A stretch of DNA of 64,000 nucleotides, from NCBI RefSeq assembly GCF_012395815.1, contig NZ_JAAZQQ010000002.1:372001-436000 (forward strand). Reading direction: 5' to 3'. This document shows, in pieces, positions 1-64,000 of the stretch. Below the pieces are notes generated by a model. The model saw only the letters and a program-made list of their open reading frames with translations. It did no database searches and had not been told where the DNA came from. Source of the stretch: Roseicyclus persicicus. Lineage in GTDB: Bacteria > Pseudomonadota > Alphaproteobacteria > Rhodobacterales > Rhodobacteraceae. The first letter of the stretch is position 1. Each line of letters opens with the position of its first letter. Made by a program: the position numbers and the translations under genes.

Positions 1-1701
1 TACCGCAAGCCGTCGGCGGGCGCGGCCGCGATGAAGGCCTTCATCGTCAACCGCGTCGGCGACTTCGGCTTCCTGCTCGGCATCTTCGGTCTGTTCTGGA
101 TGGCCGACAGCATCCAGTTCGACGTGATCCTGCCGATGGGCGCCGAGTTCGCCGAGATGACCATTCCCTTCCTGGGCATGGAGCTGAACGCGGCCAACAC
201 CATCGCGATGCTCCTGTTCATCGGCGCGATGGGCAAGTCGGCGCAGCTCATCCTGCACACCTGGCTGCCCGACGCGATGGAGGGCCCGACGCCGGTGTCG
301 GCGCTGATCCACGCCGCCACCATGGTGACGGCGGGCGTGTTCCTGGTCTGCCGCATGTCGCCGCTGATGGAATACGCGCCCTTCGCCACGAACTTCATCA
401 TCGTGCTCGGCGCCGCCACGGCCTTCTTCGCCGCCACGGTCGGCCTCGTGCAGAACGACATCAAGCGCGTCATCGCCTATTCGACCTGCTCGCAGCTGGG
501 CTACATGTTCGTCGCCGCGGGCGTGGGCGTCTACTCGGTGGCGATGTTCCACCTGTTCACCCACGCCTTCTTCAAGGCGATGCTGTTCCTCGGCGCGGGC
601 TCGGTCATCCACGCGATGCACCACGAGCAGGACATGCGGAACTACGGCGGCCTGCGGAAAAAGATCCCCTACACCTTCGCCGCCATGATGATCGGCACGC
701 TGGCGATCACCGGCGTCGGCATCCCGACCACCTATTTCGGCTTTGCCGGGTTCTTCTCCAAGGACGCGGTCGTTGAATCCGCCTACGCCTTCGGCGGCGA
801 CCTCGGGCAGTATGCCTTCTGGGCGCTGATCGTGGCGGCGGTGTTCACCAGCTTCTACTCCTGGCGGCTGATGTTCCTGACCTTCTTCGGCACGCCGCGG
901 GGCAACAAGCACACCCACGACCACGCGCACGAGTCCCCCTGGACCATGCTCGCGCCGCTTGGCGTGCTGGCCGTGGGCGCGGTGTTCTCGGGCGTGGTGT
1001 GGTACAACTCCTTCTTCGGCCACACCGACACGGTCGCCCGCTTCTTCGGCGTGCCCTACGCCGTCGAGGGCCATGCCGAAGAGGGCGCGCATGGCGCGGC
1101 CGACGAGGCGCATGGCGCGGCCGACGCCCACGCCGCAGCCCCGGCCGCCGACGCCCATGCGGCTGCGCCTGCCGCCGATGCCCACGCCGCCGAGGCGGCC
1201 GCCGACGACCACGGCGGCGGCTACGCCCACTACGTGTTCACCGGCGCGCCGGGCGAGGGCGCGATCCACGCCGCCCCCGGCAACACCATCCTGAACGACG
1301 CCCACGAGGTCCCGAAATGGGTCAAGTGGAGCCCGTTCTTCGCGATGCTGCTGGGCTTCGTCACGGCGTACTGGTTCTACATCGTGAACCCGTCCCTGCC
1401 CAAGCGGCTCGCGCAGGCGCAGCGCCCGCTCTACCTGTTCCTGCTGAACAAGTGGTACTTCGACGAGGCCTACGACTTCCTGTTCGTGCGCCCCGCCCGC
1501 TGGCTCGGCCGCTTCCTGTGGAAGGGCGGCGACGGCGCCGTCATCGACGGCGGCATCAACGGGCTCGCCATGGGGATCATCCCCTTCTTCACCCGCCTCG
1601 CGGGCCGGGCGCAGTCCGGTTACATCTTCACCTATGCCTTCGCCATGGTGCTGGGGATCGTCGTCCTCGTCACCTGGGTCACCCTGAGCGTCGGAGGCTG
1701 A
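1..1701 (+). CDS. nuoL: NADH-quinone oxidoreductase subunit L (5' end outside window)
   Basis: This is the C-terminal 566 residues of the antiporter-like NuoL subunit of complex I, an inner-membrane proton pump. The frame is open from base 1, so the start lies upstream. The Mrp-antiporter core is visible: the [13 protein letters not shown] motif (about nt 259-297), the [19 protein letters not shown] stretch (nt 451-507) and many membrane helices. An Ala/His-rich linker with imperfect AADAHAAAP repeats (about nt 1069-1230) interrupts the late helices. The last helix ends near the stop, after the long lateral-helix region. nuoM follows after 10 bases, which supports one nuo operon. Confidence 0.97.
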
Positions 1702-1711
1702 GAGACGACCC

Positions 1712-3256
1712 ATGGACAACCTTCTCTCCATCGTCACCTTCCTGCCGCTGGTCGCCGCGATCATCCTCGCCGTGTTCCTGCGCGGCGACGACGCGGCCGC
1801 GCAGCTGAACGCCAAGCGCCTGGCGCTGGCCGCCACCACCGCGACCTTCCTGATCTCGCTCGCGATCCTTGTGGAGTTCGACCCCGCCAACACCGGCTTC
1901 CAGCTGGTGGAGGAAAGCGAGTGGCTGTTCGGCCTGACCTACAAGGTCGGCGTCGACGGGATCAGCGTGCTGTTCGTGCTGCTGACCACCTTCCTCATGC
2001 CCATCACCATCGCGTCGTGCTGGGGCGTGACGCACCGGGTCAAGGAATACATGGTCGCCATGCTGGTGCTGGAAACGCTGATGCTCGGCGTCTTCGTGGC
2101 CCTCGACCTCGTGCTGTTCTACCTGTTCTTCGAGGCCGGCCTGATCCCGATGTTCCTGATCATCGGCATCTGGGGCGGCAAGGACCGGATCTACGCGTCC
2201 TTCAAGTTCTTCCTCTACACCTTCCTCGGCTCGGTGCTGATGCTGGTGGCGATGATCGCGATGTATGTCGATGCCGGCACCTCGGACATAGAGGCGCTCC
2301 TGCGCCACCAGTTCGACGCAGGCCCGCTGTCCCTGATGGGCTGGCAGATCGCGGGCGGCATGCAGACGCTCCTCTGGCTCGCCTTCTTCGCCAGCTTCGC
2401 GGTCAAGATGCCGATGTGGCCCGTCCACACCTGGCTCCCCGACGCGCACGTGCAGGCGCCGACCGCGGGCTCGGTCGTGCTGGCCGCGATCCTGCTCAAG
2501 ATGGGCGGCTATGGCTTCCTGCGCTTCAGCCTGCCGATGTTCCCCGTCGCCTCCGACATCATGGCGCCGCTGGTGCTGTGGCTCAGCGTCATCGCCATCA
2601 TCTACACCTCGCTGGTGGCGATGGTGCAGGAGGACATGAAGAAGCTGATCGCCTATTCCTCCGTCGCCCACATGGGCTTCGTGACCATGGGCATCTTCGC
2701 CGCGAACCAGCAGGGCGTCGATGGCGCGATCTTCCAGATGATCAGCCACGGCTTTGTCTCGGGCGCGCTCTTCCTCTGCGTCGGCGTGATCTACGACCGG
2801 ATGCACACCCGCGACATCGACGCCTACGGCGGCCTCGTCGTGCGGATGCCGGCCTACGCGCTGATCTTCATGCTCTTCACCATGGCGAACGTGGGCCTGC
2901 CGGGCACCTCGGGCTTCGTCGGCGAATTCCTGACGCTGATCGGCGTCTTCCAGGTCAACACGTGGGTCGGCGTCTTGGCCGCGACCGGCGTGATCCTGTC
3001 GGCCTGCTACGCGCTGTGGCTCTACCGCCGCGTGGTGTTCGGCGACCTGATCAAGGAAAGCCTCAAGTCCATCACCGACATGGACCGGCGCGAGCGCGCG
3101 ATCTTCGCGCCGCTGGTCGTCATGACCCTCCTCCTGGGCGTCTACCCGAGCCTTGTGACCGACATGATCGGCCCCTCGGTCGAGGCGCTCGTCACCCGAT
3201 ACGACGTGGCGGTCTCGGCCTACGTGCCCGACACCCATGTCGCCGCGAACCACTGA
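1712..3256 (+). CDS. nuoM: NADH-quinone oxidoreductase subunit M
   Basis: A 514-residue complex I membrane subunit of the Mrp antiporter family, the usual length for NuoM. The conserved [13 protein letters not shown] motif (nt 2425-2463) and the [18 protein letters not shown] stretch (nt about 2626-2682) carry the family's key Lys and His residues. About 14 hydrophobic segments are visible. It starts with ATG ten bases after nuoL and ends nine bases before nuoN, so the three subunits are presumably cotranscribed. By family knowledge it forms one of the proton-translocating half-channels. Confidence 0.98.
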
Positions 3257-3265
3257 GGTGATCCG

Positions 3266-4714
3266 ATGATTGGCGCCGACCTGACCATCCTGATCCCCGA
3301 GATCATCCTGGCCCTCTTCGCGATGGCCGCCCTTCTGGCGGCCGTCTACACCACCAAGGACGGGCTCGCCCCCGCGCTGACCTGGGGCACCGCGCTGCTG
3401 TTCGCGGTGATGGCCTTCTACATCGCCGTCACCGGCGAGGGCACCCGCGTGGCCTTCGGCGGCATGTTCGTCGACGACGCCTTCGCCCGCTTTGCCAAGG
3501 TCACGATCCTGCTGTCCGCCGCCGCCATCCTGGTCATCAGCCACGACTACATGCAGCGGACCGACCTCCTGCGCTTCGAGTACCCGGTGCTGGTCACGCT
3601 CGCCACCATCGGCATGATGATGATGGTCTCGGCCGGTGACCTGATCGCGCTCTACATGGGGCTCGAGTTGCAGTCGCTGGCGCTCTACGTCATCGCCTCG
3701 CTCCGCCGCGACAGCGTGCGCTCGACCGAGGCGGGCCTGAAGTACTTCATCCTCGGCGCGCTGTCCTCGGGCCTCTTGCTCTACGGCGCATCGCTGACCT
3801 ACGGCTATGCCGGCACCACGCTGTTCTCGGGCATCGTCCAGACCGCGACGGCGGGCGAGATGCCGCTGGGCCTCCTGTTCGGCCTGGTCTTCGTGCTGTC
3901 GGGCCTGGCCTTCAAGGTCTCGGCCGCGCCCTTCCACATGTGGACGCCCGACGTCTACGAAGGCTCGCCCACGCCGATCACCGCGCTTTTCGCCACCGCC
4001 CCCAAGGTCGCCGCGATGGCGCTCTTCGCCCGCGTGGTCTACGACGCCTTCGGCGGCGCGGTCGGCGACTGGCAGCAGATCGTCGCCTTCCTCGCCATCC
4101 TGTCCATGTTCGTCGGCGCCATCGCCGCGATCGGCCAGACCGACATCAAGCGGCTGATGGCCTATTCCTCGATCTCGCACATGGGCTTTGCCCTGATGGG
4201 CCTCGCCGCGGGCACCGAGCAGGGCGTGCAGGCGATGCTGATCTACATGGCGATCTACGTCACCATGAACATCGGCACCTTCGCCTTCATCCTGACCATG
4301 GAAAAGGACGGCCGCCACGTCACCGAGATCAGCGCGCTGTCGTCCTTCGCCAGCCGCGAGGGGACCAAGGCGCTGGCGCTGCTGGTGCTGATGTTCAGCC
4401 TCGCGGGCGTGCCGCCGCTGGTGGGCTTCTTCGGGAAATACGCCGTGCTCTGGGCCGCGGTCGAGGCCGGCATGGCCTGGCTCGCCATCGCGGGCGTGAT
4501 CGCCTCGGTCATCGGCGCCTACTACTACCTGCGCATCGTCTACCTGATGTATTTCGGGGCCGACCGCGAAGGGCTGGATGGCCGGATGGGCGTGCTGCAA
4601 TACGGCGGGCTCATGGTCATGGCCGGGCTGATCGCGCTGGCGTGGCTGCCGGGGATCAACCTGCTGGGCCTCGAGGGCATGGCGGCGCAGGCCGCGGAAA
4701 CCCTTGTCCGCTGA
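3266..4714 (+). CDS. nuoN: NADH-quinone oxidoreductase subunit N
   Basis: A 482-residue NuoN, the last nuo gene of the operon. The motif [17 protein letters not shown] (about nt 3928-3978) and the [18 protein letters not shown] stretch (about nt 4136-4189) are diagnostic for the antiporter-like subunits. The protein is hydrophobic throughout. Its stop overlaps the TTG start of birA by 11 bases, a translational coupling that links complex I to the cofactor genes behind it. Confidence 0.98.
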
Positions 4715-5462
4715 CACGGGCTGGCCCGCCGGCACCGCCCGGCAGGTCCTGATCACCACCGACAGCACCATGGCCGAGGCCGCCCGCCAGGCGGCCCGGC
4801 TGCCCGGCCCCACCTGGATCTGCGCGCTGGAGCAGACCGCCGCCCGCGGCCGCCGCGGCCGGGCCTGGGCCATGCCGCCGGGCAACTTCGCCGCCTCCCT
4901 CGTGCTGCGCCCCGATGGCCCGCCGGGGCAGGCCGCGCTCCGGTCCTTCGTGGCCGCGCTGGCGCTGCGGGACGCCTGCGTCGCCGCCACCGGCCGGCCC
5001 GGGGCCTTCACCCTCAAATGGCCGAACGACGTGCTCCTGAACGGCGGCAAGCTGGCGGGCATCCTGCTCGAATCCATGGGGCAGGGGGGGCGCGTGGACC
5101 ACCTCATCATCGGCATCGGCGTCAACCTCGCCGCCGCCCCCGACCCCGCCACGCTGGAGCCGGGCGCCGTGCCCCCCGTCAGCCTCGCGGGCGAAACCGG
5201 CGTCACGGTGACGCCCGAGGCGTTCCTCGACCTCCTCGCGCCTGCCTACGACGCCCGCGAGCGGCAGTTCACGACGCTCGGCTTCGCCCCGATCCGCACG
5301 GCCTGGCTGGCCCATGCCGCCCGGCTGGGGGACACTGTCACCGCCCGCACCGCGCGGGACGAGACCACCGGCATCTTCCGCGACGTGGACATGGAGGGGC
5401 ATCTCGTGCTGGAAACACCGAAAGGGCCCACGCGCATCGCCGCGGCCGACATCTTTTTCTGA
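4704..5462 (+). CDS. birA: biotin--[acetyl-CoA-carboxylase] ligase
   Basis: A 252-residue monofunctional (class I) biotin protein ligase without an N-terminal DNA-binding domain. It activates biotin as biotinyl-AMP and transfers it to the biotin carboxyl carrier protein. Visible motifs are [11 protein letters not shown] (biotin/ATP loop, residues about 46-56) and [20 protein letters not shown] (residues about 101-120). The start is TTG at 4704, inside the end of nuoN; no better start lies before the conserved STMAEA region. nuoN-birA-coaX-rnj is a familiar alphaproteobacterial order. Confidence 0.95.
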
Positions 5463-5479
5463 CCTGGGGGGCATGGCCC

Positions 5480-6259
5480 ATGCTGCTCTGCATCGACTGC
5501 GGCAACACCAACACCGTGTTCAGCGTCTGGGACGGGACACGGTTCCTGTGCACGCTGCGCACCGCGACCGACCACCAGCGCACGGCCGACCAGTACTACG
5601 TCTGGCTGTCGACCCTGATGGCGCACCACCGGATCGACGCGCAGATCACGCAGTCGATCATCTCGTCCACCGTGCCGCGGGTGGTGTTCAACCTGCGCGT
5701 CCTGTGCGACCGCTACTTCAACACCCGGCCGCTGGTCGTGGGCAGGCCCGACTGCCTCCTGCCGCATCCGCCGCGGGTGGACGAGGGCACGCAGGTCGGC
5801 CCCGACCGGCTGGTCAACACCGCGGGCGCCTACGACCGCCACGGCGGCGACCTGATCGTGGTCGACTTCGGCACCGCCACCACCTTCGACGTGGTGGCCC
5901 ATGACGGCGCCTATGTGGGCGGCGTCATCGCGCCCGGCGTGAACCTCAGCCTCGAGGCGCTGCACCGCGCCGCCGCGGCGCTGCCGCATGTGGACGTCAC
6001 GAAACCGCAGCGCGTGATCGGCACGAATACGGTTGCGTGCATGCAGTCGGGTGTGTTCTGGGGCTACATCGGCCTCGTCCGGGGCATCTGCGAGCGCATC
6101 CGCGCGGAACACGAGCGCCCCATGCGCATCATCGGCACCGGCGGCCTCGCCTCGTTGTTCTCGCAGGGCGACGTGCTATTTGACCGGATCGAGGACGACC
6201 TGACCATGCATGGCCTCACGGTCATCCACCAATACAACAAGGACCACGGCACCTTATGA
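5480..6259 (+). CDS. coaX: type III pantothenate kinase
   Basis: A 259-residue CoaX-type kinase that phosphorylates pantothenate in the first step of coenzyme A synthesis. The N-terminal CIDCGNTNTVFSVWDG is the ASKHA phosphate loop, and VVDFGTATTFDVV (around nt 5860-5898) is the second nucleotide-binding segment. The ATG at 5480 places this loop at residue 4, as in the family; the longer open frame upstream is only high-GC read-through. Its TGA overlaps the ATG of the RNase J gene by four bases (ATGA), so the two are probably translationally coupled. Confidence 0.95.
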   Translation: MLLCIDCGNTNTVFSVWDGTRFLCTLRTATDHQRTADQYYVWLSTLMAHHRIDAQITQSIISSTVPRVVFNLRVLCDRYFNTRPLVVGRPDCLLPHPPRVDEGTQVGPDRLVNTAGAYDRHGGDLIVVDFGTATTFDVVAHDGAYVGGVIAPGVNLSLEALHRAAAALPHVDVTKPQRVIGTNTVACMQSGVFWGYIGLVRGICERIRAEHERPMRIIGTGGLASLFSQGDVLFDRIEDDLTMHGLTVIHQYNKDHGTL

Positions 6260-7932
6260 CGGACCGGAACCGGCTGATCTACCTCCCCCTCGGCGGCGCG
6301 GGGGAGATCGGGATGAATTGCTACGTCTACGGCTACGGCCCCGCCGATCAGGAGCGCCTGATCGTGGTCGACCTCGGCGTGGCCTTCCCCGACATGGACG
6401 GCCAGCCCGGCGTCGACCTGATCCTGCCCGACGTGGCATGGCTCGAGGCGCGGCGCGACCGGATCGAGGCGATCTTCATCACCCACGCCCACGAGGACCA
6501 CGTCGGCGCCGTCGGCCACCTCTGGGGCCGACTGCGCGCGCCGGTCCATTGCCGGCCCTTCACCGCGCTCCACGCGATCCGTAAGATGGAGGAGGCGGGC
6601 CACTCCACCGACCACGTCAAGACCGCCCCGGTCTGGCCGGGCAAGGTCGAGGCCGGCCCCTTCACCGTGCAATTCGCCCCGGTCAGCCACTCGATCCCCG
6701 AGGCCTCCGCGCTGGTGATCGACACGCCGGCGGGCCGCATCGTGCATTCGGGCGACTTCAAGATCGACCGCGACCCGGTGGTGGGCGAACCCTTCGACCC
6801 CGAGCTCTGGGCCCAGATCGGGCAGGACGGCGTGCTGGGCTATGTCTGCGATTCGACGAACGTGTTCACCCGCACGCCGGGCCGCTCGGAAAGCCAGCTG
6901 CCGGCCCCGATCGGCGAGCTGGTCGCGGGCGCGAAGGGCATGGTGGTGGCGACCACCTTCGCCTCGAACATCGCGCGGCTCAAGACGCTGGCCGAGGCCG
7001 CGGTGGCCAACGGCCGGTCGGTCTGCCTGATGGGGCGCGCGATGAAGCGCATGGTCACGGCGGGCGAGGAATCGGGCGTGCTGCGGGGCTTTCCCCGCAC
7101 CCTCAGCCCCGAGGAGGCGTCCGAGGTGCCGCGCGAGAACCTGATGCTGATCGTGACCGGCAGCCAGGGCGAACGCCGCGCGGCCTCGGCCGCCCTGTCG
7201 CGGGGCAGCTACCTGGGGCTGGAGATGAAGGAGGGCGACATGTTCCTGTTCTCCTCCAAGACCATCCCCGGCAACGAGGTCGCGGTGGCGCGGATCAAGA
7301 ACGCGCTGGCCGAAAAGGGTGTCGACGTGATCGACGACAGCCACGGCTTCTACCACGTGTCCGGCCACGCCAACCGCCCCGACCTCGAGGCGATGCACGA
7401 CATCCTGCGCCCCCGCATCCTGATCCCCAACCACGGCGAATACCGTCACCTGCGCGAACATGCGCAGCTGGCGCTGTCCAAGGGCATGACCGGGATCGTG
7501 GCGGCCAACGGCTCGATGGTGGAGCTGTCGGGCAACGCGCCGCGCATCGTGGAATTCATCGAGGTGTCAAAGACCTACCTCGACGGCGCGGCCTTCGTCG
7601 GCGCGCTGGACGGGGTGATCCGCGACCGCATGAAGCTGGCGCTGAACGGGCTGGTCGCGGTGGCGCTGATCGTCGACGAGGACGACGTGCTGCTGGAAGA
7701 CAGCTGGGTCGCGCTGCGGGGCCTGCCCGAGACCGCCGGCAACGGCGCCGACCTCGCCGAGATGATCGAGGACGAGCTGGCCGAGGCGATGCCCCGTTTC
7801 GACGGCAAGACCGTGAACGACGACGACCGGCTGGAGGAAGCCGTGCGCCGCGTCGTGCGCAACCTCTGCCTCACCGAGATCGGCAAGAAGCCCGAGGTGA
7901 CGGTCCTGATTTCCCGGCTGATGGCGGCCTGA
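6256..7932 (+). CDS. rnj: ribonuclease J
   Basis: A 558-residue metallo-beta-lactamase/beta-CASP ribonuclease of the RNase J family, which trims and degrades RNA in the cytoplasm with 5'-exo and endo activity. The zinc motif HAHEDH sits near residues 76-81, with the later ligand region HSGDFKID and the beta-CASP motifs GSQGE and HVSGHA (around nt 7167-7370). The length matches the family. It ends the nuo-birA-coaX cluster and is convergent with the helicase gene, 18 bases away. Many Rhodobacterales use RNase J together with RNase E, so the link to RNA turnover is family knowledge. Confidence 0.95.
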   Translation: MTDRNRLIYLPLGGAGEIGMNCYVYGYGPADQERLIVVDLGVAFPDMDGQPGVDLILPDVAWLEARRDRIEAIFITHAHEDHVGAVGHLWGRLRAPVHCRPFTALHAIRKMEEAGHSTDHVKTAPVWPGKVEAGPFTVQFAPVSHSIPEASALVIDTPAGRIVHSGDFKIDRDPVVGEPFDPELWAQIGQDGVLGYVCDSTNVFTRTPGRSESQLPAPIGELVAGAKGMVVATTFASNIARLKTLAEAAVANGRSVCLMGRAMKRMVTAGEESGVLRGFPRTLSPEEASEVPRENLMLIVTGSQGERRAASAALSRGSYLGLEMKEGDMFLFSSKTIPGNEVAVARIKNALAEKGVDVIDDSHGFYHVSGHANRPDLEAMHDILRPRILIPNHGEYRHLREHAQLALSKGMTGIVAANGSMVELSGNAPRIVEFIEVSKTYLDGAAFVGALDGVIRDRMKLALNGLVAVALIVDEDDVLLEDSWVALRGLPETAGNGADLAEMIEDELAEAMPRFDGKTVNDDDRLEEAVRRVVRNLCLTEIGKKPEVTVLISRLMAA

Positions 7933-7950
7933 GCAGGGCGCGCGCGGGCG

Positions 7951-9597
7951 TCAGCCCGCGGCGTCCTCCGGCGTGGCCTCCTCGGCCTTCTTCGTCACGC
8001 GCTTGCGGCGCTTCGGCTTCGGCTTGGCCGCGTCCTCGGCCACGGGGGCCTCGACGGTCTCCACCGCGGCGACGGTCTCGGGCGCCTCGTCCTCGACTTC
8101 GGGCGTTTCGGCCTCGGAGGCCGCGGGCCCGCCGCGGCGTTCCTCGAAGCTCAGCGCGATGAAATCGGGCAGGTGATCGCCCATGCCGACGATGCGGTCG
8201 CCGTCGCGGCCGCGGCCCCGGCGGTCGCCGTCGCGGTCGCGCGGCGGGCGGCGGTCGGTATCGCGGTCGCGGGTCCGGGGCGCCTCGCGCTCGCGCTCAG
8301 GCTCGGCGCGCGGGGCGGCGGCGGCCTCCTCGGGCGCCTTGCGGTCGCCCTCCTCGGGGCGCCCACGCCCGCCGCGGCTGCGGCGCGTGCGGCTGCTGCT
8401 GCTCTCGCGCGGGGCGGGGCGCTCCTCGCCCTCGGGCCGCGCGCCCGGCGACCACGGCGCCTCGGCGCGCGGGATCTCCTTGGCGATCAGGTTTTCGATG
8501 GCGGTCAGGTACTTCTCGTCCGCCGGCACCGCGATGGAGATCGCGACGCCCGACCGGCCCGCCCGGCCGGTGCGGCCGATGCGGTGGACGTAATCCTCGG
8601 CATGGCTCGGCAGGTCGTAGTTGAACACGTGGCTCACGCTCGGGATGTCGAGGCCGCGGGCGGCCACGTCCGAGGCAACGAGCAGCCGCAGCTTGCCCTC
8701 GCGGAAGCTATCGAGCGTGCGGGTGCGGTGCGACTGGTCGAGGTCGCCGTGGATCGGTTCGGCGTTGAAGCCGTGCTTCTGCAGCGACTTGGCGACGATG
8801 TCGACGTCGACCTTGCGGTTGCAGAAGATGATCGCGTTGGTGCAGCGCTCGCCCTCGGCGGTGATCGCGGCGCGCAGCATCTCGCGCTTTTCCGCGGCGC
8901 TGGTGTCGCGGCGGGTCGGCTTGAACTGCAGCAGGCGCTGCTCGATCGTCTCGGACGCCGTCGCCTGCCGGGCCACCTCGATCCGGGCGGGGTTCGACAG
9001 GAAGGTGTTGGTGATCCGCTCGATCTCGGGCGCCATGGTGGCCGAGAAGAACAGCGTCTGGCGCGTGAAGGGCACCAGCCCGAAGATCCGCTCGATATCG
9101 GGGATGAAGCCCATGTCGAGCATCCGGTCGGCCTCGTCGACCACCATGATCTTGACGTCGTTCAGGATCAGCTTGCCGCGCTCGAAATGGTCCAGCAGCC
9201 GGCCCGGCGTCGCGATCAGCACGTCGACACCCTTGTCGATCAGGACGTCCTGTTCCTTGAAGCTGACGCCGCCGATCAGCAGCGCCTTGGTCAGCTTCAC
9301 GTGCTTGGCGTAGGTGTCGAAGTTCTCGGCCACCTGCGCCGCCAGTTCCCGCGTCGGGCAGAGCACCAGGCTCCGCGGCATCCGCGCCCGGGCCCGGCCG
9401 CGCGCCAGCTGCGTGATCATCGGCAGGGTGAAGCTCGCCGTCTTGCCGGTGCCGGTCTGGGCGATGCCCAGCACGTCGCGCCCTTCGAGCGCGGGGGGGA
9501 TGGCGCCGGCCTGGATCGGGGTGGGGGTTTCGTAGCCGGCTTCGACTACGGCTTTCAGAACCTTGGGGTTAAGGTTGAGGTCGGAAAAGCTCGTCAT
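7951..9597 (-). CDS. DEAD-box ATP-dependent RNA helicase (RhlE-like)
   Basis: A 548-residue RNA helicase. The Q motif ([10 protein letters not shown]), motif I AQTGTGKT (residues 46-53), [23 protein letters not shown] and the C-terminal [13 protein letters not shown] (about residue 337) are all present. From about residue 380 the protein becomes a disordered tail, first Arg/Gly/Asp-rich and then Ala/Glu/Pro-rich with a Lys-rich patch at the very end ([13 protein letters not shown]). Such tails bind RNA or partner proteins. I chose the ATG at 9597 because it immediately precedes the conserved SFSDLNL start; the open frame continues 17 codons further upstream. RhlE is the closest subfamily by eye. 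Confidence 0.93.
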
Positions 9598-9742
9598 GTG
9601 CGTCCAGTCTGGCCGGGACGGTCCCGGCGGATGATGTCTGGAGCGCATGTCGTCCGGCGCGCTCCGCGGATCGGGGCCCCCGCGCGGATCGCGGGATTGC
9701 GTGGCACATAGGCGAAAAGCGGCCCCGCGTCAAACGCGGCGG

Positions 9743-10225
9743 TCAGCGCGCAGCGCGCGCCGTCGCGTCGCGGAACAGCGAGGCGGGCGCCGCGATGTCG
9801 AGCGTGCCCGAGCGCTCGACCAGCCGGAAGGCCAGCCCCGCGACCACGGCCCGGTCGAACAGCGCGGCGGACAGGTAGACCATCCCCAGCGCCCGGTCGC
9901 GGCAATGCCCGTGGGTGCAGCCCAGCCCCGCCTCGCGGCGGAAGGGCAGGCGTGTGCCGCCGGCCCAGGCCTCGGCATAGCTCAGCCGGTGCACCCCGTC
10001 GTCCCGGTGCCTGAGCACCAGCGCGCGGACCGTCTCGCCGTCGCGGGTGACGATCAGGACATGGCCCATGATCACGTGATGCGGATGCGCCGACACGCGG
10101 ACCTGCGCGGTGTAGACGCCGGAGACGCCGGTTTCCGTCACCTGCAACGCGCCGCCCCCCTGCGCCGCGGCCGGCAGGGCCGGGAGGAGCAGGAGGGCGA
10201 GCGCGAGGGCGTGCCGAAGGACCAT
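9743..10225 (-). CDS. secreted hypothetical protein, 160 aa
   Basis: I do not recognise a named family. Residues 1-22 form a clear Sec signal peptide (Leu/Ala-rich core ending PAAAQ), so the mature protein of about 138 residues should be periplasmic. The mature part contains one CTHGHC pair (about residues 101-106) that could form a disulfide or bind metal, and ends in SLFRDATARAAR. IalB-like periplasmic proteins have a similar size and Cys placement, but the resemblance is weak. It lies 36 bases downstream of the conserved CxxC protein on the same strand and may share its transcript. Confidence 0.7.
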   Translation of the reverse strand: MVLRHALALALLLLPALPAAAQGGGALQVTETGVSGVYTAQVRVSAHPHHVIMGHVLIVTRDGETVRALVLRHRDDGVHRLSYAEAWAGGTRLPFRREAGLGCTHGHCRDRALGMVYLSAALFDRAVVAGLAFRLVERSGTLDIAAPASLFRDATARAAR

Positions 10226-10261
10226 GACGGGCAGTCTGCCCCTGCAGCGGTTAACGCACGG

Positions 10262-10876
10262 TTAAGCCGTGGCGGTCGGGTGCAGCGCCGGCCGGTAGCC
10301 CGCGGCCAGCACGGCAAGGCTCGGCCGCGGGGTCAGCACCGTCGCCGCGCCCATGGGCCGGGGCCGGGGCGCGCCGTAGCCCGTGACGCCGAAGGGCCGG
10401 ATCGCGTCGCCCGTCACCAGGTGCGCCGCGCCCTGCCAGAGCACGAAGGCCCCGTCCGGCAGCGCCGCCGCCTCGGCCTCGTGCCGCACCTGCGCCCGCG
10501 TCCGCGTCACCCGCGCCGGGTGCAGCGCCGCGTCCATCTCGGGCGCGCGGGGCAGGGCGCCCGTCGCCCCGGCCCAGGCCGCGCGGAACCGCTCGTAATC
10601 GGCCCGCCGGCACTCCGCGCAGGGCCGGTGCCCGGCCGCCAGCGCCACCGCCTCGTCGAGGAAGAACAGCTCGGTGTAGCGCCCCGGGCTCATCGGCACC
10701 CGTTTGCGCCCCTTGAAGGACAGCGCGCAGCACACCCAGCCCCGGAGCTTCCACCGCGCGGTGCCGAGGCGCTGGTGCTCGTCATGCAGAATGCCACGGT
10801 TGCCCATGAGGGTGCCGCGATAGGCCGCGTCCGCCACGATCTCGCCCGTGGGCAGGACGCGGTTCTGAAGGGTCAT
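10262..10876 (-). CDS. conserved hypothetical protein with GHRPCAECRR motif
   Basis: A 204-residue cytoplasmic protein of a family I recognise only as a conserved hypothetical in proteobacteria. The signature is LAAGHRPCAECRRADYERF (about residues 80-98), a CxxC with flanking His/Arg that recalls the Ada-type Cys-rich metal site but is not shown to be one. Upstream is NRGILHDEHQRLGTARWKLR, followed by WVCCALSFKGRKR. No membrane segment or signal peptide is seen. It is divergent from the nuclease-like gene at 10946, with only 69 bases between starts. No function is proposed. Confidence 0.75.
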   Translation of the reverse strand: MTLQNRVLPTGEIVADAAYRGTLMGNRGILHDEHQRLGTARWKLRGWVCCALSFKGRKRVPMSPGRYTELFFLDEAVALAAGHRPCAECRRADYERFRAAWAGATGALPRAPEMDAALHPARVTRTRAQVRHEAEAAALPDGAFVLWQGAAHLVTGDAIRPFGVTGYGAPRPRPMGAATVLTPRPSLAVLAAGYRPALHPTATA

Positions 10877-10945
10877 GAGGGAACCTCTTGTGATATCAAT
10901 GTTCTTCGCGCAACCTGATGTTCCGTAATTGGTGGTGAGAGAAGA

Positions 10946-12010
10946 ATGGATTTTCGGGACAGGGTAAAGGAACTGGCAATCCGGTCAAAGCACGCCTCAG
11001 AGCATGCGATGACAGAAGAGGCAACAAAGACGTCGGTGGTCATGCCTCTCCTGCAGGCATTAGGGTTCGACGTTTTTTCGCTGACCGAAGTTGTCCCGGA
11101 GTTCGTGGCCGACGTCGGCACGAAGAAAGGGGAAAAGGTCGACTACGCCCTCAAGATCAATGGTGAGATCGCCATTCTCGTGGAGGTCAAGCCGATCTCA
11201 TCCTCCCTCGGAACTGCGCAGTATTCCCAGCTCTATCGGTACTTCTCGGTGACGAATGCACGGCTCGCCATTCTCACCAATGGCCGTGAAATCTGGTTCT
11301 TCTCCGACACCGACGACCGCAACCGAATGGACAAGAAGCCGTTCTTCGTGTTCGACCTGCAATCCTTCGACGACGAGCAAGTCGAGCATCTCTCGAGGTT
11401 CCAGAAGTCCGGGTTCGATGTCGAACGGGTCTTGGAAGCCGCATCCAGCCTAAAATATGTCAAGGCGGCTGCCGCGTTCCTGACGAAGCAGATCGAAGCG
11501 CCCACGGACGATTTCGTGCGCTTCATCGGGCGCCACATCCACGAAGGAATGCTCACGAAAGCGGTGGTTGATCAGCTTAGGCCGGCCATTCAGTCGGCGC
11601 TTGACGAGGTGATCAGAGATCGCATTCAGGATCGCCTGAATATTGCATTCACGACCGACAAACGGCCCGCGGCACCGGAGACAGCCGCGGTTGAAGATCA
11701 GCAGCAGGCCGAAGGTGGAATCGTCACTACCGACGAGGAGACGCAAGCGTTCTTCATCGTTCGGGCCATCGCGGCAAAGGAGATTCCTATCGAACGCGTC
11801 ACGATGCGGGACGCCAAGAGTTATTGCAGCGTCTTCATCGACGACAACAATCGCAAGCCGCTCTGTCGCTTCTACTTCAATGCCAAGAAGGCAAAGGCGA
11901 TCGGGGTGTTCTCACCCGACAAGGAGGAGACGCGTGTGCCGGTCGAGTCCTTGGGCGAAATCTACAAGCTCAGCAAGGAACTCGAGGCGACGGCCGCGCA
12001 CTACCGCTGA
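10946..12010 (+). CDS. orphan type I restriction R-subunit N-terminal-like protein (COG4748 type)
   Basis: A 354-residue protein resembling the HSDR_N-type family (type I restriction enzyme R protein N-terminal domain). In the first 150 residues, VDYALKINGEIAILVEVKPI carries the D-x(n)-ExK pattern of a PD-(D/E)XK nuclease core, followed by LTNGREIWFF. No helicase, methylase or specificity gene is nearby. A middle region with acidic and Gln runs leads to a C-terminal domain (about residues 255-354). The DNA is visibly less GC-rich than its neighbours (11221-11280 is 32/60 G+C) and uses more A/T-ending codons, suggesting transfer. It is tail-to-tail with prfC, stops three bases apart. Nuclease activity is inferred. 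Confidence 0.85.
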   Translation: MDFRDRVKELAIRSKHASEHAMTEEATKTSVVMPLLQALGFDVFSLTEVVPEFVADVGTKKGEKVDYALKINGEIAILVEVKPISSSLGTAQYSQLYRYFSVTNARLAILTNGREIWFFSDTDDRNRMDKKPFFVFDLQSFDDEQVEHLSRFQKSGFDVERVLEAASSLKYVKAAAAFLTKQIEAPTDDFVRFIGRHIHEGMLTKAVVDQLRPAIQSALDEVIRDRIQDRLNIAFTTDKRPAAPETAAVEDQQQAEGGIVTTDEETQAFFIVRAIAAKEIPIERVTMRDAKSYCSVFIDDNNRKPLCRFYFNAKKAKAIGVFSPDKEETRVPVESLGEIYKLSKELEATAAHYR

Positions 12011-12013
12011 GGG

Positions 12014-13624
12014 TCACACCATCAATTCCTTCGTCGCCGACAGCCGGATGTCCGGGTAGTCGCGCGCGACGCGGTCGATGTCCCACTGCAGGCGCGTCAG
12101 GTAGACCGGGTCGCCGTCGTTGTCGGCGGCCATGTGCTGCTTGTTCGCCTGGCTGAACTTCTCCACCGCCTCCTTGGGCCCGTGGACCCAGCGGGCCGAG
12201 GTGAACTGGGACGACTCGAAGCGGACGGGCAGGCCGTATTCCAGCTCGATCCGGCTCGCCAGCACCTCGAACTGCAGCGCGCCGACGACGCCGACGACGA
12301 AGCCCGAGCCGATCATCGGCTTGAACACCTTGGCCGCGCCTTCCTCGGCGAACTGCATCAGCGCCTTGTCGAGGTGCTTGGCCTTCATCGGGTCGCCCGC
12401 GCGGCAGGTCTGCAGCAACTCGGGCGCGAAGGACGGGATGCCGGTGAAGCGCAGCCCCTCGCCCTCGGTCAGGGCGTCGCCGATGCGCAGCTGCCCGTGG
12501 TTCGGGATGCCGATGATGTCGCCGGCCCAGGCCTCCTCGGCCAGCTCCCGGTCGGAGGCAAGAAACAGAACGGGATTGCTGATCGCCATGGGTTTTTTCG
12601 AACGGACATGGGTCAGCTTCATACCCCGCTGGAAATGCCCCGAGGCGAGGCGGACGAAGGCCACCCGGTCGCGGTGCTTGGGGTCCATGTTGGCCTGCAC
12701 CTTGAACACGAAGCCCGCGACGCGGTCCTCCTCGGGGGCGACCTGCCGCGGCTCGGCGGGCTGCACCTGCGGGCCGGGGCCGTATTCGGCGATGCCGTCC
12801 ATCAGCTCCTTCACCCCGAAGGAGTTGATGGCGGAGCCGAACCAGATCGGCGTCATCGAGCCTTCGAGGAAGGCCGCGCGGTCGAAGGCCGGCAGCAGCT
12901 CGCGCGCCATCTCCAGCTCCTCGCGTAGCTGCGCGAGCAGGTCGGCGGGGACGTGCTGGGCCAGTTTCGGGTCGTCGAGGCCCGCGATCTTGATCGATTC
13001 CGCCACCCGGTTGCGGTCGGCGCGGTCCATCAGCTCCAGCCGGTCGTGCAGGATGTCGTAGCAGCCCACGAAGTCGCGGCCCATGCCGATGGGCCAGCTG
13101 GCCGGCGTCACGTCGATGGCGAGGTTCTGCTGGATTTCGTCAATGATCTCGAAGGTATCGCGGCCTTCGCGGTCCATCTTGTTGCAGAAGGTCAAGATGG
13201 GCAGGTCGCGGAGGCGGCAGACCTCGAACAGCTTTCGGGTCTGGCTTTCCACGCCCTTGGCCCCGTCGATCACCATGATCGCGGCATCGACCGCGGTGAG
13301 GGTGCGGTAGGTGTCCTCGGAGAAATCCGAGTGGCCGGGCGTGTCGACGAGGTTGAAGCGCCACGCCTTGTAGTCGAAGGACATGGCCGAGGCCGAGACC
13401 GAGATGCCCCGGTCCTTCTCCATCTGCATGAAGTCCGACCGGGTGCGCCGCGCCTCGCCCTTGGCGCGGACCTGTCCGGCCATCTGGATTGCGCCGCCGA
13501 ACAGCAGGAATTTCTCGGTCAGCGTCGTCTTGCCCGCGTCGGGGTGCGAGATGATCGCGAATGTCCGCCGACGGGCGATCTCGGGCGGCAGGGCGGGGCG
13601 GTTCTTGGGCGCGGTGTCCAGCAT
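12014..13624 (-). CDS. prfC: peptide chain release factor 3
   Basis: A 536-residue translational GTPase that recycles RF1/RF2 from the ribosome after termination. G1 is SHPDAGKTTLTE (residues 26-37), G3 DTPGHSDFSEDT and G4 NKMDREGRD, followed by the RF3-specific C-terminal domain containing FGSAINSFGVKEL and EVLASRIELEYGLPV. The length is normal. The ATG at 13624 gives the short family-typical leader; the frame stays open further upstream only because of base composition. It lies 58 bases behind the Hint-domain gene on the same strand. Confidence 0.96.
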   Translation of the reverse strand: MLDTAPKNRPALPPEIARRRTFAIISHPDAGKTTLTEKFLLFGGAIQMAGQVRAKGEARRTRSDFMQMEKDRGISVSASAMSFDYKAWRFNLVDTPGHSDFSEDTYRTLTAVDAAIMVIDGAKGVESQTRKLFEVCRLRDLPILTFCNKMDREGRDTFEIIDEIQQNLAIDVTPASWPIGMGRDFVGCYDILHDRLELMDRADRNRVAESIKIAGLDDPKLAQHVPADLLAQLREELEMARELLPAFDRAAFLEGSMTPIWFGSAINSFGVKELMDGIAEYGPGPQVQPAEPRQVAPEEDRVAGFVFKVQANMDPKHRDRVAFVRLASGHFQRGMKLTHVRSKKPMAISNPVLFLASDRELAEEAWAGDIIGIPNHGQLRIGDALTEGEGLRFTGIPSFAPELLQTCRAGDPMKAKHLDKALMQFAEEGAAKVFKPMIGSGFVVGVVGALQFEVLASRIELEYGLPVRFESSQFTSARWVHGPKEAVEKFSQANKQHMAADNDGDPVYLTRLQWDIDRVARDYPDIRLSATKELMV

Positions 13625-13682
13625 GGGCGCGGATATAGGCGAGGCCGGGGGCCGGGGCAATCGCGGCGTCGGCGGTCGCGCC

Positions 13683-14687
13683 TCAGCCCTCGTCGCCGCG
13701 GCTGGCGCGGGTGAGGCGGGCGGCGGCGTCGACCGCGTCGCCGAGCGCGCCCTCGTCCACCTCGAACTCGGTCGCGCTGCGCTGTTCCTGCAGCGCGGTG
13801 TCGAGGCGCAGCGCCTCGGGCAGGCGGGCGCGCACGTCGGAGGTGACCAGCAGGCTTTCGACCGCGATGCCCTCGGCGAAGATGATCTCGTGGCCGTCGA
13901 ACAGGATCTGGTAGCTGTCGACATGGCCGCCCTCGGCGCGCGTGACGGTGGTTCCGTTCACCAGCAGCTCGGCCTTGACCAGCACCTCGGAGCGCCCGGT
14001 GCCGAGCGCGTCGCGGCGCTGCCAGATGAACAGGCGGTGCTGCGGGCTGAGGTAGAGGTCGCGGGCGGTGTTCAGCGTGCCCTCGGCGATGCGGATGGGC
14101 GCGGCGGCGCCGATGGCGCGGCGGGTCTGGTGGCCGATCCAGCGGATCGGCTGGGGCCCGTGGTCGCGGGTCAGCAGGAGGTCGCCCACCTTGAGGTCCT
14201 CGACCCGGACCTGCGCCCCGCCGGCCAGCGTCAGGTGGGTGCCGGCGAAGAAGCTGACCGAGGCGATGTCGGCGAAGCGCTCCGGCGCGGCGGCGGCCGA
14301 GGAGCCGATCAGCTCGTAGTTCGTGCCCGGGCGCAGCGGCGCCAGCGGCAGGAGGTGCAGGGTGGTGCCGTCGGCCGCGGAGCCCCGGCGCAGGACCAGC
14401 ATCTCGATCATCTCGCCGGCCTCGCCCATGAAGCTGTGGCAGGCCGCGATGGTCAGGGCGTCGCCGGGCCGGCCCACTTCGGAGCCGGTGGCCACCACCT
14501 GCCCGCCGTCCGGCCCGTCGCAGATGGCGAGCCGCCGCGCCCGCGCGTCGCGCGCCAGCCGGTAGGTGTCGCCCGGCAGCGCCGCGTCGCCCAGGCCGAT
14601 CGGGTCGCCCTCGTTCGCGCCGGTCAGCGCGCGCACCGCGCCCACCGGGTAGGTCGCGAAGCGGAAGAGCGGGGCAAGGTCGGTCAT
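13683..14687 (-). CDS. stand-alone Hint (hedgehog/intein) domain protein
   Basis: A 334-residue protein. Residues 1 to about 135 are a domain I do not recognise (MTDLAPLFRFATYPVGAV...). From about residue 138 a Hint_2-type fold starts: VSFFAGTHLTL, VEDLKVGDLLLTRDHGPQP, then LSPQHRLFIWQ. In the family the block normally begins with Cys (CFxxGT); here Ser stands in that place (SFFAGT). The His-Arg of the later block is kept. Stand-alone Hint proteins are common in Roseobacter-type genomes and are often secreted or linked to calcium-binding proteins; no signal peptide is obvious here. Self-cleavage is unproven. Confidence 0.85.
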   Translation of the reverse strand: MTDLAPLFRFATYPVGAVRALTGANEGDPIGLGDAALPGDTYRLARDARARRLAICDGPDGGQVVATGSEVGRPGDALTIAACHSFMGEAGEMIEMLVLRRGSAADGTTLHLLPLAPLRPGTNYELIGSSAAAAPERFADIASVSFFAGTHLTLAGGAQVRVEDLKVGDLLLTRDHGPQPIRWIGHQTRRAIGAAAPIRIAEGTLNTARDLYLSPQHRLFIWQRRDALGTGRSEVLVKAELLVNGTTVTRAEGGHVDSYQILFDGHEIIFAEGIAVESLLVTSDVRARLPEALRLDTALQEQRSATEFEVDEGALGDAVDAAARLTRASRGDEG

Positions 14688-14812
14688 GGCGGGTCCGGTC
14701 CGGCGCGGGTGCCCCTCTCGGTAGGGCGCGGGGCCGGTCCGGTCAAGGCTGGCGGCGGGCGCGGGGCGCTGCTAGGACGGGCCCGACACGCAAGAACAGG
14801 GGAGATACCGTC

Positions 14813-15592
14813 ATGGATCTGGGGATTGCCGGGAAGCGGGCGCTGGTCTGCGCCTCGTCCAAGGGGCTGGGCCGCGGCTGTGCCGAGGCGTTGGCCGAGG
14901 CCGGGGTTGACCTGGTTCTGAACGCGCGCGGCGCCGCGGCGCTGGAGGCGACCGCGCAGGACATCCGCGACCGCTACGGCGTCAAGGTGACCGCGGTGGC
15001 CGCCGACATCACCGACGCGGCCGAGCGCGCCCGGGTGCTCGAGGCCGCGGGCGACGTCGACATCCTGGTCACCAACGCCGGCGGCCCGCCGCCCGGCCTG
15101 TGGTCGGACTGGACGCGCGATGACTTCATCAAGGCGCTGGACGCCAACATGCTGACGCCGATCGCGCTGATGACGGCGCTGATGCCGAAGATGATCGACA
15201 AGGGCTGGGGCCGGGTGGTCAACATCACCTCGCAGTCGGTGAAGGCGCCGATCCCGCAGCTGGGCCTGTCGAACGCGGCGCGCACGGGCCTGACCGGCTA
15301 TGTCGCGGGCACCGCGCGGCAGGTCGCGGCCCACGGGGTGATCGTGAACAACATGCTGCCGGGCATCCACGCCACCGACCGCGCCGATGCGCTGGACGGC
15401 AACGTGGCGCGGCAGCAGAACATCTCGGTCGAGGAGGCGAAGGCCCGGCGCGAGCAGACCATCCCGGCCCGGCGCTACGGCACGGCCGAGGAGTTCGGCA
15501 AGATGTGCGCGTTCCTGTGCTCGCAGCACGCGGGCTTCATCGTGGCGCAGAACATCCTGGTGGATGGCGGCGGGACGAACGCGACGATCTGA
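14813..15592 (+). CDS. SDR-family oxidoreductase lacking the usual YxxxK
   Basis: A 259-residue short-chain dehydrogenase/reductase of the 3-oxoacyl-ACP-reductase-like group. The nucleotide loop is CASSKGLGRG (residues about 14-23), and the NAG motif (TNAGGPP) and the NITSQS strand are intact. Where the family has Tyr-x-x-x-Lys the sequence reads GLSNAARTGL, with no Tyr or Lys. This places it in a subgroup usually named by similarity only. A good Shine-Dalgarno (GGGGAG) precedes the ATG. The gene is followed by the phased palindrome array. Substrate unknown. Confidence 0.88.
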   Translation: MDLGIAGKRALVCASSKGLGRGCAEALAEAGVDLVLNARGAAALEATAQDIRDRYGVKVTAVAADITDAAERARVLEAAGDVDILVTNAGGPPPGLWSDWTRDDFIKALDANMLTPIALMTALMPKMIDKGWGRVVNITSQSVKAPIPQLGLSNAARTGLTGYVAGTARQVAAHGVIVNNMLPGIHATDRADALDGNVARQQNISVEEAKARREQTIPARRYGTAEEFGKMCAFLCSQHAGFIVAQNILVDGGGTNATI

Positions 15593-15604
15593 CCGCCCGG
15601 CGCG

Positions 15605-15691
15605 GCAGACCCTTGCAAGGGTCTGCCCAAAGCCTTGCAAGGCTTTGGCAACGCCCTTGCAAGGGCGTGGTCAGATCCTTGCAAGGATCTG
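15605..15691. repeat. array of four 22-bp-phased CCTTGCAAGG-core palindromes
   Basis: Four palindromes with the identical core CCTTGCAAGG follow each other directly, with centres at 15615.5, 15637.5, 15659.5 and 15681.5, i.e. exactly 22 bp apart. Spans are 15605-15626 (22 bp, perfect), 15627-15648 (22 bp, perfect), 15651-15668 (18 bp) and 15672-15691 (20 bp). The arms outside the core differ from unit to unit but stay self-complementary within each unit. The array starts 13 bp after the SDR stop and ends about 50 bp before the ABC ATPase gene. Confidence 0.95.
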
Positions 15692-15742
15692 CCCCGGCTG
15701 ATACCTGCCACTCCGACTGAATTGATCGGGTATCCCCGGACC

Positions 15743-16825
<1,083 letters not shown>

Positions 16826-16952
16826 CGCAGGGGCAAAGCTGTGCGTTTTGGGGCTTTGAACTGCGGCCCGGAACGCATACCTATGGGGTCCAGAGACCAG
16901 CAGCCAGCCGCGCGCCCGCCCTCGGGCCCTGCGCGGCGTCAGGGAGAGATCC

Positions 16953-17186
16953 ATGCTCAACAATATCGGACCGGCGGGCCTTCTGCTCATTGCCATCGTG
17001 GTCCTCGTGCTGTTCGGCCGCGGCAAGATCGCGAGCCTGATGGGCGAGGTCGGCAAGGGCATCACCGCCTTCAAGCGCGGCGTGAAGGACCAGGCCGAGG
17101 AAATCGAGAACGCCTCGACCACCGCGCCCGACGACGGCAGCCGCGCCCGCGACGTCACCCCCCGCGCCGAGCGCGACAACGCCTGA
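16953..17186 (+). CDS. tatA: Sec-independent translocase subunit TatA
   Basis: A 77-residue TatA. A single N-terminal membrane helix (residues about 5-20) is followed by the FGRGKI hinge and an amphipathic helix (GEVGKGITAFKRGVKDQ), then a short charged tail. TatA oligomerises to form the size-variable pore for folded proteins. A strong Shine-Dalgarno (AGGGAGAG) precedes the ATG. tatB and tatC follow, giving a complete tatABC set. A C6/G6 stem (about 17194-17220) lies between tatA and tatB and could attenuate transcription to balance TatA against TatBC. Confidence 0.95.
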   Translation: MLNNIGPAGLLLIAIVVLVLFGRGKIASLMGEVGKGITAFKRGVKDQAEEIENASTTAPDDGSRARDVTPRAERDNA

Positions 17187-17276
17187 CCGGCGCCGCAGCC
17201 CCCCTCGCGTGCCGCCCGGGGGGCCTTCGCCTTGAACCGGGTCGGCCCGTGACCAGGGCTTTGAACAGGGACTGCC

Positions 17277-17828
17277 ATGCCTGATATCGGCTGGATGGAG
17301 CTCCTCGTGATCGGCATCGTGGCGCTGATCGTCGTGGGGCCGAAGGATCTTCCGATGATGTTCCGGAAGCTCGGCCAGTTCACCGGCCGGATCCGGGCCA
17401 TGGCCAAGGATTTCCAGCGCGCCATGGACGAGGCCGCCGACGAGAGCGGCATGTCCGACCTGAACCGCGACCTGCGCAAGGCGACCAACTTCGCCAAGAA
17501 CCCAAGGAAGGCCGGGATGGACGCGCTCAAGGACACCCTTGGCGACGACTTCGACATCGATCCCACGAAATACGAGGAAGGCACCGAGACCCGGCGCATC
17601 GCCGAGGAAAAGGCCGCCGCCCGCCGCCAGTTGCGCGAGGAGATGGACGCCCGGCGCCAGGCCAAGATCGACCAGACCATCGCCGACAAGCAGGCCGCCG
17701 CCAGCGCCGCCGCCAAGGCCCCGCTTGAGGCGCCCGCGCCCGACGTGGTGCCCGGGCCGGCGCCCGAGGCCACGCCCGAACCTGCGCCCGCGCCGGCGCC
17801 AGCCCGCACCGGAACCGCGCAGAAATGA
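17277..17828 (+). CDS. tatB: Sec-independent translocase subunit TatB
   Basis: A 183-residue TatB. The start MPDIGWMELLVIGIVALIVV is the family's N-terminal helix with the conserved Glu at position 8, followed by the VGPKDLP hinge and a long amphipathic helix. The C-terminal 60 residues are Ala/Pro-rich and probably disordered. TatB with TatC forms the receptor for twin-arginine signal peptides. The stop overlaps the tatC ATG by four bases (ATGA), so the two are coupled. Confidence 0.95.
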   Translation: MPDIGWMELLVIGIVALIVVGPKDLPMMFRKLGQFTGRIRAMAKDFQRAMDEAADESGMSDLNRDLRKATNFAKNPRKAGMDALKDTLGDDFDIDPTKYEEGTETRRIAEEKAAARRQLREEMDARRQAKIDQTIADKQAAASAAAKAPLEAPAPDVVPGPAPEATPEPAPAPAPARTGTAQK

Positions 17829-18691
17829 GTGCAGAAGACCCGATCGAGGACAGCTCCGCCCCGCTGATCGAGCACCTGGCGGAACTGCGCACCCGGCTGA
17901 TCCGGTCGGTCCTCGCTTTCGTCGTTGGCATGATCGCCATGTTCACGGTGGCCGAGCCGATGCTGGAGTTCATATCCCAGCCGCTGGCCGAGGTGCTGCG
18001 CGCCCGCGGCGAGGACGCGCGCCTGATCTTCACCGCCCCGCAGGAGAAGTTCTTCGTGCTGGTGCGGATCTCGATCATCATGGGCTTCGCCGTGTCCTTC
18101 CCGGTGATCGCCCACCAGCTCTGGCGCTTCGTCGCCCCGGGCCTCTACAAGTCCGAGAAGAGCGCGATCCTGCCGTTCCTCGTGGCCTCGCCGGTCCTGT
18201 TCATGGTCGGGGCGTCCTTTGCGCATTTCGTGGTCACGCCGCTGGCGATGACCTTCTTCATCGGCTTCTCCGACGCGATCCCGGCGCTGGCCAACCTGAT
18301 CGCGGGCGACGGCACCTTCCAGGCGCCCGCCGGCCCCGAGAGCGGCATCCAGACCGTGTTCCTCGGGTCCGTCCGCGAAAGCCTCGACCTCGCGCTCAAG
18401 TTCATCTTCGCCTTCGGGCTGTGCTTCCAGCTGCCCGTCCTTCTGACGCTGCTCGGCAAGGCGGGGCTGGTCACGGCCGAGGGCCTGGCGAACGTGCGCA
18501 AATGGGCCGTCGTGGGCATCCTGACGCTGGCCGCCATCGTGACGCCGCCCGACGTGATCACCCAGCTGATCCTGTTCACGGTGGTCTACGGCCTCTACGA
18601 GATCTCGATCTGGCTGGTGCGGATCGTCGAGCGCAAGCGCATCCGCCGGCTCCGGGCCGAGGGCATCCTCGACGAGGGCGAAGAGCTCTGA
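17825..18691 (+). CDS. tatC: Sec-independent translocase subunit TatC
   Basis: A 288-residue TatC with six membrane helices. Family motifs are HLAELRTRLIRS near residues 19-30 and a FVAPGLYKSEK segment after the second helix. It recognises the twin-arginine signal together with TatB. A periplasmic loop in the middle (QAPAGPESGIQTVF) is slightly long but within the family range. The DUF815 ATPase gene starts four bases downstream and probably shares the transcript. Confidence 0.96.
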   Translation: MSAEDPIEDSSAPLIEHLAELRTRLIRSVLAFVVGMIAMFTVAEPMLEFISQPLAEVLRARGEDARLIFTAPQEKFFVLVRISIIMGFAVSFPVIAHQLWRFVAPGLYKSEKSAILPFLVASPVLFMVGASFAHFVVTPLAMTFFIGFSDAIPALANLIAGDGTFQAPAGPESGIQTVFLGSVRESLDLALKFIFAFGLCFQLPVLLTLLGKAGLVTAEGLANVRKWAVVGILTLAAIVTPPDVITQLILFTVVYGLYEISIWLVRIVERKRIRRLRAEGILDEGEEL

Positions 18692-18695
18692 CCGC

Positions 18696-19535
18696 ATGAC
18701 CGAGGCCCTCCTGACCCGCATCGCCGAGGCGCTGGAACGGCTGCGCCCGCCCCCCGCCGCGGCGCCCGACTGGCACGCGGCCGAGGCCTTCGTCTGGCAC
18801 GCCGACCCCGACCGGCTGGACCCGGTCGCGCAGGTGAACCGGGTCGACCTGACGCTCCTGCACGGCATCGACCGGGCGCGCGACACGCTGCAGGCCAACA
18901 CCGCGCAGTTCGCCCGCGGCCTGCCCGCCAACAACGCGCTTCTCTGGGGCGCGCGGGGGATGGGGAAATCCTCGCTGGTCAAGGCGGTCCATGCCGCCTG
19001 CCTGTCCGACGCGCCCGACCTGAAGCTCGTCGAGGTGCAGCGCGAGGACCTCGGCTCCATCGGCCGGCTGCTCACGCTCCTGCGCGCGGCGCCGGTGCGG
19101 GTGATCCTGTTCTGCGACGACCTGTCCTTTTCCCACGACGACCACCACTACAAGTCGCTCAAGGCGGTGCTGGACGGCGGCGTCGAGGGGCGGCCGGCCA
19201 ACGTGCTGTTCTACGCCACGTCCAACCGGCGCCACCTGATGCCGCGGGACATGATCGAGAACGAGCGGTCGAGCGCCATCAACCCCTCCGAGGCGGTCGA
19301 GGAGAAGGTGTCGCTCAGCGACCGCTTCGGCCTCTGGCTCGGCTTCCACCCCTGCAGCCAGGACGAATACCTGACCATGATCCGCGGCTACTGCGCGGCC
19401 TACGGGCTGCAGGTCGCCGACAGCGCGCTGGTCGCCGAGGCGATCGAGTGGCAGGCGACGCGCGGGTCGCGGTCGGGCCGGGTGGCGTGGCAGTTCTTCT
19501 GCGATCTCGCCGGGCGCCACGGCGTCGCGGTCTGA
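18696..19535 (+). CDS. DUF815-type P-loop ATPase
   Basis: A 279-residue AAA-like ATPase of the DUF815 family. Walker A is GARGMGKSS (about residues 86-94), Walker B ILFCDDLSF, and the sensor segment VLFYATSNRRHLMPRD is typical for the family. No membrane helix. The family is widespread in alphaproteobacteria and its role is not established. It closes the tatABC group with a four-base gap and is convergent with the AlkB-type gene (stops nine bases apart). Confidence 0.9.
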   Translation: MTEALLTRIAEALERLRPPPAAAPDWHAAEAFVWHADPDRLDPVAQVNRVDLTLLHGIDRARDTLQANTAQFARGLPANNALLWGARGMGKSSLVKAVHAACLSDAPDLKLVEVQREDLGSIGRLLTLLRAAPVRVILFCDDLSFSHDDHHYKSLKAVLDGGVEGRPANVLFYATSNRRHLMPRDMIENERSSAINPSEAVEEKVSLSDRFGLWLGFHPCSQDEYLTMIRGYCAAYGLQVADSALVAEAIEWQATRGSRSGRVAWQFFCDLAGRHGVAV

Positions 19536-19544
19536 GCGCCGCGG

Positions 19545-20744
19545 TTACTCGGCCGCGCGGCGCGCCACGCGGCTGAGCAGGTCGTCGGTCTCCGGTTCGG
19601 ACTCAGACACGGCGGGGCGGACCTCGCCCCGGGGCGCCGGATGGCGCGGGCGGATGCCGCCGCCCTCGGCCAGCCGGGCCTGCGCGGCCTCCATCACCCT
19701 CAGCGCGCGGCGGTCCATCATCCGGTGCCAGACCGGCGGGATCGTCGCCAGCACCGCCATCACCGGCAGCGACCAGGGCAGGGTGGGCACGTCGGCCTGC
19801 GGGTCCAGCCGGTCATAGGGCCGGTCGGGGTGCAGGTGGTGTTCGGAATGGGCGGGGGCGTTCATCATCAGGTAGCTGGAAAAGCCCCGCGGCGCGTTCC
19901 AGCTGTGGTGCGGGCCCACGGGTTCGCGCCGGCCGTTGGGCAACTCCAGCCGCTGCAGGCCGTAGTGCTGGATGTAGTCCGACATCAGCACCTGCGCACC
20001 GAACAGCGCCGCCAGCCCGATCCAGGCCAGCCCGCCGCCCAGCCCGCCCAGCGCGAAGGCCGCGACCAGGGCGAGGGCCGCGCCGCCGACCCAGGCGACA
20101 TAGGGGTTCCGTAGGCTCTGCGCCGGCAGGCCGCGCCGCTCCAGCCGGTCGGCCTCGGATTGCAGCCCGGCCTCGAAGGACCCGCGCCAGGCGCGCGGCA
20201 GGTAGGTCCAGAAATCCTCGCCCGGCAGGGGGGTGTTGGGGTCTTCCTCGGTGCCGACGTGGCGGTGGTGCACCAGCCGGTGCGCCGAGACGTGGTGGCC
20301 GAACCCGACGGAGGTGTAGACCGCCGCCCCGAGGCCCCGCAGGAGGGGGGGCTTGCGGTGGATCAGCTCGTGCGCGTTGGGGTGGCTGACCTGCCCGAAG
20401 AAGGAGGCGGCGGCGAAGAACAGCGCCAGCGTCTCGCCGAAGCCGAAGCGCGGGTCGCCGAGCGCCGCCAGCACCAGCGCCAGCAGCCCCAGATGGACCA
20501 CCCCGAGCCCCGCGGCCAGCCGGTCCGACCAGGGTGCGTGGTCGTGGTCGTCGAGTCGGGGCGGCGCCAGCAGCCGGTCCATGCCCGCGGCGATGAGCGT
20601 CAGCCACAGGAGCGCGAGCACGGACGCGAACCCCCAGACCGTCGCGCCGAGCGCGATCAGGAGGGCCGGAACGAGGGTGACGAGCGCGTAACGGGCGATC
20701 ACGGGCATGGCGGCATCGGGGGCGTCTGACTGTCCTTTCACCAT
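19545..20744 (-). CDS. alkB: AlkB-type alkane 1-monooxygenase
   Basis: A membrane-bound diiron hydroxylase of about 399 residues, of the alkane 1-monooxygenase/fatty-acid-desaturase fold. The eight-histidine set is present: HELIHR, HRLVHHRHVG, HYGLQR and NAPAHSEHHLHPDRPYDRL, between hydrophobic helices. The NAPAHSEHH motif replaces the textbook LQRHSDHH. The family hydroxylates terminal methyl groups of alkanes using rubredoxin electrons; no rubredoxin gene is adjacent. The start is uncertain: GTG 20753, ATG 20744 or ATG 20708 (the last lies directly before the first helix). The substrate could be a lipid rather than an alkane. Confidence 0.85.
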   Translation of the reverse strand: MVKGQSDAPDAAMPVIARYALVTLVPALLIALGATVWGFASVLALLWLTLIAAGMDRLLAPPRLDDHDHAPWSDRLAAGLGVVHLGLLALVLAALGDPRFGFGETLALFFAAASFFGQVSHPNAHELIHRKPPLLRGLGAAVYTSVGFGHHVSAHRLVHHRHVGTEEDPNTPLPGEDFWTYLPRAWRGSFEAGLQSEADRLERRGLPAQSLRNPYVAWVGGAALALVAAFALGGLGGGLAWIGLAALFGAQVLMSDYIQHYGLQRLELPNGRREPVGPHHSWNAPRGFSSYLMMNAPAHSEHHLHPDRPYDRLDPQADVPTLPWSLPVMAVLATIPPVWHRMMDRRALRVMEAAQARLAEGGGIRPRHPAPRGEVRPAVSESEPETDDLLSRVARRAAE

Positions 20745-20843
20745 ATCTGGCACGGGTTCTGGGCGAAACCATGACCTTTCTTTCCCATCCGCCCCGTATT
20801 AGGTCAGGGAAAGCCTCAAGAAACCGTGAAAGGCCACGCGCCC

Positions 20844-21926
20844 ATGTCCTTTTTCAAGAAACTGAAGGACCGGATGCTCAAATCCTCCTCCAAGATCGAC
20901 GCGGGCCTGGACGCGATCATCGAGGAGGGGGCGGAGGCCGCGGTCGAGGCGCCCGAGCCGGCGCCGCAGGTCGAGGCGCCGCCGGCGCCCGCGCCCAAGG
21001 TTGAAGCCCCCGCCGCACCCACGTCAGGGCCCGCGCCCGCCGCGAAACCGGGCCTTCTCGGGCGGATCATGGGCCGCACGGCCGAGCCGCGCCGGGCGCT
21101 CGACGACGAGATGCTGGAGAGCCTCGAGGAGCTGCTGATCGCCGCCGACATGGGCGTCGAGACCGCCCTGCGCGTCACCGCGAATATGGCCGAGGGGCGC
21201 TATGGCCGCATGATGTCTGCCAGTGATATCAAGGATTTGCTCGCTACCGAGATCGCCCGCGTGATGGAGCCGGTCGCCCGCCCGCTGCCGATCTACCGCA
21301 AGACGCCGCAGGTGGTGCTGGTCGTCGGCGTGAACGGGTCGGGCAAGACCACGACGATCGGCAAGCTGGCGAGCCAGTTCAAGGCGGCGGGCAAATCCGT
21401 GGTGATCGCCGCCGGCGACACCTTCCGCGCCGCGGCGGTGGAGCAGCTGCAGGTCTGGGGGCAACGCGCCGGCGTGCCCGTCCTGACCGCGCCCGAGGGG
21501 TCGGACCCCGCGGCGCTGGCCTTCGACGCCATGGGCCGGGCCGAGGCCGAGGGCGCGGACCTGTTGCTGATCGACACCGCAGGGCGGCTGCAGAACCGCG
21601 CCGACCTGATGGAGGAACTGGCCAAGATCGTCCGCGTCATCCGCAAGAAGGACCCCGACGCGCCGCACAACACGCTCCTGGTGCTCGACGCCACCACGGG
21701 GCAGAACGCCCTGAACCAGGTCGAGATCTTCCAGAAGATGGCGGATGTGACCGGCCTGGTGATGACCAAGCTCGACGGGACCGCCAAGGGCGGGGTGCTG
21801 GTGGCGCTGGCCGACCGTTTCGGCCTGCCGATCCATGCCATCGGGGTGGGTGAGCAGATTGATGATCTGCAACCTTTCGACCCGCAGGACTTCGCCAATG
21901 CCCTTGTCGGTGTTGAGAATTCCTGA
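20844..21926 (+). CDS. ftsY: signal recognition particle receptor FtsY
   Basis: A 360-residue SRP receptor GTPase. The N-terminal 60 residues form an Ala/Pro/Glu-rich A domain, then the helical N domain (SLEELLIAADMGVETA) and the G domain: GVNGSGKTTTIGKL (G1), DTFRAAAVEQL, DTAGRLQN (G3), TKLDGTAKGG (G4). It docks ribosome-SRP complexes at the inner membrane. The ATG at 20844 has GAAAGG upstream and starts the typical MSFFKKLKDR sequence. The DMT transporter and yciB follow on the same strand. Confidence 0.96.
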   Translation: MSFFKKLKDRMLKSSSKIDAGLDAIIEEGAEAAVEAPEPAPQVEAPPAPAPKVEAPAAPTSGPAPAAKPGLLGRIMGRTAEPRRALDDEMLESLEELLIAADMGVETALRVTANMAEGRYGRMMSASDIKDLLATEIARVMEPVARPLPIYRKTPQVVLVVGVNGSGKTTTIGKLASQFKAAGKSVVIAAGDTFRAAAVEQLQVWGQRAGVPVLTAPEGSDPAALAFDAMGRAEAEGADLLLIDTAGRLQNRADLMEELAKIVRVIRKKDPDAPHNTLLVLDATTGQNALNQVEIFQKMADVTGLVMTKLDGTAKGGVLVALADRFGLPIHAIGVGEQIDDLQPFDPQDFANALVGVENS

Positions 21927-21970
21927 CATCCATCCACAGCCCCTGTGAGCAGAATGCCCGCTGACGCCCC

Positions 21971-22873
21971 ATGAGCGCCTGGATCACCTCGATCGAGGGC
22001 ACCGCCGCCGCCGGAACGGTCGCCACGATGCTGGCGCTGCTGGCCGCGCTGCTCCACGCGGTGTTCGGCGCGCTGCAGAAGGGCCGCCACGACCCGCTGC
22101 TGGCCCGCGGCGCCATCGACGCAAGCTACGCCGCGATGGCCGCCCCCTTCGCCTTCTTCGTGGTGCCCTGGCCCGAGCCGCACATGTGGCCGATCTTCGC
22201 CGGCGCCTTCGTCATCCACGTGCTCTACAAATGGGCGACGCTGGCGAGCTACCGCCGCGGGGCCTATACCGTCGTCTACCCGGTGATGCGGGGCACCGGG
22301 CCGCTGTTCGCGATCATCGGAGCCTGGCTGATCTTCGGCGAGACCTTCGCGCCGCTGCAATGGCTGGGCGTCGCGGTGCTGCTGGCGGGGCTCTACGGGC
22401 TTGCGGCCTACAACATGATCCACGTCACGGTGGCCCGCGACACGCTGGTGCCGGCGCTGGGCTTCGCCGTGCTGACGGGCCTCTTCGTCGCGCTCTATAC
22501 CACCTACGACGCCTATGGCATCCGGGCGACGGCCGACCCCTTCACCTTCCTCGCCTGGTTCTTCCTGATCGACGGGCTCCTGTTCCCGGTGCTCGCCTGG
22601 CGCTTCTACAGGCGCCTGCCCGAGAAACCGCCGGCCGGGCCGCTGGCGCTCCGCGGCCTCTTCGGAGGCCTTGTCGCCTTTGCCAGCTTCGGCTCGATCA
22701 TGCTCGCCACCCGCCTCGACCAGGTCGGCGAGGCCGCGGTGCTGCGCGAGACCTCCACCGTATTCGCCGCGCTGATCGGCTGGCTGTTCCTCGGCGAACG
22801 GGTCGGGCCGCGGCGGCTGGCCCTGATGGGGTTGATCGCGGCGGGCGCGGTGATAGTTGAGGCGGGCGGATGA
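21971..22873 (+). CDS. EamA/DMT-type transporter
   Basis: A 300-residue integral membrane protein with about ten hydrophobic segments in two repeated halves, as in the drug/metabolite transporter superfamily. Supporting features are the YRRGAYTVVYPVMRGTGP stretch near the end of the first half and the end-of-repeat GWLFLGERVGPRRL in the second half. Substrate unknown. It sits between ftsY and yciB; its stop overlaps an upstream in-frame ATG of yciB (ATGA), so the genes are likely cotranscribed. Confidence 0.88.
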   Translation: MSAWITSIEGTAAAGTVATMLALLAALLHAVFGALQKGRHDPLLARGAIDASYAAMAAPFAFFVVPWPEPHMWPIFAGAFVIHVLYKWATLASYRRGAYTVVYPVMRGTGPLFAIIGAWLIFGETFAPLQWLGVAVLLAGLYGLAAYNMIHVTVARDTLVPALGFAVLTGLFVALYTTYDAYGIRATADPFTFLAWFFLIDGLLFPVLAWRFYRRLPEKPPAGPLALRGLFGGLVAFASFGSIMLATRLDQVGEAAVLRETSTVFAALIGWLFLGERVGPRRLALMGLIAAGAVIVEAGG

Positions 22874-22884
22874 AAGGAGCCCCG

Positions 22885-23502
22885 ATGCGACAGGAGAAAG
22901 CCGTCAACCCCTGGCTCCGGCAGGGCCTGGAACTCGGGCCGCCGATCCTGTTCTTCCTGGCCTACATGCGGTTCCAGGACGTGACCTGGACGATCGGCGG
23001 GCGCGACTACGACGGCTTCATCCTGGTGACGGCGGGCTTCGTGCCGCTCCTGCTCCTGTCCATGGGGATCCTGTGGAAGCTGACGGGCCGGATCTCCCGC
23101 ATCCAGGTCTTCACGGCGGTCATGGTGGTCGTGTTCGGCGGGCTGACCGTGTGGCTGAACGACGAGCGCTTCTTCAAGATGAAGACGACGCTGGTCTACG
23201 GGTTCTTCGCGGTGACGCTGGGCATCGGGCTCCTGCGCGGGCAGGGCTGGCTCAAGGTGCTGATGGGGGAGATGCTGCCGATGTCGGACCGCGGCTGGCT
23301 GATCCTGTCGCGGCGCATCGCGGCCACCTTCGCGCTGATGGCGGTGGCGAACGAGGCGGTCTGGCGGACGCAATCGACGGAATTCTGGGTGACCTTCGAG
23401 ACTTTCGGCCTGCCCGCCTTCCTGTTCGTGGCCTTCATGGCCCAGTCCCGGCTGATCGAGCGCGAAAGCCTCAGCGCGGACGACGGGGAGCGGAAGGGCT
23501 AG
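22885..23502 (+). CDS. yciB: YciB/IspZ-type inner-membrane protein
   Basis: A 205-residue polytopic membrane protein of the septation protein A (YciB/IspZ) family, seen by NPWLRQGLELGPPILFFLAY at residues 8-27, ISRIQ, and LSRRIAATFALMAVANEAVW. The family helps maintain envelope synthesis and cell division in enterobacteria. The ATG at 22885 has AAAGGAG about seven bases upstream and is preferred over the ATG at 22870. The 3' end overlaps the convergent pseudouridine synthase gene by 32 bases. Confidence 0.9.
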   Translation: MRQEKAVNPWLRQGLELGPPILFFLAYMRFQDVTWTIGGRDYDGFILVTAGFVPLLLLSMGILWKLTGRISRIQVFTAVMVVVFGGLTVWLNDERFFKMKTTLVYGFFAVTLGIGLLRGQGWLKVLMGEMLPMSDRGWLILSRRIAATFALMAVANEAVWRTQSTEFWVTFETFGLPAFLFVAFMAQSRLIERESLSADDGERKG

Positions 23503-24274
23503 GCTTCTTGCGGAACGGCCGCTTGGGCTTCGCCACCGCGTGCCCCTCCACCGCCGCCTCCAGCCCCAGCTGGTCGCGCAGGACCCGCGGCTTGACCTCC
23601 TCGACCTCGCCGGGCTTCAGCTCGTTCAGGCGGAAGGGGCCGTAGGAAATGCGGATCAGGCGGTTCACGTCGAGCCCGATCTCGGCCATCGCGCGGCGGA
23701 TCTCGCGGTTCTTGCCCTCGCGCAGGCCCACGGTCAGCCAGGCGTTGGCGCCCTGCTGGCGGTCGAGGCGCACCTCCATCCCCTGGAAGCGCTCGCCCTC
23801 CACCTCGATCCCCTTGCGCAGCGGCTCGAGGTCAGCGTCGGTCGGCGTGCCCTTGACCCGCACCCGGTACTTCCGCAGCCAGCCGGTGGCGGGCAGTTCC
23901 AGCTTGCGCTTCAGCCCGCCGTCGTTGGTGAGCAGCAGCAGCCCCTCGGACGTCAGGTCGAGCCGCCCCACGCTCATCACCCGCGGCATCCCCTCGGGCA
24001 GCTTGTCGAAGACCGTCTCGCGGCCCTTCTCGTCCTTGGCGCTGGTCACGAGGCCCGCGGGCTTGTGGTAGAGCCAGAGCCGCGGGCGCTCGGCCTCGGG
24101 CAGCGGCTGGCCGTCCACGGTGATCCGGTCGTGGTCGGTGACGTTGAGGGCGGGGCTGGCGATCAGCTTGCCGTTCACGGCGACGCGGCCGGCCTCGATC
24201 ATGCGCTCGGCCTCCCGGCGCGAGGCGACCCCGGCGCGGCTCAGGCGTTTGGCGATGCGTTCAGGCTCGGACAT
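23471..24274 (-). CDS. RsuA/RluB-family rRNA pseudouridine synthase
   Basis: A 267-residue pseudouridine synthase. An S4 RNA-binding domain (residues about 3-60, RLSRAGVASRREAERMIEAG) precedes the catalytic domain with the GRLDLTSEGLLLLTND motif that holds the catalytic Asp, and GKNREIRRAM. The C-terminal 30 residues are Lys/Arg/Pro-rich and probably bind rRNA. By family it modifies a large-subunit (RluB/E/F-like) uridine; the exact site cannot be read. The ATG has a clear AGGAGGGG Shine-Dalgarno. It is divergent from tadA. Confidence 0.93.
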   Translation of the reverse strand: MSEPERIAKRLSRAGVASRREAERMIEAGRVAVNGKLIASPALNVTDHDRITVDGQPLPEAERPRLWLYHKPAGLVTSAKDEKGRETVFDKLPEGMPRVMSVGRLDLTSEGLLLLTNDGGLKRKLELPATGWLRKYRVRVKGTPTDADLEPLRKGIEVEGERFQGMEVRLDRQQGANAWLTVGLREGKNREIRRAMAEIGLDVNRLIRISYGPFRLNELKPGEVEEVKPRVLRDQLGLEAAVEGHAVAKPKRPFRKKPSPSAPRRPR

Positions 24275-24326
24275 GGACCCCTCCTAGCGGTTTGACAGCG
24301 CCGGCGAAAGGCGGGATCAGGGGCGC

Positions 24327-24776
24327 ATGACCGGTTTCCTCTCCTTCATGGACGCCGCGCTGGAGGAGGCGCGGGCCGCCGCCGCCGCGGGCGAGGTGCC
24401 CGTGGGCGCGGTGGTGGTGAAAGACGGGGCGATCGTCGCCCGCGGGCGCAACCGGATGCGGGAACGCACCGACCCCACCGCCCATGCCGAGATGCTGGCG
24501 ATCCGCGCGGCCTGCGCGGCGCTGGGGTCGGAACGGCTGACGGGCTGCGACCTCTGGGTGACGCTGGAGCCCTGCCCGGCCTGCGCGGGCGCCATCGCGG
24601 CGGCGCGGCTGTCGCGGCTCTACTACGGGGCGAGCGATCCGAAATCGGGGGGCGTGGCGCAGGGGCCGCGGGTCTTCGACCATCCGCAGGCGCATTGGGC
24701 GCCCGAGGTCTATGGCGGGATCGGCGAGACCGAGGCGGCGGCGCTCCTGAAGGACTTCTTCGCGTCGCGGCGGTAA
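24327..24776 (+). CDS. tadA: tRNA adenosine(34) deaminase TadA
   Basis: A 149-residue zinc deaminase that converts A34 to inosine in tRNA-Arg(ACG). The catalytic motifs are HAEM (about residues 53-56) and PCPACAGAI (about residues 82-90). Length and the C-terminal PEVYGGIGE region match TadA rather than guanine deaminase. It is followed by a long inverted repeat and then the convergent rnpB. Confidence 0.92.
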   Translation: MTGFLSFMDAALEEARAAAAAGEVPVGAVVVKDGAIVARGRNRMRERTDPTAHAEMLAIRAACAALGSERLTGCDLWVTLEPCPACAGAIAAARLSRLYYGASDPKSGGVAQGPRVFDHPQAHWAPEVYGGIGETEAAALLKDFFASRR

Positions 24777-25073
24777 AGGGGTTGCGCCGGCTTCGCCGTC
24801 GCCGGGGCGCGCGCCGCTGGCGCGGCGCGGGCTCCTGATCGCATGTTGCAAAGGGAAGAAAGCGAGAGGGGGGCCAGCCCCCCGGCGCCTTTGGCGCCTC
24901 CCCCCGGAGGTATTTGGAAAGCAAAGATGAGGGGAGGTGCCGCCCTGGTCATCTTTGCTTTTCAAATACTCCCGCCCGCCGCCCGACAGGCGGCTTTGCC
25001 GCCGAAAGGGGAGGCTCCCGCACACGCAACCCGCGCGCGGGTGCACAAGGGGCGGCGGCGGCACAGGCGATTT
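24777..25073. other. non-coding stretch between tadA and rnpB
   Basis: About 300 bases without a supportable gene. The only clear structure is the long inverted repeat at 24907-24972. The left part is a GC-rich tract with short stems (GCCGGCTTCGCCGTCGCCGG-like, near 24788-24806). Open frames here are short and lack a ribosome site. Confidence 0.7.
24907..24972. repeat. long inverted repeat, 24-nt arms
   Basis: The left arm (24907-24930) and the right arm (24949-24972) are complementary over 24 positions with three differences, separated by an 18-base loop. The arms contain the AT-rich words TATTTGGAAAGCAAAGATG and CATCTTTGCTTTTCAAATA, unlike the surrounding GC-rich DNA. It lies between two convergent transcription units (tadA and rnpB), so a bidirectional 3'-end or a dispersed mobile-type repeat is likely. 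No T-tract follows on either strand. Confidence 0.85.
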
Positions 25074-25453
25074 GCGCGGAGGGCCTGTAAGCCGGATTCT
25101 GTCCAAGGGGGTCGCCCCCCTCTGGATGGCCATTCCTCTGGACGCGGGGTTGCCCCCGCGCCTCAAGCTGCCAACCCGGATGCCTGGGGGCGAAGCCGGC
25201 CCCCGGGGTCGCCCCCGCGGCATCCCTATTCGGCATTGCTCCCGGTGGGGCTTGCCGTGCCGCTCCGGTTGCCCGTCGCGCGGTGGGCTCTTACCCCACC
25301 GTTTCACCTTTTCCCCTGCGGACAAGGGTAGTTTCATTTCTGTGGCGCTGTCCGTCGGATCGCTCCGCCCGGGCGTTACCCGGCACCGTGGCTTCAGGGA
25401 GTCCGGACTTTCCTCGAGCGGTCGCCCGCCCGCGGCCATCCGGCCCTCCGCGC
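25074..25453 (-). ncRNA. rnpB: RNase P RNA (A-type)
   Basis: The minus strand carries the catalytic RNA of RNase P, which matures the 5' ends of tRNAs. A 12-bp P1 helix pairs 25442-25453 (5' end) with 25074-25085 (3' end). The universal block GAGGAAAGTCCGGACTCC lies at about 25398-25415 and the 3' conserved block GACAGAATCCGGCTTA at about 25088-25103. The length of about 380 nt fits alphaproteobacterial A-type RNA. Ends are set from P1 and may be off by a few bases. Confidence 0.93.
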
Positions 25454-25484
25454 CCCTGTCAGCTACGCGCCCCGGCGCCCCGGT

Positions 25485-26138
25485 TCAAGCCCCGAAGCGC
25501 GCCGCCATCTCGGCGAGCAGGGCGCAATCGCGCCCGTCGAGCGGCCCCCGCGCGCCGGCGCGGAAGCGCAGGCGCACGGCCTGGAGGAGCAGGTCGTCAT
25601 CCACATCGGGAAAGCCGAAGGCGCGGGCGTCGGCGCGGAACCGCTCCGGGTCGACCGGGGCCGTCCCCGCACCCCTAGGCCAGACGGCGAGGCCGGATCG
25701 CCCCAGCCGCCGCCAGTCGAAGCGGGGGCCGGGGTCGATCTTGCGCCCGGGCGCCATGCAGGAATGGCCGATCACCCCCTCGGGCGGGATTGACCAGCGC
25801 GACAGGATTCCGGGCAGGAGCGCCTCCAGCGCGTCCATCAGCGGCGCGGCGAAGGGCGAAAGCCCGTCATTGTCAAGCTCGATCCCGATCGACCGCGAGT
25901 TCACGTCGCCGCGCCCGCGCCATTCCCCCGCACCCGCGTGCCAGGCGCGCATCGCCTCGTCGACCAGCGCCACCACGCGCCCGTCCCGGCGGATGAGGTA
26001 ATGCGCCGAGACCTCGCGCTCGGGCGAACACAGCACCCGGAGCGCCGCGTCGCAGTCGGCCATCGCCGTGTAATGCAGCACCACGAGCTCGGGGACGAGC
26101 CCGTCGCGGCGGGGCCCGAAATTGGGCGACAGGCTCAA
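25485..26138 (-). CDS. N-acetylmuramoyl-L-alanine amidase (AmpD-like, Amidase_2)
   Basis: A 217-residue zinc amidase that cleaves between N-acetylmuramic acid and L-alanine in peptidoglycan fragments. Zinc-site motifs are VVLHYTAM near the N-terminus, AWHAGAGEW, and GHSCMAPGRKIDPGPRFDW (His and the Asp of DPG). No signal peptide is seen, which agrees with a cytoplasmic recycling enzyme. I chose the TTG at 26138, which overlaps the upstream stop by four bases (TTGA) and begins SLSPNFGPR; no in-frame ATG is suitable. It ends the gatC-gatA-lipoprotein group. Confidence 0.88.
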   Translation of the reverse strand: MSLSPNFGPRRDGLVPELVVLHYTAMADCDAALRVLCSPEREVSAHYLIRRDGRVVALVDEAMRAWHAGAGEWRGRGDVNSRSIGIELDNDGLSPFAAPLMDALEALLPGILSRWSIPPEGVIGHSCMAPGRKIDPGPRFDWRRLGRSGLAVWPRGAGTAPVDPERFRADARAFGFPDVDDDLLLQAVRLRFRAGARGPLDGRDCALLAEMAARFGA

Positions 26139-26947
26139 TTCCGGGCGGCCGCCGCGGCGGCGCGGTAGACCGCGGGGTTCCAGGCGCAGGCGTAGCCGTC
26201 GCCGTCGGGGTCGAGACCCTGCCGGTCGCGCCCCGGCCCGCCGTTCTGCAGGAACCATTCCTGCGCGAGGTCGGCCGAGCGGAAGGCGATGCAGGCGCGC
26301 TGGTGGCGTGTCTCCGAGACCGGGCGGCGGCTGTAGCGCGCCTCGCCGACCGGGTGGGTGGTGGCCAGCGCGTAGTCGATGATGTTGGGGCCGAGGCCCT
26401 CGGGGCGGTCGGGCACGGCGGTCGGCTGGATCACCACGCGCTCGGCCTGCATCCGGGCCAGGCGCTCGGCGTCGCTTTCGATGGTTTCGCGGCCCGAGAC
26501 GGCGGCGAAATCCTGTTCGTCCGAGATGCCGGGGTTGGCCACGGCCGCGGCAGGCAGGGGGGCGCTGGCAAGCGTCACCGGGACGGGCGCGGCGGCGGGG
26601 GCAGGGGCCGCGCGCGGCGCGGCCTCGGCCGCGGCGATGGCGGCGGCGGCGCGGGCGGCGATCGGGTCGGGGGTCGTCGGGGCGGGTGCGGTGGCCACCG
26701 TGACCGGGGCGGGGGCCGGGGCCACAGGGGGCAGGGTGGCGGCCAGCGGCGCCGAGGGCGGCACCACGGCGGCGGCGACGGGCGGCGGGGCCTCGCCGCG
26801 GAGCTGCGCGCGGCGCGCCTGCCAGGCGGCGTAGTCCTGGAACCCGACGCCCTCGGCCACGTCGTTGGGGGGCGCGCCCCCGCCGCAGGCGGCGAGCGTC
26901 GCAACGGCAACGAGGAGCGCGGCTGCGCCCGAACGGATCCTGATCAT
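26135..26947 (-). CDS. lipoprotein with C-terminal Excalibur-like calcium-binding motif
   Basis: A 270-residue lipoprotein. Residues 1 to about 20 are a signal peptide with a lipobox (TLAAC). A long Ala/Pro-rich linker follows (about residues 50-130). The C-terminus has QEWFLQNGGPGRDRQGLDPD followed by GDGYAC, the DxDxDGxxC pattern of the Excalibur domain. The domain is often linked to cell-wall proteins. The next gene, translationally coupled, is a peptidoglycan amidase, so a role at the envelope is likely. The exact function is unknown. Confidence 0.8.
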   Translation of the reverse strand: MIRIRSGAAALLVAVATLAACGGGAPPNDVAEGVGFQDYAAWQARRAQLRGEAPPPVAAAVVPPSAPLAATLPPVAPAPAPVTVATAPAPTTPDPIAARAAAAIAAAEAAPRAAPAPAAAPVPVTLASAPLPAAAVANPGISDEQDFAAVSGRETIESDAERLARMQAERVVIQPTAVPDRPEGLGPNIIDYALATTHPVGEARYSRRPVSETRHQRACIAFRSADLAQEWFLQNGGPGRDRQGLDPDGDGYACAWNPAVYRAAAAAARN

Positions 26948-26981
26948 GTGCCTGCCTCGAAAGCTTATCGTTTCGGGCAGG

Positions 26982-28466
26982 TTACCACCATTTCGCGGGT
27001 TTCGCCACAAATCCGGCGGCCTGCTCCAGCGCGTAGCCGATGTTGAGCAGCTCGCCCTCTTCCCAGGGCTTGCCGATCAGCTGCAGCCCGAGCGGCAGGC
27101 CGGCCGCGTCGAGCCCCGCGGGCACGGCGAGGCCCGGCAGCCCGGCGAGGTTCACGGTCACGGTGAAGACGTCGTTCAGGTACATCTCGACCGGGTCGCT
27201 GTGTTTCTTGCCCAGCTCGAAGGCCGCCGACGGCGTCGCGGGCGTCAGGATCGCGTCGACGCCGGCGGCGAAGGCCTCTTCGAAGTCGCGCTTGATGAGG
27301 GTGCGGACCTTGCGGGCGCGGTTGTAGTAGGCGTCGTAGTAGCCCGCCGACAGGACGTAGGTGCCGACCATCACGCGGCGGCGCACCTCGGGGCCGAAGC
27401 CCTCGGCGCGGGTCTTCTCGTACATCTCGGTGACGCCGTCGCCCTGCGCGAGCTTGGCCCGGTAGCCGTAGCGGACCCCGTCGTAGCGGGCGAGGTTCGA
27501 CGACGCCTCGGCCGGCGCGATGACGTAGTAGGCGGGCAGCGCGTATTTCGTGTGCGGCAGGCTGATGTCGCGGATCACGGCGCCGGCGTCGGCCAGCATC
27601 TCGCGGCCGCGGGCCCAGAGCGCCTCGATCTCGGCGGGCATCCCGTCCATGCGGTATTCGCGCGGAATGCCGATGACCTTGCCGCGGATGTCGCCGGTCA
27701 GCATGGCCTCGAAATCGGGGACGGGCAGGTCGGCGGAGGTGGAATCCTTCGGGTCGTGGCCCATCATCGCCGCGCCCATGATGGCCGCGTCGCGCACCGT
27801 CTTGGTCATCGGGCCCGCCTGGTCGAGCGACGAGGCGAAGGCGACGATGCCCCAGCGCGAGCAGCGGCCGTAGGTGGGCTTCAGCCCCACGATGCCGGTG
27901 AAGGCGGCGGGCTGGCGGATCGAGCCGCCGGTGTCGGTGCCGGTGGCCGCGAGACAGAGGTCGGCGGCCACGGCGGCGGCGGACCCGCCCGAGGACCCGC
28001 CCGGCGTCAGCGCGGCGTCGGAGTTGCCGGCGCGCCAGGGGTTCACGGCGTTGCCGTAGACCGAGGTCTCGTTCGACGAGCCCATGGCGAACTCGTCCAT
28101 GTTCAGCTTGCCCAGCATGACGGCGCCCGCGTCGCGCAGCTGCGCGGAGACGGTCGATTCATAGGGCGGGCGGAAGCCTTCGAGGATCTTCGAGGCGGCC
28201 TGGGACGGCACGCCCTCGGTGCAGAACAGGTCCTTGATGCCCACGGGGATGCCGCACAGGTCGGGCGCGTCGCCCGCGGCCAGCCGCGCATCGGCGGCGC
28301 GGGCGCGGTCCAGCGCGATCTCGGGCGTCTTGTGGACGAAGGCGCCCAGCGCGTCGGCGGCGTCGATGGCGGCGAGGCAGGCCTCGGTCAGCGCGACGGC
28401 GGTCGTGTCGCCCCGGCGGAGCGCGTCGCGGGCCTCGGCGATGGTCAGTTTCGTCAGGTCGGACAT
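26982..28466 (-). CDS. gatA: aspartyl/glutamyl-tRNA amidotransferase subunit A
   Basis: A 494-residue amidase-signature enzyme. It releases ammonia from glutamine for the GatCAB complex, which converts Glu-tRNA(Gln) or Asp-tRNA(Asn) to the amidated forms. The catalytic triad is visible: Lys78 ([10 protein letters not shown]), Ser158 (TPGGSSGGS) and Ser182 ([10 protein letters not shown]). The ATG at 28466 lies two bases after the gatC stop. gatB is not adjacent in this window. The C-terminus ([13 protein letters not shown]) is typical. Confidence 0.96.
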
Positions 28467-28468
28467 GG

Positions 28469-28756
28469 TCACTCCACCACCTTGGGCACCGCGAAAAAGC
28501 CCTCGCGCGCGTCGGGCGCGTTGGCCAGCACCTGCGCCTGCCGGTCGCCATCGGTCACCGCGTCCACGCGGCGGGCGAGCCGCATCGGCGTCACGCTGAC
28601 CATCGGCTCCACGTCGCTCACGTCCAGCTCCTGCAGCTGCTCGATGAAGCCGAGGATGGCGTTGAACTCGTCGGCGAGCGCGGGCAGGTCGGCCTCCTCG
28701 ACCCGGATCCGGGCGAGCTTGGCGACCTTGGCGGCGGTGGCGCGGTCGATGGACAT
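28469..28756 (-). CDS. gatC: aspartyl/glutamyl-tRNA amidotransferase subunit C
   Basis: A 95-residue GatC, the stabilising belt subunit of the GatCAB amidotransferase. The helical start ([25 protein letters not shown] region), the MVSVTP turn and [12 protein letters not shown] at the end are characteristic. Length is normal. GGAGG precedes the ATG. It is the first gene of the gatC-gatA block. Confidence 0.95.
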
Positions 28757-28967
28757 CTCTCGGGGCCTCCAGAGCGGGAACAGGGCGCGGTTTAGCGGCG
28801 TGCCGCGCGGCCCGCAAGCATGTGTCCGGGCCCGGCCCGCGGCGCGGGCGATTTTCGCGGCCGCGGGACGAAATCACCCCACACCTGCCGCATTGTTGCC
28901 GGGATCGAAAGCGAAGCTGACCGGGCAACGTCACCGTCACCGGTCCCAGCCAGCGGGGTATCCGATC

Positions 28968-29180
28968 ATGCTTTTCCTGCGCGCCGTCGCAAACATCCTG
29001 TTCCCCGCGGTGGCGGGCTTCGTCATCACGATCCAGTTGCTCCTGCCGCTGTCGATGTCGATGTTCCCCGCCCTGCAGCCCACCGCCCTCGCGCTGATCC
29101 CGGCCTCGGGGCTGGTGACGGCGCTGTTGTGCCTCGGCCACCTCGCCGTCCGGCGCCTGCTGGCCCGCGCCGGGGCCTGA
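28968..29180 (+). CDS. small two-helix membrane protein, 70 aa
   Basis: A short open frame with two predicted membrane helices (residues about 5-27 and 35-58, split by [11 protein letters not shown]) and a basic C-terminus (RRLLARAG). The composition is that of a real inner-membrane protein rather than a GC shadow, and it is the only frame with this character here. The upstream AGCGGGG is a weak ribosome site. It stands alone between gatC (divergent) and the UPF0173 gene. No family is recognised. Confidence 0.55.
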
Positions 29181-29249
29181 GCCCTTTCCCCCCGGCCCGA
29201 CGCGCGGCTATCCTGCGGCGACGCACTGGCCGCACGGAGGGCAACCGAC

Positions 29250-29942
29250 ATGAAATACACCTGGCTGGGACACGCCGGCGTTCGACTGGAGATCGCCGAT
29301 CAGGTCCTGCTGATCGACCCCTGGGAGCCGGGAAACCCGATGTTTCCCGCCGACCGCCGCGCCGCGGTGTTCGAGGGCGTCACCGCGATCTTCATCACCC
29401 ACGGGCATGACGACCACACCGGCGGCGTGGCCGAGCTGGCGCGGTCGCTGGACGTGCCGGTCTACGGCATGGTCGAGCTGATGGGCCGCTGGGGCGCGGC
29501 GCACGGGCTGAAGGCCAACGGCTTCAACAAGGGCGGCACGGTGCGGCTGGGCGAGGTCGCGGTGACGATGGTGAACGCCACCCATTCCTCGTCGATGTCG
29601 GGGCCGGACGGCCCGGTCTTCGTCGGCACCGAGGCGGGCTACATCATCGAGGGTGCCGGCCGCGGCGTCTACGTGTCCGGGGACACCGACGTGATGGCCG
29701 ACATGAAGGTCTGGGCCGACATCCACGCCCCCGACGTGGGCATCCTGTGCGCCGGCGGGCACTACACCATGGACATGAAGCGGGCGGCCTACGCGGCGTC
29801 GAAGCTGTTCAGCTTCAAGACGGTGATTCCCTATCACTACCGGACCTTCCCGCTGCTGGAGCAGTCGGCGGCCGCGCTGAAGGCGGCACTGCCGGGGGTG
29901 CGGGTGCTCGACCCCGACCCGGGGGTGACTGTGGAGCTGTGA
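29250..29942 (+). CDS. UPF0173 metal-dependent hydrolase (MBL fold)
   Basis: A 230-residue metallo-beta-lactamase-fold protein of the UPF0173 group. Motifs are MKYTWLGHAGVRLE at the start, HGHDDHTGG (zinc site, about residues 51-59), SGDTDVMADM and VIPYHYRTFP. The strong GGAGGG ribosome site lies nine bases before the ATG. The natural substrate of the family is unknown. The stop is followed by three phased CTTGCAAG palindromes. Confidence 0.92.
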   Translation: MKYTWLGHAGVRLEIADQVLLIDPWEPGNPMFPADRRAAVFEGVTAIFITHGHDDHTGGVAELARSLDVPVYGMVELMGRWGAAHGLKANGFNKGGTVRLGEVAVTMVNATHSSSMSGPDGPVFVGTEAGYIIEGAGRGVYVSGDTDVMADMKVWADIHAPDVGILCAGGHYTMDMKRAAYAASKLFSFKTVIPYHYRTFPLLEQSAAALKAALPGVRVLDPDPGVTVEL

Positions 29943-29945
29943 GCC

Positions 29946-30015
29946 GCCAGTCTCTTGCAAGAGACTGGCAAGGCCCTTGCAAGGGCCTTGGCAAGATCCT
30001 TGCAAGGATCTTGCC
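29946..30015. repeat. array of three phased CTTGCAAG-core palindromes
   Basis: Three palindromes with core CTTGCAAG: 29946-29969 (24 bp, perfect), 29969-29990 (22 bp, perfect) and 29990-30015 (26 bp, perfect). Their centres are at 29957.5, 29979.5 and 30002.5, i.e. 22 and 23 bp apart. Arms vary between units but remain complementary within each. The array lies three bases behind the UPF0173 stop and ten bases before the end of the convergent GNAT gene. It is the same element type as at 15605-15691. Confidence 0.95.
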
Positions 30016-30025
30016 CGCGCGCCGG

Positions 30026-30532
30026 TCAGAGCAGGCGCTCCATCTCCACCGCCGGGAAGGTGATGCCGGGGGCGAGGCGCACGGCGATCTCGCCCCGGGT
30101 GCGGAACCCCATGGCGGTGTAGAGGGGCACCGCCGTCAGGGTCGACTGGCACACCATCCGCTCCACCCCCGCGGCCAGCGCCTCGGCCAGCACGCGGGTC
30201 AGGATCGCCTGCGCCAGCCCCTTGCGCAGGTGCGCGGGGTGCGTCGCCACGTGGCGGACGTGCCCGATCTCGGGCCGGCCCGCGCCGCCCTGCGGCGCCC
30301 CGCGCGACCAGCCGCCCGCCGCCAGCGCCCGGCCATCGCCGTCCTCGGCCATGTAGTAGCTGCCCGAGCGCAGGAGCGCCGGGTTCGCGCGGGAGATGAT
30401 GGGCAGCGCCGTGACCAGCACCGAGGGCGCGTAGTCGCGCTTCAGGATCGACGGGTAGCTCGCCGCAAGCAGGGCGTCGACGGCGGCAAGGTCATGGGCG
30501 TGGGTCGGTCTGATCGTGATCTCGTCGGCCAT
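30026..30532 (-). CDS. GNAT-family N-acetyltransferase
   Basis: A 168-residue acetyltransferase. The acetyl-CoA loop region reads THPAHLRKGLAQAILTRVLA (about residues 94-113), preceded by the EIGHVRHVAT strand and followed by CQSTLTAVPLYTAMGF. Substrate not readable. A good AGGAGG site precedes the ATG. Its 3' end faces the palindrome array behind the UPF0173 gene. Confidence 0.9.
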   Translation of the reverse strand: MADEITIRPTHAHDLAAVDALLAASYPSILKRDYAPSVLVTALPIISRANPALLRSGSYYMAEDGDGRALAAGGWSRGAPQGGAGRPEIGHVRHVATHPAHLRKGLAQAILTRVLAEALAAGVERMVCQSTLTAVPLYTAMGFRTRGEIAVRLAPGITFPAVEMERLL

Positions 30533-30561
30533 CTCGGGGCCTCCTGACGGTCGAAAAACGA

Positions 30562-30595
30562 AAAAGGGCCGCGTCGGTGTCCCGGCGCGGCCCTC
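30562..30595 (-). terminator. Rho-independent terminator of rpmG
   Basis: An 8-bp perfect stem (30587-30594 with 30567-30574) is followed on the minus strand by a T-run (30566-30562). It lies directly behind the rpmG stop and before the GNAT start. Confidence 0.88.
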
Positions 30596-30617
30596 AGGTC
30601 GGATATGGAAGCGCAGA

Positions 30618-30785
30618 TTACTTGATCTTGCCTTCCTTGTATTCGACGTGCTTGCGCGCCACCGGATCGTACTTTCGTACGGTCATCTTCTCGGTCATGG
30701 TGCGGGCGTTCTTCTTGGTCACGTAGAAGTGGCCCGTCCCGGCGGTCGAGTTGAGGCGGATCTTGATGGTCGTCGGCTTCGCCAT
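30618..30785 (-). CDS. rpmG: 50S ribosomal protein L33
   Basis: A 55-residue L33, a large-subunit protein near the E site. The start [18 protein letters not shown] and the end VEYKEGKIK are typical for alphaproteobacteria. It contains no cysteine, so it is the zinc-independent (C-minus) form. The ATG at 30785 with GGAG upstream is preferred over the longer frame. A strong terminator follows. Confidence 0.97.
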
Positions 30786-30886
30786 GGGTCGGGCTCCTGC
30801 GGTCAATTCGGGGCGCGGCGGCGGCGCCGCGCGGAAACTCTCTTGAGACCGTGCCTTTTACTTGGCGCGGGCGGCGAGTCAACACC

Positions 30887-32212
30887 TCAAATCCCGGTCG
30901 TGGCCCAGCTGAGGCCAAGACCCGCCAGCGCCATCAGCGGCAGCACCTTCAGAAGGTCGAGCCGCAGGCCCCAGAGCAGCCCCGCGGCCAGCACCGTCAG
31001 CCCCAGCGCGGCGACATCGAGGCTGGCGAGCACCGGCAGGCGCAGCCCGCCAGGTCCGGGGGCGTGCTCGGCGAACAGGACATGCAGCCCGAACCACAGC
31101 GACAGGTTCAGGATCACCCCCACCACCGCCGCCGTGATCGCCGACAGCGCCCCGGTCAGGCGCGGCCGGGTGGCGATCCAGTCGACGTAAGGCGCGCCGA
31201 CGAAGATCCACAGGAAGCAGGGCGCGAAGGTGACCCAGAGCGTGACCACCGCGGCGGCGAGGCCCATCGCCCAGCCCCCCGCCTGCGCGCCGGCAAGGAA
31301 GGCCACGAATTCCGTCACCAGGATCAGCGGCCCGGGCGTGGTCTCGGCCAGCCCCATCGCGTCCATCATCTGCGCCGTGGTCAGCCAGCCGTGGGTGCCC
31401 ACCACCTCCTGCACCATGTAGGCAAGCACCGCGTAGGCCCCGCCGAAGGTGACGACCGCGAGCTTGGCGAAGAACAGCCCGATCTCGGCCAGGAGGCCCC
31501 CCGGCGCCACCACCCACAGCGCCGCCAGCGGCAGGAGCCAGATCGCCCCCCAGACCGCCACCACCCGCCCCGTGTCGCGCAGCGCCACGCGGGGCGGCGC
31601 GGGGCCGTCGGCCGGCGCGGTCCCCAGCGTCAGCGCGCCCAGCACCGCGGCGGCCAGGATCACGACGGGGAAGGGCACCTGCCCCACGGCCAGCGCGAGG
31701 AAGGCCGCCCCCGCGATGGCCCAGGCCAGCGGCCGCGTCAGCGCCTTCTTCGCGACCTTGCGCAGCGCCTGCAGGACGATCACGATGACCGCGGCCTTGA
31801 TCCCGAGGAACAGCGCCTGCACCAGCGGCAGGTCGCCGACGCCCGCGTAGAGCGACGCCAGCGCCAGGATCACCGCCGCCCCCGGCAGCACGAACAGGAG
31901 CCCCGCGATCAGCCCGCCGCGCAGCCCCGCCAGCCGCCAGCCGGAATAGGTGGCCAGCTGCATCGCCTCGGGGCCCGGCAGCAACATGCAGAAGCTGAGC
32001 GCGGTCAGGAACTGCCGCTCGGTCAGCCATGGCCGGTCCTCGACCAGCTCCTTGTGCATCAGCGCGATCTGCGCCGCGGGCCCCCCGAAGGACAGCACGC
32101 CGATCCGCGCGAAGACGCGGGTGATGTCGGCCAGGCCCGGCGGGGCGACCGGCGGGGCGGCAGGGGCGTCGGCGGGGCCGGAGGCAGGGGCAGGGGCAGG
32201 CGTGTCCGTCAT
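30887..32212 (-). CDS. chrA: chromate efflux transporter ChrA
   Basis: A 441-residue CHR-family transporter with two homologous halves (long-chain form). The family signature FGGPAAQIALMH is in the first half (about residues 40-51), and TFGGAYAVLAYM repeats it in the second half. LLPGPEAMQL and ETTPGPLIL are the matching PGP motifs. It exports chromate or takes part in sulfate-type anion exchange. The first 25 residues are Pro/Ala-rich and non-conserved; ATG 32212 is chosen. No chrB regulator is adjacent. Confidence 0.93.
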   Translation of the reverse strand: MTDTPAPAPASGPADAPAAPPVAPPGLADITRVFARIGVLSFGGPAAQIALMHKELVEDRPWLTERQFLTALSFCMLLPGPEAMQLATYSGWRLAGLRGGLIAGLLFVLPGAAVILALASLYAGVGDLPLVQALFLGIKAAVIVIVLQALRKVAKKALTRPLAWAIAGAAFLALAVGQVPFPVVILAAAVLGALTLGTAPADGPAPPRVALRDTGRVVAVWGAIWLLPLAALWVVAPGGLLAEIGLFFAKLAVVTFGGAYAVLAYMVQEVVGTHGWLTTAQMMDAMGLAETTPGPLILVTEFVAFLAGAQAGGWAMGLAAAVVTLWVTFAPCFLWIFVGAPYVDWIATRPRLTGALSAITAAVVGVILNLSLWFGLHVLFAEHAPGPGGLRLPVLASLDVAALGLTVLAAGLLWGLRLDLLKVLPLMALAGLGLSWATTGI

Positions 32213-32269
32213 GTCGCAGCCATATGGCAAGGGGCCGGGCGCCGCCCCGTGAAGTTTCCGTGACGCCAC

Positions 32270-32300
32270 GAAAAAAGGGCCGGGAGTGTATCCCGGCCCT
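32270..32300 (-). terminator. Rho-independent terminator of the BI-1 gene
   Basis: A 9-bp perfect stem pairs 32291-32299 with 32277-32285 and is followed on the minus strand by six T (32276-32271). It lies 25 bases behind the BI-1-type gene. Confidence 0.9.
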
Positions 32301-32324
32301 GTTCGGAACGCTGTGGCGCAGGGG

Positions 32325-33107
32325 TTATTCCTGCTGCCCCATGAACATGAGCAGGAACTGGAACATGTTCAGGAACGAGATGTAGAGGTTCAGCGACCCG
32401 TCGATCGCGGCCTTGTCCAGCCATTCCTGGTCGCCGTGCACGGCGTGCGCGACGTAGGTCGACTTGATCTCCTGGGTGTGGAAGGCGGTCAGGCCCGCGA
32501 AGATCAGGATGCCGATGGCCGAGATCGCGAACATCATCGCCGGCGACTGCAGGAAGATGTTGATGATCATCGCCACGATCAGGCCGATCACGCCCATGAT
32601 CAGGAAGCTGCCCATGCCCGACAGGTCGCGCTTCGTGGTGTAGCCCCAGAGGCTGAGGCCTGCGAAGGCGATGGCGGTCACGAGGAAGGTCTGCACGATC
32701 GAGTAGGACGTGAAGACGAGGAAGATCGAGCTCATCGACACGCCCATGACGGCCGCGAAGACGAAGAAGCCCAGCGACACCGCCGCGGCCGAGCCGCGCC
32801 GCATCAGGGCGCCCCAGCCGAACAGGATAAACGCCAGCGGCGCGAACATCACCACCCAGCGCAGCGGCGTGGTGTAGAGCAGCTCGCCCAGCCCCGTCAG
32901 GTACTGGCCGTCGCGCAGCGCGACGGTCGCGCCGGTCGGGTCGCTGGTGACGGCGAGGTTGGCGATCGCCCAGGCGGCGCCGGCCGTGATCAGCATGCCA
33001 CCGGACATGGTGGCATAGACCTTGTTCATGTGGGCGCGCAGGCCCTCGTCGATCTGGGCGGCACGGGCGCCGGAGACGCCGGCCCGGATCGTCTGGTAGT
33101 CAGCCAT
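32325..33107 (-). CDS. Bax inhibitor-1/YccA-family membrane protein
   Basis: A 260-residue protein with seven hydrophobic segments, matching the BI-1 (TMBIM) family: MNKVYATMSGGMLITAGAAW near residue 27 and the C-terminal LYISFLNMFQFLLMFMGQQ end. In bacteria the family (YccA, YetJ) interacts with FtsH or conducts calcium in a pH-dependent manner. AGGAGGG precedes the ATG. It has its own terminator, so it is monocistronic. Confidence 0.93.
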   Translation of the reverse strand: MADYQTIRAGVSGARAAQIDEGLRAHMNKVYATMSGGMLITAGAAWAIANLAVTSDPTGATVALRDGQYLTGLGELLYTTPLRWVVMFAPLAFILFGWGALMRRGSAAAVSLGFFVFAAVMGVSMSSIFLVFTSYSIVQTFLVTAIAFAGLSLWGYTTKRDLSGMGSFLIMGVIGLIVAMIINIFLQSPAMMFAISAIGILIFAGLTAFHTQEIKSTYVAHAVHGDQEWLDKAAIDGSLNLYISFLNMFQFLLMFMGQQE

Positions 33108-33220
33108 GTATCCCTCCTAAAGACACTGTACGGGCAGGGCCGCCGGCGCGATCGCGCGCGCGGGCCACCCATCCTTGAGTCGAATATTGGCGACATGGCC
33201 TTGGTTTTCAAGAAAGTGAC

Positions 33221-33254
33221 GCCGCAGCGGGGGGCTGCGGCGCCATAGTTTTTT
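33221..33254 (+). terminator. possible plus-strand terminator with no matching gene
   Basis: A 7-bp stem (33221-33227 with 33235-33241) is followed, after seven bases, by six T (33249-33254). No plus-strand gene of normal size precedes it. A 17-codon frame starting at 33195 ends in the hairpin. It could end a small RNA or leader. Confidence 0.4.
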
Positions 33255-33292
33255 CCTATCCCTTCGGCGGGAAAGACGGGGCAGGCCCCGTG

Positions 33293-33508
33293 TCAGCGCA
33301 GGCCGAGCAGGCCCACGTCCCAGCCGGGCTGCACGTCGACCTGGGCGGCCGCGGGCTGCGGCAGGCCGAAGTCACGGCGCTGGCGGGCGTCGAGCCGGCT
33401 CAGGCTGCGGCGGCTTTGCCAGGCGGCGAGCCAGGCGCCGAGCCGGGTGAGGGGGGAGGCGGCACCGCCCATGGCGGCCGCCCCATGCGATGCCATGATG
33501 TCGGTCAT
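33293..33508 (-). CDS. DUF1127 (YjiS-type) small protein
   Basis: A 71-residue protein with the DUF1127 core WLAAWQSRRSLSRLDARQRR followed by DFGL. These small Arg-rich proteins occur widely in alphaproteobacteria and some act as RNA-binding regulators of phosphate or stress responses. The ATG at 33508 is chosen. It is divergent from the LysR gene across an unusually AT-rich promoter region (33509-33629). A weak hairpin (33276-33291) follows its stop. Confidence 0.85.
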   Translation of the reverse strand: MTDIMASHGAAAMGGAASPLTRLGAWLAAWQSRRSLSRLDARQRRDFGLPQPAAAQVDVQPGWDVGLLGLR

Positions 33509-33629
33509 CGGGTAGTCCTTTCGCGAGTCGTGATCCAAGAACAGGGGGAGATTTCGATGCTTGATATATGTGAGCAGTTATGCATGTTGAAAGTGAATGT
33601 TTCTGATTTTTGAGATCACAGGACGTGAT

Positions 33630-34484
33630 ATGCCGCGCAACCTCGACCTGACCGCCCTCCGCGCCTTCGTGGCCGTCGCCGACGCCGGCGGCGTGACCAA
33701 GGCCTCGGGCTACCTGAACCTGACGCAATCGGCGGTTTCCATGCAGATCAAGCGCTTGGAGGAGATGCTGGACGTCGGCCTGTTCGACCGCTCGACCCGC
33801 CGGCTGGTGCTGACGGGGCCGGGCGAACAGATGCTGGGCTATGCCCGGCGGATGCTGGAGCTGAACGACGAGGTGCTGCAGCGCCTGACCGCGTCGGATT
33901 ACGAGGGCGTCCTGACGCTGGGCGTGCCGCACGACATCGTCTACCCGGCGATCCCGCAGGTGCTGCACCGGCTGGCGGTGGATTTCCCGCGGGTGAAGGT
34001 GCAGCTGATCTCGTCCTACACCGAGCGGCTCAAGCGCATGTTCGCCCGTGGCGAGCTCGACGCGATCCTGACCACCGAGGCCGATTGCGACGCCGGCGGC
34101 GAGACGCTGATCACCCGCTCGCTGGTCTGGGTGGGGGCCGAGGGCGGGCAGATGTGGAAGCAGCGGCCGCTGCGGCTCGCCTTCGAACATGCCTGCATCT
34201 TCCGGTCCTCGGTGCAGGCGGCGCTGGACCGGGCGGGCATCCCCTGGGAGATGGCGGTGGAAAGCGATTCGACCCGCACGGTCGAGGCGTCGATCTCGGC
34301 CGACCTGGCCGTCCACGCCTGCATCGAAGGGACCGAGCCGCCCTACGTGGAACGCGTGTCCCACGGCGGCGCCTTGCCGATGCTGCCGCAGATCCGCATC
34401 AACCTGTACCGTTCCGAGCTGAACCAGGGCCGCCCGCTGGATGCGCTGTGCGAACTGACGCGGGCGTCCTTCCGCAGCCTCTGA
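33630..34484 (+). CDS. LysR-family transcriptional regulator
   Basis: A 284-residue LysR regulator. The winged HTH is at residues about 4-62 (LDLTALRAFVAVADAGGVTK, LTQSAVSMQIKRLEE), followed by the periplasmic-binding-like effector domain. It is divergent from the DUF1127 gene; LysR regulators commonly control such a divergent gene and themselves. The intergenic region is AT-rich and contains ATGC/GCAT half sites at 33557-33560 and 33582-33585. Effector unknown. Confidence 0.93.
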   Translation: MPRNLDLTALRAFVAVADAGGVTKASGYLNLTQSAVSMQIKRLEEMLDVGLFDRSTRRLVLTGPGEQMLGYARRMLELNDEVLQRLTASDYEGVLTLGVPHDIVYPAIPQVLHRLAVDFPRVKVQLISSYTERLKRMFARGELDAILTTEADCDAGGETLITRSLVWVGAEGGQMWKQRPLRLAFEHACIFRSSVQAALDRAGIPWEMAVESDSTRTVEASISADLAVHACIEGTEPPYVERVSHGGALPMLPQIRINLYRSELNQGRPLDALCELTRASFRSL

Positions 34485-34488
34485 GCGG

Positions 34489-35448
34489 TCACATCGTGAC
34501 GACCACCTTGCCCGTGCTGCGCCGGCTTTTCAGGAGCGCCAGCGCCTCGGCGGCCCGCTCCAGCGGGAAGGTGGCGCTGACATGGGGGCGGATGCGGCCG
34601 GCCGCGTAGAGCGCCATCAGCTCGGACAGGCTGGCCGTCAGCACCTCGGGGGCAAAGCGCAGGTAGCCGCCCCAGTACAGGCCCAGGACGGAAATGTTCT
34701 TGACCAGGAGCAGGTTGGCCGGGATCTGGGGGACCTCGCCGCTGGCGAAGCCGATCACCAGCACCCGCCCCTCGGGCCGCGCCGCCCTGAGCGCCGCGTC
34801 GAAGGCCGCGCCGCCCACCGCATCGTAGACCACGTCGACCCCGCCCAGCGCCTTGAGCGCGGCGCGCAGGTCCGCCGTCTCGCTGTCGATCAGGTGGGTC
34901 GCGCCCGCGGCCCGTGCGACGGCCAGCTTGTCGGCGCCGCGGGCCACCGCGATCACCTCGGCGCCCATCACCGCCCCCAGCTCCACCGCCGTCAGCCCGA
35001 CGCCCCCCGCGGCGCCCAGCACCAGCAGACGCTCGCCCGGCTTCAGCCCGGCGCGGTGCGCCAGCGCCAGGTGCGAGGTGCCATAGGCCACCAGGAACCC
35101 CGCCGCCTCCTCGAAGGTCATCGCGTCGGGGATCGGCACCGCGCGGGCCGCCTCGAACACCCCGTATTCGGCCAGCCCCGACTTGCCGGCGAACACCGCG
35201 ACGCGGGTGCCCGGCGCCGGCCCCCCGACGCCCGGCCCCAGCGCATCGACCACGCCGGACAGCTCCATGCCCAGCGTGAAGGGGGCGGGCGGCGTGTCCT
35301 GGTACTGGCCCTTGATCATCAGCAGGTCGGCGAAGTTCAGGCCGCAGGCCGCGATCCGCACCCGGATCTCGCCCGGCCCCGGCTCGGGCAGCGGCAGCTC
35401 CGCCAGCCCCGGTTCCGCCCCGATCTCCTGCACCTGAAAGGCCCGCAT
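34489..35448 (-). CDS. NADPH:quinone oxidoreductase-like MDR protein
   Basis: A 319-residue medium-chain dehydrogenase/reductase of the zinc-independent quinone oxidoreductase group. It has ACGLNFADLLMIKGQYQ, the VAYGTSHLAL segment and the nucleotide loop LGAAGGVGLTAVELG, but none of the zinc-ligand cysteines of alcohol dehydrogenases. It reduces quinones or enones with NADPH. ATG 35448 starts the typical MRAFQV. Its stop lies four bases after the LysR stop, tail-to-tail. Confidence 0.92.
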   Translation of the reverse strand: MRAFQVQEIGAEPGLAELPLPEPGPGEIRVRIAACGLNFADLLMIKGQYQDTPPAPFTLGMELSGVVDALGPGVGGPAPGTRVAVFAGKSGLAEYGVFEAARAVPIPDAMTFEEAAGFLVAYGTSHLALAHRAGLKPGERLLVLGAAGGVGLTAVELGAVMGAEVIAVARGADKLAVARAAGATHLIDSETADLRAALKALGGVDVVYDAVGGAAFDAALRAARPEGRVLVIGFASGEVPQIPANLLLVKNISVLGLYWGGYLRFAPEVLTASLSELMALYAAGRIRPHVSATFPLERAAEALALLKSRRSTGKVVVTM

Positions 35449-35758
35449 CGCTTGTCTCCGCCGTGGTTCGGCCCAGCCTAGCCGCCGACCGGGGGCGCGG
35501 CCAGAGGGGCGCAAAGGTTAATGCGAGGTTGCGGGACACGCATAAGGCGAGTATGGTTGCCAGAGTGCGCGTTTAAGGGGTCGGCCCGGCCGGAGTGCCC
35601 CCGCAAGGTGAACGTGGCGGGGCCGACTCTCCAAAGGATTGATTTCCGACCTCGGCGCGCTATCTGCCAGTCGTCGCCGGTGTCCCGGTGGTGGCTTGCG
35701 CCCGGGGTTCGTGTGGCAGGGTGGCAGGTTCTTGGTTTGGCAACAACAGGAGGGGGTC
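35449..35758. other. 310-base divergent promoter region (quinone oxidoreductase / XRE)
   Basis: No gene is supportable. A possible stem pairs GTCGGCCC (about 35580-35587) with GGGCCGAC (about 35618-35625). An AGGAGGGG ribosome site at 35748-35755 belongs to the XRE gene. Promoters for both divergent genes should lie here; I see no consensus-quality -35/-10 pair. Confidence 0.6.
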
Positions 35759-36142
35759 TTGAAGCACCCTGTAGACGTTCATGTCGGAAAGCGGGTCCGA
35801 CACCGCCGCTGGATGGTCGGAATGACCCAGCAGCAGCTGGCCGAAAAGGTCGGCATCAAGTTCCAGCAGATCCAGAAATACGAGACCGGCATGAACCGCA
35901 TCAGCGCCTCGCGCCTGTGGGACATCGCCGAGGCGCTCTCGGTGCCGGTGGCGTATTTCTTCGAGGGGATGGACGGGGCCGACGCCGCGCAGACGACCGA
36001 TGCGGGCATGGCCGGGGTTCCGGGCGACATCCTTGGCGACAAGGAAGCGCTGGAGCTGGTCCGCTCCTACTACGCGATCCCCGAGAACCAGCGCCGGCGG
36101 CTGTTCGAGCTCGCCCGCGTCCTGTCCGACGCCGCCGCCTGA
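35759..36142 (+). CDS. XRE-family transcriptional regulator
   Basis: A 127-residue HTH regulator of a type very conserved in Rhodobacterales: KHPVDVHVGKRVRHRRWMVG, then MTQQQLAEKVGIKFQQIQKY and ETGMNRISASRLWDIAEALS. The HTH covers about residues 22-60; the rest holds a helix rich in charged residues (LELVRSYYAIPENQRRRLFE). I chose the TTG at 35759 because a perfect AGGAGG lies six bases upstream and homologues begin with (M)KHPVDVHVG. Target genes unknown. Confidence 0.9.
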   Translation: MKHPVDVHVGKRVRHRRWMVGMTQQQLAEKVGIKFQQIQKYETGMNRISASRLWDIAEALSVPVAYFFEGMDGADAAQTTDAGMAGVPGDILGDKEALELVRSYYAIPENQRRRLFELARVLSDAAA

Positions 36143-36222
36143 CGGCGACCGGCGCTTGACCCCGGTCAGGGGATCGTGTCCCCTCCGCGATGCGTTCCAG
36201 ACCCGCATCCCCCGGAGGCCCC

Positions 36223-37062
36223 ATGATGGATCCCCTGACCGGAGCCTTGCGCCCCCGGCATGACCAGCCCGACCCCGCCGCGCTGATCGCCGCCGCCCAT
36301 GCGGTGGCCGACGCCGCGCGGGCCGCGATCCTGCCCCATTTCCGCAGCACGGGCCTCGTCACCGAGGACAAGGGCGTCGGCCGTTTCGACCCTGTGACCG
36401 AGGCCGACCGCGCCGCCGAGGCCGCGATGCGCGCCGTGCTTGCCCGGCTGCGCCCCGACGACGCCATTCTCGGCGAGGAGGAGGCGGCGAAACCCGGCAC
36501 CAGCGGCCTGACCTGGGTCATCGACCCCATCGACGGCACCCGCGCCTTCATGTCCGGCACCCCCAGCTGGGGCGTGCTGATCGCGCTGACCGATGCCGAC
36601 GGCCCGATCTACGGCCTGATCGACCAGCCCTACATCGGCGAGCGGTTCGAGGGCGGCTTCGGCCGCGCCGCGCTGTCGGGGCCGCAGGGTGCCCGCCCGC
36701 TGGCCACGCGCCCGCCCCGCCCGCTGTCCGAGGCGGTGCTGTTCACCACCTTCCCCGAGGTCGGCACGCCGGCCGAGCGCGCGGGCTTCGAGGCGGTGCG
36801 CGACCGGGTCCGCCTGACGCGCTACGGCATGGATTGCTACGCCTATGCCCTGGTCGCGGCGGGGCAGGTGGACCTTGTGATCGAGGCCGGCCTCGCCCCT
36901 TACGACATCTGCGCCCCCATCGCCGTGATCGAGGCCGCGGGCGGCGTCGTCACCGACTGGCGCGGGCGCCCCGTGCATGGCGGCGGCCGCGCGCTCGCCG
37001 CCGCCAACCCCGAGATCCACGCCGCGGCGCTGGCGCTCCTGTCGCAGGTGCCCGATGCCTGA
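36223..37062 (+). CDS. hisN: inositol-monophosphatase-family phosphatase (histidinol-phosphatase-like)
   Basis: A 279-residue Li-sensitive phosphatase fold. Metal-site motifs: GEEEA (about residue 85), WVIDPIDGTRAFM (about residues 97-109) and YDICAPIAVIEAAGG near the C-terminus. The DGTRAF and GTPSWG features favour the histidinol-phosphatase (HisN) branch over SuhB, though no other his gene is near. Start ATG 36223 (a second ATG follows at 36226). Its end overlaps the deaminase gene by eight bases. Confidence 0.85.
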   Translation: MMDPLTGALRPRHDQPDPAALIAAAHAVADAARAAILPHFRSTGLVTEDKGVGRFDPVTEADRAAEAAMRAVLARLRPDDAILGEEEAAKPGTSGLTWVIDPIDGTRAFMSGTPSWGVLIALTDADGPIYGLIDQPYIGERFEGGFGRAALSGPQGARPLATRPPRPLSEAVLFTTFPEVGTPAERAGFEAVRDRVRLTRYGMDCYAYALVAAGQVDLVIEAGLAPYDICAPIAVIEAAGGVVTDWRGRPVHGGGRALAAANPEIHAAALALLSQVPDA

Positions 37063-38398
37063 GCTGCTGCTGCGCCGCGCCTCCGTCCTCGTCACGATGG
37101 ACGACGCGGGCACGGACCTGGCCGGCGCCGACCTCCTGATCCGCGACGGCGCCATCGCGGCGGTGGGGCAGGGGCTGCGGACCACCGGCGAGGTGCTGGA
37201 CTGCGCCGGCTGCGTGGTGACGCCCGGCCTCGTGAACACGCACCACCACCTCTACCAGTCGTTGACCCGCGCGGTGCCGGGCGCTCAGGACGCGGCGCTC
37301 TTCGGCTGGCTGACCACGCTCTACCCGATCTGGGCGCGCTTCACGCCCGAGCACATGCGCGTCTCGGCCTTGACCGGGCTGGCCGAACTGGCGCTGTCGG
37401 GTTGCACCCTGTCGTCCGACCACCTCTATCTCTACCCCAACGGCGCGCGGCTCGACGACACCATCGCCGCGGCGGCCGAAATCGGCCTGCGCTTCCACGC
37501 CACCCGCGGTGCCATGTCGATCGGACAGTCGCAGGGCGGCCTGCCCCCCGACACGCTGGTCGAGGACGAGGCCGCGATCCTGAAGGACTGCCTCCGCGTC
37601 ATCGACGCCTTCCACGATCCCGCGCCCGCCTCCCTCATCCGCGTCGGCGTCGCGCCCTGTTCGCCCTTTTCCGTCAGCCGCGAGCTGATGCGAGACGCGG
37701 CTCTCCTTGCCCGCGACAAGGGGGTGATGCTGCACACCCACCTCGCCGAGAACGACGAGGACATCGCCTATTCGCTGGAAAAATTCGGCTGCCGCCCCGG
37801 CCAGTATGCCGAGGATCTTGGCTGGACCGGCCCCGATGTCTGGCACGCCCATTGCGTGAAGCTCGACGCGGGCGAGATCGACCTTTTCTCCCGCAGCCGG
37901 ACCGGTGTCGCCCATTGCCCCTGTTCCAACTGCCGCCTCGCCTCGGGCATCGCGCCGGTGCGCGCGATGCGGGACGCGGGCGTGCCGGTGGGCCTTGGCG
38001 TCGACGGGTCGGCCTCGAACGACGCGGGCAACCTCGTGGCCGAGGCGCGCATGGCGATGCTGTTGCAGCGGGTCGCGTCGGGGCCCAACGCCATGTCGCC
38101 CCGCGAGGCCCTGCGCCTCGCCACCCGCGGCGGCGCCGAGGTGCTGGGACGCGGGGCCGAGCTGGGCCAGCTGGTGCCGGGCTACCGCGCCGACATCGCG
38201 GTCTGGGACGTGTCGGGCGTCGAGGCCGCTGGAAGCTGGGATCCCGCCGCGCTGCTGCTGGCCGGCCCGACCCGGGTACGCGACCTCTTGGTCGAGGGGC
38301 GCCGGATCGTGGCCGAGGGGCGGATCACGACGCTAGACCTGCCCGTCGTGCTGGAGCATCAGCGGCGTCTTGCCGATGCGCTTGCGCGCGGTGAGTAG
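37055..38398 (+). CDS. 8-oxoguanine deaminase
   Basis: A 447-residue amidohydrolase. Metal motif NTHHHLYQSLTR (about residues 60-71), the HTHLAENDED segment, the HAHCVKLDAGE histidine and GLGVDGSASND (catalytic Asp) are in the family order. The FGWLTTLYPIW stretch and CSNCRLASG are typical for 8-oxoguanine deaminase (EC 3.5.4.32), which turns 8-oxoguanine to urate. It overlaps the hisN-like gene by eight bases and is probably cotranscribed. A related hydroxydechloroatrazine or cytosine deaminase role is less likely. Confidence 0.88.
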   Translation: MPELLLRRASVLVTMDDAGTDLAGADLLIRDGAIAAVGQGLRTTGEVLDCAGCVVTPGLVNTHHHLYQSLTRAVPGAQDAALFGWLTTLYPIWARFTPEHMRVSALTGLAELALSGCTLSSDHLYLYPNGARLDDTIAAAAEIGLRFHATRGAMSIGQSQGGLPPDTLVEDEAAILKDCLRVIDAFHDPAPASLIRVGVAPCSPFSVSRELMRDAALLARDKGVMLHTHLAENDEDIAYSLEKFGCRPGQYAEDLGWTGPDVWHAHCVKLDAGEIDLFSRSRTGVAHCPCSNCRLASGIAPVRAMRDAGVPVGLGVDGSASNDAGNLVAEARMAMLLQRVASGPNAMSPREALRLATRGGAEVLGRGAELGQLVPGYRADIAVWDVSGVEAAGSWDPAALLLAGPTRVRDLLVEGRRIVAEGRITTLDLPVVLEHQRRLADALARGE

Positions 38399-38589
38399 CC
38401 CAATTCAATTGCATTGACGCTTGGCCAGGGCCGTTTCCGGCTAATTCCTTGCACTTCTGCAAACAACTCCCAATTCCATCCACAGCCTGCCGCCTTGACG
38501 CCCCCGGCGGCCCTTACGCCCCCCTTGTGCGGCGCGCGCGCCGGGCTCATCCTGTGGGAAAACACCCCGAGCAGCCCAAAGGCAGACCC

Positions 38590-39054
38590 ATGACCCCCCG
38601 CATCCTTGCGTTCGTGCTCCTGTCCGCGCTCGCCGCCTGCGCGCCTGCGCCCGGCACCGAGCGGCTTTCGGCCGGCGCCACCGTCGACATCGCCTCGGCC
38701 GGCACCCAGCTTTCGGCGCGGCGCGCCACCCAGGGCATGATCCGGCCCCTGATCCACTCGCCCGCGCTGCAGGCCGCGGCCCAGGCGCAGGCCGACGACC
38801 TGCACCGCTCCGGCCGCCTCGGCCATATCGGCGCCGACGGCTCCACCCTGACCGACCGGCTGCAGCGGGCGGGCTACAGCGCCTGCACCTCGGCCGAGAA
38901 CGTGGCGAACGGCACGCCCGACATCCGGTCCACCGTGGCGCTCTGGATGGACAGCCCCGATCACCGCGCCAACATCCTCAACCCGCAGGTCACCCAGTTC
39001 GGCTTTGCCGGCACCGGCGAGACCTGGGTTCTGGTCCTCGCGCGCCCCTGCTGA
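38590..39054 (+). CDS. CAP/SCP-domain lipoprotein
   Basis: A 154-residue secreted protein. The signal peptide ends in a lipobox (LSALAAC, Cys at about residue 17). A short CAP domain follows with HSPALQAAAQAQADDLHRSG, LGHIGADGSTLTDRLQRAGY, AENVANG and SPDHRANILNP. The CAP fold occurs in bacterial proteins of mostly unknown role. It stands alone; the ilvC terminator lies directly downstream on the other strand. Confidence 0.88.
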   Translation: MTPRILAFVLLSALAACAPAPGTERLSAGATVDIASAGTQLSARRATQGMIRPLIHSPALQAAAQAQADDLHRSGRLGHIGADGSTLTDRLQRAGYSACTSAENVANGTPDIRSTVALWMDSPDHRANILNPQVTQFGFAGTGETWVLVLARPC

Positions 39055-39058
39055 CATG

Positions 39059-39093
39059 AAAAAGGCGGCCCCGGGTCCTCCCCCGGGGCCGCC
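39059..39093 (-). terminator. Rho-independent terminator of ilvC
   Basis: A 12-bp perfect stem (39082-39093 with 39064-39075) is followed on the minus strand by five T (39063-39059). It lies 23 bases behind the ilvC stop. Confidence 0.92.
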
Positions 39094-39116
39094 CTGCCTC
39101 CGCCGCGGCGGGGGCG

Positions 39117-40235
<1,119 letters not shown>

Positions 40236-40255
40236 TTAGAAAATCATTCGTCTAA
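40236..40255. promoter_or_regulatory. possible Lrp-type operator upstream of the Lrp pair
   Basis: A short inverted repeat TTAGA-N10-TCTAA in an AT-rich patch lies 21 bases before the first Lrp gene and 97 bases from ilvC. Its shape and place fit an autoregulatory Lrp/AsnC site. Binding is inferred only. Confidence 0.4.
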
Positions 40256-40276
40256 TTTATCTTTCCGAAAATACGC

Positions 40277-40732
40277 ATGCTCGACGACAGCGACAGGCGC
40301 CTCCTGCGCCACCTGCAGGCCGACCCCGGCCAACCCGTGACCCAGCTTTCCGAGGCCGCAGGCCTGCCGCTTGCCACCACCTACAAGCGGCTGGAGCGGT
40401 TGCAGGCGCAGGGCATCCTCAAGGGCCAGCGCGCCACGATCCACTGGCCCGCGCTCGGCTACGCGGTCGAGGTCTCGCTCCGCATCACGCTGGACAAGAC
40501 CGAGCCGCGCGCCTTCGACGAGTTCCTCGCCGCCGCCCGCGCCGTGCCCGAGGTCACCGAGATCCAGACCTTCCTCGGCCGGGTCGACGTGCGGCTGGCC
40601 GTCATCGCCCGCACCATGAGCCATTACCAGGACATCTACCGCGACCGCATCCTGACCCTGCCGCACATCGCCGACATCGAGGCGCTGATGCAGGTCGCCA
40701 CGATCAAGAACCAGCAGACGTTGCCCCTGTGA
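40277..40732 (+). CDS. Lrp/AsnC-family regulator (first of a pair)
   Basis: A 151-residue feast/famine regulator: N-terminal HTH (LDDSDRRLLRHLQADPGQPV, then LSEAAGLPLATTYKRLERL) and a C-terminal RAM effector domain (EVTEIQTFLGRVDVRLAVIA). Length normal. It overlaps the second regulator by four bases (GTGA). Position divergent to ilvC suggests branched-chain amino acids as signal, an inference from context. Confidence 0.92.
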   Translation: MLDDSDRRLLRHLQADPGQPVTQLSEAAGLPLATTYKRLERLQAQGILKGQRATIHWPALGYAVEVSLRITLDKTEPRAFDEFLAAARAVPEVTEIQTFLGRVDVRLAVIARTMSHYQDIYRDRILTLPHIADIEALMQVATIKNQQTLPL

Positions 40733-41187
40733 TCGACCTCGACGCCACCGACCGCGCGATCCTGCGCGCCCTGCAGGCCGACGCCACGCTGAAGGCGTCC
40801 ACGCTCGGCCGCCGCCTCGGCCTCAGCCAGCCCGCCACCTGGCGGCGGGTCAAGCGGCTGACCGATGCAGGCGCGCTGGGGCCGCGCCGGCTCGACCTCG
40901 ACCTCGAGAAACTGGGCTTCGGCGTCACCGTGTTCCTCGGCGTGAAACTCGCGCTCAAGGGCCGCGTCAGCCTCGAGGATTTCGAGCGCGCGGTGTCCGC
41001 GATCCCCGAGGTGCAGACGGTCGAGCATGTGCTGGGCCTCTACGACTACCGCCTGCGCGTCGTCGCCCGCGACCTGCCCGATTTCGAGCGCGTGCTGCGC
41101 CGCCGGATCATGACGCTGCCGGGCGTGGGGCAGGTCGAGGCCAACGTGCTTCTGTCCGAGGAACGCCGCCCCGGCCCCCTCGGCTGA
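40729..41187 (+). CDS. Lrp/AsnC-family regulator (second of a pair)
   Basis: A 152-residue paralogue of the gene before it. HTH at residues about 4-50 (LDATDRAILRALQADATLKA, LGLSQPATWRRVKRL) and a RAM domain (IPEVQTVEHVLGLYDYRLRV). The GTG start overlaps the preceding TGA (GTGA), so both are translated in a fixed ratio. A heteromeric pair is possible. The start is set by this overlap and by the family-typical MIDLDATDR beginning. Confidence 0.92.
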   Translation: MIDLDATDRAILRALQADATLKASTLGRRLGLSQPATWRRVKRLTDAGALGPRRLDLDLEKLGFGVTVFLGVKLALKGRVSLEDFERAVSAIPEVQTVEHVLGLYDYRLRVVARDLPDFERVLRRRIMTLPGVGQVEANVLLSEERRPGPLG

Positions 41188-41317
41188 CGCGGATCGGAAA
41201 CGCGCGCGCCGATCCGCGCCCGGTCCCGGCCCGCCGCACCGCCCCCGCGACGAAAGACGGTCTGGGCGCGCGCGCCCCGGCCCGCTATCCCACGGGCAGG
41301 ATTAGGAGGATGCGCCG

Positions 41318-42448
41318 ATGACCGCCCTGCTCGATACCGTCGATCCCGACGGGCTGCTCGAATACTCCGTGGTCTTCACCGACCGCTCGCTCAACCACAT
41401 GTCCGCCGCCTTCGGGCAGGTGATGCGCGACATCTCGGACATGCTGAAGGAGGTCTACGGCGCCTCCCACGTCGCCCTCGTGCCCGGCGGTGGCACCTTC
41501 GCGATGGAGGCCGTCGCGCGCCAGTTCGCGGGCGGGCAGGACGTGCTGGTGGTGCGCAACGGCTGGTTCTCCTTCCGCTGGTCGCAGATCCTGGACGCCG
41601 GGCGCTTCGCGGGCGAGGTCACGGTGATGAAGGCGCGGCCCACGGGTAACAGCGCCCAATCGCCCTATGCCCCGGCGCCGATCGAGGAAGTCGTGGCGAA
41701 GATCCGCGAGACGCGCCCCGGCATCGTCTTCGCGCCCCATGTCGAGACCTCGGCCGGCATCATCCTGCCCGACGCCTACATCGCCGCGCTGGCGGACGCC
41801 GCGCACGAGGTGGGCGCGCTGATGGTGCTCGACTGCATCGCGTCGGGCTGCGCCTGGGTCGACATGGCCGCCACGGGCGTCGACGTCCTGATCTCGGCCC
41901 CGCAAAAGGGCTGGTCGGCGCAGCCCTGCGCGGGCCTTGTGATGATGTCCGACCGGGCCAAGGCGCGGTTGGACGAGACGTCCAGCTCCAGCTTCGCCGG
42001 CGACCTCAAGGCCTGGGCGGGCATCATGGCGACCTACGAGGCCGGCGGCCATGCCTACCACGCCACCATGCCCACCGACGCGCTGCGCGTGTTCCGCGAC
42101 ACCATGCTGGAGACCCGGGACTACGGTTTCGACCGGCTGAAACAGGCGCAATGGGCGCTGGGCGACGGGGTGCGGGCGATGCTGGCCGAAAAGGGCGTGC
42201 GGTCCGTCGCGGCCGAGGGCTGGGGCGCGCCGGGCGTGGTCGTCAGCTACACCGACGACCCGGCGATCAAGTCGGGCGCGGCCTTCCTGGCGCACGGGAT
42301 GCAGGTGGCGGCGGGCGTCCCGCTGCGGGTGGACGAGCCCGACGGCTTCATGACCTTCCGCATCGGCCTCTTCGGGCTCGACAAGCTCTACGACGTGCCG
42401 GCGGCGCTGGCGCGGCTCAAGGCGGTGGTCGACCGGGTCTTTCCCTGA
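41318..42448 (+). CDS. class V aminotransferase (alanine-glyoxylate-type)
   Basis: A 376-residue PLP enzyme of aminotransferase class V. Features are VPGGGTFAMEAVARQF, FAPHVETSAGIILPDAYIAA, LDCIASGCAWVDM and the PLP lysine in SAPQKGWSAQPC (about residue 201). It is closest to alanine-glyoxylate or 2-aminoethylphosphonate-type transaminases. A strong AGGAGG site lies before the ATG. No phosphonate genes are close. Substrate uncertain. Confidence 0.88.
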   Translation: MTALLDTVDPDGLLEYSVVFTDRSLNHMSAAFGQVMRDISDMLKEVYGASHVALVPGGGTFAMEAVARQFAGGQDVLVVRNGWFSFRWSQILDAGRFAGEVTVMKARPTGNSAQSPYAPAPIEEVVAKIRETRPGIVFAPHVETSAGIILPDAYIAALADAAHEVGALMVLDCIASGCAWVDMAATGVDVLISAPQKGWSAQPCAGLVMMSDRAKARLDETSSSSFAGDLKAWAGIMATYEAGGHAYHATMPTDALRVFRDTMLETRDYGFDRLKQAQWALGDGVRAMLAEKGVRSVAAEGWGAPGVVVSYTDDPAIKSGAAFLAHGMQVAAGVPLRVDEPDGFMTFRIGLFGLDKLYDVPAALARLKAVVDRVFP

Positions 42449-42451
42449 GCC

Positions 42452-43657
42452 TCAGCCCCGCGCGCCGAGCCCCGCGCGCATCATCACCCGGCGCACGGGC
42501 GTGACCGAATAGATCGCGTTCAGCGCGCGCAGGCGCAGGTCGCGCAGCCCCTGCGCCTCGGCCATCGAGGCGCGGTTCAGCGCATCCACCCCGGTGACGC
42601 GGGCCAGCACCTCGGCATGCCGTGCCCGGTGGTATCGCTGCAGGAGCGGGCGCGCGCCCGGATCGTCCCGGTGCGCCTCGGCGAGGTCGAGCAGCACGCG
42701 CAGGTCGGCGAGGCTCATGTTCAGCCCCTGCGCCCCGATCGGCGGCACGACGTGGGCGGCCTCGGCCACCAGCGCCACGCGCTCGGCCTCCATCCGGTCG
42801 GCGATCTGGCTGATGATCGGCCAGAGGGTGCGGCGCGTGACCAGCGTCAGCGGGCCGAAGAGATGCGCCGACCGTTCGGTCATCTCGGCGTTGAACTGGT
42901 CCTCGGGCAGGGCGGCCAGCCGCAGCGCCTCGGGGCCGCGCTCCATCCAGACGACGGCGGAACAGGGGCGGCCCTCGTGGTCGGGCAGGGGCACCAGCGT
43001 GAAGGGCCCACCCGAGCGGTGGATCTCGGTCGACACGTTCTCGTGCGGGATCGGGTGGGTCACGGCGAAGGCCAGCGCCTTCTGCCCGTAGCGGAGCGTG
43101 GTGACGCCGAGGCCCACCGCCTCGCGCACCGGGCTGCCGCGGCCGTCGGCGGCGATCACCAGCTTGGCGCCGATGCGCGCGCCGTCGCTCAGCGTCACCC
43201 GCGCCTCGGCCTCGCGGGTCATCACCTGCGCGGTGCCGGTGCCGGCCCGGAAATCGACGTTCGGGAGCGTGGCGAGGTGCGCCACCATCTCGCGCCGCAA
43301 CAGCCAGTTGGGCAGGTTCCAGCCAAAGGGCAGCTCCGAGATGTCGGCGGCGTTGAAGTCATGGGCCACGCGCGGCTCCGCCACCTCGCCGCCGGCGTCG
43401 ACGATGCGCATCACCTGCAGCGGCGTGGCGTAGGGGGCGAGGCGGTCCCACAGGCCCGCGCGGGCGAGGAAATCGCGCGAAGGCTGCAGGAAGGCGGTGG
43501 TGCGCAGGTCCGAGCCCTCGGCGGCCGCGTCGGTGACGGGCGGGGCGGGGTCGGCGCAGATCACGGAAAAGCCCGCGGCCCCGAAGGCCGCCGCAGCGGT
43601 CAGGCCGGCGACGCCGCCGCCCGAGACGAAGATGTCGGTGTGTTCGAGGTCACGCAT
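42452..43657 (-). CDS. ubiH: UbiH/UbiF-family FAD-dependent hydroxylase
   Basis: A 401-residue flavoprotein monooxygenase of the ubiquinone ring-hydroxylase group. FAD motif GGGVAGLTAAAAFGAAG (residues about 13-29), VIAADGRGSPVRE (DG motif) and the second FAD segment ALVAEAAHVVPPIGAQGLNM are visible. In ubiquinone synthesis these enzymes hydroxylate C1, C5 or C6; which position cannot be read. Its stop is three bases after the convergent aminotransferase stop. Confidence 0.88.
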   Translation of the reverse strand: MRDLEHTDIFVSGGGVAGLTAAAAFGAAGFSVICADPAPPVTDAAAEGSDLRTTAFLQPSRDFLARAGLWDRLAPYATPLQVMRIVDAGGEVAEPRVAHDFNAADISELPFGWNLPNWLLRREMVAHLATLPNVDFRAGTGTAQVMTREAEARVTLSDGARIGAKLVIAADGRGSPVREAVGLGVTTLRYGQKALAFAVTHPIPHENVSTEIHRSGGPFTLVPLPDHEGRPCSAVVWMERGPEALRLAALPEDQFNAEMTERSAHLFGPLTLVTRRTLWPIISQIADRMEAERVALVAEAAHVVPPIGAQGLNMSLADLRVLLDLAEAHRDDPGARPLLQRYHRARHAEVLARVTGVDALNRASMAEAQGLRDLRLRALNAIYSVTPVRRVMMRAGLGARG

Positions 43658-43717
43658 GGGCGAAAGCTAGGGCGGCGGGGGCGTGGCGGCGACGCGACAG
43701 GCTGTCCCAAGCGGCGA

Positions 43718-43770
43718 GCAGGGTTTTCGTACGAAAACCCTGCGGGTGCGAAAATTCGTACGATTTTTCG
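43718..43770. repeat. pair of CGTACG-core palindromes
   Basis: A perfect 26-bp palindrome at 43718-43743 is centred on TTTTCGTACGAAAA. A second one at 43749-43770 (22 bp, one mismatched pair) shares the CGTACG core. Centres are 29 bp apart. They fill the gap between the HAD gene stop and the ubiH start, both on the minus strand. No T-tract longer than five is adjacent. Confidence 0.9.
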
Positions 43771-43775
43771 GGGGC

Positions 43776-44420
43776 TCACACCAGCCGCGCGAGGAAGGCC
43801 CCGAGGTCGTCGGTGTGGTGCTCGATGAAATCCGCGGGCTCCGGTGCCGGCGCCACATGCACCGTGCGCATCCCCATCGCGTGCGGCACGGCGAGGTTGC
43901 GGGGATCGTCCTCGAACATCGCCGCCCGGCGCGGGTCGAGGCCGTCGGCGGCAAACACCGTCTCGAAGGCCGCGCGCTCGGGCTTCGGCACCAGCCCCGC
44001 GTGCTCCACCCCATAGACCGCGTCGAACAGGCCCGAAAGGCCGCGGTGCGCGATCACCTGCTCGGCATAGGGGCGCGTGCCGTTGGTGTAGACGATCCGC
44101 CGGCCCGGCAGCGCCGCGATGGCGGCGGCCAGCGCCGGATCGGGCGTCAGCACGGTGAAGTCGATGTCGTGCACCTCCACGAGGTAGGGCCCCGGATCGA
44201 CCCCGTGGTGCCGCATCAGCCCGGCCAGCGTGGTGCCGTGGTCGCGCCAGTAGCGGTGGCGCAGCCGGTCGGCCTCGGCGCGGTCGACGCCCAGCACCCG
44301 CATCACCCAGTCGGTCATGCGGATGTTGATCTGGTCGAACAGCGCCATCTCGGGCGGGTAGAGCGTGTTGTCGAGGTCGAAGACCCAGGTCTCGACATGG
44401 GAAAAGCGGTCGCGCGGCAT
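43776..44420 (-). CDS. HAD-superfamily hydrolase (pyrimidine 5'-nucleotidase type)
   Basis: A 214-residue HAD phosphatase. Motif I DLDNTLYP (about residues 15-22), motif II YTNGTRPYAEQ, motif III Lys (VPKPERAAFE) and motif IV FEDDPRNL are complete. The DLDNTLY form is typical of the pyrimidine 5'-nucleotidase (SDT1-like) subgroup, which dephosphorylates UMP/CMP. ATG 44420 chosen; upstream frame is read-through. It precedes ubiH on the same strand, with CGTACG palindromes between them. Confidence 0.88.
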   Translation of the reverse strand: MPRDRFSHVETWVFDLDNTLYPPEMALFDQINIRMTDWVMRVLGVDRAEADRLRHRYWRDHGTTLAGLMRHHGVDPGPYLVEVHDIDFTVLTPDPALAAAIAALPGRRIVYTNGTRPYAEQVIAHRGLSGLFDAVYGVEHAGLVPKPERAAFETVFAADGLDPRRAAMFEDDPRNLAVPHAMGMRTVHVAPAPEPADFIEHHTDDLGAFLARLV

Positions 44421-44519
44421 GGCGCAAGGCGTAGGCGCCGGCGCGGGGATGCGCAAGTCTGGACAGGGCGCGCGGGCGGCCCTAGCGTCGTGCGGCATAC
44501 CGAAGGATACCGCCCGCCC

Positions 44520-45173
44520 ATGGCCCAGAAGACCCATGTCGAACCCAACAAGGACGCCTATGCCCTGATCCTCGACGCGATCGACCAGGGCATCTACCGC
44601 CCCGGCGACCGGCTGGTGGAATCGGAGCTGGCCGACCGCTTCGGGGTCAGCCGCACGCCGATCCGCGAGGCGCTGCAGCGGCTGGAGACCCAGAGCCTGC
44701 TGACCCGGGACGGGCGGTCGCTGATCGTGGCCTCGCTCGACCACGCGCAGATGGCCGAACTTTATGCCGTGCGGCAGGAGCTGGAGGGGCTGGCGGCGAA
44801 GCTGGCCGCCCAGCATGCCGCCGCCGAGGAGGTGCAGGTGCTGCGCGACATGGTCGAGGCCGACCGCGCGCTGCTGGGCGACCCGCAGGCGCTGGCCCGC
44901 GCGAACCGGCGGTTCCACCACCAGATCCACCTGGCCAGCCACAACCGGTTTCTCGTGCAGCAGCTCGACCTCGTCTACCGGTCGATGGCGCTGATGGCGC
45001 GCACCTCGCTGGCGGCGCAGGGCCGGGGCGAGAAGGCGTTGGCCGAACATGCCGACATCGTCGAGGCGATCGCCGCCCGCGACGGCGACCGCGCCGCCCG
45101 CGCGCTGCGCGACCACCTGTCGACGGCCTTCGTCGTCCGCCTCAAGGAGGTGGCGCAGACGGGCAAGGCGTGA
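44520..45173 (+). CDS. GntR-family regulator (FCD/FadR type)
   Basis: A 217-residue regulator. The winged HTH is at residues about 10-70 (AIDQGIYRPGDRLVESELAD, FGVSRTPIREALQRLE), followed by an all-helical FCD ligand domain with the metal-site histidines (NRRFHHQIHLAS, EHADIVEAI). It is divergent from the HAD gene. Its 3' end overlaps the convergent glycosyltransferase gene by 32 bases. Ligand unknown. Confidence 0.92.
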   Translation: MAQKTHVEPNKDAYALILDAIDQGIYRPGDRLVESELADRFGVSRTPIREALQRLETQSLLTRDGRSLIVASLDHAQMAELYAVRQELEGLAAKLAAQHAAAEEVQVLRDMVEADRALLGDPQALARANRRFHHQIHLASHNRFLVQQLDLVYRSMALMARTSLAAQGRGEKALAEHADIVEAIAARDGDRAARALRDHLSTAFVVRLKEVAQTGKA

Positions 45174-47139
45174 CCGGCCCGACCCCGCCAAAGCCGCCAT
45201 GGGTGGTCTTGGCCCACCAGAACGGCCTGAGCAGCATCTCGGCGGCGGCGCGGAAGGCGGAGAGGGTGGCGAGCAGGAAATACACCTCGGACAGCAGGAT
45301 CCAGGGCCGGAGCGCGCGCAGGTGCGGCGCCCGCGTGGCGTGCAGCGACAGGGCCAGCGACAGCACCACGCTGGCCACGAAGACCACGGCCAGCGCCCCG
45401 TAGCCCAGCGGGCCCACCACGGCGTCGAGCGGGTGGGCGAGGCCGAAGGGCTTGATCATCAGCGACCACAGCAGCGGCGCGACGAGGAAACCGGCGACCG
45501 CGAAGAGCATCTGCACCTGCAACGCGATGAAGCGCAGCATCCCGAGGTCGCGCCGGAGCGCCCCGGGCGCGCGCATCGCCACGGCCCAGGTCATCAGGTA
45601 GCCCTTCTGCCAGCGCGACCGCTGCCGGATCCAGGGCAGGACGGCGGCGTTGGCCTCCTCGAAGGTGGTGGTCTCGACGATCTCGGTCCGGTAGCCGCGG
45701 CGGGCCAGCCGCAGGCCCAGCTCGGCGTCCTCGGTGACGTTGTGGGCATCCCAGCCGCCCAGCTCGGCCAGCGCCGCGCGGCGCAGGAACAGGGTCGTCC
45801 CGCCCAGCGGCACCACCAGCCCCAGCCGCTGCACGCCGGGCAGGAGGACCCGGAACCACGCCGCGTACTCGATGGCGAAAAGCCGGGCGAGCGGGTTGTG
45901 GCGCGCGTTGTAGTAGTCGAGCCGGCCCTGCAGGCAGGCGGTGTCCGGCCCGACCTCGGCAAAGCGCTGCACGACGCGGGCGATCTGGTCGGGCTCGGGC
46001 CGGTCCTCGGCGTCGTAGATGCCGACGATCTCGCCACGGGCGAAGTTCACGGCGAAGTTCAGCGCCCGCGGCTTGGTCCGCGGGGTGCCGGGCGGCACGG
46101 CGATGACCCGGATCCAGGCGGGCAGGGCGGTGGCGGCCAGCGCGGCGCGGGTCATCGTGTCGTCGGCCTCGACGGCGAGCAGCACGTCGAGGCGTTCGCG
46201 CGGGTAGTCGAGCCGCGCGAGCCGGGCGATCAGCGTCGTCGCGATCTCGCGCTCGTGGTAGAGCGGCACAAGGATCGTGACCACGGGCAGGCGCAGGGGT
46301 GTCGGCGCGGGCGGCGACAGGTCTTGCGCCCCGCGGCGGTGTTCGGCGCGCAGGGTGACGGCGAAGGCCGCGATCTTGAGCGCCATGTTCCCCAGGAACA
46401 CCAGCAGGGCAAAGCCGAACACCGCGGCGATTGCGACGCGGGGAAGGACCAGCGCGAGCAGCAGGACGGCGAGGGCGGCCGCCGCGAGGGCGGTTGCGGC
46501 CCGGCGCGGGCGCCAGCCGCGGCAGCTGTCGCGCTGCGGCGCCTGCCCCTCGGCCAGCCGCGCGAGCCCGTCGCCGTACAGCGCGATCTGCGCGGCGGTG
46601 ACCTGCGCCCGCGATGCGAGCGTCAGGATCGCGCGCGCACCGGGTGGCAGGGCCAGCGCCGCGGCGATGTCATCCGCGCGGTCGGGGCGGCAGGTGGCGA
46701 CGATGACGGCGCCGCCGGCGCGGGCGACCGGCACCGCCTCGAGCGACAGGGCGTCGGCGGCGGGCAGGTGGGCCGCGAGCCGCGGATCGGGCGCGCCGCG
46801 CCCCGGCCCGTCCCAGAGCCCCAGCCCGTGCACCTCGGCCAGCGCCGGCAGAAGCTCGGCCTCGGTCAGCGCGCCGCGGGCGAGGAGGATGTCGCCGATC
46901 GGGCGGTCGAGGCTGCGGGCGGCCTGCCGCGCCTCGGCGAGATCGGCCAGGCCGATGGCGCCGCGGGCCAGGAGCAGGGCCTCCAGCGCCTCGGCCGGGA
47001 CGCGGCGGCGGGTCCGCGCCCGCAGGCCCGCGGCGGCCGCCGCCATCTGCCGGGCGTCGGGCGCCGCGCCGTCCGCCCCGGAGACAAGGCGCGGCGGTGC
47101 GGCGTCCCCGGCGCGCCCGCTGTCGAGTGATGCGTCCAT
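45142..47139 (-). CDS. GT2 glycosyltransferase with N-terminal MshEN-like domain
   Basis: A 665-residue membrane protein. Residues about 40-190 resemble the MshEN/GspE N-terminal domain (RRVPAEALEALLLARGAIGL, DILLARGALTEAELLPALAE). Two helices follow (about 215-260). A GT2 catalytic domain follows: VTILVPLYHEREIA, YDAEDRPEPDQI (DxD-type), TEDAELGLRLARRGY and QRSRWQKGY. Several C-terminal helices end it. This is the layout of processive, cellulose-synthase-like enzymes, so a surface polysaccharide is likely; MshEN domains are known to bind cyclic di-GMP. ATG 47139 chosen. No other polysaccharide gene is adjacent. Confidence 0.88.
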   Translation of the reverse strand: MDASLDSGRAGDAAPPRLVSGADGAAPDARQMAAAAAGLRARTRRRVPAEALEALLLARGAIGLADLAEARQAARSLDRPIGDILLARGALTEAELLPALAEVHGLGLWDGPGRGAPDPRLAAHLPAADALSLEAVPVARAGGAVIVATCRPDRADDIAAALALPPGARAILTLASRAQVTAAQIALYGDGLARLAEGQAPQRDSCRGWRPRRAATALAAAALAVLLLALVLPRVAIAAVFGFALLVFLGNMALKIAAFAVTLRAEHRRGAQDLSPPAPTPLRLPVVTILVPLYHEREIATTLIARLARLDYPRERLDVLLAVEADDTMTRAALAATALPAWIRVIAVPPGTPRTKPRALNFAVNFARGEIVGIYDAEDRPEPDQIARVVQRFAEVGPDTACLQGRLDYYNARHNPLARLFAIEYAAWFRVLLPGVQRLGLVVPLGGTTLFLRRAALAELGGWDAHNVTEDAELGLRLARRGYRTEIVETTTFEEANAAVLPWIRQRSRWQKGYLMTWAVAMRAPGALRRDLGMLRFIALQVQMLFAVAGFLVAPLLWSLMIKPFGLAHPLDAVVGPLGYGALAVVFVASVVLSLALSLHATRAPHLRALRPWILLSEVYFLLATLSAFRAAAEMLLRPFWWAKTTHGGFGGVGPVTPCPSAPPP

Positions 47140-47257
47140 CTGTCCCCCGCGGCGGCGTGTGGCCGTCAGACCCGGACACACTGGGCCACGGGGGGTTAAT
47201 GCGGGGTTAACGGACGCGACCTCGCGCGCCTGCGGGATGCCGCGGCACGCGCGCCGC

Positions 47258-48406
47258 TCAGCCCGCGGCGCGGGCGCGCACCGCGTCGGCGAAGCGCTCG
47301 AACAGGTAGAAGCTGTCCTGCGGCCCCGGGCTTGCCTCGGGGTGGTACTGCACCGAGAACACCGGGCGGTCGGCCATGCGGATGCCGCAGTTGGACCCGT
47401 CGAACAGCGAAACATGGGTCTCGATCACGCCGGCCGGCAGGGTCTGGCTGTCCACGGTGAAGCCGTGGTTCATCGAGGTGATCTCGACCTTGCCGGTCTC
47501 GAGGTCCTTCACCGGATGGTTCGCGCCGTGGTGGCCGTGGTTCATCTTGATGGTCCGGGCGCCGAGCGCCAGCGCCAGCATCTGGTGGCCGAGGCAGATG
47601 CCGAAGACGGGCAGATCGGCGGCCAGCACGCCCTGGATCATCGGCACGGCATAGGCGCCGGTCGCCGCCGGGTCGCCGGGGCCGTTCGACAGGAACACCC
47701 CGTCGGGGTTCAGCGCCAGCACCTCCTCGGCGGTGGTGGTGGCGGGCATGACGGTCACGTCGCAGCCCACGCTGGCCAGGCAGCGCAGGATGTTGCGCTT
47801 GGCGCCGTAGTCCAGTGCCACGACGCGGGGCGCGCGCCCCTCGCGGCGGGTGTAGCCCTCGGGCCAGGCCCAGCGCTTCTCGTCCCAGCGGTAGGACTGC
47901 GCGCAGGTCACGTCCTTGGCAAGGTCGAGCCCGACGAGGCCCGGGAACCCGCGCGCGGCCTTGACCAGCGCCTCGATGTCGAAATTCCCGTCCGGGTCAT
48001 GGGCCAGCGCCACGTGGGGCGCGCCCTGCTGCCGGATCGCCCGGGTCAGGCGGCGGGTGTCGATCCCGCCGATGCCGACGCGGCCGGTCTTGTTCAGCCA
48101 TGTCACCAGGTCGCCCGTGGCGCGCCAGTTCGACGGCTCGGTCGGATCCCACTTCACCACCATGCCCTCGGCCACCGGGTCGGCCGTCTCGTCATCCTCG
48201 GGGGTGACGCCGGTGTTGCCGATATGGGGGAAGGTGAAGGTCACGATCTGCCCCGCGTAGGACGGGTCGGTCATGATCTCCTGGTAGCCGGTCATCGCCG
48301 TGTTGAAGCACAGCTCGGCCACGCGCATCCCCGTCGCGCCGAACCCCTTTCCGTAGAAAAGCGTTCCATCGGCAAGGGCGAGGCAGGCGGTGGGCTTGGC
48401 GGGCAT
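47258..48406 (-). CDS. carA: carbamoyl-phosphate synthase small subunit
   Basis: A 382-residue glutaminase subunit that feeds ammonia to CarB for arginine and pyrimidine synthesis. The N-terminal domain (MTGYQEIMTDPSYAGQIVTF) precedes the class I amidotransferase domain with the nucleophile Cys in FGICLGHQML and the His/Glu in QYHPEASPGP. ATG 48406 with GGGAG upstream. It is divergent from yqeY, a common alphaproteobacterial arrangement. carB is not in the window. Confidence 0.97.
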   Translation of the reverse strand: MPAKPTACLALADGTLFYGKGFGATGMRVAELCFNTAMTGYQEIMTDPSYAGQIVTFTFPHIGNTGVTPEDDETADPVAEGMVVKWDPTEPSNWRATGDLVTWLNKTGRVGIGGIDTRRLTRAIRQQGAPHVALAHDPDGNFDIEALVKAARGFPGLVGLDLAKDVTCAQSYRWDEKRWAWPEGYTRREGRAPRVVALDYGAKRNILRCLASVGCDVTVMPATTTAEEVLALNPDGVFLSNGPGDPAATGAYAVPMIQGVLAADLPVFGICLGHQMLALALGARTIKMNHGHHGANHPVKDLETGKVEITSMNHGFTVDSQTLPAGVIETHVSLFDGSNCGIRMADRPVFSVQYHPEASPGPQDSFYLFERFADAVRARAAG

Positions 48407-48565
48407 GGGGGCAGCTCCCGTGTTGCGGGTCGGCAAATTGGCGGTGGCATACGGGGGTGCGCGCCCCCGGTCAAGCCACGGGCGACGCCGGCGGACAACG
48501 GGCGGTTGTTGCCGCCCGCACTCTGCCCTATCTAGGCGCCTCGGGACATCGCAGAGGGGGCCACC

Positions 48566-49030
48566 ATGCCCATGGATCTCAGGGAACGGATCGGCGCGGG
48601 CCTCAAGGAGGCGATGCGCGAGAAGGACACGACGCGGCTGGGGACGCTGCGCCTGATCAATGCCGCGATCAAGGACCAGGACATCGCGCTGCGCGGCGAG
48701 GGCCGGGGCGACCAGGTCGACGAGGCCAGCGTGCTCGCCATCCTCGGCAAGATGGTCAAGCAGCGCCAGGAAAGCGCGCGCGCCTACGAGGAGGGCGGCC
48801 GGCTGGAGCTGGCCGAGAAGGAGCGCGCGGAAATCGCGGTGATCGAGGGCTACCTGCCCCGGCAGCTGAGCGCGACCGAGGTCTCGGCGGCGATCGACGC
48901 GGCCATCGCCGACACCGGGGCCGAGGGCCTGCGCGACATGGGCCGCGTGATGGCGGCGCTCAAGGCGAAATACACCGGCCAGATGGATTTCGGGGCCGTC
49001 GGGCCCGCGGTGAAGGACCGGCTGGCCTGA
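48566..49030 (+). CDS. yqeY: GatB/YqeY-domain protein
   Basis: A 154-residue YqeY-like protein. The start LRERIGAGLKEAMREKDTTR, the LGTLRLINAAIKDQDIA segment and IEGYLPRQLS are characteristic. The fold is related to the tRNA-binding tail of GatB, and family members are thought to interact with tRNA. No membrane or signal segment. A strong GC hairpin follows the stop (49040-49074). Confidence 0.93.
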   Translation: MPMDLRERIGAGLKEAMREKDTTRLGTLRLINAAIKDQDIALRGEGRGDQVDEASVLAILGKMVKQRQESARAYEEGGRLELAEKERAEIAVIEGYLPRQLSATEVSAAIDAAIADTGAEGLRDMGRVMAALKAKYTGQMDFGAVGPAVKDRLA

Positions 49031-49039
49031 CGGGCCACG

Positions 49040-49074
49040 CCGGGCGGCGCGTGGGGGAAGACCGCGCCGCCCGG
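49040..49074. terminator. GC-rich hairpin between convergent genes
   Basis: A 12-bp perfect stem pairs 49040-49051 with 49063-49074 around an 11-base loop. It lies between yqeY and the secreted-peptide gene on the other strand. No T-tract is present, so it may act as a bidirectional, Rho-assisted end. Confidence 0.55.
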
Positions 49075-49084
49075 GCCGCGCGCC

Positions 49085-49249
49085 TCAGCGGCCGGCCTCG
49101 CGGGTCACCGGTTCGGGCGGCGGGCACAGCGTGAACAGGCCGCAGAAGGTGCCCGCGGCGGGCCAGTCGCCGGGCGGGGTGGGGATGTCCTGCGCGGGGG
49201 CGGCGGTGGCGCCGAGGGCGAGGGTAGCAGCAAGGATCAGGCGACGCAT
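49085..49249 (-). CDS. small secreted peptide, 54 aa
   Basis: A short gene with a clear signal peptide (MRRLILAATLALGATAAPAQ, residues 1-20) and a mature part of 34 residues containing FCGLFTLC, a Cys-x5-Cys that could form a disulfide. A good Shine-Dalgarno (GAAGGAG) lies 8-9 bases before the ATG, which speaks for a real gene. It lies 80 bases behind the membrane AraC gene on the same strand. No family recognised. Confidence 0.65.
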   Translation of the reverse strand: MRRLILAATLALGATAAPAQDIPTPPGDWPAAGTFCGLFTLCPPPEPVTREAGR

Positions 49250-49329
49250 GGGGGTGGCTCCTTCGGGGTTCTGGGTCGATGCCCGGAACATGGAGCGCCC
49301 CGGCGCGGCCCGCGCGCCGGCTTTGGAAA

Positions 49330-50439
49330 TCAGTGCAGGCTTGCAGGGATCGGCGCGGGATTGCGGCGATCGGCGGGCGCGCGCTCCAGCGCCGCGCGGC
49401 GGTATTCGGTCGGGCTCTGGCCGGTCTCGGCCCGGAAGGCGCGGTTGAACGGCCCGAGCGAGGCGAAGCCGGTCTCGTAGGCGATCTCGAGCACGGTGCG
49501 CCCCATCTGCGCGGGGTCCGACAGCGCCGCCTGCGCCGCGGCGATGCGGGCGCGGTTGATGAAGCTGGAAAAGTTGCGGTGGCCGAGCCCCTGGTTGATG
49601 GCGCGCCTCAGCCGGTGCTCGGGCACCTTCAGCCGGGCGGCCAGCGCGCCGATGGTCAGACCCTCCTCGCGCCAGATGCCGGCCTCCATCGCCGCCTCGA
49701 TCCGGGCGATCAGCGCGGCCTCGAAGGGGTCGGCGCCCGCGCCGGGCTCCGCGCCCGGCTCCGCCGCCGTGGCGCGGGGCGCAGTGCCGGTGTCGGCCTC
49801 CGCGGGTTTCGGCCCGGGCCAGCGGTTGGCCACCGGGCGCAGGATCCAGCCCGCGAAGGCCAGCGCCAGGGCCAGCGTCCCCGTTGACGTCAGAAGCGCG
49901 AACCACCCCGCCGCGTGCGTCGCCACGCCGAGCGCCTGCAGCCCCGTGATGCCCAGCCCGTAACCCGCGATGGCCATGGCGAATCCGGGCCGCGCCCGGC
50001 AGCGGTCCTCGACGAGGTCGCCCCGCGCGCTGTCGAGCGCGAGACCCAGCAGCCCCGCATACAGAAGCGCCCCCGCCGCGCCGCAGACCGTCGGGCTGAC
50101 CAGCCCCGCAAGGCTGCCCACCAGCAGGGCCGACACCACCGCCGAGGCCGCGACCCAGGGCGCGCGCGGCGTCGGCGGGTCGAGGAAGATCGTCAGCAGG
50201 AGCCACGTCACCGCCAGCGGCACCAGCCCCGCCACCGCCCCGACCGCCAGCATCAGCGCGGCCGGGCCGCCCGCCAGCAGCGGCGCCGAGGCGGCGAGGA
50301 ACGCCGACTTGGTGACCGCGACGGCCAGCACCGACCACCGCGCGTCGCGCCCGATCGGCGCCCGCCCCATCAGCACCGCCAGCAGCAGGAGCAGGGCCGC
50401 CGCGCCGCCGCGCAGGGCAAGGTCGATCTCGGGAAGCAT
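49330..50439 (-). CDS. membrane-anchored AraC-family regulator
   Basis: A 369-residue protein. Residues about 1-210 contain six to seven hydrophobic helices; after an Ala/Glu-rich linker the C-terminal 120 residues form the double HTH of AraC/XylS (LTIGALAARLKVPEHRLRRA, then LEIAYETGFASLGPFNRAFR, ETGQSPTEYRR). It should sense a signal in or at the membrane and bind DNA at its cytoplasmic tail. The downstream secreted peptide may be a target or partner; this is inference from position. Confidence 0.88.
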   Translation of the reverse strand: MLPEIDLALRGGAAALLLLLAVLMGRAPIGRDARWSVLAVAVTKSAFLAASAPLLAGGPAALMLAVGAVAGLVPLAVTWLLLTIFLDPPTPRAPWVAASAVVSALLVGSLAGLVSPTVCGAAGALLYAGLLGLALDSARGDLVEDRCRARPGFAMAIAGYGLGITGLQALGVATHAAGWFALLTSTGTLALALAFAGWILRPVANRWPGPKPAEADTGTAPRATAAEPGAEPGAGADPFEAALIARIEAAMEAGIWREEGLTIGALAARLKVPEHRLRRAINQGLGHRNFSSFINRARIAAAQAALSDPAQMGRTVLEIAYETGFASLGPFNRAFRAETGQSPTEYRRAALERAPADRRNPAPIPASLH

Positions 50440-50558
50440 GGTCCGGGTCTCCGGGGCTGGGGTTGGGTGCTGGGCGCAACATAGGGGCGCCCGCGCCGTT
50501 TCGCCCGCCGATTCCCGAGGATCGGCGCGCCGATTCCGAAAACCCGGCGCGCCCGGTG

Positions 50559-51083
50559 TCAGCCGCGCAGCGCGCGCTCCAGCGTATCCTTGAGGCCCAG
50601 CCGCTCGGGCGGGGTCAGGAAGGCGCCCAGCTCCACTTCGCGGTCGCCGCCCTGCAGGGTCAGGTAGTTCGGCACCGGCCCGCCGCGCTCGTGCAGCGCG
50701 ACGCGCACCCAGTAGGGGTTGGCCTCCCAGTCGCGGGGCGGGCGCCGCGCCTCGTGGCGTTCGAGGCGGATCAGGTCGTCCCAGACCAGCACCTCCTCCC
50801 AGATGTCGTGGTCGCGCCAGCTGCGCTTGAGCGCGGCCCAGACCCCCCAGACCGCCGCGGCCAGGAAGGGCAGCAACGCCCAGAACACCTCGGTGCCGAG
50901 GATCGAGAACAGCGGCACCGAGATCAGCGCCGCCGTCAGCCCGATGAACCAGACGAATCCCTCGGGCGTCAGCGATTTGTGGGGCGTCAGCAGGACGCGC
51001 AGCCGCGGCGTCCCGTGCCCCTCACGGAAAAGGGCCCCGGTGGTGTCCGGGGCCCCGTTCAGAGTTTCGATCGTTACCGGCAT
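50559..51083 (-). CDS. DUF2244 membrane protein
   Basis: A 174-residue protein with two membrane helices (about residues 43-90) and a C-terminal domain containing HDIWEEVLVWDDLIRLERHE and NPYWVRVALHE, as in DUF2244. The family usually sits beside cytochrome oxidase genes in alphaproteobacteria; here it starts seven bases behind ctaD. Its role is not known; an assembly function is suggested by context only. Confidence 0.88.
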   Translation of the reverse strand: MPVTIETLNGAPDTTGALFREGHGTPRLRVLLTPHKSLTPEGFVWFIGLTAALISVPLFSILGTEVFWALLPFLAAAVWGVWAALKRSWRDHDIWEEVLVWDDLIRLERHEARRPPRDWEANPYWVRVALHERGGPVPNYLTLQGGDREVELGAFLTPPERLGLKDTLERALRG

Positions 51084-51090
51084 GGGGCCA

Positions 51091-52755
51091 TCAGTGATGC
51101 GGCTGGCGGTCCCACATCTCGCGCGTCGGCAGCTCCTCGAAGGTGTGCTCCGGCGGCGGGTTCGGCAGCGTCCATTCCAGCGTGTCGGCGTGCTCGCCCC
51201 AGTAGGCGGGCTCGGTCACCTTGCGGCCGTAGAACAGCGCGTAGAACACCATCCCGATGAACAGCAGGAACGAGGCGAAGGAGATGAACGCGCCGATCGA
51301 CGAGACGTAGTTCCAGAGCGCGAAGGCGTCCGGGTAGTCGATGTAGCGGCGCGGCATCCCCTGGCGGCCCAGGAAGTGCTGCGGGAAGAAGGTCAGGTTG
51401 GCGCCGAGGAAGAACATCCAGAAGTGGATCTTGCCGATGATCTCGGGGTACTGCCGGCCCGACATCTTGCCGAACCAGTAGTAGACCGCGGCGAAGATCC
51501 CGAACACGGCGCCCAGCGACATCACGTAGTGGAAGTGCGCGACCACGTAGTAGGTGTCGTGGTAGGCGCGGTCCACGCCCGCCTGGCTCAGGATGATCCC
51601 GGTCACGCCACCCAGCGTGAACAGGAAGATGAAGCCGATGGCGAACAGCATGGGCGTCTTGAACTCGATCGAGCCCTGCCACATCGTGGCGATCCAGCTG
51701 AAGATCTTGATGCCGGTCGGCACCGCGATCACCATCGTGGCCACCATGAAGTAGGCCTGCTGGGTCAGGGTCATGCCCACGGTGTACATGTGGTGCGCCC
51801 ACACGACGAAGCCGAGGCCGCCGATCGCCACCAGCGCGTAGACCATCGGCAGGTAGCCGAAGATCGGCTTCTTCGAGAAGGTCGAGATCACGTGGCTGAT
51901 CACGCCGAAGGCCGGCAGGATCACGATGTAGACCTCGGGGTGCCCGAAGAACCAGAAGATGTGCTGGAACAGGACCGGGTCGCCGCCGCCGGCCACGTCG
52001 AAGAACGTGGTGCCGAAGTTGCGGTCGGTCAGCAGCATGGTGATCGCACCCGCCAGCACCGGCAGCGACAGCAGCAGGAGCCACGCGGTCACGAACACCG
52101 ACCAGGCGAACAGCGGCACCTTGTGCAGCGTCATGCCCGGGGCGCGCATGTTGAGGAAGGTGGTGATGAAGTTGATCGAGCCGAGGATCGAGCTGGCGCC
52201 CGACACGTGCACGGCGAAGATCGCGAAGTCCACCGCGCGGCTGGTCGGCGCGTCCTGCCACGACAGCGGCGGGTAGAAGGTCCAGCCCGGGCCGGCGCCG
52301 CCGTCGATGAACACGGCGCAGAAGGCGAGCGCGGTGCCGGCGACATACAGCCAGTAGGACAGGTTGTTCAGCCGCGGGAACGCCATGTCCGGCGCGCCGA
52401 TCATCAGCGGCATAAAGTAGTTGCCGAAGCCGCCGAACAGCGCGGGGATGACGACGAAGAACATCATCAGCACGCCGTGACCCGTGATCATCACGTTCCA
52501 CAGGTGGCCGTCGGGGGTGCACTCGCCCTCGGCCGCGGCCGACAGGACGCGCGCGCCCTCGGCGCACATGTACTGCACGCCCGGTTCCATCAGCTCCATC
52601 CGCATGTAGACGGTGAAGATGACCGAGATCAGGCCCACGAACCCTGCCGTGAACAGGTAGAGGATCCCGATGTCCTTGTGATTGGTGGACATGAACCACC
52701 GGGTGAAGAAGCCCGGGCGCTCGTGTTCATGCCCCTGAAGGGCGGCATCTGCCAT
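51091..52755 (-). CDS. ctaD: cytochrome c oxidase subunit I (aa3 type)
   Basis: A 554-residue heme-copper oxidase catalytic subunit, the usual length. Ligand histidines are visible: [12 protein letters not shown] (heme a), [17 protein letters not shown] (CuB His with the cross-linked Tyr), WAHHMYTVG (CuB) and [13 protein letters not shown] (heme a3/a). Twelve membrane helices are expected. AGGAG precedes the ATG. Subunits II and III are not in the window, as in Rhodobacter-type genomes where ctaD stands apart. An FNR-like sequence lies upstream (52899-52912). Confidence 0.98.
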
Positions 52756-52898
52756 GTGTTACTCCTGTCAGTCGCTCGTCAGCGGCGGCGCAGGGCCGAA
52801 GCCGCGCACCCGCGTATCCTATGGACCCGTTCTAGAGCCGTCCTTCCGGTCACGCAATGTTGCAGGCGTCAATCAGCCGCCCCTGGGGGTGAGGAAAA

Positions 52899-52912
52899 TT
52901 GTCTCAGATCAA
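52899..52912. promoter_or_regulatory. weak FNR/CRP-like site upstream of ctaD
   Basis: TTGTCTCAGATCAA has one perfect half site (ATCAA) and one degenerate half (TTGTC) of the TTGAT-N4-ATCAA consensus. It lies about 145 bases before the ctaD start. Oxygen control of ctaD through FnrL or a relative is possible but unproven. Confidence 0.35.
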
Positions 52913-52947
52913 GGTGCGTCGCGCCGCACTGTGCAGGGCCGCCCGGA

Positions 52948-53151
52948 TCAGTCGACGACGCGCGGCGCGGGGGGCGTGTCGGGCCAGATCTCCTGGTCCA
53001 GCCCGGGGTGCTGGACGATGACGACGGCCACGCCCACGACCAGCACGGCCAGCAGCCCGGCGATGGCCGACCAGAGGACCATGGCCTGAAACCCGGCGCC
53101 CTCGGGGGGGCCCGGAAGGAAGTCTTCGTCGGTGTCCGACTGCGGGCGCAT
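52948..53151 (-). CDS. small single-helix membrane protein upstream of ctaD
   Basis: A 67-residue protein: an acidic N-terminus (RPQSDTDEDFLPGPPE), one membrane helix (about residues 24-46) and a short polar tail (DQEIWPDTPPAPRVVD). The ATG at 53151 is the most likely start; an in-frame ATG 15 codons upstream would only add a Pro/Gly-rich stretch. It lies 192 bases before ctaD on the same strand. Small oxidase-linked membrane proteins are common, but no family is recognised. Confidence 0.55.
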   Translation of the reverse strand: MRPQSDTDEDFLPGPPEGAGFQAMVLWSAIAGLLAVLVVGVAVVIVQHPGLDQEIWPDTPPAPRVVD

Positions 53152-53718
53152 CGCGGGGAATCCATGCTTGGGCACCGCGCCGGGCGGTGCGTTCTGCATC
53201 CCGGTCTGCGCCGGGAACCCGGCAGGAATGGGGCAATCGCCGCAGTGCAGCGCGAACACATCGTTTCCCGGGCACGGACAGCGCCCCGGACGGCTCGGTC
53301 CGGGACGAGGCTTCCGCAGCGCCCTCGCGGTGCGAGGGTGGGATCTTCCGTCGCGATCACCCTTCCCGGGCGGCGCGGGGGGGATGGGGCACACCCCCGC
53401 GCTCTGGCGCGAATCGGTCCTGGGATCGGGCAGTCAGCAGGTCATTGAGGTCGAGTCCGGTATCTCGATGGGCAGGGCAGGGGGCGGTTTTCCCCCCGTC
53501 CGGCAATTCTGGCGCGGCATCGCGGCAGCAAGACGTCCCCGATGGCCCGGTCCGCAAACACACTGTTTCCGGTCCGGCATCACCGCCGCGCGGCCACGCC
53601 GCCGCGCCGGTCCGGGCTTGATCCATGTCAAACAATTGCGATTCCTTTCAATTTACAGAACACATGATGGCGGGCTGCAATTGATCCCGCTGAGGCTGGA
53701 CAGGACGGAGGACCGGGA
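53152..53718. other. 567-base region without supportable gene
   Basis: Between the small membrane protein (-) and the outer-membrane barrel (+). The left 450 bases are GC-rich; the frames in it are composed of Pro/Arg/Gly and look like shadows. The right end (53618-53670) turns AT-rich and carries the FNR-like site and probable promoter. No RNA gene recognised. Confidence 0.65.
53618..53631 (+). promoter_or_regulatory. FNR/FnrL-like box upstream of the outer-membrane protein
   Basis: TTGATCCATGTCAA matches the TTGAT-N4-ATCAA consensus except for one base. It lies 88 bases before the ATG of the barrel gene, in an AT-rich patch. If it activates at -41.5, the start of transcription would be near 53666 and the TTTACA at 53652-53657 would be the -10 element. 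This geometry is inferred. Confidence 0.55.
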
Positions 53719-54384
53719 ATGATGACGAAAACGGGGCGTGGAGCCTGCCTGGCGGTGGCAATGGCGCTGGCCCAGCCGGTCGCGGCGCAGGACTGGGCCG
53801 GCCCCTATCTCGGCCTGAGCGTCGGGCAGGCAACCGGATCGGCGACCCTGACCTCGGACGGGGCGACCTCGCCCTTTGGCACCGCGGATCTTTCGGGCAG
53901 CGTCGTGGCGATCACGGCGGGCCATGCCTGGCAGCTGGGCGACTGGGTCCTCGGGGCCGAGCTGTCTGCGGGCACGGCCGGGGCCAGCGGCCGTTTCACC
54001 CACCCCTCGGGCTCGGCGATGCGCTACGAGGACCAGGCGATGGCCACCGCCGGTCTGCGCGTCGGCTACGCCTTCGACCGCGTGCTCCTGTCGGCGACGG
54101 CCGGCTGGGCCGCCATCCGAACCGATTTCAGCTTCGACACCGCGCCGCCGGTGCGCAGCCTGACCTTCGAGGACGACCTGCGCGGCCACTATGTCGGGCT
54201 GTCGGTCGACCTCGCCCTCGATGCGGGCTGGGCGGTTCGGGCCGAGGCGCGCCGTTACGCGGGGCTGTCGGCCCGCAACCCCGCGGCGACCTTTCCCGGC
54301 GGCCCGCCCGTCATCACCCTGTCGGCGGCGACGCGCGACTACGACCGGAGCGAGGTCCGCCTATCCGTGCTGCGCCGGTTCTGA
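53719..54384 (+). CDS. outer-membrane beta-barrel protein
   Basis: A 221-residue protein with a signal peptide (residues about 1-23, ending AQPVAAQ) and a mature part starting [17 protein letters not shown], the common start of small alphaproteobacterial opacity-like barrels. Alternating hydrophobic strands ([29 protein letters not shown]) and the terminal Phe (SVLRRF) fit insertion by the BAM complex. An FNR-like box precedes it. The 3' end overlaps convergent lipB by 24 bases. Confidence 0.85.
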
Positions 54385-55044
54385 GGCGCGGGGCAGCAGC
54401 GCCTCGAAGGTGGCGAACTGGCGCCGGAGCGCGAGGTCGAGGTCGTCCATCGTGACCGGCAGCCCGAGGTCGACCAGGCTCGTGACCCCGTGGCCGGTGA
54501 TGCCGCAGGGCACGATGCCGCCGAAATGCGACAGGTCGGGGTCGTGGTTCACCGAGATGCCGTGGAAGCTGACCCATTTCCTCAGCCGCACGCCGATGGC
54601 CGCGATCTTGTCCTCGCGCGGGGTGCCGTCGGGCAGGGGGGCCTTGTCGGGCCGGGCGACCCAGACGCCGACGCGCCCCGGCCGCACCTCGCCGCGGACG
54701 TTGAACTCGGCCAGCGCGGCGATCACCCACGCCTCCAGCGCGGCGACGAAGGCGCGCACGTCGCGGCCGCGGGCGTTGAGGTCGAGCATCACGTAGACCA
54801 CCCGCTGTCCGGGTCCGTGGTAGGTATACTGCCCGCCCCGCCGGGTCTGGAACACCGGGAAGCGGCCGGCGTCCTTCAGGTCCTCGGGCCGCGCCGAGGT
54901 GCCGGCGGTGTAGAGCGGCGGGTGTTCCAGCAGCCAGACCGCCTCGCCGGCCTCGCCGCGGGCGATGGCGTCCGCGCGCGCCTCCATCTCGGCCACGGCC
55001 TGCAGGTAGTCGACGGGGCTGTCCGAGGTGATCCACTCGACCAT
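54361..55044 (-). CDS. lipB: lipoyl(octanoyl) transferase
   Basis: A 227-residue LipB that transfers octanoate from acyl-carrier protein to lipoyl domains of pyruvate and oxoglutarate dehydrogenases. Motifs: [16 protein letters not shown] (about residues 69-84), the catalytic Lys in [14 protein letters not shown], and the catalytic Cys in [18 protein letters not shown] precedes the ATG. The last 24 bases overlap the barrel gene on the other strand. Confidence 0.95.
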
Positions 55045-55057
55045 GGGGGGCCTTTCG

Positions 55058-55822
55058 TCAGCGCGGCAGCAGGCCCGCCGCCTTCAGCGCGGGGATATGC
55101 GCGCGCGACGCCGGAATGTCACCCCCCACCGTCATCGTCAGGACGGCGCGGTCGCCCTCGCGGCGCACGGCGGCGACGGCGTCGGTGGCCACCCAGTGCG
55201 AGCGGTGGACCCGCAGGCCCGGCACCGGCGCGGCCTCGCGGATCGCGTCGCCGAGGCGCATCAGCAGCATCGCCTCGCCACGGGTGGTCCGCACCCGGAC
55301 GTAGTGGTCCTCGACCGACAGCGCGACCAGCGCCCCCCGCCTGTCGACCGGCAGCCGGTCCAGCAGCGGCGGCGGCCCCGCCACGGCGGCCGGCTCGGCC
55401 CCGGGGCCGGCAAGCTGCAGCAGGAGGCTGGCGATCGCGGCGACCGCGAAGATCGCGCCAAGCGCCCCCGCCGCGCCGTGCGTGCCGGGCGCCCGGCCGA
55501 GCAGAGCAAGGTTCAGCGCGACCACCACCCCCGTGACCGCCAGCGCCGTGGCCAGCGTGATCGCCCCGATGCGCGCGGCGTGGCCCAGCCCCGACAGGCG
55601 CGGGCGCAACAGCACGTCCACCGCCGTGCCGGCCGCGTAGGTCGTCAGCACCACCGCGCCCCAGTAGCCCACCCGCGCCGCGGCGCCGAGGCTGTCGAGC
55701 GTGCCGAAGGGCCCCGCCAGCACCAGGAGCGCCGTCGCCCCCGCCAGCGCCGTCAGGGTGGCGGGCTGGCCCAGATGCGCCCGTATTTCACGAAGCGCGG
55801 ACTGCGGGGCGGGGCGGTTCAC
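55058..55822 (-). CDS. LytTR-domain regulator with membrane helices
   Basis: About 254 residues. Residues about 25-150 hold four hydrophobic helices; the C-terminal 100 residues are a LytTR DNA-binding domain ([40 protein letters not shown]). The GTG at 55822 ([18 protein letters not shown]) is preferred, because the only ATG-like longer start (55972) would overlap the divergent DUF2306 gene. lipB follows 13 bases downstream. Signal and targets unknown; a self-contained membrane sensor is likely. Confidence 0.82.
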
Positions 55823-55946
55823 GACGTCTGTCCGTTCCTTGCGCAGGCGCGCTGGCAGCGCGGCCCGGGGGTCTGTCAGGAGCCTGCCAAAGCTGCGCCG
55901 CCCCGGCAAGCCGGGCGCGCGCCCCGAGACCGGAGAGACCCCGCCG

Positions 55947-56453
55947 ATGACCCTTGCCCCGCTCGCCGACATGCCCCTTGCCCTGCACCTGCACCTCTGG
56001 CCCGCGCTGCTGGCGCTGGGACTCGGGCCGGTCGCCCTCTACCGCCGCCGCTGCGACGCGTGGCACAAGGCGGCGGGCTACGCCTGGGTCGCGGTCATGG
56101 CGCTGGTCGCCGGCAGCGCCTTCTGGCTGCAGGCCGGGGTTCTGCCGGTCGCCTTCGGCTTCGGGCCGATCCACCTGCTGTCGCTCGTGGTGCTGCACGG
56201 CCTGTGGCGCGGGGTCGCCGCGGCGCGGGCGGGCGACGTGGTGGCGCACCGCGGCTGGATGCGCGGGCTCTACTGGCAGGCGCTGATCCTGGCCGGCATC
56301 CTGACCCTGCTGCCCGGCCGGACGCTGAATGCCGTGCTGTTTCCCGGGCACCCCTGGGCCGGGGTCCTGGCCATCGCCGCGGTCGCCGCCGGGCTGGCCC
56401 TGCGGGGGTGGCGCGGGCGGCGCGGCGGGCCGGGGCGCAGAGCGGCGGGGTAA
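55947..56453 (+). CDS. DUF2306 membrane protein
   Basis: A 168-residue protein with four to five hydrophobic helices, resembling DUF2306: HLWPALLALGLGPVALYRRR, WHKAAGYAWVAVMA, IHLLSLVVL and HRGWMRGLYWQALILAG. Conserved His residues lie at helix ends, as in small heme- or quinone-linked membrane proteins. It is divergent from the LytTR-type regulator (124 bases between starts), which may regulate it. Function unknown. Confidence 0.8.
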   Translation: MTLAPLADMPLALHLHLWPALLALGLGPVALYRRRCDAWHKAAGYAWVAVMALVAGSAFWLQAGVLPVAFGFGPIHLLSLVVLHGLWRGVAAARAGDVVAHRGWMRGLYWQALILAGILTLLPGRTLNAVLFPGHPWAGVLAIAAVAAGLALRGWRGRRGGPGRRAAG

Positions 56454-56570
56454 GGTTTTCCCGATCCGCCGGGATTTCCGGCTGAGAGAGGGGCCGTCCT
56501 GTGGTAGTCTGTGACAAGATCGTGATCGGCCGCGCGTGTTGCGGCCAAGCACCACCTGGAGGGAAATGAC

Positions 56571-57878
56571 ATGTTTGCACGGTTCCTGACCTCGGCCAGC
56601 CTCGTGGCCGCCCTGGCCCTGACCCCCGCCGAGCGCGCCGAGGCCGACGCCGCCGAATTCCTCGGCGGTGCCCTGATCGGGGGCGTCATCGGCCACGCGC
56701 TGGCGACCCAGGGCAACCGCAACAACGGCGCCGGCACCACCACCCGCGTGGTGCGCCCCGGCATCCCCGCCACCCAGCAGGGCCGCGAGACGCAGCTGGC
56801 GCTGAACTACTTCGGCTTCAACGCCGGAGCGGTGGACGGCCAGATCGGCAACGGCACCCGCGCCGCGATCGAGCGTTACCAGCGTGCGATGGGCTATCCG
56901 GTGGATGGGCGCGAGTTCTCGTCCTACCAGTTCGACTACCTGATGGACGCCTACTACTGGGCGCAGAACGGCGGCTCGGCGCAGACCGGGCTGGCGGGCC
57001 AGCCGCTCCTGTTCGCCTACCGCGACAGCCGCGAGGGCCGGATGCTGCCCGCCGCCGCGCCGCAGCCGGTCGCCCCGCAGCCGCCCGCGACGACGGTCAT
57101 CGTGAACCCGCAGCCGGGCCTGCCCGCGCCCACGGTCTCGGCCTCGGCGACGCCGGCGGTGCCGAATCTCTTTGCCAACGCCGCGCCCACCGTGTCGCTG
57201 GCCAACACCTGCAACGGGGTCATGCTGCAGACCTCGACCAATGGCGGCTACGTGACGCTCGCCACCATGACCGACCCCGACTTCGCCCTGTCCGAGCAGT
57301 TCTGCGTCGCCCGCACCTACGCCATGGCCCGCGGCGAGGAGCTGATGCGCGGCATCGTCGGCCTGACGCCGCAGCAGATCAGCGCCCAGTGCACCCAGTT
57401 CGCCGACATGCTGTCGGCGCAGGTCGAGCTCGCCTCGGTCTCGGGGCAGGGCGAGGTGGTGCCGCAGGTCGCGGGCATCGCCACTTCGGCGGGCGTGCCG
57501 CTGGCCGACCTCGCCGCCACGGCCCGGGTCTGCCTGTCGGTCGGCTACGCGCAGGACAACATGCGCATGGCCGTCGCCTCGACCCTGATGCTTGTCACGC
57601 TGGGCGAGCCGGCCTACGGCGAGCTGATGGGCCACCACCTGCGCGAGGGCTTCGGCACCGCCGAGCGCCCCGACCTGGCGATGGCCTGGTACAACGCCGC
57701 GCTGACCTCGCTGGAGCAGGGCGCGCAGCCCGCCTTCATGCCCGGCCAGCCCGAGCGCACCATGCTGCTGCGGCAGGCCACGATGCGGATGCAGTCCCAG
57801 CCGGTCGCGGTGCCGGTGCCGGCGGCGCAGCCCGTCCCGGCGCAGCCGGCGCTGCCGACCTTCCGCGTCAACCAGTAA
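56571..57878 (+). CDS. peptidoglycan-binding-domain protein
   Basis: A 435-residue secreted protein. A signal peptide (residues about 1-26) is followed by EFLGGALIGGVIGHALATQG, a Gly-rich segment, and a PG_binding_1 domain (about residues 66-105: TQLALNYFGFNAGAVDGQIG, NGTRAAIERYQ). A Pro/Ala-rich linker leads to an uncharacterised C-terminal region with four Cys. It should bind the cell wall in the periplasm. GGAGGG precedes the ATG; a terminator follows. Confidence 0.87.
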   Translation: MFARFLTSASLVAALALTPAERAEADAAEFLGGALIGGVIGHALATQGNRNNGAGTTTRVVRPGIPATQQGRETQLALNYFGFNAGAVDGQIGNGTRAAIERYQRAMGYPVDGREFSSYQFDYLMDAYYWAQNGGSAQTGLAGQPLLFAYRDSREGRMLPAAAPQPVAPQPPATTVIVNPQPGLPAPTVSASATPAVPNLFANAAPTVSLANTCNGVMLQTSTNGGYVTLATMTDPDFALSEQFCVARTYAMARGEELMRGIVGLTPQQISAQCTQFADMLSAQVELASVSGQGEVVPQVAGIATSAGVPLADLAATARVCLSVGYAQDNMRMAVASTLMLVTLGEPAYGELMGHHLREGFGTAERPDLAMAWYNAALTSLEQGAQPAFMPGQPERTMLLRQATMRMQSQPVAVPVPAAQPVPAQPALPTFRVNQ

Positions 57879-57902
57879 CGCCGGCCCCCCGGCCGGCGCC
57901 CA

Positions 57903-57930
57903 CGGGCCCCCCGCGCGGGGGCCCGTTTCC
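57903..57930 (+). terminator. Rho-independent terminator after the peptidoglycan-binding gene
   Basis: A 9-bp perfect stem (57903-57911 with 57917-57925) is followed by TTTCCGTT. The T-tract is short. Confidence 0.7.
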
Positions 57931-57967
57931 GTTCCGGGGGCGCCCGAAAAAATCCGCCCGCCCCCTC

Positions 57968-57996
57968 TTCACAAGCCCCAACGCCTCGGCTAAACG
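57968..57996 (+). promoter_or_regulatory. possible promoter of tRNA-Leu
   Basis: TTCACA (57968-57973) and TAAACG (57991-57996) are 17 bases apart and end 20 bases before the tRNA. The match to the sigma-70 consensus is moderate. Confidence 0.35.
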
Positions 57997-58016
57997 ACCG
58001 CGACTACCTGACACGT

Positions 58017-58103
58017 GCGGTCGTGGCGGAATTGGTAGACGCGCAGCGTTGAGGTCGCTGTGGGGTAACTCCCGTGGAAGTTCGAGTCTTCTCGACCGCA
58101 CCA
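58017..58103 (+). tRNA. tRNA-Leu (anticodon GAG)
   Basis: An 87-base class II tRNA with encoded CCA. The acceptor stem pairs GCGGTCG with CGACCGC; the anticodon stem CAGCG/CGCTG encloses TTGAGGT, anticodon GAG; a variable arm follows (TGGGGTAACTCCCGT), then TTCGAGT of the T loop. It reads CTC/CTT leucine codons. It lies alone between two protein genes. Confidence 0.96.
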
Positions 58104-58228
58104 TTCTCTCTCTCCAGTGCCGGACAGGGGCCCTTGCGCCCAGGCGGGCCCGTGCCCGCGCTGACCCCGTGACAGCGCCGCGCCGCTGTGCATAGTCCGC
58201 CCCCGGGACAATCAGGGGAGACCATCAC

Positions 58229-59071
58229 ATGCGTTTCATGCGGATCGGAGAGGCCGGGGCCGAGCGACCGGCGATGCTGGCACAGGACGGGACCTGGCGG
58301 GACATCTCGCGGCTGGTGCCCGATCTCGGGCCCGAGACCCTCGCCACGGCGGCCGAGGTGCTGGCCGGGGCGGACCTGTCGCTGCTGCCGGCGCTCTCGC
58401 CCGACAGCCAGCGCGTCGGCCCCCCGATCGCGCGTCCGCGCAACATCTGGTGCATCGGGCTGAACTATTCCGACCACGCCGCCGAGGCGGGGATGGCCGT
58501 GCCGGCCGAGCCGATCCTGTTCACCAAGCCCGGCAGCACGCTGTCCGGGCCGACCGACCCGATCCTGCGCCCGGCCCATGCGCGCAAACTCGACTGGGAG
58601 GTCGAGCTGGGCGTGGTCATCGGCAAGCCCGCGCTGGGCATCGCCGAGGCCGACGCGATGGATCACGTCTTCGGTTACGTCGCGGCCAACGACGTGTCGG
58701 AACGCGAATGGCAGATCGAGCGCGGCGGCCAGTGGTCCAAGGGCAAGGGCTACCCGTCCTTCTGCCCCGTCGGCCCGCTGCTGGTCACCCGCGACGAGGT
58801 GCCCGACCCGCAGGCGCTGGCGATGGAGCTGACCGTGAACGGCGCGGTGATGCAGAAGGGCACGACCGCGACCATGGTGTTCGGCGTCGCCCATATCGTC
58901 GCCTACCTCAGCCGCTTCGTGCTGCTGGAACCCGGCGACCTGATCGTCACCGGCACGCCGCCCGGCGTCGGCATGGGCTTCAAGCCGCCGCGCTACCTCA
59001 AGGGCGGCGACGTGGTCGAGCTGACGGTCGAGGGTCTGGGGCGGCAGCGCACCGTGGTGCAGGACGTCTGA
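58229..59071 (+). CDS. fumarylacetoacetate-hydrolase-family protein
   Basis: A 280-residue FAH-family enzyme. Family motifs: IGLNYSDHAAEAG (about residues 75-87), the metal-site Glu residues in DWEVELGVVIGKPA (about residues 122-135), GYVAANDVSEREWQ and TGTPPGVGMG. Members act as acylpyruvases, ureidoglycolate lyases or oxaloacetate decarboxylases; the sequence does not decide. GGGGAG lies about ten bases before the first ATG. It is convergent with the exporter gene. Confidence 0.9.
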   Translation: MRFMRIGEAGAERPAMLAQDGTWRDISRLVPDLGPETLATAAEVLAGADLSLLPALSPDSQRVGPPIARPRNIWCIGLNYSDHAAEAGMAVPAEPILFTKPGSTLSGPTDPILRPAHARKLDWEVELGVVIGKPALGIAEADAMDHVFGYVAANDVSEREWQIERGGQWSKGKGYPSFCPVGPLLVTRDEVPDPQALAMELTVNGAVMQKGTTATMVFGVAHIVAYLSRFVLLEPGDLIVTGTPPGVGMGFKPPRYLKGGDVVELTVEGLGRQRTVVQDV

Positions 59072-59077
59072 CGCAGG

Positions 59078-60973
59078 TCAGAGCGGGGGCAGCACGCCGG
59101 CCGACTGCAGCGCCTCGAGCCGCGCATAGGCGCCGTTCGCGGCCATCAGCTCGGCGTGGCTGCCCTGCTCGATGACCCGGCCCTTGTCGAGCACGAGGAT
59201 CCGGTCGGCGTCGCGGATCGTCGACAGCCGGTGCGCGATGACAAGGGTCGTGCGCCCGGCGCTCAGCCGCTTCAGCGCCTCCTGCACCAGCTGCTCGGAC
59301 CGCGCGTCCAGCGCCGAGGTCGGCTCGTCCAAGAGCAGGATCGGCGCGGCCTTGAGCATCGCGCGGGCGATGGCCACCCGCTGGCGCTGCCCGCCCGACA
59401 GCGCCGAGCCGCGCGGGCCGACCGGCGTGTCGAGGCCCAGCGGCAAGGCGTCGGCGAACTCCAGCACCGAGGCGGCCTCGGCCGCGGCGCGGACCTCCTC
59501 GGGCGTGGCGTCGAGCCGCCCCAGCCGGATGTTCCCGGCTATGGTCGTGTCGAACAGCGCCGTCTCCTGCCCCACCACCGCGATCGCGTCGCGCAGGCCG
59601 TCGAGGTCGAGCGCCCCGATCTCGGTGCCGGCCAGCGTGATCCGCCCCCCGGCCGGATCGACCAGCCGCGTGAGCAGGCCGAAGACCGTGGTCTTGCCCG
59701 CGCCGGACGGGCCGACGATGGCCGTGGTCCGCTCCGCCTCGGCGGTGAAGCTGAGGCCGCGCAGCACCGGCGTGCCCTCGTAGCCGAACTCCACGTCCTC
59801 GAAGCGGATCTCGCCCGGCACCACGGGGCGGGGATTGGCCGGCGGCAGGATCGTCGGCCGCGCCTCCAGCACCTCGTAGAGCCGTTCCAGCGACGCCAGC
59901 CCCGCCTGCAGCTGCCCCGCGATGTTCGACAGCCGCCGGAGCGGGTCGAAGATCAGCGCGAGTGCGGTGAAGAAGGACATGAACTGCCCCACCGTCTTTT
60001 CGCCCGCGATGATCTGCGCGCCGCCGTAGTAGAGCACTGCCACGAAGCCCGCGGCCGCGATGATGTCGATCATCGCGGGGTTGGCCGCCATCCCGCGCTG
60101 GGCGCGGATCGCCTGTTTCAGGAAGTGGCCGACCTCGGCGCCGAAGCGGTCGGTCTCGTGGCGCTCCAGCCGGTTCAGCTTGATCGACTGGATGCCGTGG
60201 AACATCTCGTCGAGCTGCCCCGACAGCCGCGCCGCCGCCTCGCGGCTGGCCGTCGTCGTGGTGCGGATGTAGCGCTGCAGCGCGACCACCGGCAGCACCA
60301 GCAGCGGCAGGCCGATCAGCGCCAGCAGCGTCCAGCGCCAGTCGTTGACGAACATCACCGTCAGCAGCGACACGAAGGTGATCGTGTCGCGCCCGAGCGA
60401 CATCACCACGTTCGACGCCAGCCCCTGCAGCGCCAGCGTGTCGCCGCGCACCCGCTCGATCAGCGCGCCGGGCGGGGTGTCGCGGAAATAGCCGAGGTCG
60501 AGCGACAGCAGGTGGCCGACCAGCCGCGACTGCAGCCCGGTCGTCACTTTCAGGCCCACCGCCACCACGATCAGCCGCTGCCCGAAGCCCGCCACCGCGC
60601 GCAGGACGAAGACCCCGGAAATCGCCAGCGCGACCCAGCCGACGCCCGACATGCTGCCGGCCGAGAACAGGTCGTCGAACAGCGGCTGGATCAGGTAGGC
60701 GAAGGCCCCCAGCGCCGCGCCCTCGACGCTCATCAGCAGCGCGGCGAACAAGAGCCGCGGCCAGTAGGCCGAGACATGCTCGCGCCAGAGCCGGCCGATC
60801 AGGCGACCGGCGGGCGCGACGGGGCGCGCGGGCGGCGTGGTGAGGGGGGACGGGTCTTGCAGGGCGGTCCGCTCCGGCGGCTGGGGGCTGGTCCATGCGG
60901 GTGGGTTCCCGCTTACGCGATGGCGGCGGTGCAGACAAGCGAGGCCCGCCGCGCTGCCCCAATCCCGCCGCAA
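59078..60973 (-). CDS. MsbA-type ABC exporter (permease-ATPase fusion)
   Basis: About 630 residues. An N-terminal six-helix exporter domain (FDDLFSAGSMSGVGWVALAI and following) is fused to an ATPase domain: Walker A GPSGAGKTT, Q loop, signature LSGGQRQR, Walker B ILLLDEPTSALD and the switch VIAHRLST. It probably flips lipids or lipid A, or exports drugs. The start is unclear: there is no in-frame ATG; TTG 60973 is the only clear start in frame, and a CTG near 60862 is also possible. It is divergent from the second Hint gene. Confidence 0.9.
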   Translation of the reverse strand: MRRDWGSAAGLACLHRRHRVSGNPPAWTSPQPPERTALQDPSPLTTPPARPVAPAGRLIGRLWREHVSAYWPRLLFAALLMSVEGAALGAFAYLIQPLFDDLFSAGSMSGVGWVALAISGVFVLRAVAGFGQRLIVVAVGLKVTTGLQSRLVGHLLSLDLGYFRDTPPGALIERVRGDTLALQGLASNVVMSLGRDTITFVSLLTVMFVNDWRWTLLALIGLPLLVLPVVALQRYIRTTTTASREAAARLSGQLDEMFHGIQSIKLNRLERHETDRFGAEVGHFLKQAIRAQRGMAANPAMIDIIAAAGFVAVLYYGGAQIIAGEKTVGQFMSFFTALALIFDPLRRLSNIAGQLQAGLASLERLYEVLEARPTILPPANPRPVVPGEIRFEDVEFGYEGTPVLRGLSFTAEAERTTAIVGPSGAGKTTVFGLLTRLVDPAGGRITLAGTEIGALDLDGLRDAIAVVGQETALFDTTIAGNIRLGRLDATPEEVRAAAEAASVLEFADALPLGLDTPVGPRGSALSGGQRQRVAIARAMLKAAPILLLDEPTSALDARSEQLVQEALKRLSAGRTTLVIAHRLSTIRDADRILVLDKGRVIEQGSHAELMAANGAYARLEALQSAGVLPPL

Positions 60974-61048
60974 TCGGTCCGCATTCCTGCCCCGGACATT
61001 GACGTAGCGTTACCGTCAGCCTGAAGCTGCCATGAGGGATAGCCTGCC

Positions 61049-61699
61049 ATGTCTGCCCCGATCTTCCGCGTCGGTTTCGAGGGAAGCAGCCCCGCCGACC
61101 TTGCCCCCGACGTCGATGGCGTCACCGTCCTGCCGGTCCGCGGCCTCGGCATCGGTTTCGTCGCCGGCGTTCGCATCGCCACGCCGATGGGCTATGTCGC
61201 GGTCGAGCGGCTCGCGGCCGGCGACGCGGTGCTGACGGCCGACGGTCGCCACGCGCGGCTGGCCTGGGTCGGCAGCAGTTGCGTCGCGGGGCGCGGCGCC
61301 CATGCGCCGGTCCGGTTCGAGACCGGGACGCTGGACAACATCCGGCCGCTGCGGCTGGGCCAGGGGCACCGGCTGCGGGTGACGGGGCTGCGCGCCGACC
61401 TCCTGTTCGACGCCAGCGCCGTGTTCGGGCTGGCGCGGAGCTTCGTCAACGGCGAGGACGTGGTGGTCGAGCCGCCCGCCGAGACGGTGACCTACGTGCA
61501 CCTGATGTGCGCCCGCCGCGAGGTCGTGCTGGCCGAGAACGTGCCCTGCGAGACGCTGCCGCCAGGCCCCGACGGGCTGGAGCGGATCGAGGCGATGATG
61601 CGGCTGGCCGGAGCCGGGGCCGGGGCGCGGCCCGCGGCCTTCGCCATCGGCGACGGCGAGCGCGGCGCCCTGTCGTCCGCGCCCGACCGCGACGCCTGA
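61049..61699 (+). CDS. Hint-domain protein with degenerate nucleophile site
   Basis: A 216-residue protein. From about residue 31 it aligns with the Hint_2 fold: GIGFVAGVRIAT, VERLAAGDAVLTADGRHARL, GTLDNIRPLRLGQGHRLRV and the YVHLMCARREVVLAEN strand. Where the family has CFxxGT it reads GFVAGV, so neither Cys nor Ser is present. The His-Arg block is retained. No signal peptide. Length is near the minimum for the fold. It is the second such protein in the window and unlikely to self-cleave. Confidence 0.8.
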   Translation: MSAPIFRVGFEGSSPADLAPDVDGVTVLPVRGLGIGFVAGVRIATPMGYVAVERLAAGDAVLTADGRHARLAWVGSSCVAGRGAHAPVRFETGTLDNIRPLRLGQGHRLRVTGLRADLLFDASAVFGLARSFVNGEDVVVEPPAETVTYVHLMCARREVVLAENVPCETLPPGPDGLERIEAMMRLAGAGAGARPAAFAIGDGERGALSSAPDRDA

Positions 61700-61709
61700 G
61701 CCCGCGCCC

Positions 61710-62639
61710 TCAGCCCAGGACCCAGATCCAGGCCGAGGCGGTCAGGATCGTCAGCGCCGTGCCGATCAGGATCGACGACGCCACCACGCGCCGCGCCACG
61801 CCGTACATGTCCGCGAAGATGTAGGTGTTGACCCCCGGCGCCATCGCCGCCGTCAGCACCGCGCCGCGCAGCTGCTCCTGCGTGAGCCCGCCCACGGTGC
61901 TGCCGAGCCCCCAGGCGATGGCCGGGTGCAGCACGAGCGAGACGCCGCAGATCAGCGCGATCACGCCCGCGTCGCCCTCGGGCTTGTAGCGGCAGAGCAC
62001 GCCGCCCAGCCCGAACAGCGCCGCCGGCAGCGCGGCGCGGATCATCAGCTCCAGCGCCTCGTCGACGACGGCCGGGATCGGCAGCCCCGACAGGTTCACC
62101 GCGAAGCCCAGCCCGATTCCGATCATCAGCGCGTTGCTGAAGATCGCGCGGGTCACGGTGACGGCCAGCTTCGCCCCGCCGGCCTCGGCGCGGACGATCT
62201 CCATCGCCACGATCCCGAGCAGGTAGCAGAACGGCGCGTGCACCGCGACGATGGCGTAGTTCGGCCCCAGGCTTTCGATGCCGTAGGCGCGTTCCCCGAT
62301 GGCGAGGCCCAGCAGCACCGAATTGGCGAAGAGCGCGCAGAACCCGATCGCCACGCTGTCGGTCCAGGGCCGCCCGAACATCAGCCGCGCCCCGAACATC
62401 GCGGCGAAGAAGCTGACGGTGGAGCCCGCGTAGTAGCTGGCCAGCAGCGCGAGGTCGAAATCGGCGCCGAGGTCCAGCGTGGCGATGGCCGAGAACAGCA
62501 GGCAGGGAATGGCGAATTTCTGGGTGAAGCTCATCAGCCCGTCGACCGCGGCGTGCGAGAACATCCCGCGCCAGACGGCCAGGTAGCCCGCGCCCACGAC
62601 GAGGAAGACGGGCAGCACGATGGCAAGGATGTCGCCCAC
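61710..62639 (-). CDS. AEC-family transporter
   Basis: A 309-residue membrane protein with ten hydrophobic segments, as in the auxin efflux carrier family: VFLVVGAGYLAVWRGMFSHA at the start, FTQKFAIPCLLFSAIA, and NVLFADxYGV-like TYIFADMYGVARRVVASSIL near the end. Bacterial members transport malate or other organic acids. It is the last gene of a three-gene minus-strand group (tatD, MBL, AEC; gaps of four bases). Substrate unknown. Confidence 0.9.
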   Translation of the reverse strand: MGDILAIVLPVFLVVGAGYLAVWRGMFSHAAVDGLMSFTQKFAIPCLLFSAIATLDLGADFDLALLASYYAGSTVSFFAAMFGARLMFGRPWTDSVAIGFCALFANSVLLGLAIGERAYGIESLGPNYAIVAVHAPFCYLLGIVAMEIVRAEAGGAKLAVTVTRAIFSNALMIGIGLGFAVNLSGLPIPAVVDEALELMIRAALPAALFGLGGVLCRYKPEGDAGVIALICGVSLVLHPAIAWGLGSTVGGLTQEQLRGAVLTAAMAPGVNTYIFADMYGVARRVVASSILIGTALTILTASAWIWVLG

Positions 62640-62643
62640 CCGT

Positions 62644-63441
62644 TCAGACCTCGTAGGTCAGGGTCATGCCGTCATGGGCGGGCAGGACGTGGTCGGGGGT
62701 CTCGGCGGCCACGGTGGCGTAGTCGAGGTCGATGTGCATGTTGGTCAGCACCGCGCGGCGCGGGCGGGCGCGCTCGATCCAGCCCAGCGACTTTTCCAGG
62801 TGCGCGTGCGACGGGTGCGGTGTGCGGCGCAGCGCGTCGAGGATCCAGCAGTCGAGGTTGTCGAGCACCGGCCACACCCCGTCGGGGATGTCGGACACGT
62901 CGGGCAGATAGGCCAGATCGCCGATGCGGAACCCCAGCGCGTCGATGTTGCCGTGTTCCACCTCGAAGGGCGTCAAGGTGATCGGCCCGCCGGGGCCGTC
63001 GATGGTCACGTCGCCCTCGATCGCGTTGAGGTCGAGGATCGGCGGGTAGGCCGAGCCCGGCGGCTGCACGAAGGCATAGCCGAAGCGATTGAGCAGGTCA
63101 TTCTGCGTCGGCCCGTCGGCCCAGACCGGCAGGCGCTGGCGCATGTTGAACACGATCATGCGCAGGTCGTCGAGGCCGTGGACATGGTCGGCATGGGCAT
63201 GGGTGAAGACCACCCCGTCGAGCCGCCCGATCCCGGCGTCCAGCAGCTGCGCGCGCAGGTCGGGCGAGGCGTCGATCAGGACCGCGGTTTCCGCGTCCCC
63301 GTCGCGCCGGCGGATCAGGAGCGAGCAGCGCCGCCGCGTGTTCTTCGGCTCGGCCGGGTCGCAGTCGCCCCAGTGCCCGCCGAGGCGCGGCACGCCGCCC
63401 GACGACCCGCAGCCGAGGATGGTGAAGATCAGCTGGGCCAT
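62644..63441 (-). CDS. MBL-fold metallo-hydrolase (PhnP-like)
   Basis: A 265-residue metallo-beta-lactamase-fold phosphodiesterase. GCGSSGGVPRLGGHWGDCDP near the start, HAHADHVHGLDDLR (metal site, about residues 79-92) and the later DVSDIPDG and LTNMHIDLDY segments match the PhnP/ribonuclease-Z-like group. PhnP hydrolyses cyclic ribose phosphates; here there are no phn genes. tatD lies four bases upstream, a frequent pairing in alphaproteobacteria. Confidence 0.9.
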   Translation of the reverse strand: MAQLIFTILGCGSSGGVPRLGGHWGDCDPAEPKNTRRRCSLLIRRRDGDAETAVLIDASPDLRAQLLDAGIGRLDGVVFTHAHADHVHGLDDLRMIVFNMRQRLPVWADGPTQNDLLNRFGYAFVQPPGSAYPPILDLNAIEGDVTIDGPGGPITLTPFEVEHGNIDALGFRIGDLAYLPDVSDIPDGVWPVLDNLDCWILDALRRTPHPSHAHLEKSLGWIERARPRRAVLTNMHIDLDYATVAAETPDHVLPAHDGMTLTYEV

Positions 63442-63445
63442 CGTC

Positions 63446-64000
63446 TCACGCGGCCTTGGCCCAGGCGGCGGCCTTCCAGAACAGCCGGTCGAAATTGGCC
63501 GAGGTCTGGCGCGCGAAGGCCTCGTAGGACAGGCCGTAGACCTCGGCGCCGACGCGCGCGGTGTGCGCGGTGTAGGCGGGCTCGTTCCGCTTGCCCCGGT
63601 GGGGCGGCGGGGCGAGGTAGGGGCTGTCGGTCTCCAGCAGGATCCGGTCGACCGGCGCGGCGGCGAAGATGTCGCGCAGCTCCTGCGATTTCGGGAAGGC
63701 GGCGATGCCGGACATCGACAGGTAGAAGCCGAGGTCGAGCGCCGCCTCGGCCAGCCCGCGCCCCGAGCTGAAGCAGTGCATGACGCAAGCGTAGGCCCCG
63801 GCGCGGTGTTCCTCGGCGAGGATGCGGGCCATGTCCTCGTCGGCGTCGCGGGCGTGGATGATGAGGGGCAGGCCGGTGCGCCGTGCGGCCTCGATGTGCA
63901 GGCGCAGGCTGTCTTGCTGGATCGCCTTGCTGTCCGCCGTGTAGTGATAGTCGAGGCCGGTCTCGCCGATACCCACGAATTTCGGGTGCCGCGCCAGCGC
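63446..64000 (-). CDS. tatD: TatD-family metal-dependent DNase (5' end outside window)
   Basis: The last 184 residues of a TatD-type enzyme; the frame is open to the window edge. GIGETGLDYHYT, HARDADEDMARIL, MHCFSSG, FYLSMSGIAAF and the final Asp motif LLETDSPYLAPPPHRGKRNE are the family's blocks. The enzyme is a 3'-5' exonuclease or D-aminoacyl-tRNA-linked hydrolase family member. It heads the tatD-MBL-AEC group. Confidence 0.94.
   Translation of the reverse strand, partial: ALARHPKFVGIGETGLDYHYTADSKAIQQDSLRLHIEAARRTGLPLIIHARDADEDMARILAEEHRAGAYACVMHCFSSGRGLAEAALDLGFYLSMSGIAAFPKSQELRDIFAAAPVDRILLETDSPYLAPPPHRGKRNEPAYTAHTARVGAEVYGLSYEAFARQTSANFDRLFWKAAAWAKAA

Follow-up and report, generated by a model that had tools for sequence, protein, structure and literature searches.

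Tandem TTGCAA-centred palindromes at gene ends in the genus Roseicyclus, possibly acting as trains of RNA hairpins

Four palindromes with a common core lie side by side just past the end of a short-chain dehydrogenase (SDR) gene in a 64,000-nucleotide stretch of the Roseicyclus persicicus genome (the window), and raise the question of what such a train of palindromes does at the end of a gene. The original prediction, made from the letters of the window, described four palindromes with centres 22, 22 and 22 bp apart, and this description was confirmed, the cores of array 1 lying at 15612, 15634, 15656 and 15678 with a pitch of exactly 22 bp. The window holds two TTGCAA-centred arrays, one of four units and one of three (Table 1). 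The sequence CTTGCAAG occurs seven times in the window against 0.53 expected, a count reached in none of 100 shuffles, and the three copies beyond array 1 form array 2 (29946-30015), with spacings of 22 and 23 bp. Seven of the ten perfect palindromes of at least 16 bp in the window are array units. Markov sequences contained a mean of 5.8 palindromes of this length (maximum of 10 over 20 runs), so the number of palindromes is unremarkable, and it is the common centre and the clustering that stand out. An Rfam search of the window at gathering score returned RNase P and one tRNA only, the arrays matching no family, and no terminator-like site was found at array 1.

Table 1 Position and context of the arrays, neighbouring genes and related elements in the window, and loci of the canonical block in the same genome
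Feature	Position	Strand	Sequence or basis of assignment	Context
SDR gene (short-chain dehydrogenase)	14813..15592	+	ORF; Pfam PF13561/PF00106	Upstream of array 1; TGA stop at 15590-15592
Array 1, unit 1	15604..15627		Perfect palindrome, 24 bp; GGCAGACC-CTTGCAAG-GGTCTGCC	11 nt past stop
Array 1, unit 2	15627..15648		Perfect palindrome, 22 bp; CCAAAGC-CTTGCAAG-GCTTTGG	
Array 1, unit 3	15651..15668		Perfect palindrome, 18 bp; ACGCC-CTTGCAAG-GGCGT	
Array 1, unit 4	15672..15691		Perfect palindrome, 20 bp; CAGATC-CTTGCAAG-GATCTG	Ends 51 nt before next start codon
ABC transporter ATP-binding protein (presumed product)	15743..16825	+	ORF translation, with Walker A and signature motifs	Co-directional, downstream of array 1
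Metallo-beta-lactamase-fold hydrolase	29250..29942	+	Pfam	Upstream of array 2
Array 2	29946-29969, 29969-29990, 29990-30015		Three perfect palindromes	Fills convergent gap; stops 3 nt and 10 nt away
GNAT acetyltransferase	30026..30532	-	Pfam	Convergent, beyond array 2
CGTACG element	43718..43770	-	Palindromes at about 43770-43749 (one mismatch) and 43743-43718 (perfect), pitch 29	Directly after minus-strand stop
Canonical block loci in own genome (G000)	L034, L037, L039, L042, L043			

In the window's own genome (G000; 3.71 Mb, 10 contigs), CTTGCAAG occurs 117 times and its reversed control nine times; pairs at a pitch of 20-26 bp number 70 and triples 36, with none of either for the reversed control. 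The genome-wide clustering at 22-23 bp that the original prediction had proposed to look for is therefore present, and phasing and arm co-variation were both found beyond the window. Five of 13 genomes of the genus have CTTGCAAG pairs, holding 70, 37, 37, 37 and 2. Across the family Rhodobacteraceae, surveyed with one genome per genus (n = 295, 260 of them with a completeness of 90 % or more and a contamination of 5 % or less), G000 was the one genome with triples, and none were found in the 294 other sampled genera. Arrays were collected from stretches of G000 (25) and of three relatives in the genus Roseicyclus, G295 (21), G300 (19) and G303 (20), an array being two or more units with at least five paired bases beyond TTGCAA, a rule under which L187 and L233 yielded none. 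This produced 86 arrays with 318 units in four species: at least 26 arrays with 97 units in G000, where pair-only clusters were drawn from the first 50 of the 70 pairs, and 20 arrays in each of G295, G300 and G303; the counts leave out G303 contigs C474 and C476, which carry pairs, and two pairs in G306. Since only 20 to 26 arrays were found per genome, they are not a general terminator.

Many CTTGCAAG clusters, also at 22 bp, occur in a Bacteroidaceae MAG (Horse_feces99; JAKSLM contigs, e.g. L060, L064 and L070), where 68 of 69 spacings are exactly 22 bp in 29 clusters of 28 loci and the arms rarely match. At least five paired bases beyond CTTGCAAG are present in 10 of 98 of these units against 308 of 318 in Roseicyclus; identity with the Roseicyclus element was rejected on these figures and the repeat is, to judge from its arms, unrelated.

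Counted ahead of the search for extra units, four units were present in 55 arrays, three in 24, two in five and five in two. The units are spaced at 22 bp (136 cases), 23 bp (67) or 21 bp (8), the others falling within 20-26 bp, and there are six double gaps of 41-46 bp. Between orthologous arrays, a difference of 1-3 bp was found in 25 of 167 spacings and one of 22 bp in a single case. Neighbouring palindromes are butt-joined, with a gap of -3 to +3 nt in 215 of 228 cases, so that the pitch is the length of the hairpin. It had been suggested that two helical turns per unit would place all cores on one face of the DNA as a platform for a protein. This did not hold with spacings of 20-26 bp, and helical phasing was rejected: in the 61 arrays of at least four units the cores leave one face, the largest rotation relative to the first core being 69-171 degrees (median 137, taking 10.5 bp/turn).

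The arms were likewise found to be less free than had been thought, for they do not differ completely between units and instead follow a common consensus close to GCCAGNNNCTTGCAAGNNNCTGGC, with most of the variation at pairs 2-4; some units are TTTTGCAAAA or ATTTGCAAAT. The pair next to the core is mostly C-G, with some T-A and rarely G-C, and pairs further out vary with preferences. Constancy of the core between orthologues is circular because the units were found by TTGCAA, and a fairer measure is how often a unit position with palindromic arms has a different hexamer, which is five times (three TTTCAA, one CTGCAG and one CCTGCG) against 318 for TTGCAA. CCTGCG belongs to a GC-rich hairpin inserted into L210, an array of G300; in L210 and L227 (G300 and G303) an ordinary GC-rich hairpin of the GGGCCGC...GCGGCCC type replaces one unit inside a TTGCAA array. 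At L194 and L199 the units overlap, with three TTGCAA centres 11 bp apart, which gives competing alternative hairpins. CRISPR and tandem duplication were rejected as origins, since what the units have in common is a short centre and a loose consensus, and spacers are absent; a coding origin was rejected because the arrays are intergenic.

At pairs 1-6, 1898 of 1908 cells in the 318 units are Watson-Crick, a figure to be read with the fact that 312 of the units entered through the requirement for at least five paired bases beyond TTGCAA, the other six being correctly placed TTGCAA sites that fail it. In register, 94 % of pairs 3-8 in the 97 G000 units are paired; sliding by 1-3 lowers this to 18-28 % and column shuffling to 50 %. 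In 73 units of orthologous arrays, a comparison that leaves out the five-array L047 group and arrays of minority unit number, 41 pair columns hold at least two Watson-Crick pairs, eight hold a broken pair and 390 are invariant, and the view that the palindromic form is under selection is upheld by the 41 alternative Watson-Crick columns against eight broken ones. Pair 4 of unit 2 in array 1 is A-T in G000 and G-C in G300 and G303. Between G295 and G300, two of 312 stem pairs have changed on both sides and five on one side, and four-fold sites differ at 2531 of 9437 (27 %); between G000 and the other three genomes double changes reach 14-16 % and four-fold divergence 32-36 % (these stem comparisons, and those of orthologous spacings, leave out the L047 group and array pairs of unequal unit number). 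So few stem changes against the four-fold divergence are what slow compensatory evolution under selection for pairing would give. A copying mechanism had been put forward beside selection, and a fast copying of the arms fits poorly with two double changes in 312 stem pairs.

Replication that corrects palindromes by template switching within hairpins would match the arms without selection on the palindrome. That only 10 of 1908 cells at pairs 1-6 are broken would be expected of it, as would the 15 of 41 pair switches that are of transversion type and have no G-U intermediate. Under such a process, however, the stems would drift at the neutral rate, which the observed stems do not, and the centre stays TTGCAA although a symmetric change to CTGCAG is possible and was seen once. 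The array at the SDR gene end in G295 (L245) is also contrary to it, being contracted and retaining a chimeric unit, made of the left arm of unit 1 and the right arm of unit 3 fused across the core, whose arms do not match; it reads as a snapshot of core-to-core recombination. Template switching is very improbable as the explanation of the arrays.

With respect to the flanking genes, 49 of the 86 arrays are convergent, 20 are in ++ and 16 in -- orientation, one is undetermined and none is divergent; 12 of 40 intergenic gaps of at least 25 bp in the window are divergent. The 135 stop-side gaps, measured to a nominal 9-bp arm, have a median of 6 nt and 110 of them are 15 nt or less, the gene calls being those of a custom codon-score script whose negative or very long gaps (up to 1270 nt) are probably script errors. 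Both stops lie within 12 nt in 12 of 15 convergent G000 arrays. Position relative to stops was among the checks proposed in advance, and the arrays indeed begin a median of 6 nt past stop codons. TTTT within 12 nt was found in one of 135 sense flanks, a U-tract being otherwise absent, and a canonical Rho-independent terminator of GC hairpin and U-tract was rejected on this count; the window does contain terminators with a hairpin and a U-run elsewhere. The distance to the stop agrees with that of U-less cluster terminators, in which hairpins lie within about 20 nt of the stop (110 of 135 gaps here at 15 nt or less). At 57878-57926 the window has two tandem GC-rich hairpins with asymmetric loops and a short T-run, ordinary and terminator-like, upstream of a tRNA-Leu gene.

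Many arrays are orthologous among the four genomes, with the order of units kept. A canonical block (arms GACCC-CGCCC-GAGCC-GTTTC) is found at five G000 loci, complete or in part and facing either way relative to the upstream gene, which shows that blocks were dispersed. G000 has an empty site at L042:760-808 where G295, G300 and G303 have arrays, and at the L048 locus the TTGCAA array is present only in G000 of nine genomes, some of which have other gene neighbours. These findings allow the arrays to be regarded as a selfish or neutral repeat of the REP kind, in which blocks of about 90 bp are spread by some enzyme and survive past stops, where they are least harmful, the palindromes being kept because the hairpin form is needed for movement. 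The canonical block in both orientations and the presence or absence of arrays at L042 and L048 are what such spreading would leave, and the arrays share with REP elements a large number of short palindromic copies that lie outside genes and downstream of them (97 units in at least 26 arrays of G000; none of 86 arrays divergent). Against it, the Y1 transposase profile PF01797 was found in none of 13 genomes of the genus (5 of 14 control genomes being positive), and mobilisation by RAYT was rejected. REP tags reading into the array were few among 172 flanks of 12 nt, at 8 for GTAG and 1 for CGTC (0 and 12 in the opposite orientation), and the conservation of stems (2 of 312 double changes with 2531 of 9437 four-fold sites differing between G295 and G300) is unlike neutral decay. 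A mobile repeat of this kind is an unlikely origin for the arrays.

Within arrays, units with identical arms are rare. In G000 and the other three genomes there are 1, 0, 0 and 0 identical pairs where 6.4, 4.1, 4.1 and 3.0 are expected (P = 0.007, 0.011, 0.009 and 0.037). When arrays sharing neighbours were removed, the identical-pair test was not significant (P 0.09-0.14), and a distance test held in three of four genomes (P 0.12, 0.004, 0.010 and 0.010). The distinctness of arms seems to reflect in part the descent of arrays from a common block, with a weaker tendency that persists when neighbour-sharing arrays are left aside. Folding ensembles of the 26 G000 arrays gave a mean probability of 0.84 for pairing of a unit with itself, against 0.63 (sd 0.05, maximum 0.74 of 40) for controls with units swapped among arrays and 0.11 with all units alike. 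Self-folding was predicted for 87 of 97 G000 units, the ten with values below 0.5 lying two each in L032, L036, L044, L046 and L049. L044 is array 1, so that the array from which the study started is an exception, since its units 1 and 4, whose arms are similar (GACC/GATC), are predicted to form pairs between them that enclose units 2 and 3.

The reading tentatively preferred here, to which we give a little less than an even chance, is that the arrays are orientation-neutral trains of RNA hairpins at mRNA 3' ends that serve termination or 3'-end protection. The sequences show that an array is usually three or four (two to five) butt-joined palindromes that begin a few nt past stops, most often in convergent gaps; the stems stay paired through matched double changes, TTGCAA is rarely replaced, and the arms in one array tend to differ. 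Each unit would fold on itself in the transcript as a hairpin of about 8-10 bp with a loop of UGCA or UUGCAA. Without a U-tract, the train would halt RNA polymerase; it might instead, or in addition, act once Rho has terminated transcription, blocking 3'-to-5' exonucleases and antisense read-through. Distinct arms would prevent neighbours from mispairing and recombining. Because the units read alike on both strands, one array could serve both convergent transcripts, in either orientation, and several hairpins may be needed because the first sits within the footprint of the terminating ribosome. Four consecutive RNA hairpins had been named as the alternative to a protein platform; as a tentative reading, hairpins fit the arrays better than a platform does. 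An E. coli terminator 5 bp past a stop was repressed by the ribosome in one study (PMC4824070), from which a use for a train of several hairpins may be inferred; such repression, as described there, also counts against reading the arrays as RNA terminators. Secondary structures are discussed as barriers to PNPase in R. sphaeroides (PMC7866481).

Relatives bear on this reading with elements of other cores. At the hydrolase end, G299 and G306 carry two CCCGGG palindromes past the stop and G302 carries one with a degenerate CCCAGG; in G296 the L048 end carries a pair of CTGCAG palindromes at a spacing of 23 bp. Pairs of AAACCCGGGTTT were found in 4 of 13 genomes of the genus, at 12 places and every one at 23 bp, and pairs of TTCGTACGAA in 6 of 295 genera of the family, with a pitch of 26 in six loci checked in G132; no divergent placement was called among 27 checked AAACCCGGGTTT and TTCGTACGAA loci. 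G132, which belongs to another genus, holds 32 of these TTCGTACGAA pairs in tandem; their outer arms differ, and by the gene calls they lie close to the ends of genes (e.g. L272, L278 and L280). A further TTCGTACGAA pair lies in G000 itself (G000:C1:362939-362977). By eye, a few AAACCCGGGTTT loci bear an extra unit with a different symmetric core, e.g. CTCGAG or CGATCG. Analogous elements with CCCGGG, CTGCAG and CGTACG in related lineages suggest that the form is kept more than the sequence. At some gene ends the array is wholly absent. In the 60 nt past the SDR stop, a stem of at least nine pairs is present in 12 of 12 genomes, TTGCAA units are present in four only, and the eight genomes without them fold at z -0.5 to -2.2 against Markov sequences. 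Of the 12 genomes compared at the hydrolase end, four that lack TTGCAA units fold no better than chance (z -0.7 to +0.3) and G296 has -0.8, and at the L048 end (nine genomes) four have z of -0.0 to +0.8, with no notable fold. In most cases the hairpins of relatives that lack arrays do not exceed what their base composition would give. A strong hairpin is thus common at these gene ends and not universal. In sister species the paired CCCGGG or CTGCAG units match, and their minimum-energy fold is a single long hairpin; distinct arms are therefore not a general feature, and separate self-folding has been seen so far only in TTGCAA arrays. These folds at the gene ends of relatives, with sister units that pair together, weaken the RNA-hairpin reading and slightly raise two of its rivals.

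An explanation at the level of DNA holds that trains of perfect palindromes with zero spacers extrude small cruciforms, or bind a protein that reads dyads, where supercoiling driven by transcription meets, as at gene ends and between convergent genes. In its favour, the dyad symmetry spans the centre, where the loop of an RNA cannot pair. Self-complementary 4-nt loops occur in 7 of 30 hairpins in the window, namely six array units and one CGTACG unit, yet the tandem pair at 57878-57926 is asymmetric; at sister loci without TTGCAA arrays, symmetric 4-nt loops occur in 6 of 6 tandem and 2 of 19 single hairpins, the central tetramers seen being TGCA, CCGG and GTAC. An RNA hairpin does not require a symmetric loop. 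Nor was there a preference for GT on the sense strand of co-directional arrays (7 GT and 9 AC in 1080 cells), and the control set of 50 U-run hairpins, which includes nested duplicates and allows at most one non-paired position each, gave 7 GT and 3 AC in 188 outer pairs, too few for comparison. Cores differ by lineage, and an array folds well as a DNA strand too (z -7.9). An action on DNA does not, however, account for arrays that are never divergent and that lie near stops instead of being spread over the gaps; helical phasing is absent, no partner protein is known, and a protein that reads sequence would not require variable arms to match. We consider an action at the DNA level improbable, if deserving of weight. 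Location, pairing and predicted self-folding favour RNA. Under the RNA-hairpin reading, strand symmetry may explain the loops, since two convergent transcripts would then meet an identical array; 36 arrays, however, are co-directional. The absent U-tract, the absent G-U preference and the symmetric loops are unexplained by an ordinary terminator.

A bolder proposal, speculative and quite unlikely as it stands, is that the self-complementary loops dock as kissing loops, within one 3' end or between convergent transcripts, to form a compact knob, and that lineages have swapped the loop word (TTGCAA, CCCGGG, CTGCAG or CGTACG), possibly along with the factor by which it is recognised; the arrays would then belong to a so far undescribed class of gene-end elements in Rhodobacteraceae, made of dyad-symmetric hairpins whose stems are kept unlike those of their neighbours and whose loops have a single self-complementary hexamer in common. 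The arrays offer a natural experiment on what bacterial gene ends need, in that symmetric tandem hairpins stay paired while the arms, and between lineages the core, change. If the RNA-hairpin reading is true, termination or protection in both directions without a U-tract would make the arrays compact bidirectional gene insulators for GC-rich bacteria, and if they act on DNA, they would point to control of topology between convergent genes. We know of no ready explanation for the self-complementary centre in the current picture of terminators or REP elements.

No description of such arrays was found in the open-access literature searched, and the nearest known systems share some of their features. 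REP and BIME elements are short, palindromic and extragenic, have many copies in convergent and co-directional gaps, often near stops, and are thought to act as RNA, and heterodimers with different stems are noted among them (PMC3733652). Unlike these, the Roseicyclus arrays have no GTAG or CGTC tag and no Y1 transposase in the genus, their palindromes are perfect through the centre, and they have mostly three or four units at a pitch of 22-23 bp with a fixed centre and co-varying variable arms. Clustered-hairpin terminators free of U-tracts also have several hairpins directly past the stop, and the authors of that study report no conserved sequence near stops or hairpins (PMC8355165), whereas the Roseicyclus arrays have a fixed self-complementary centre, a near-constant pitch, dispersed related copies and strand symmetry. 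In bidirectional terminators of B. cereus, some of which are common to convergent genes, stem pairs switch by double substitutions, with 68 GU against 8 AC intermediates (PMC5381666); G-U is tolerated and loops are variable there, in contrast to the near-fixed symmetric centre and lack of G-U preference in Roseicyclus. Inverted repeats of E. coli with cruciform potential are enriched directly past stops, the longer ones being mostly parts of intrinsic terminators, and tandem arrays or a shared core are not reported in the abstract of that work (PMC6060812). Beside these systems, what is new is a symmetric core specific to the lineage and, for TTGCAA arrays, arms that differ from one another.
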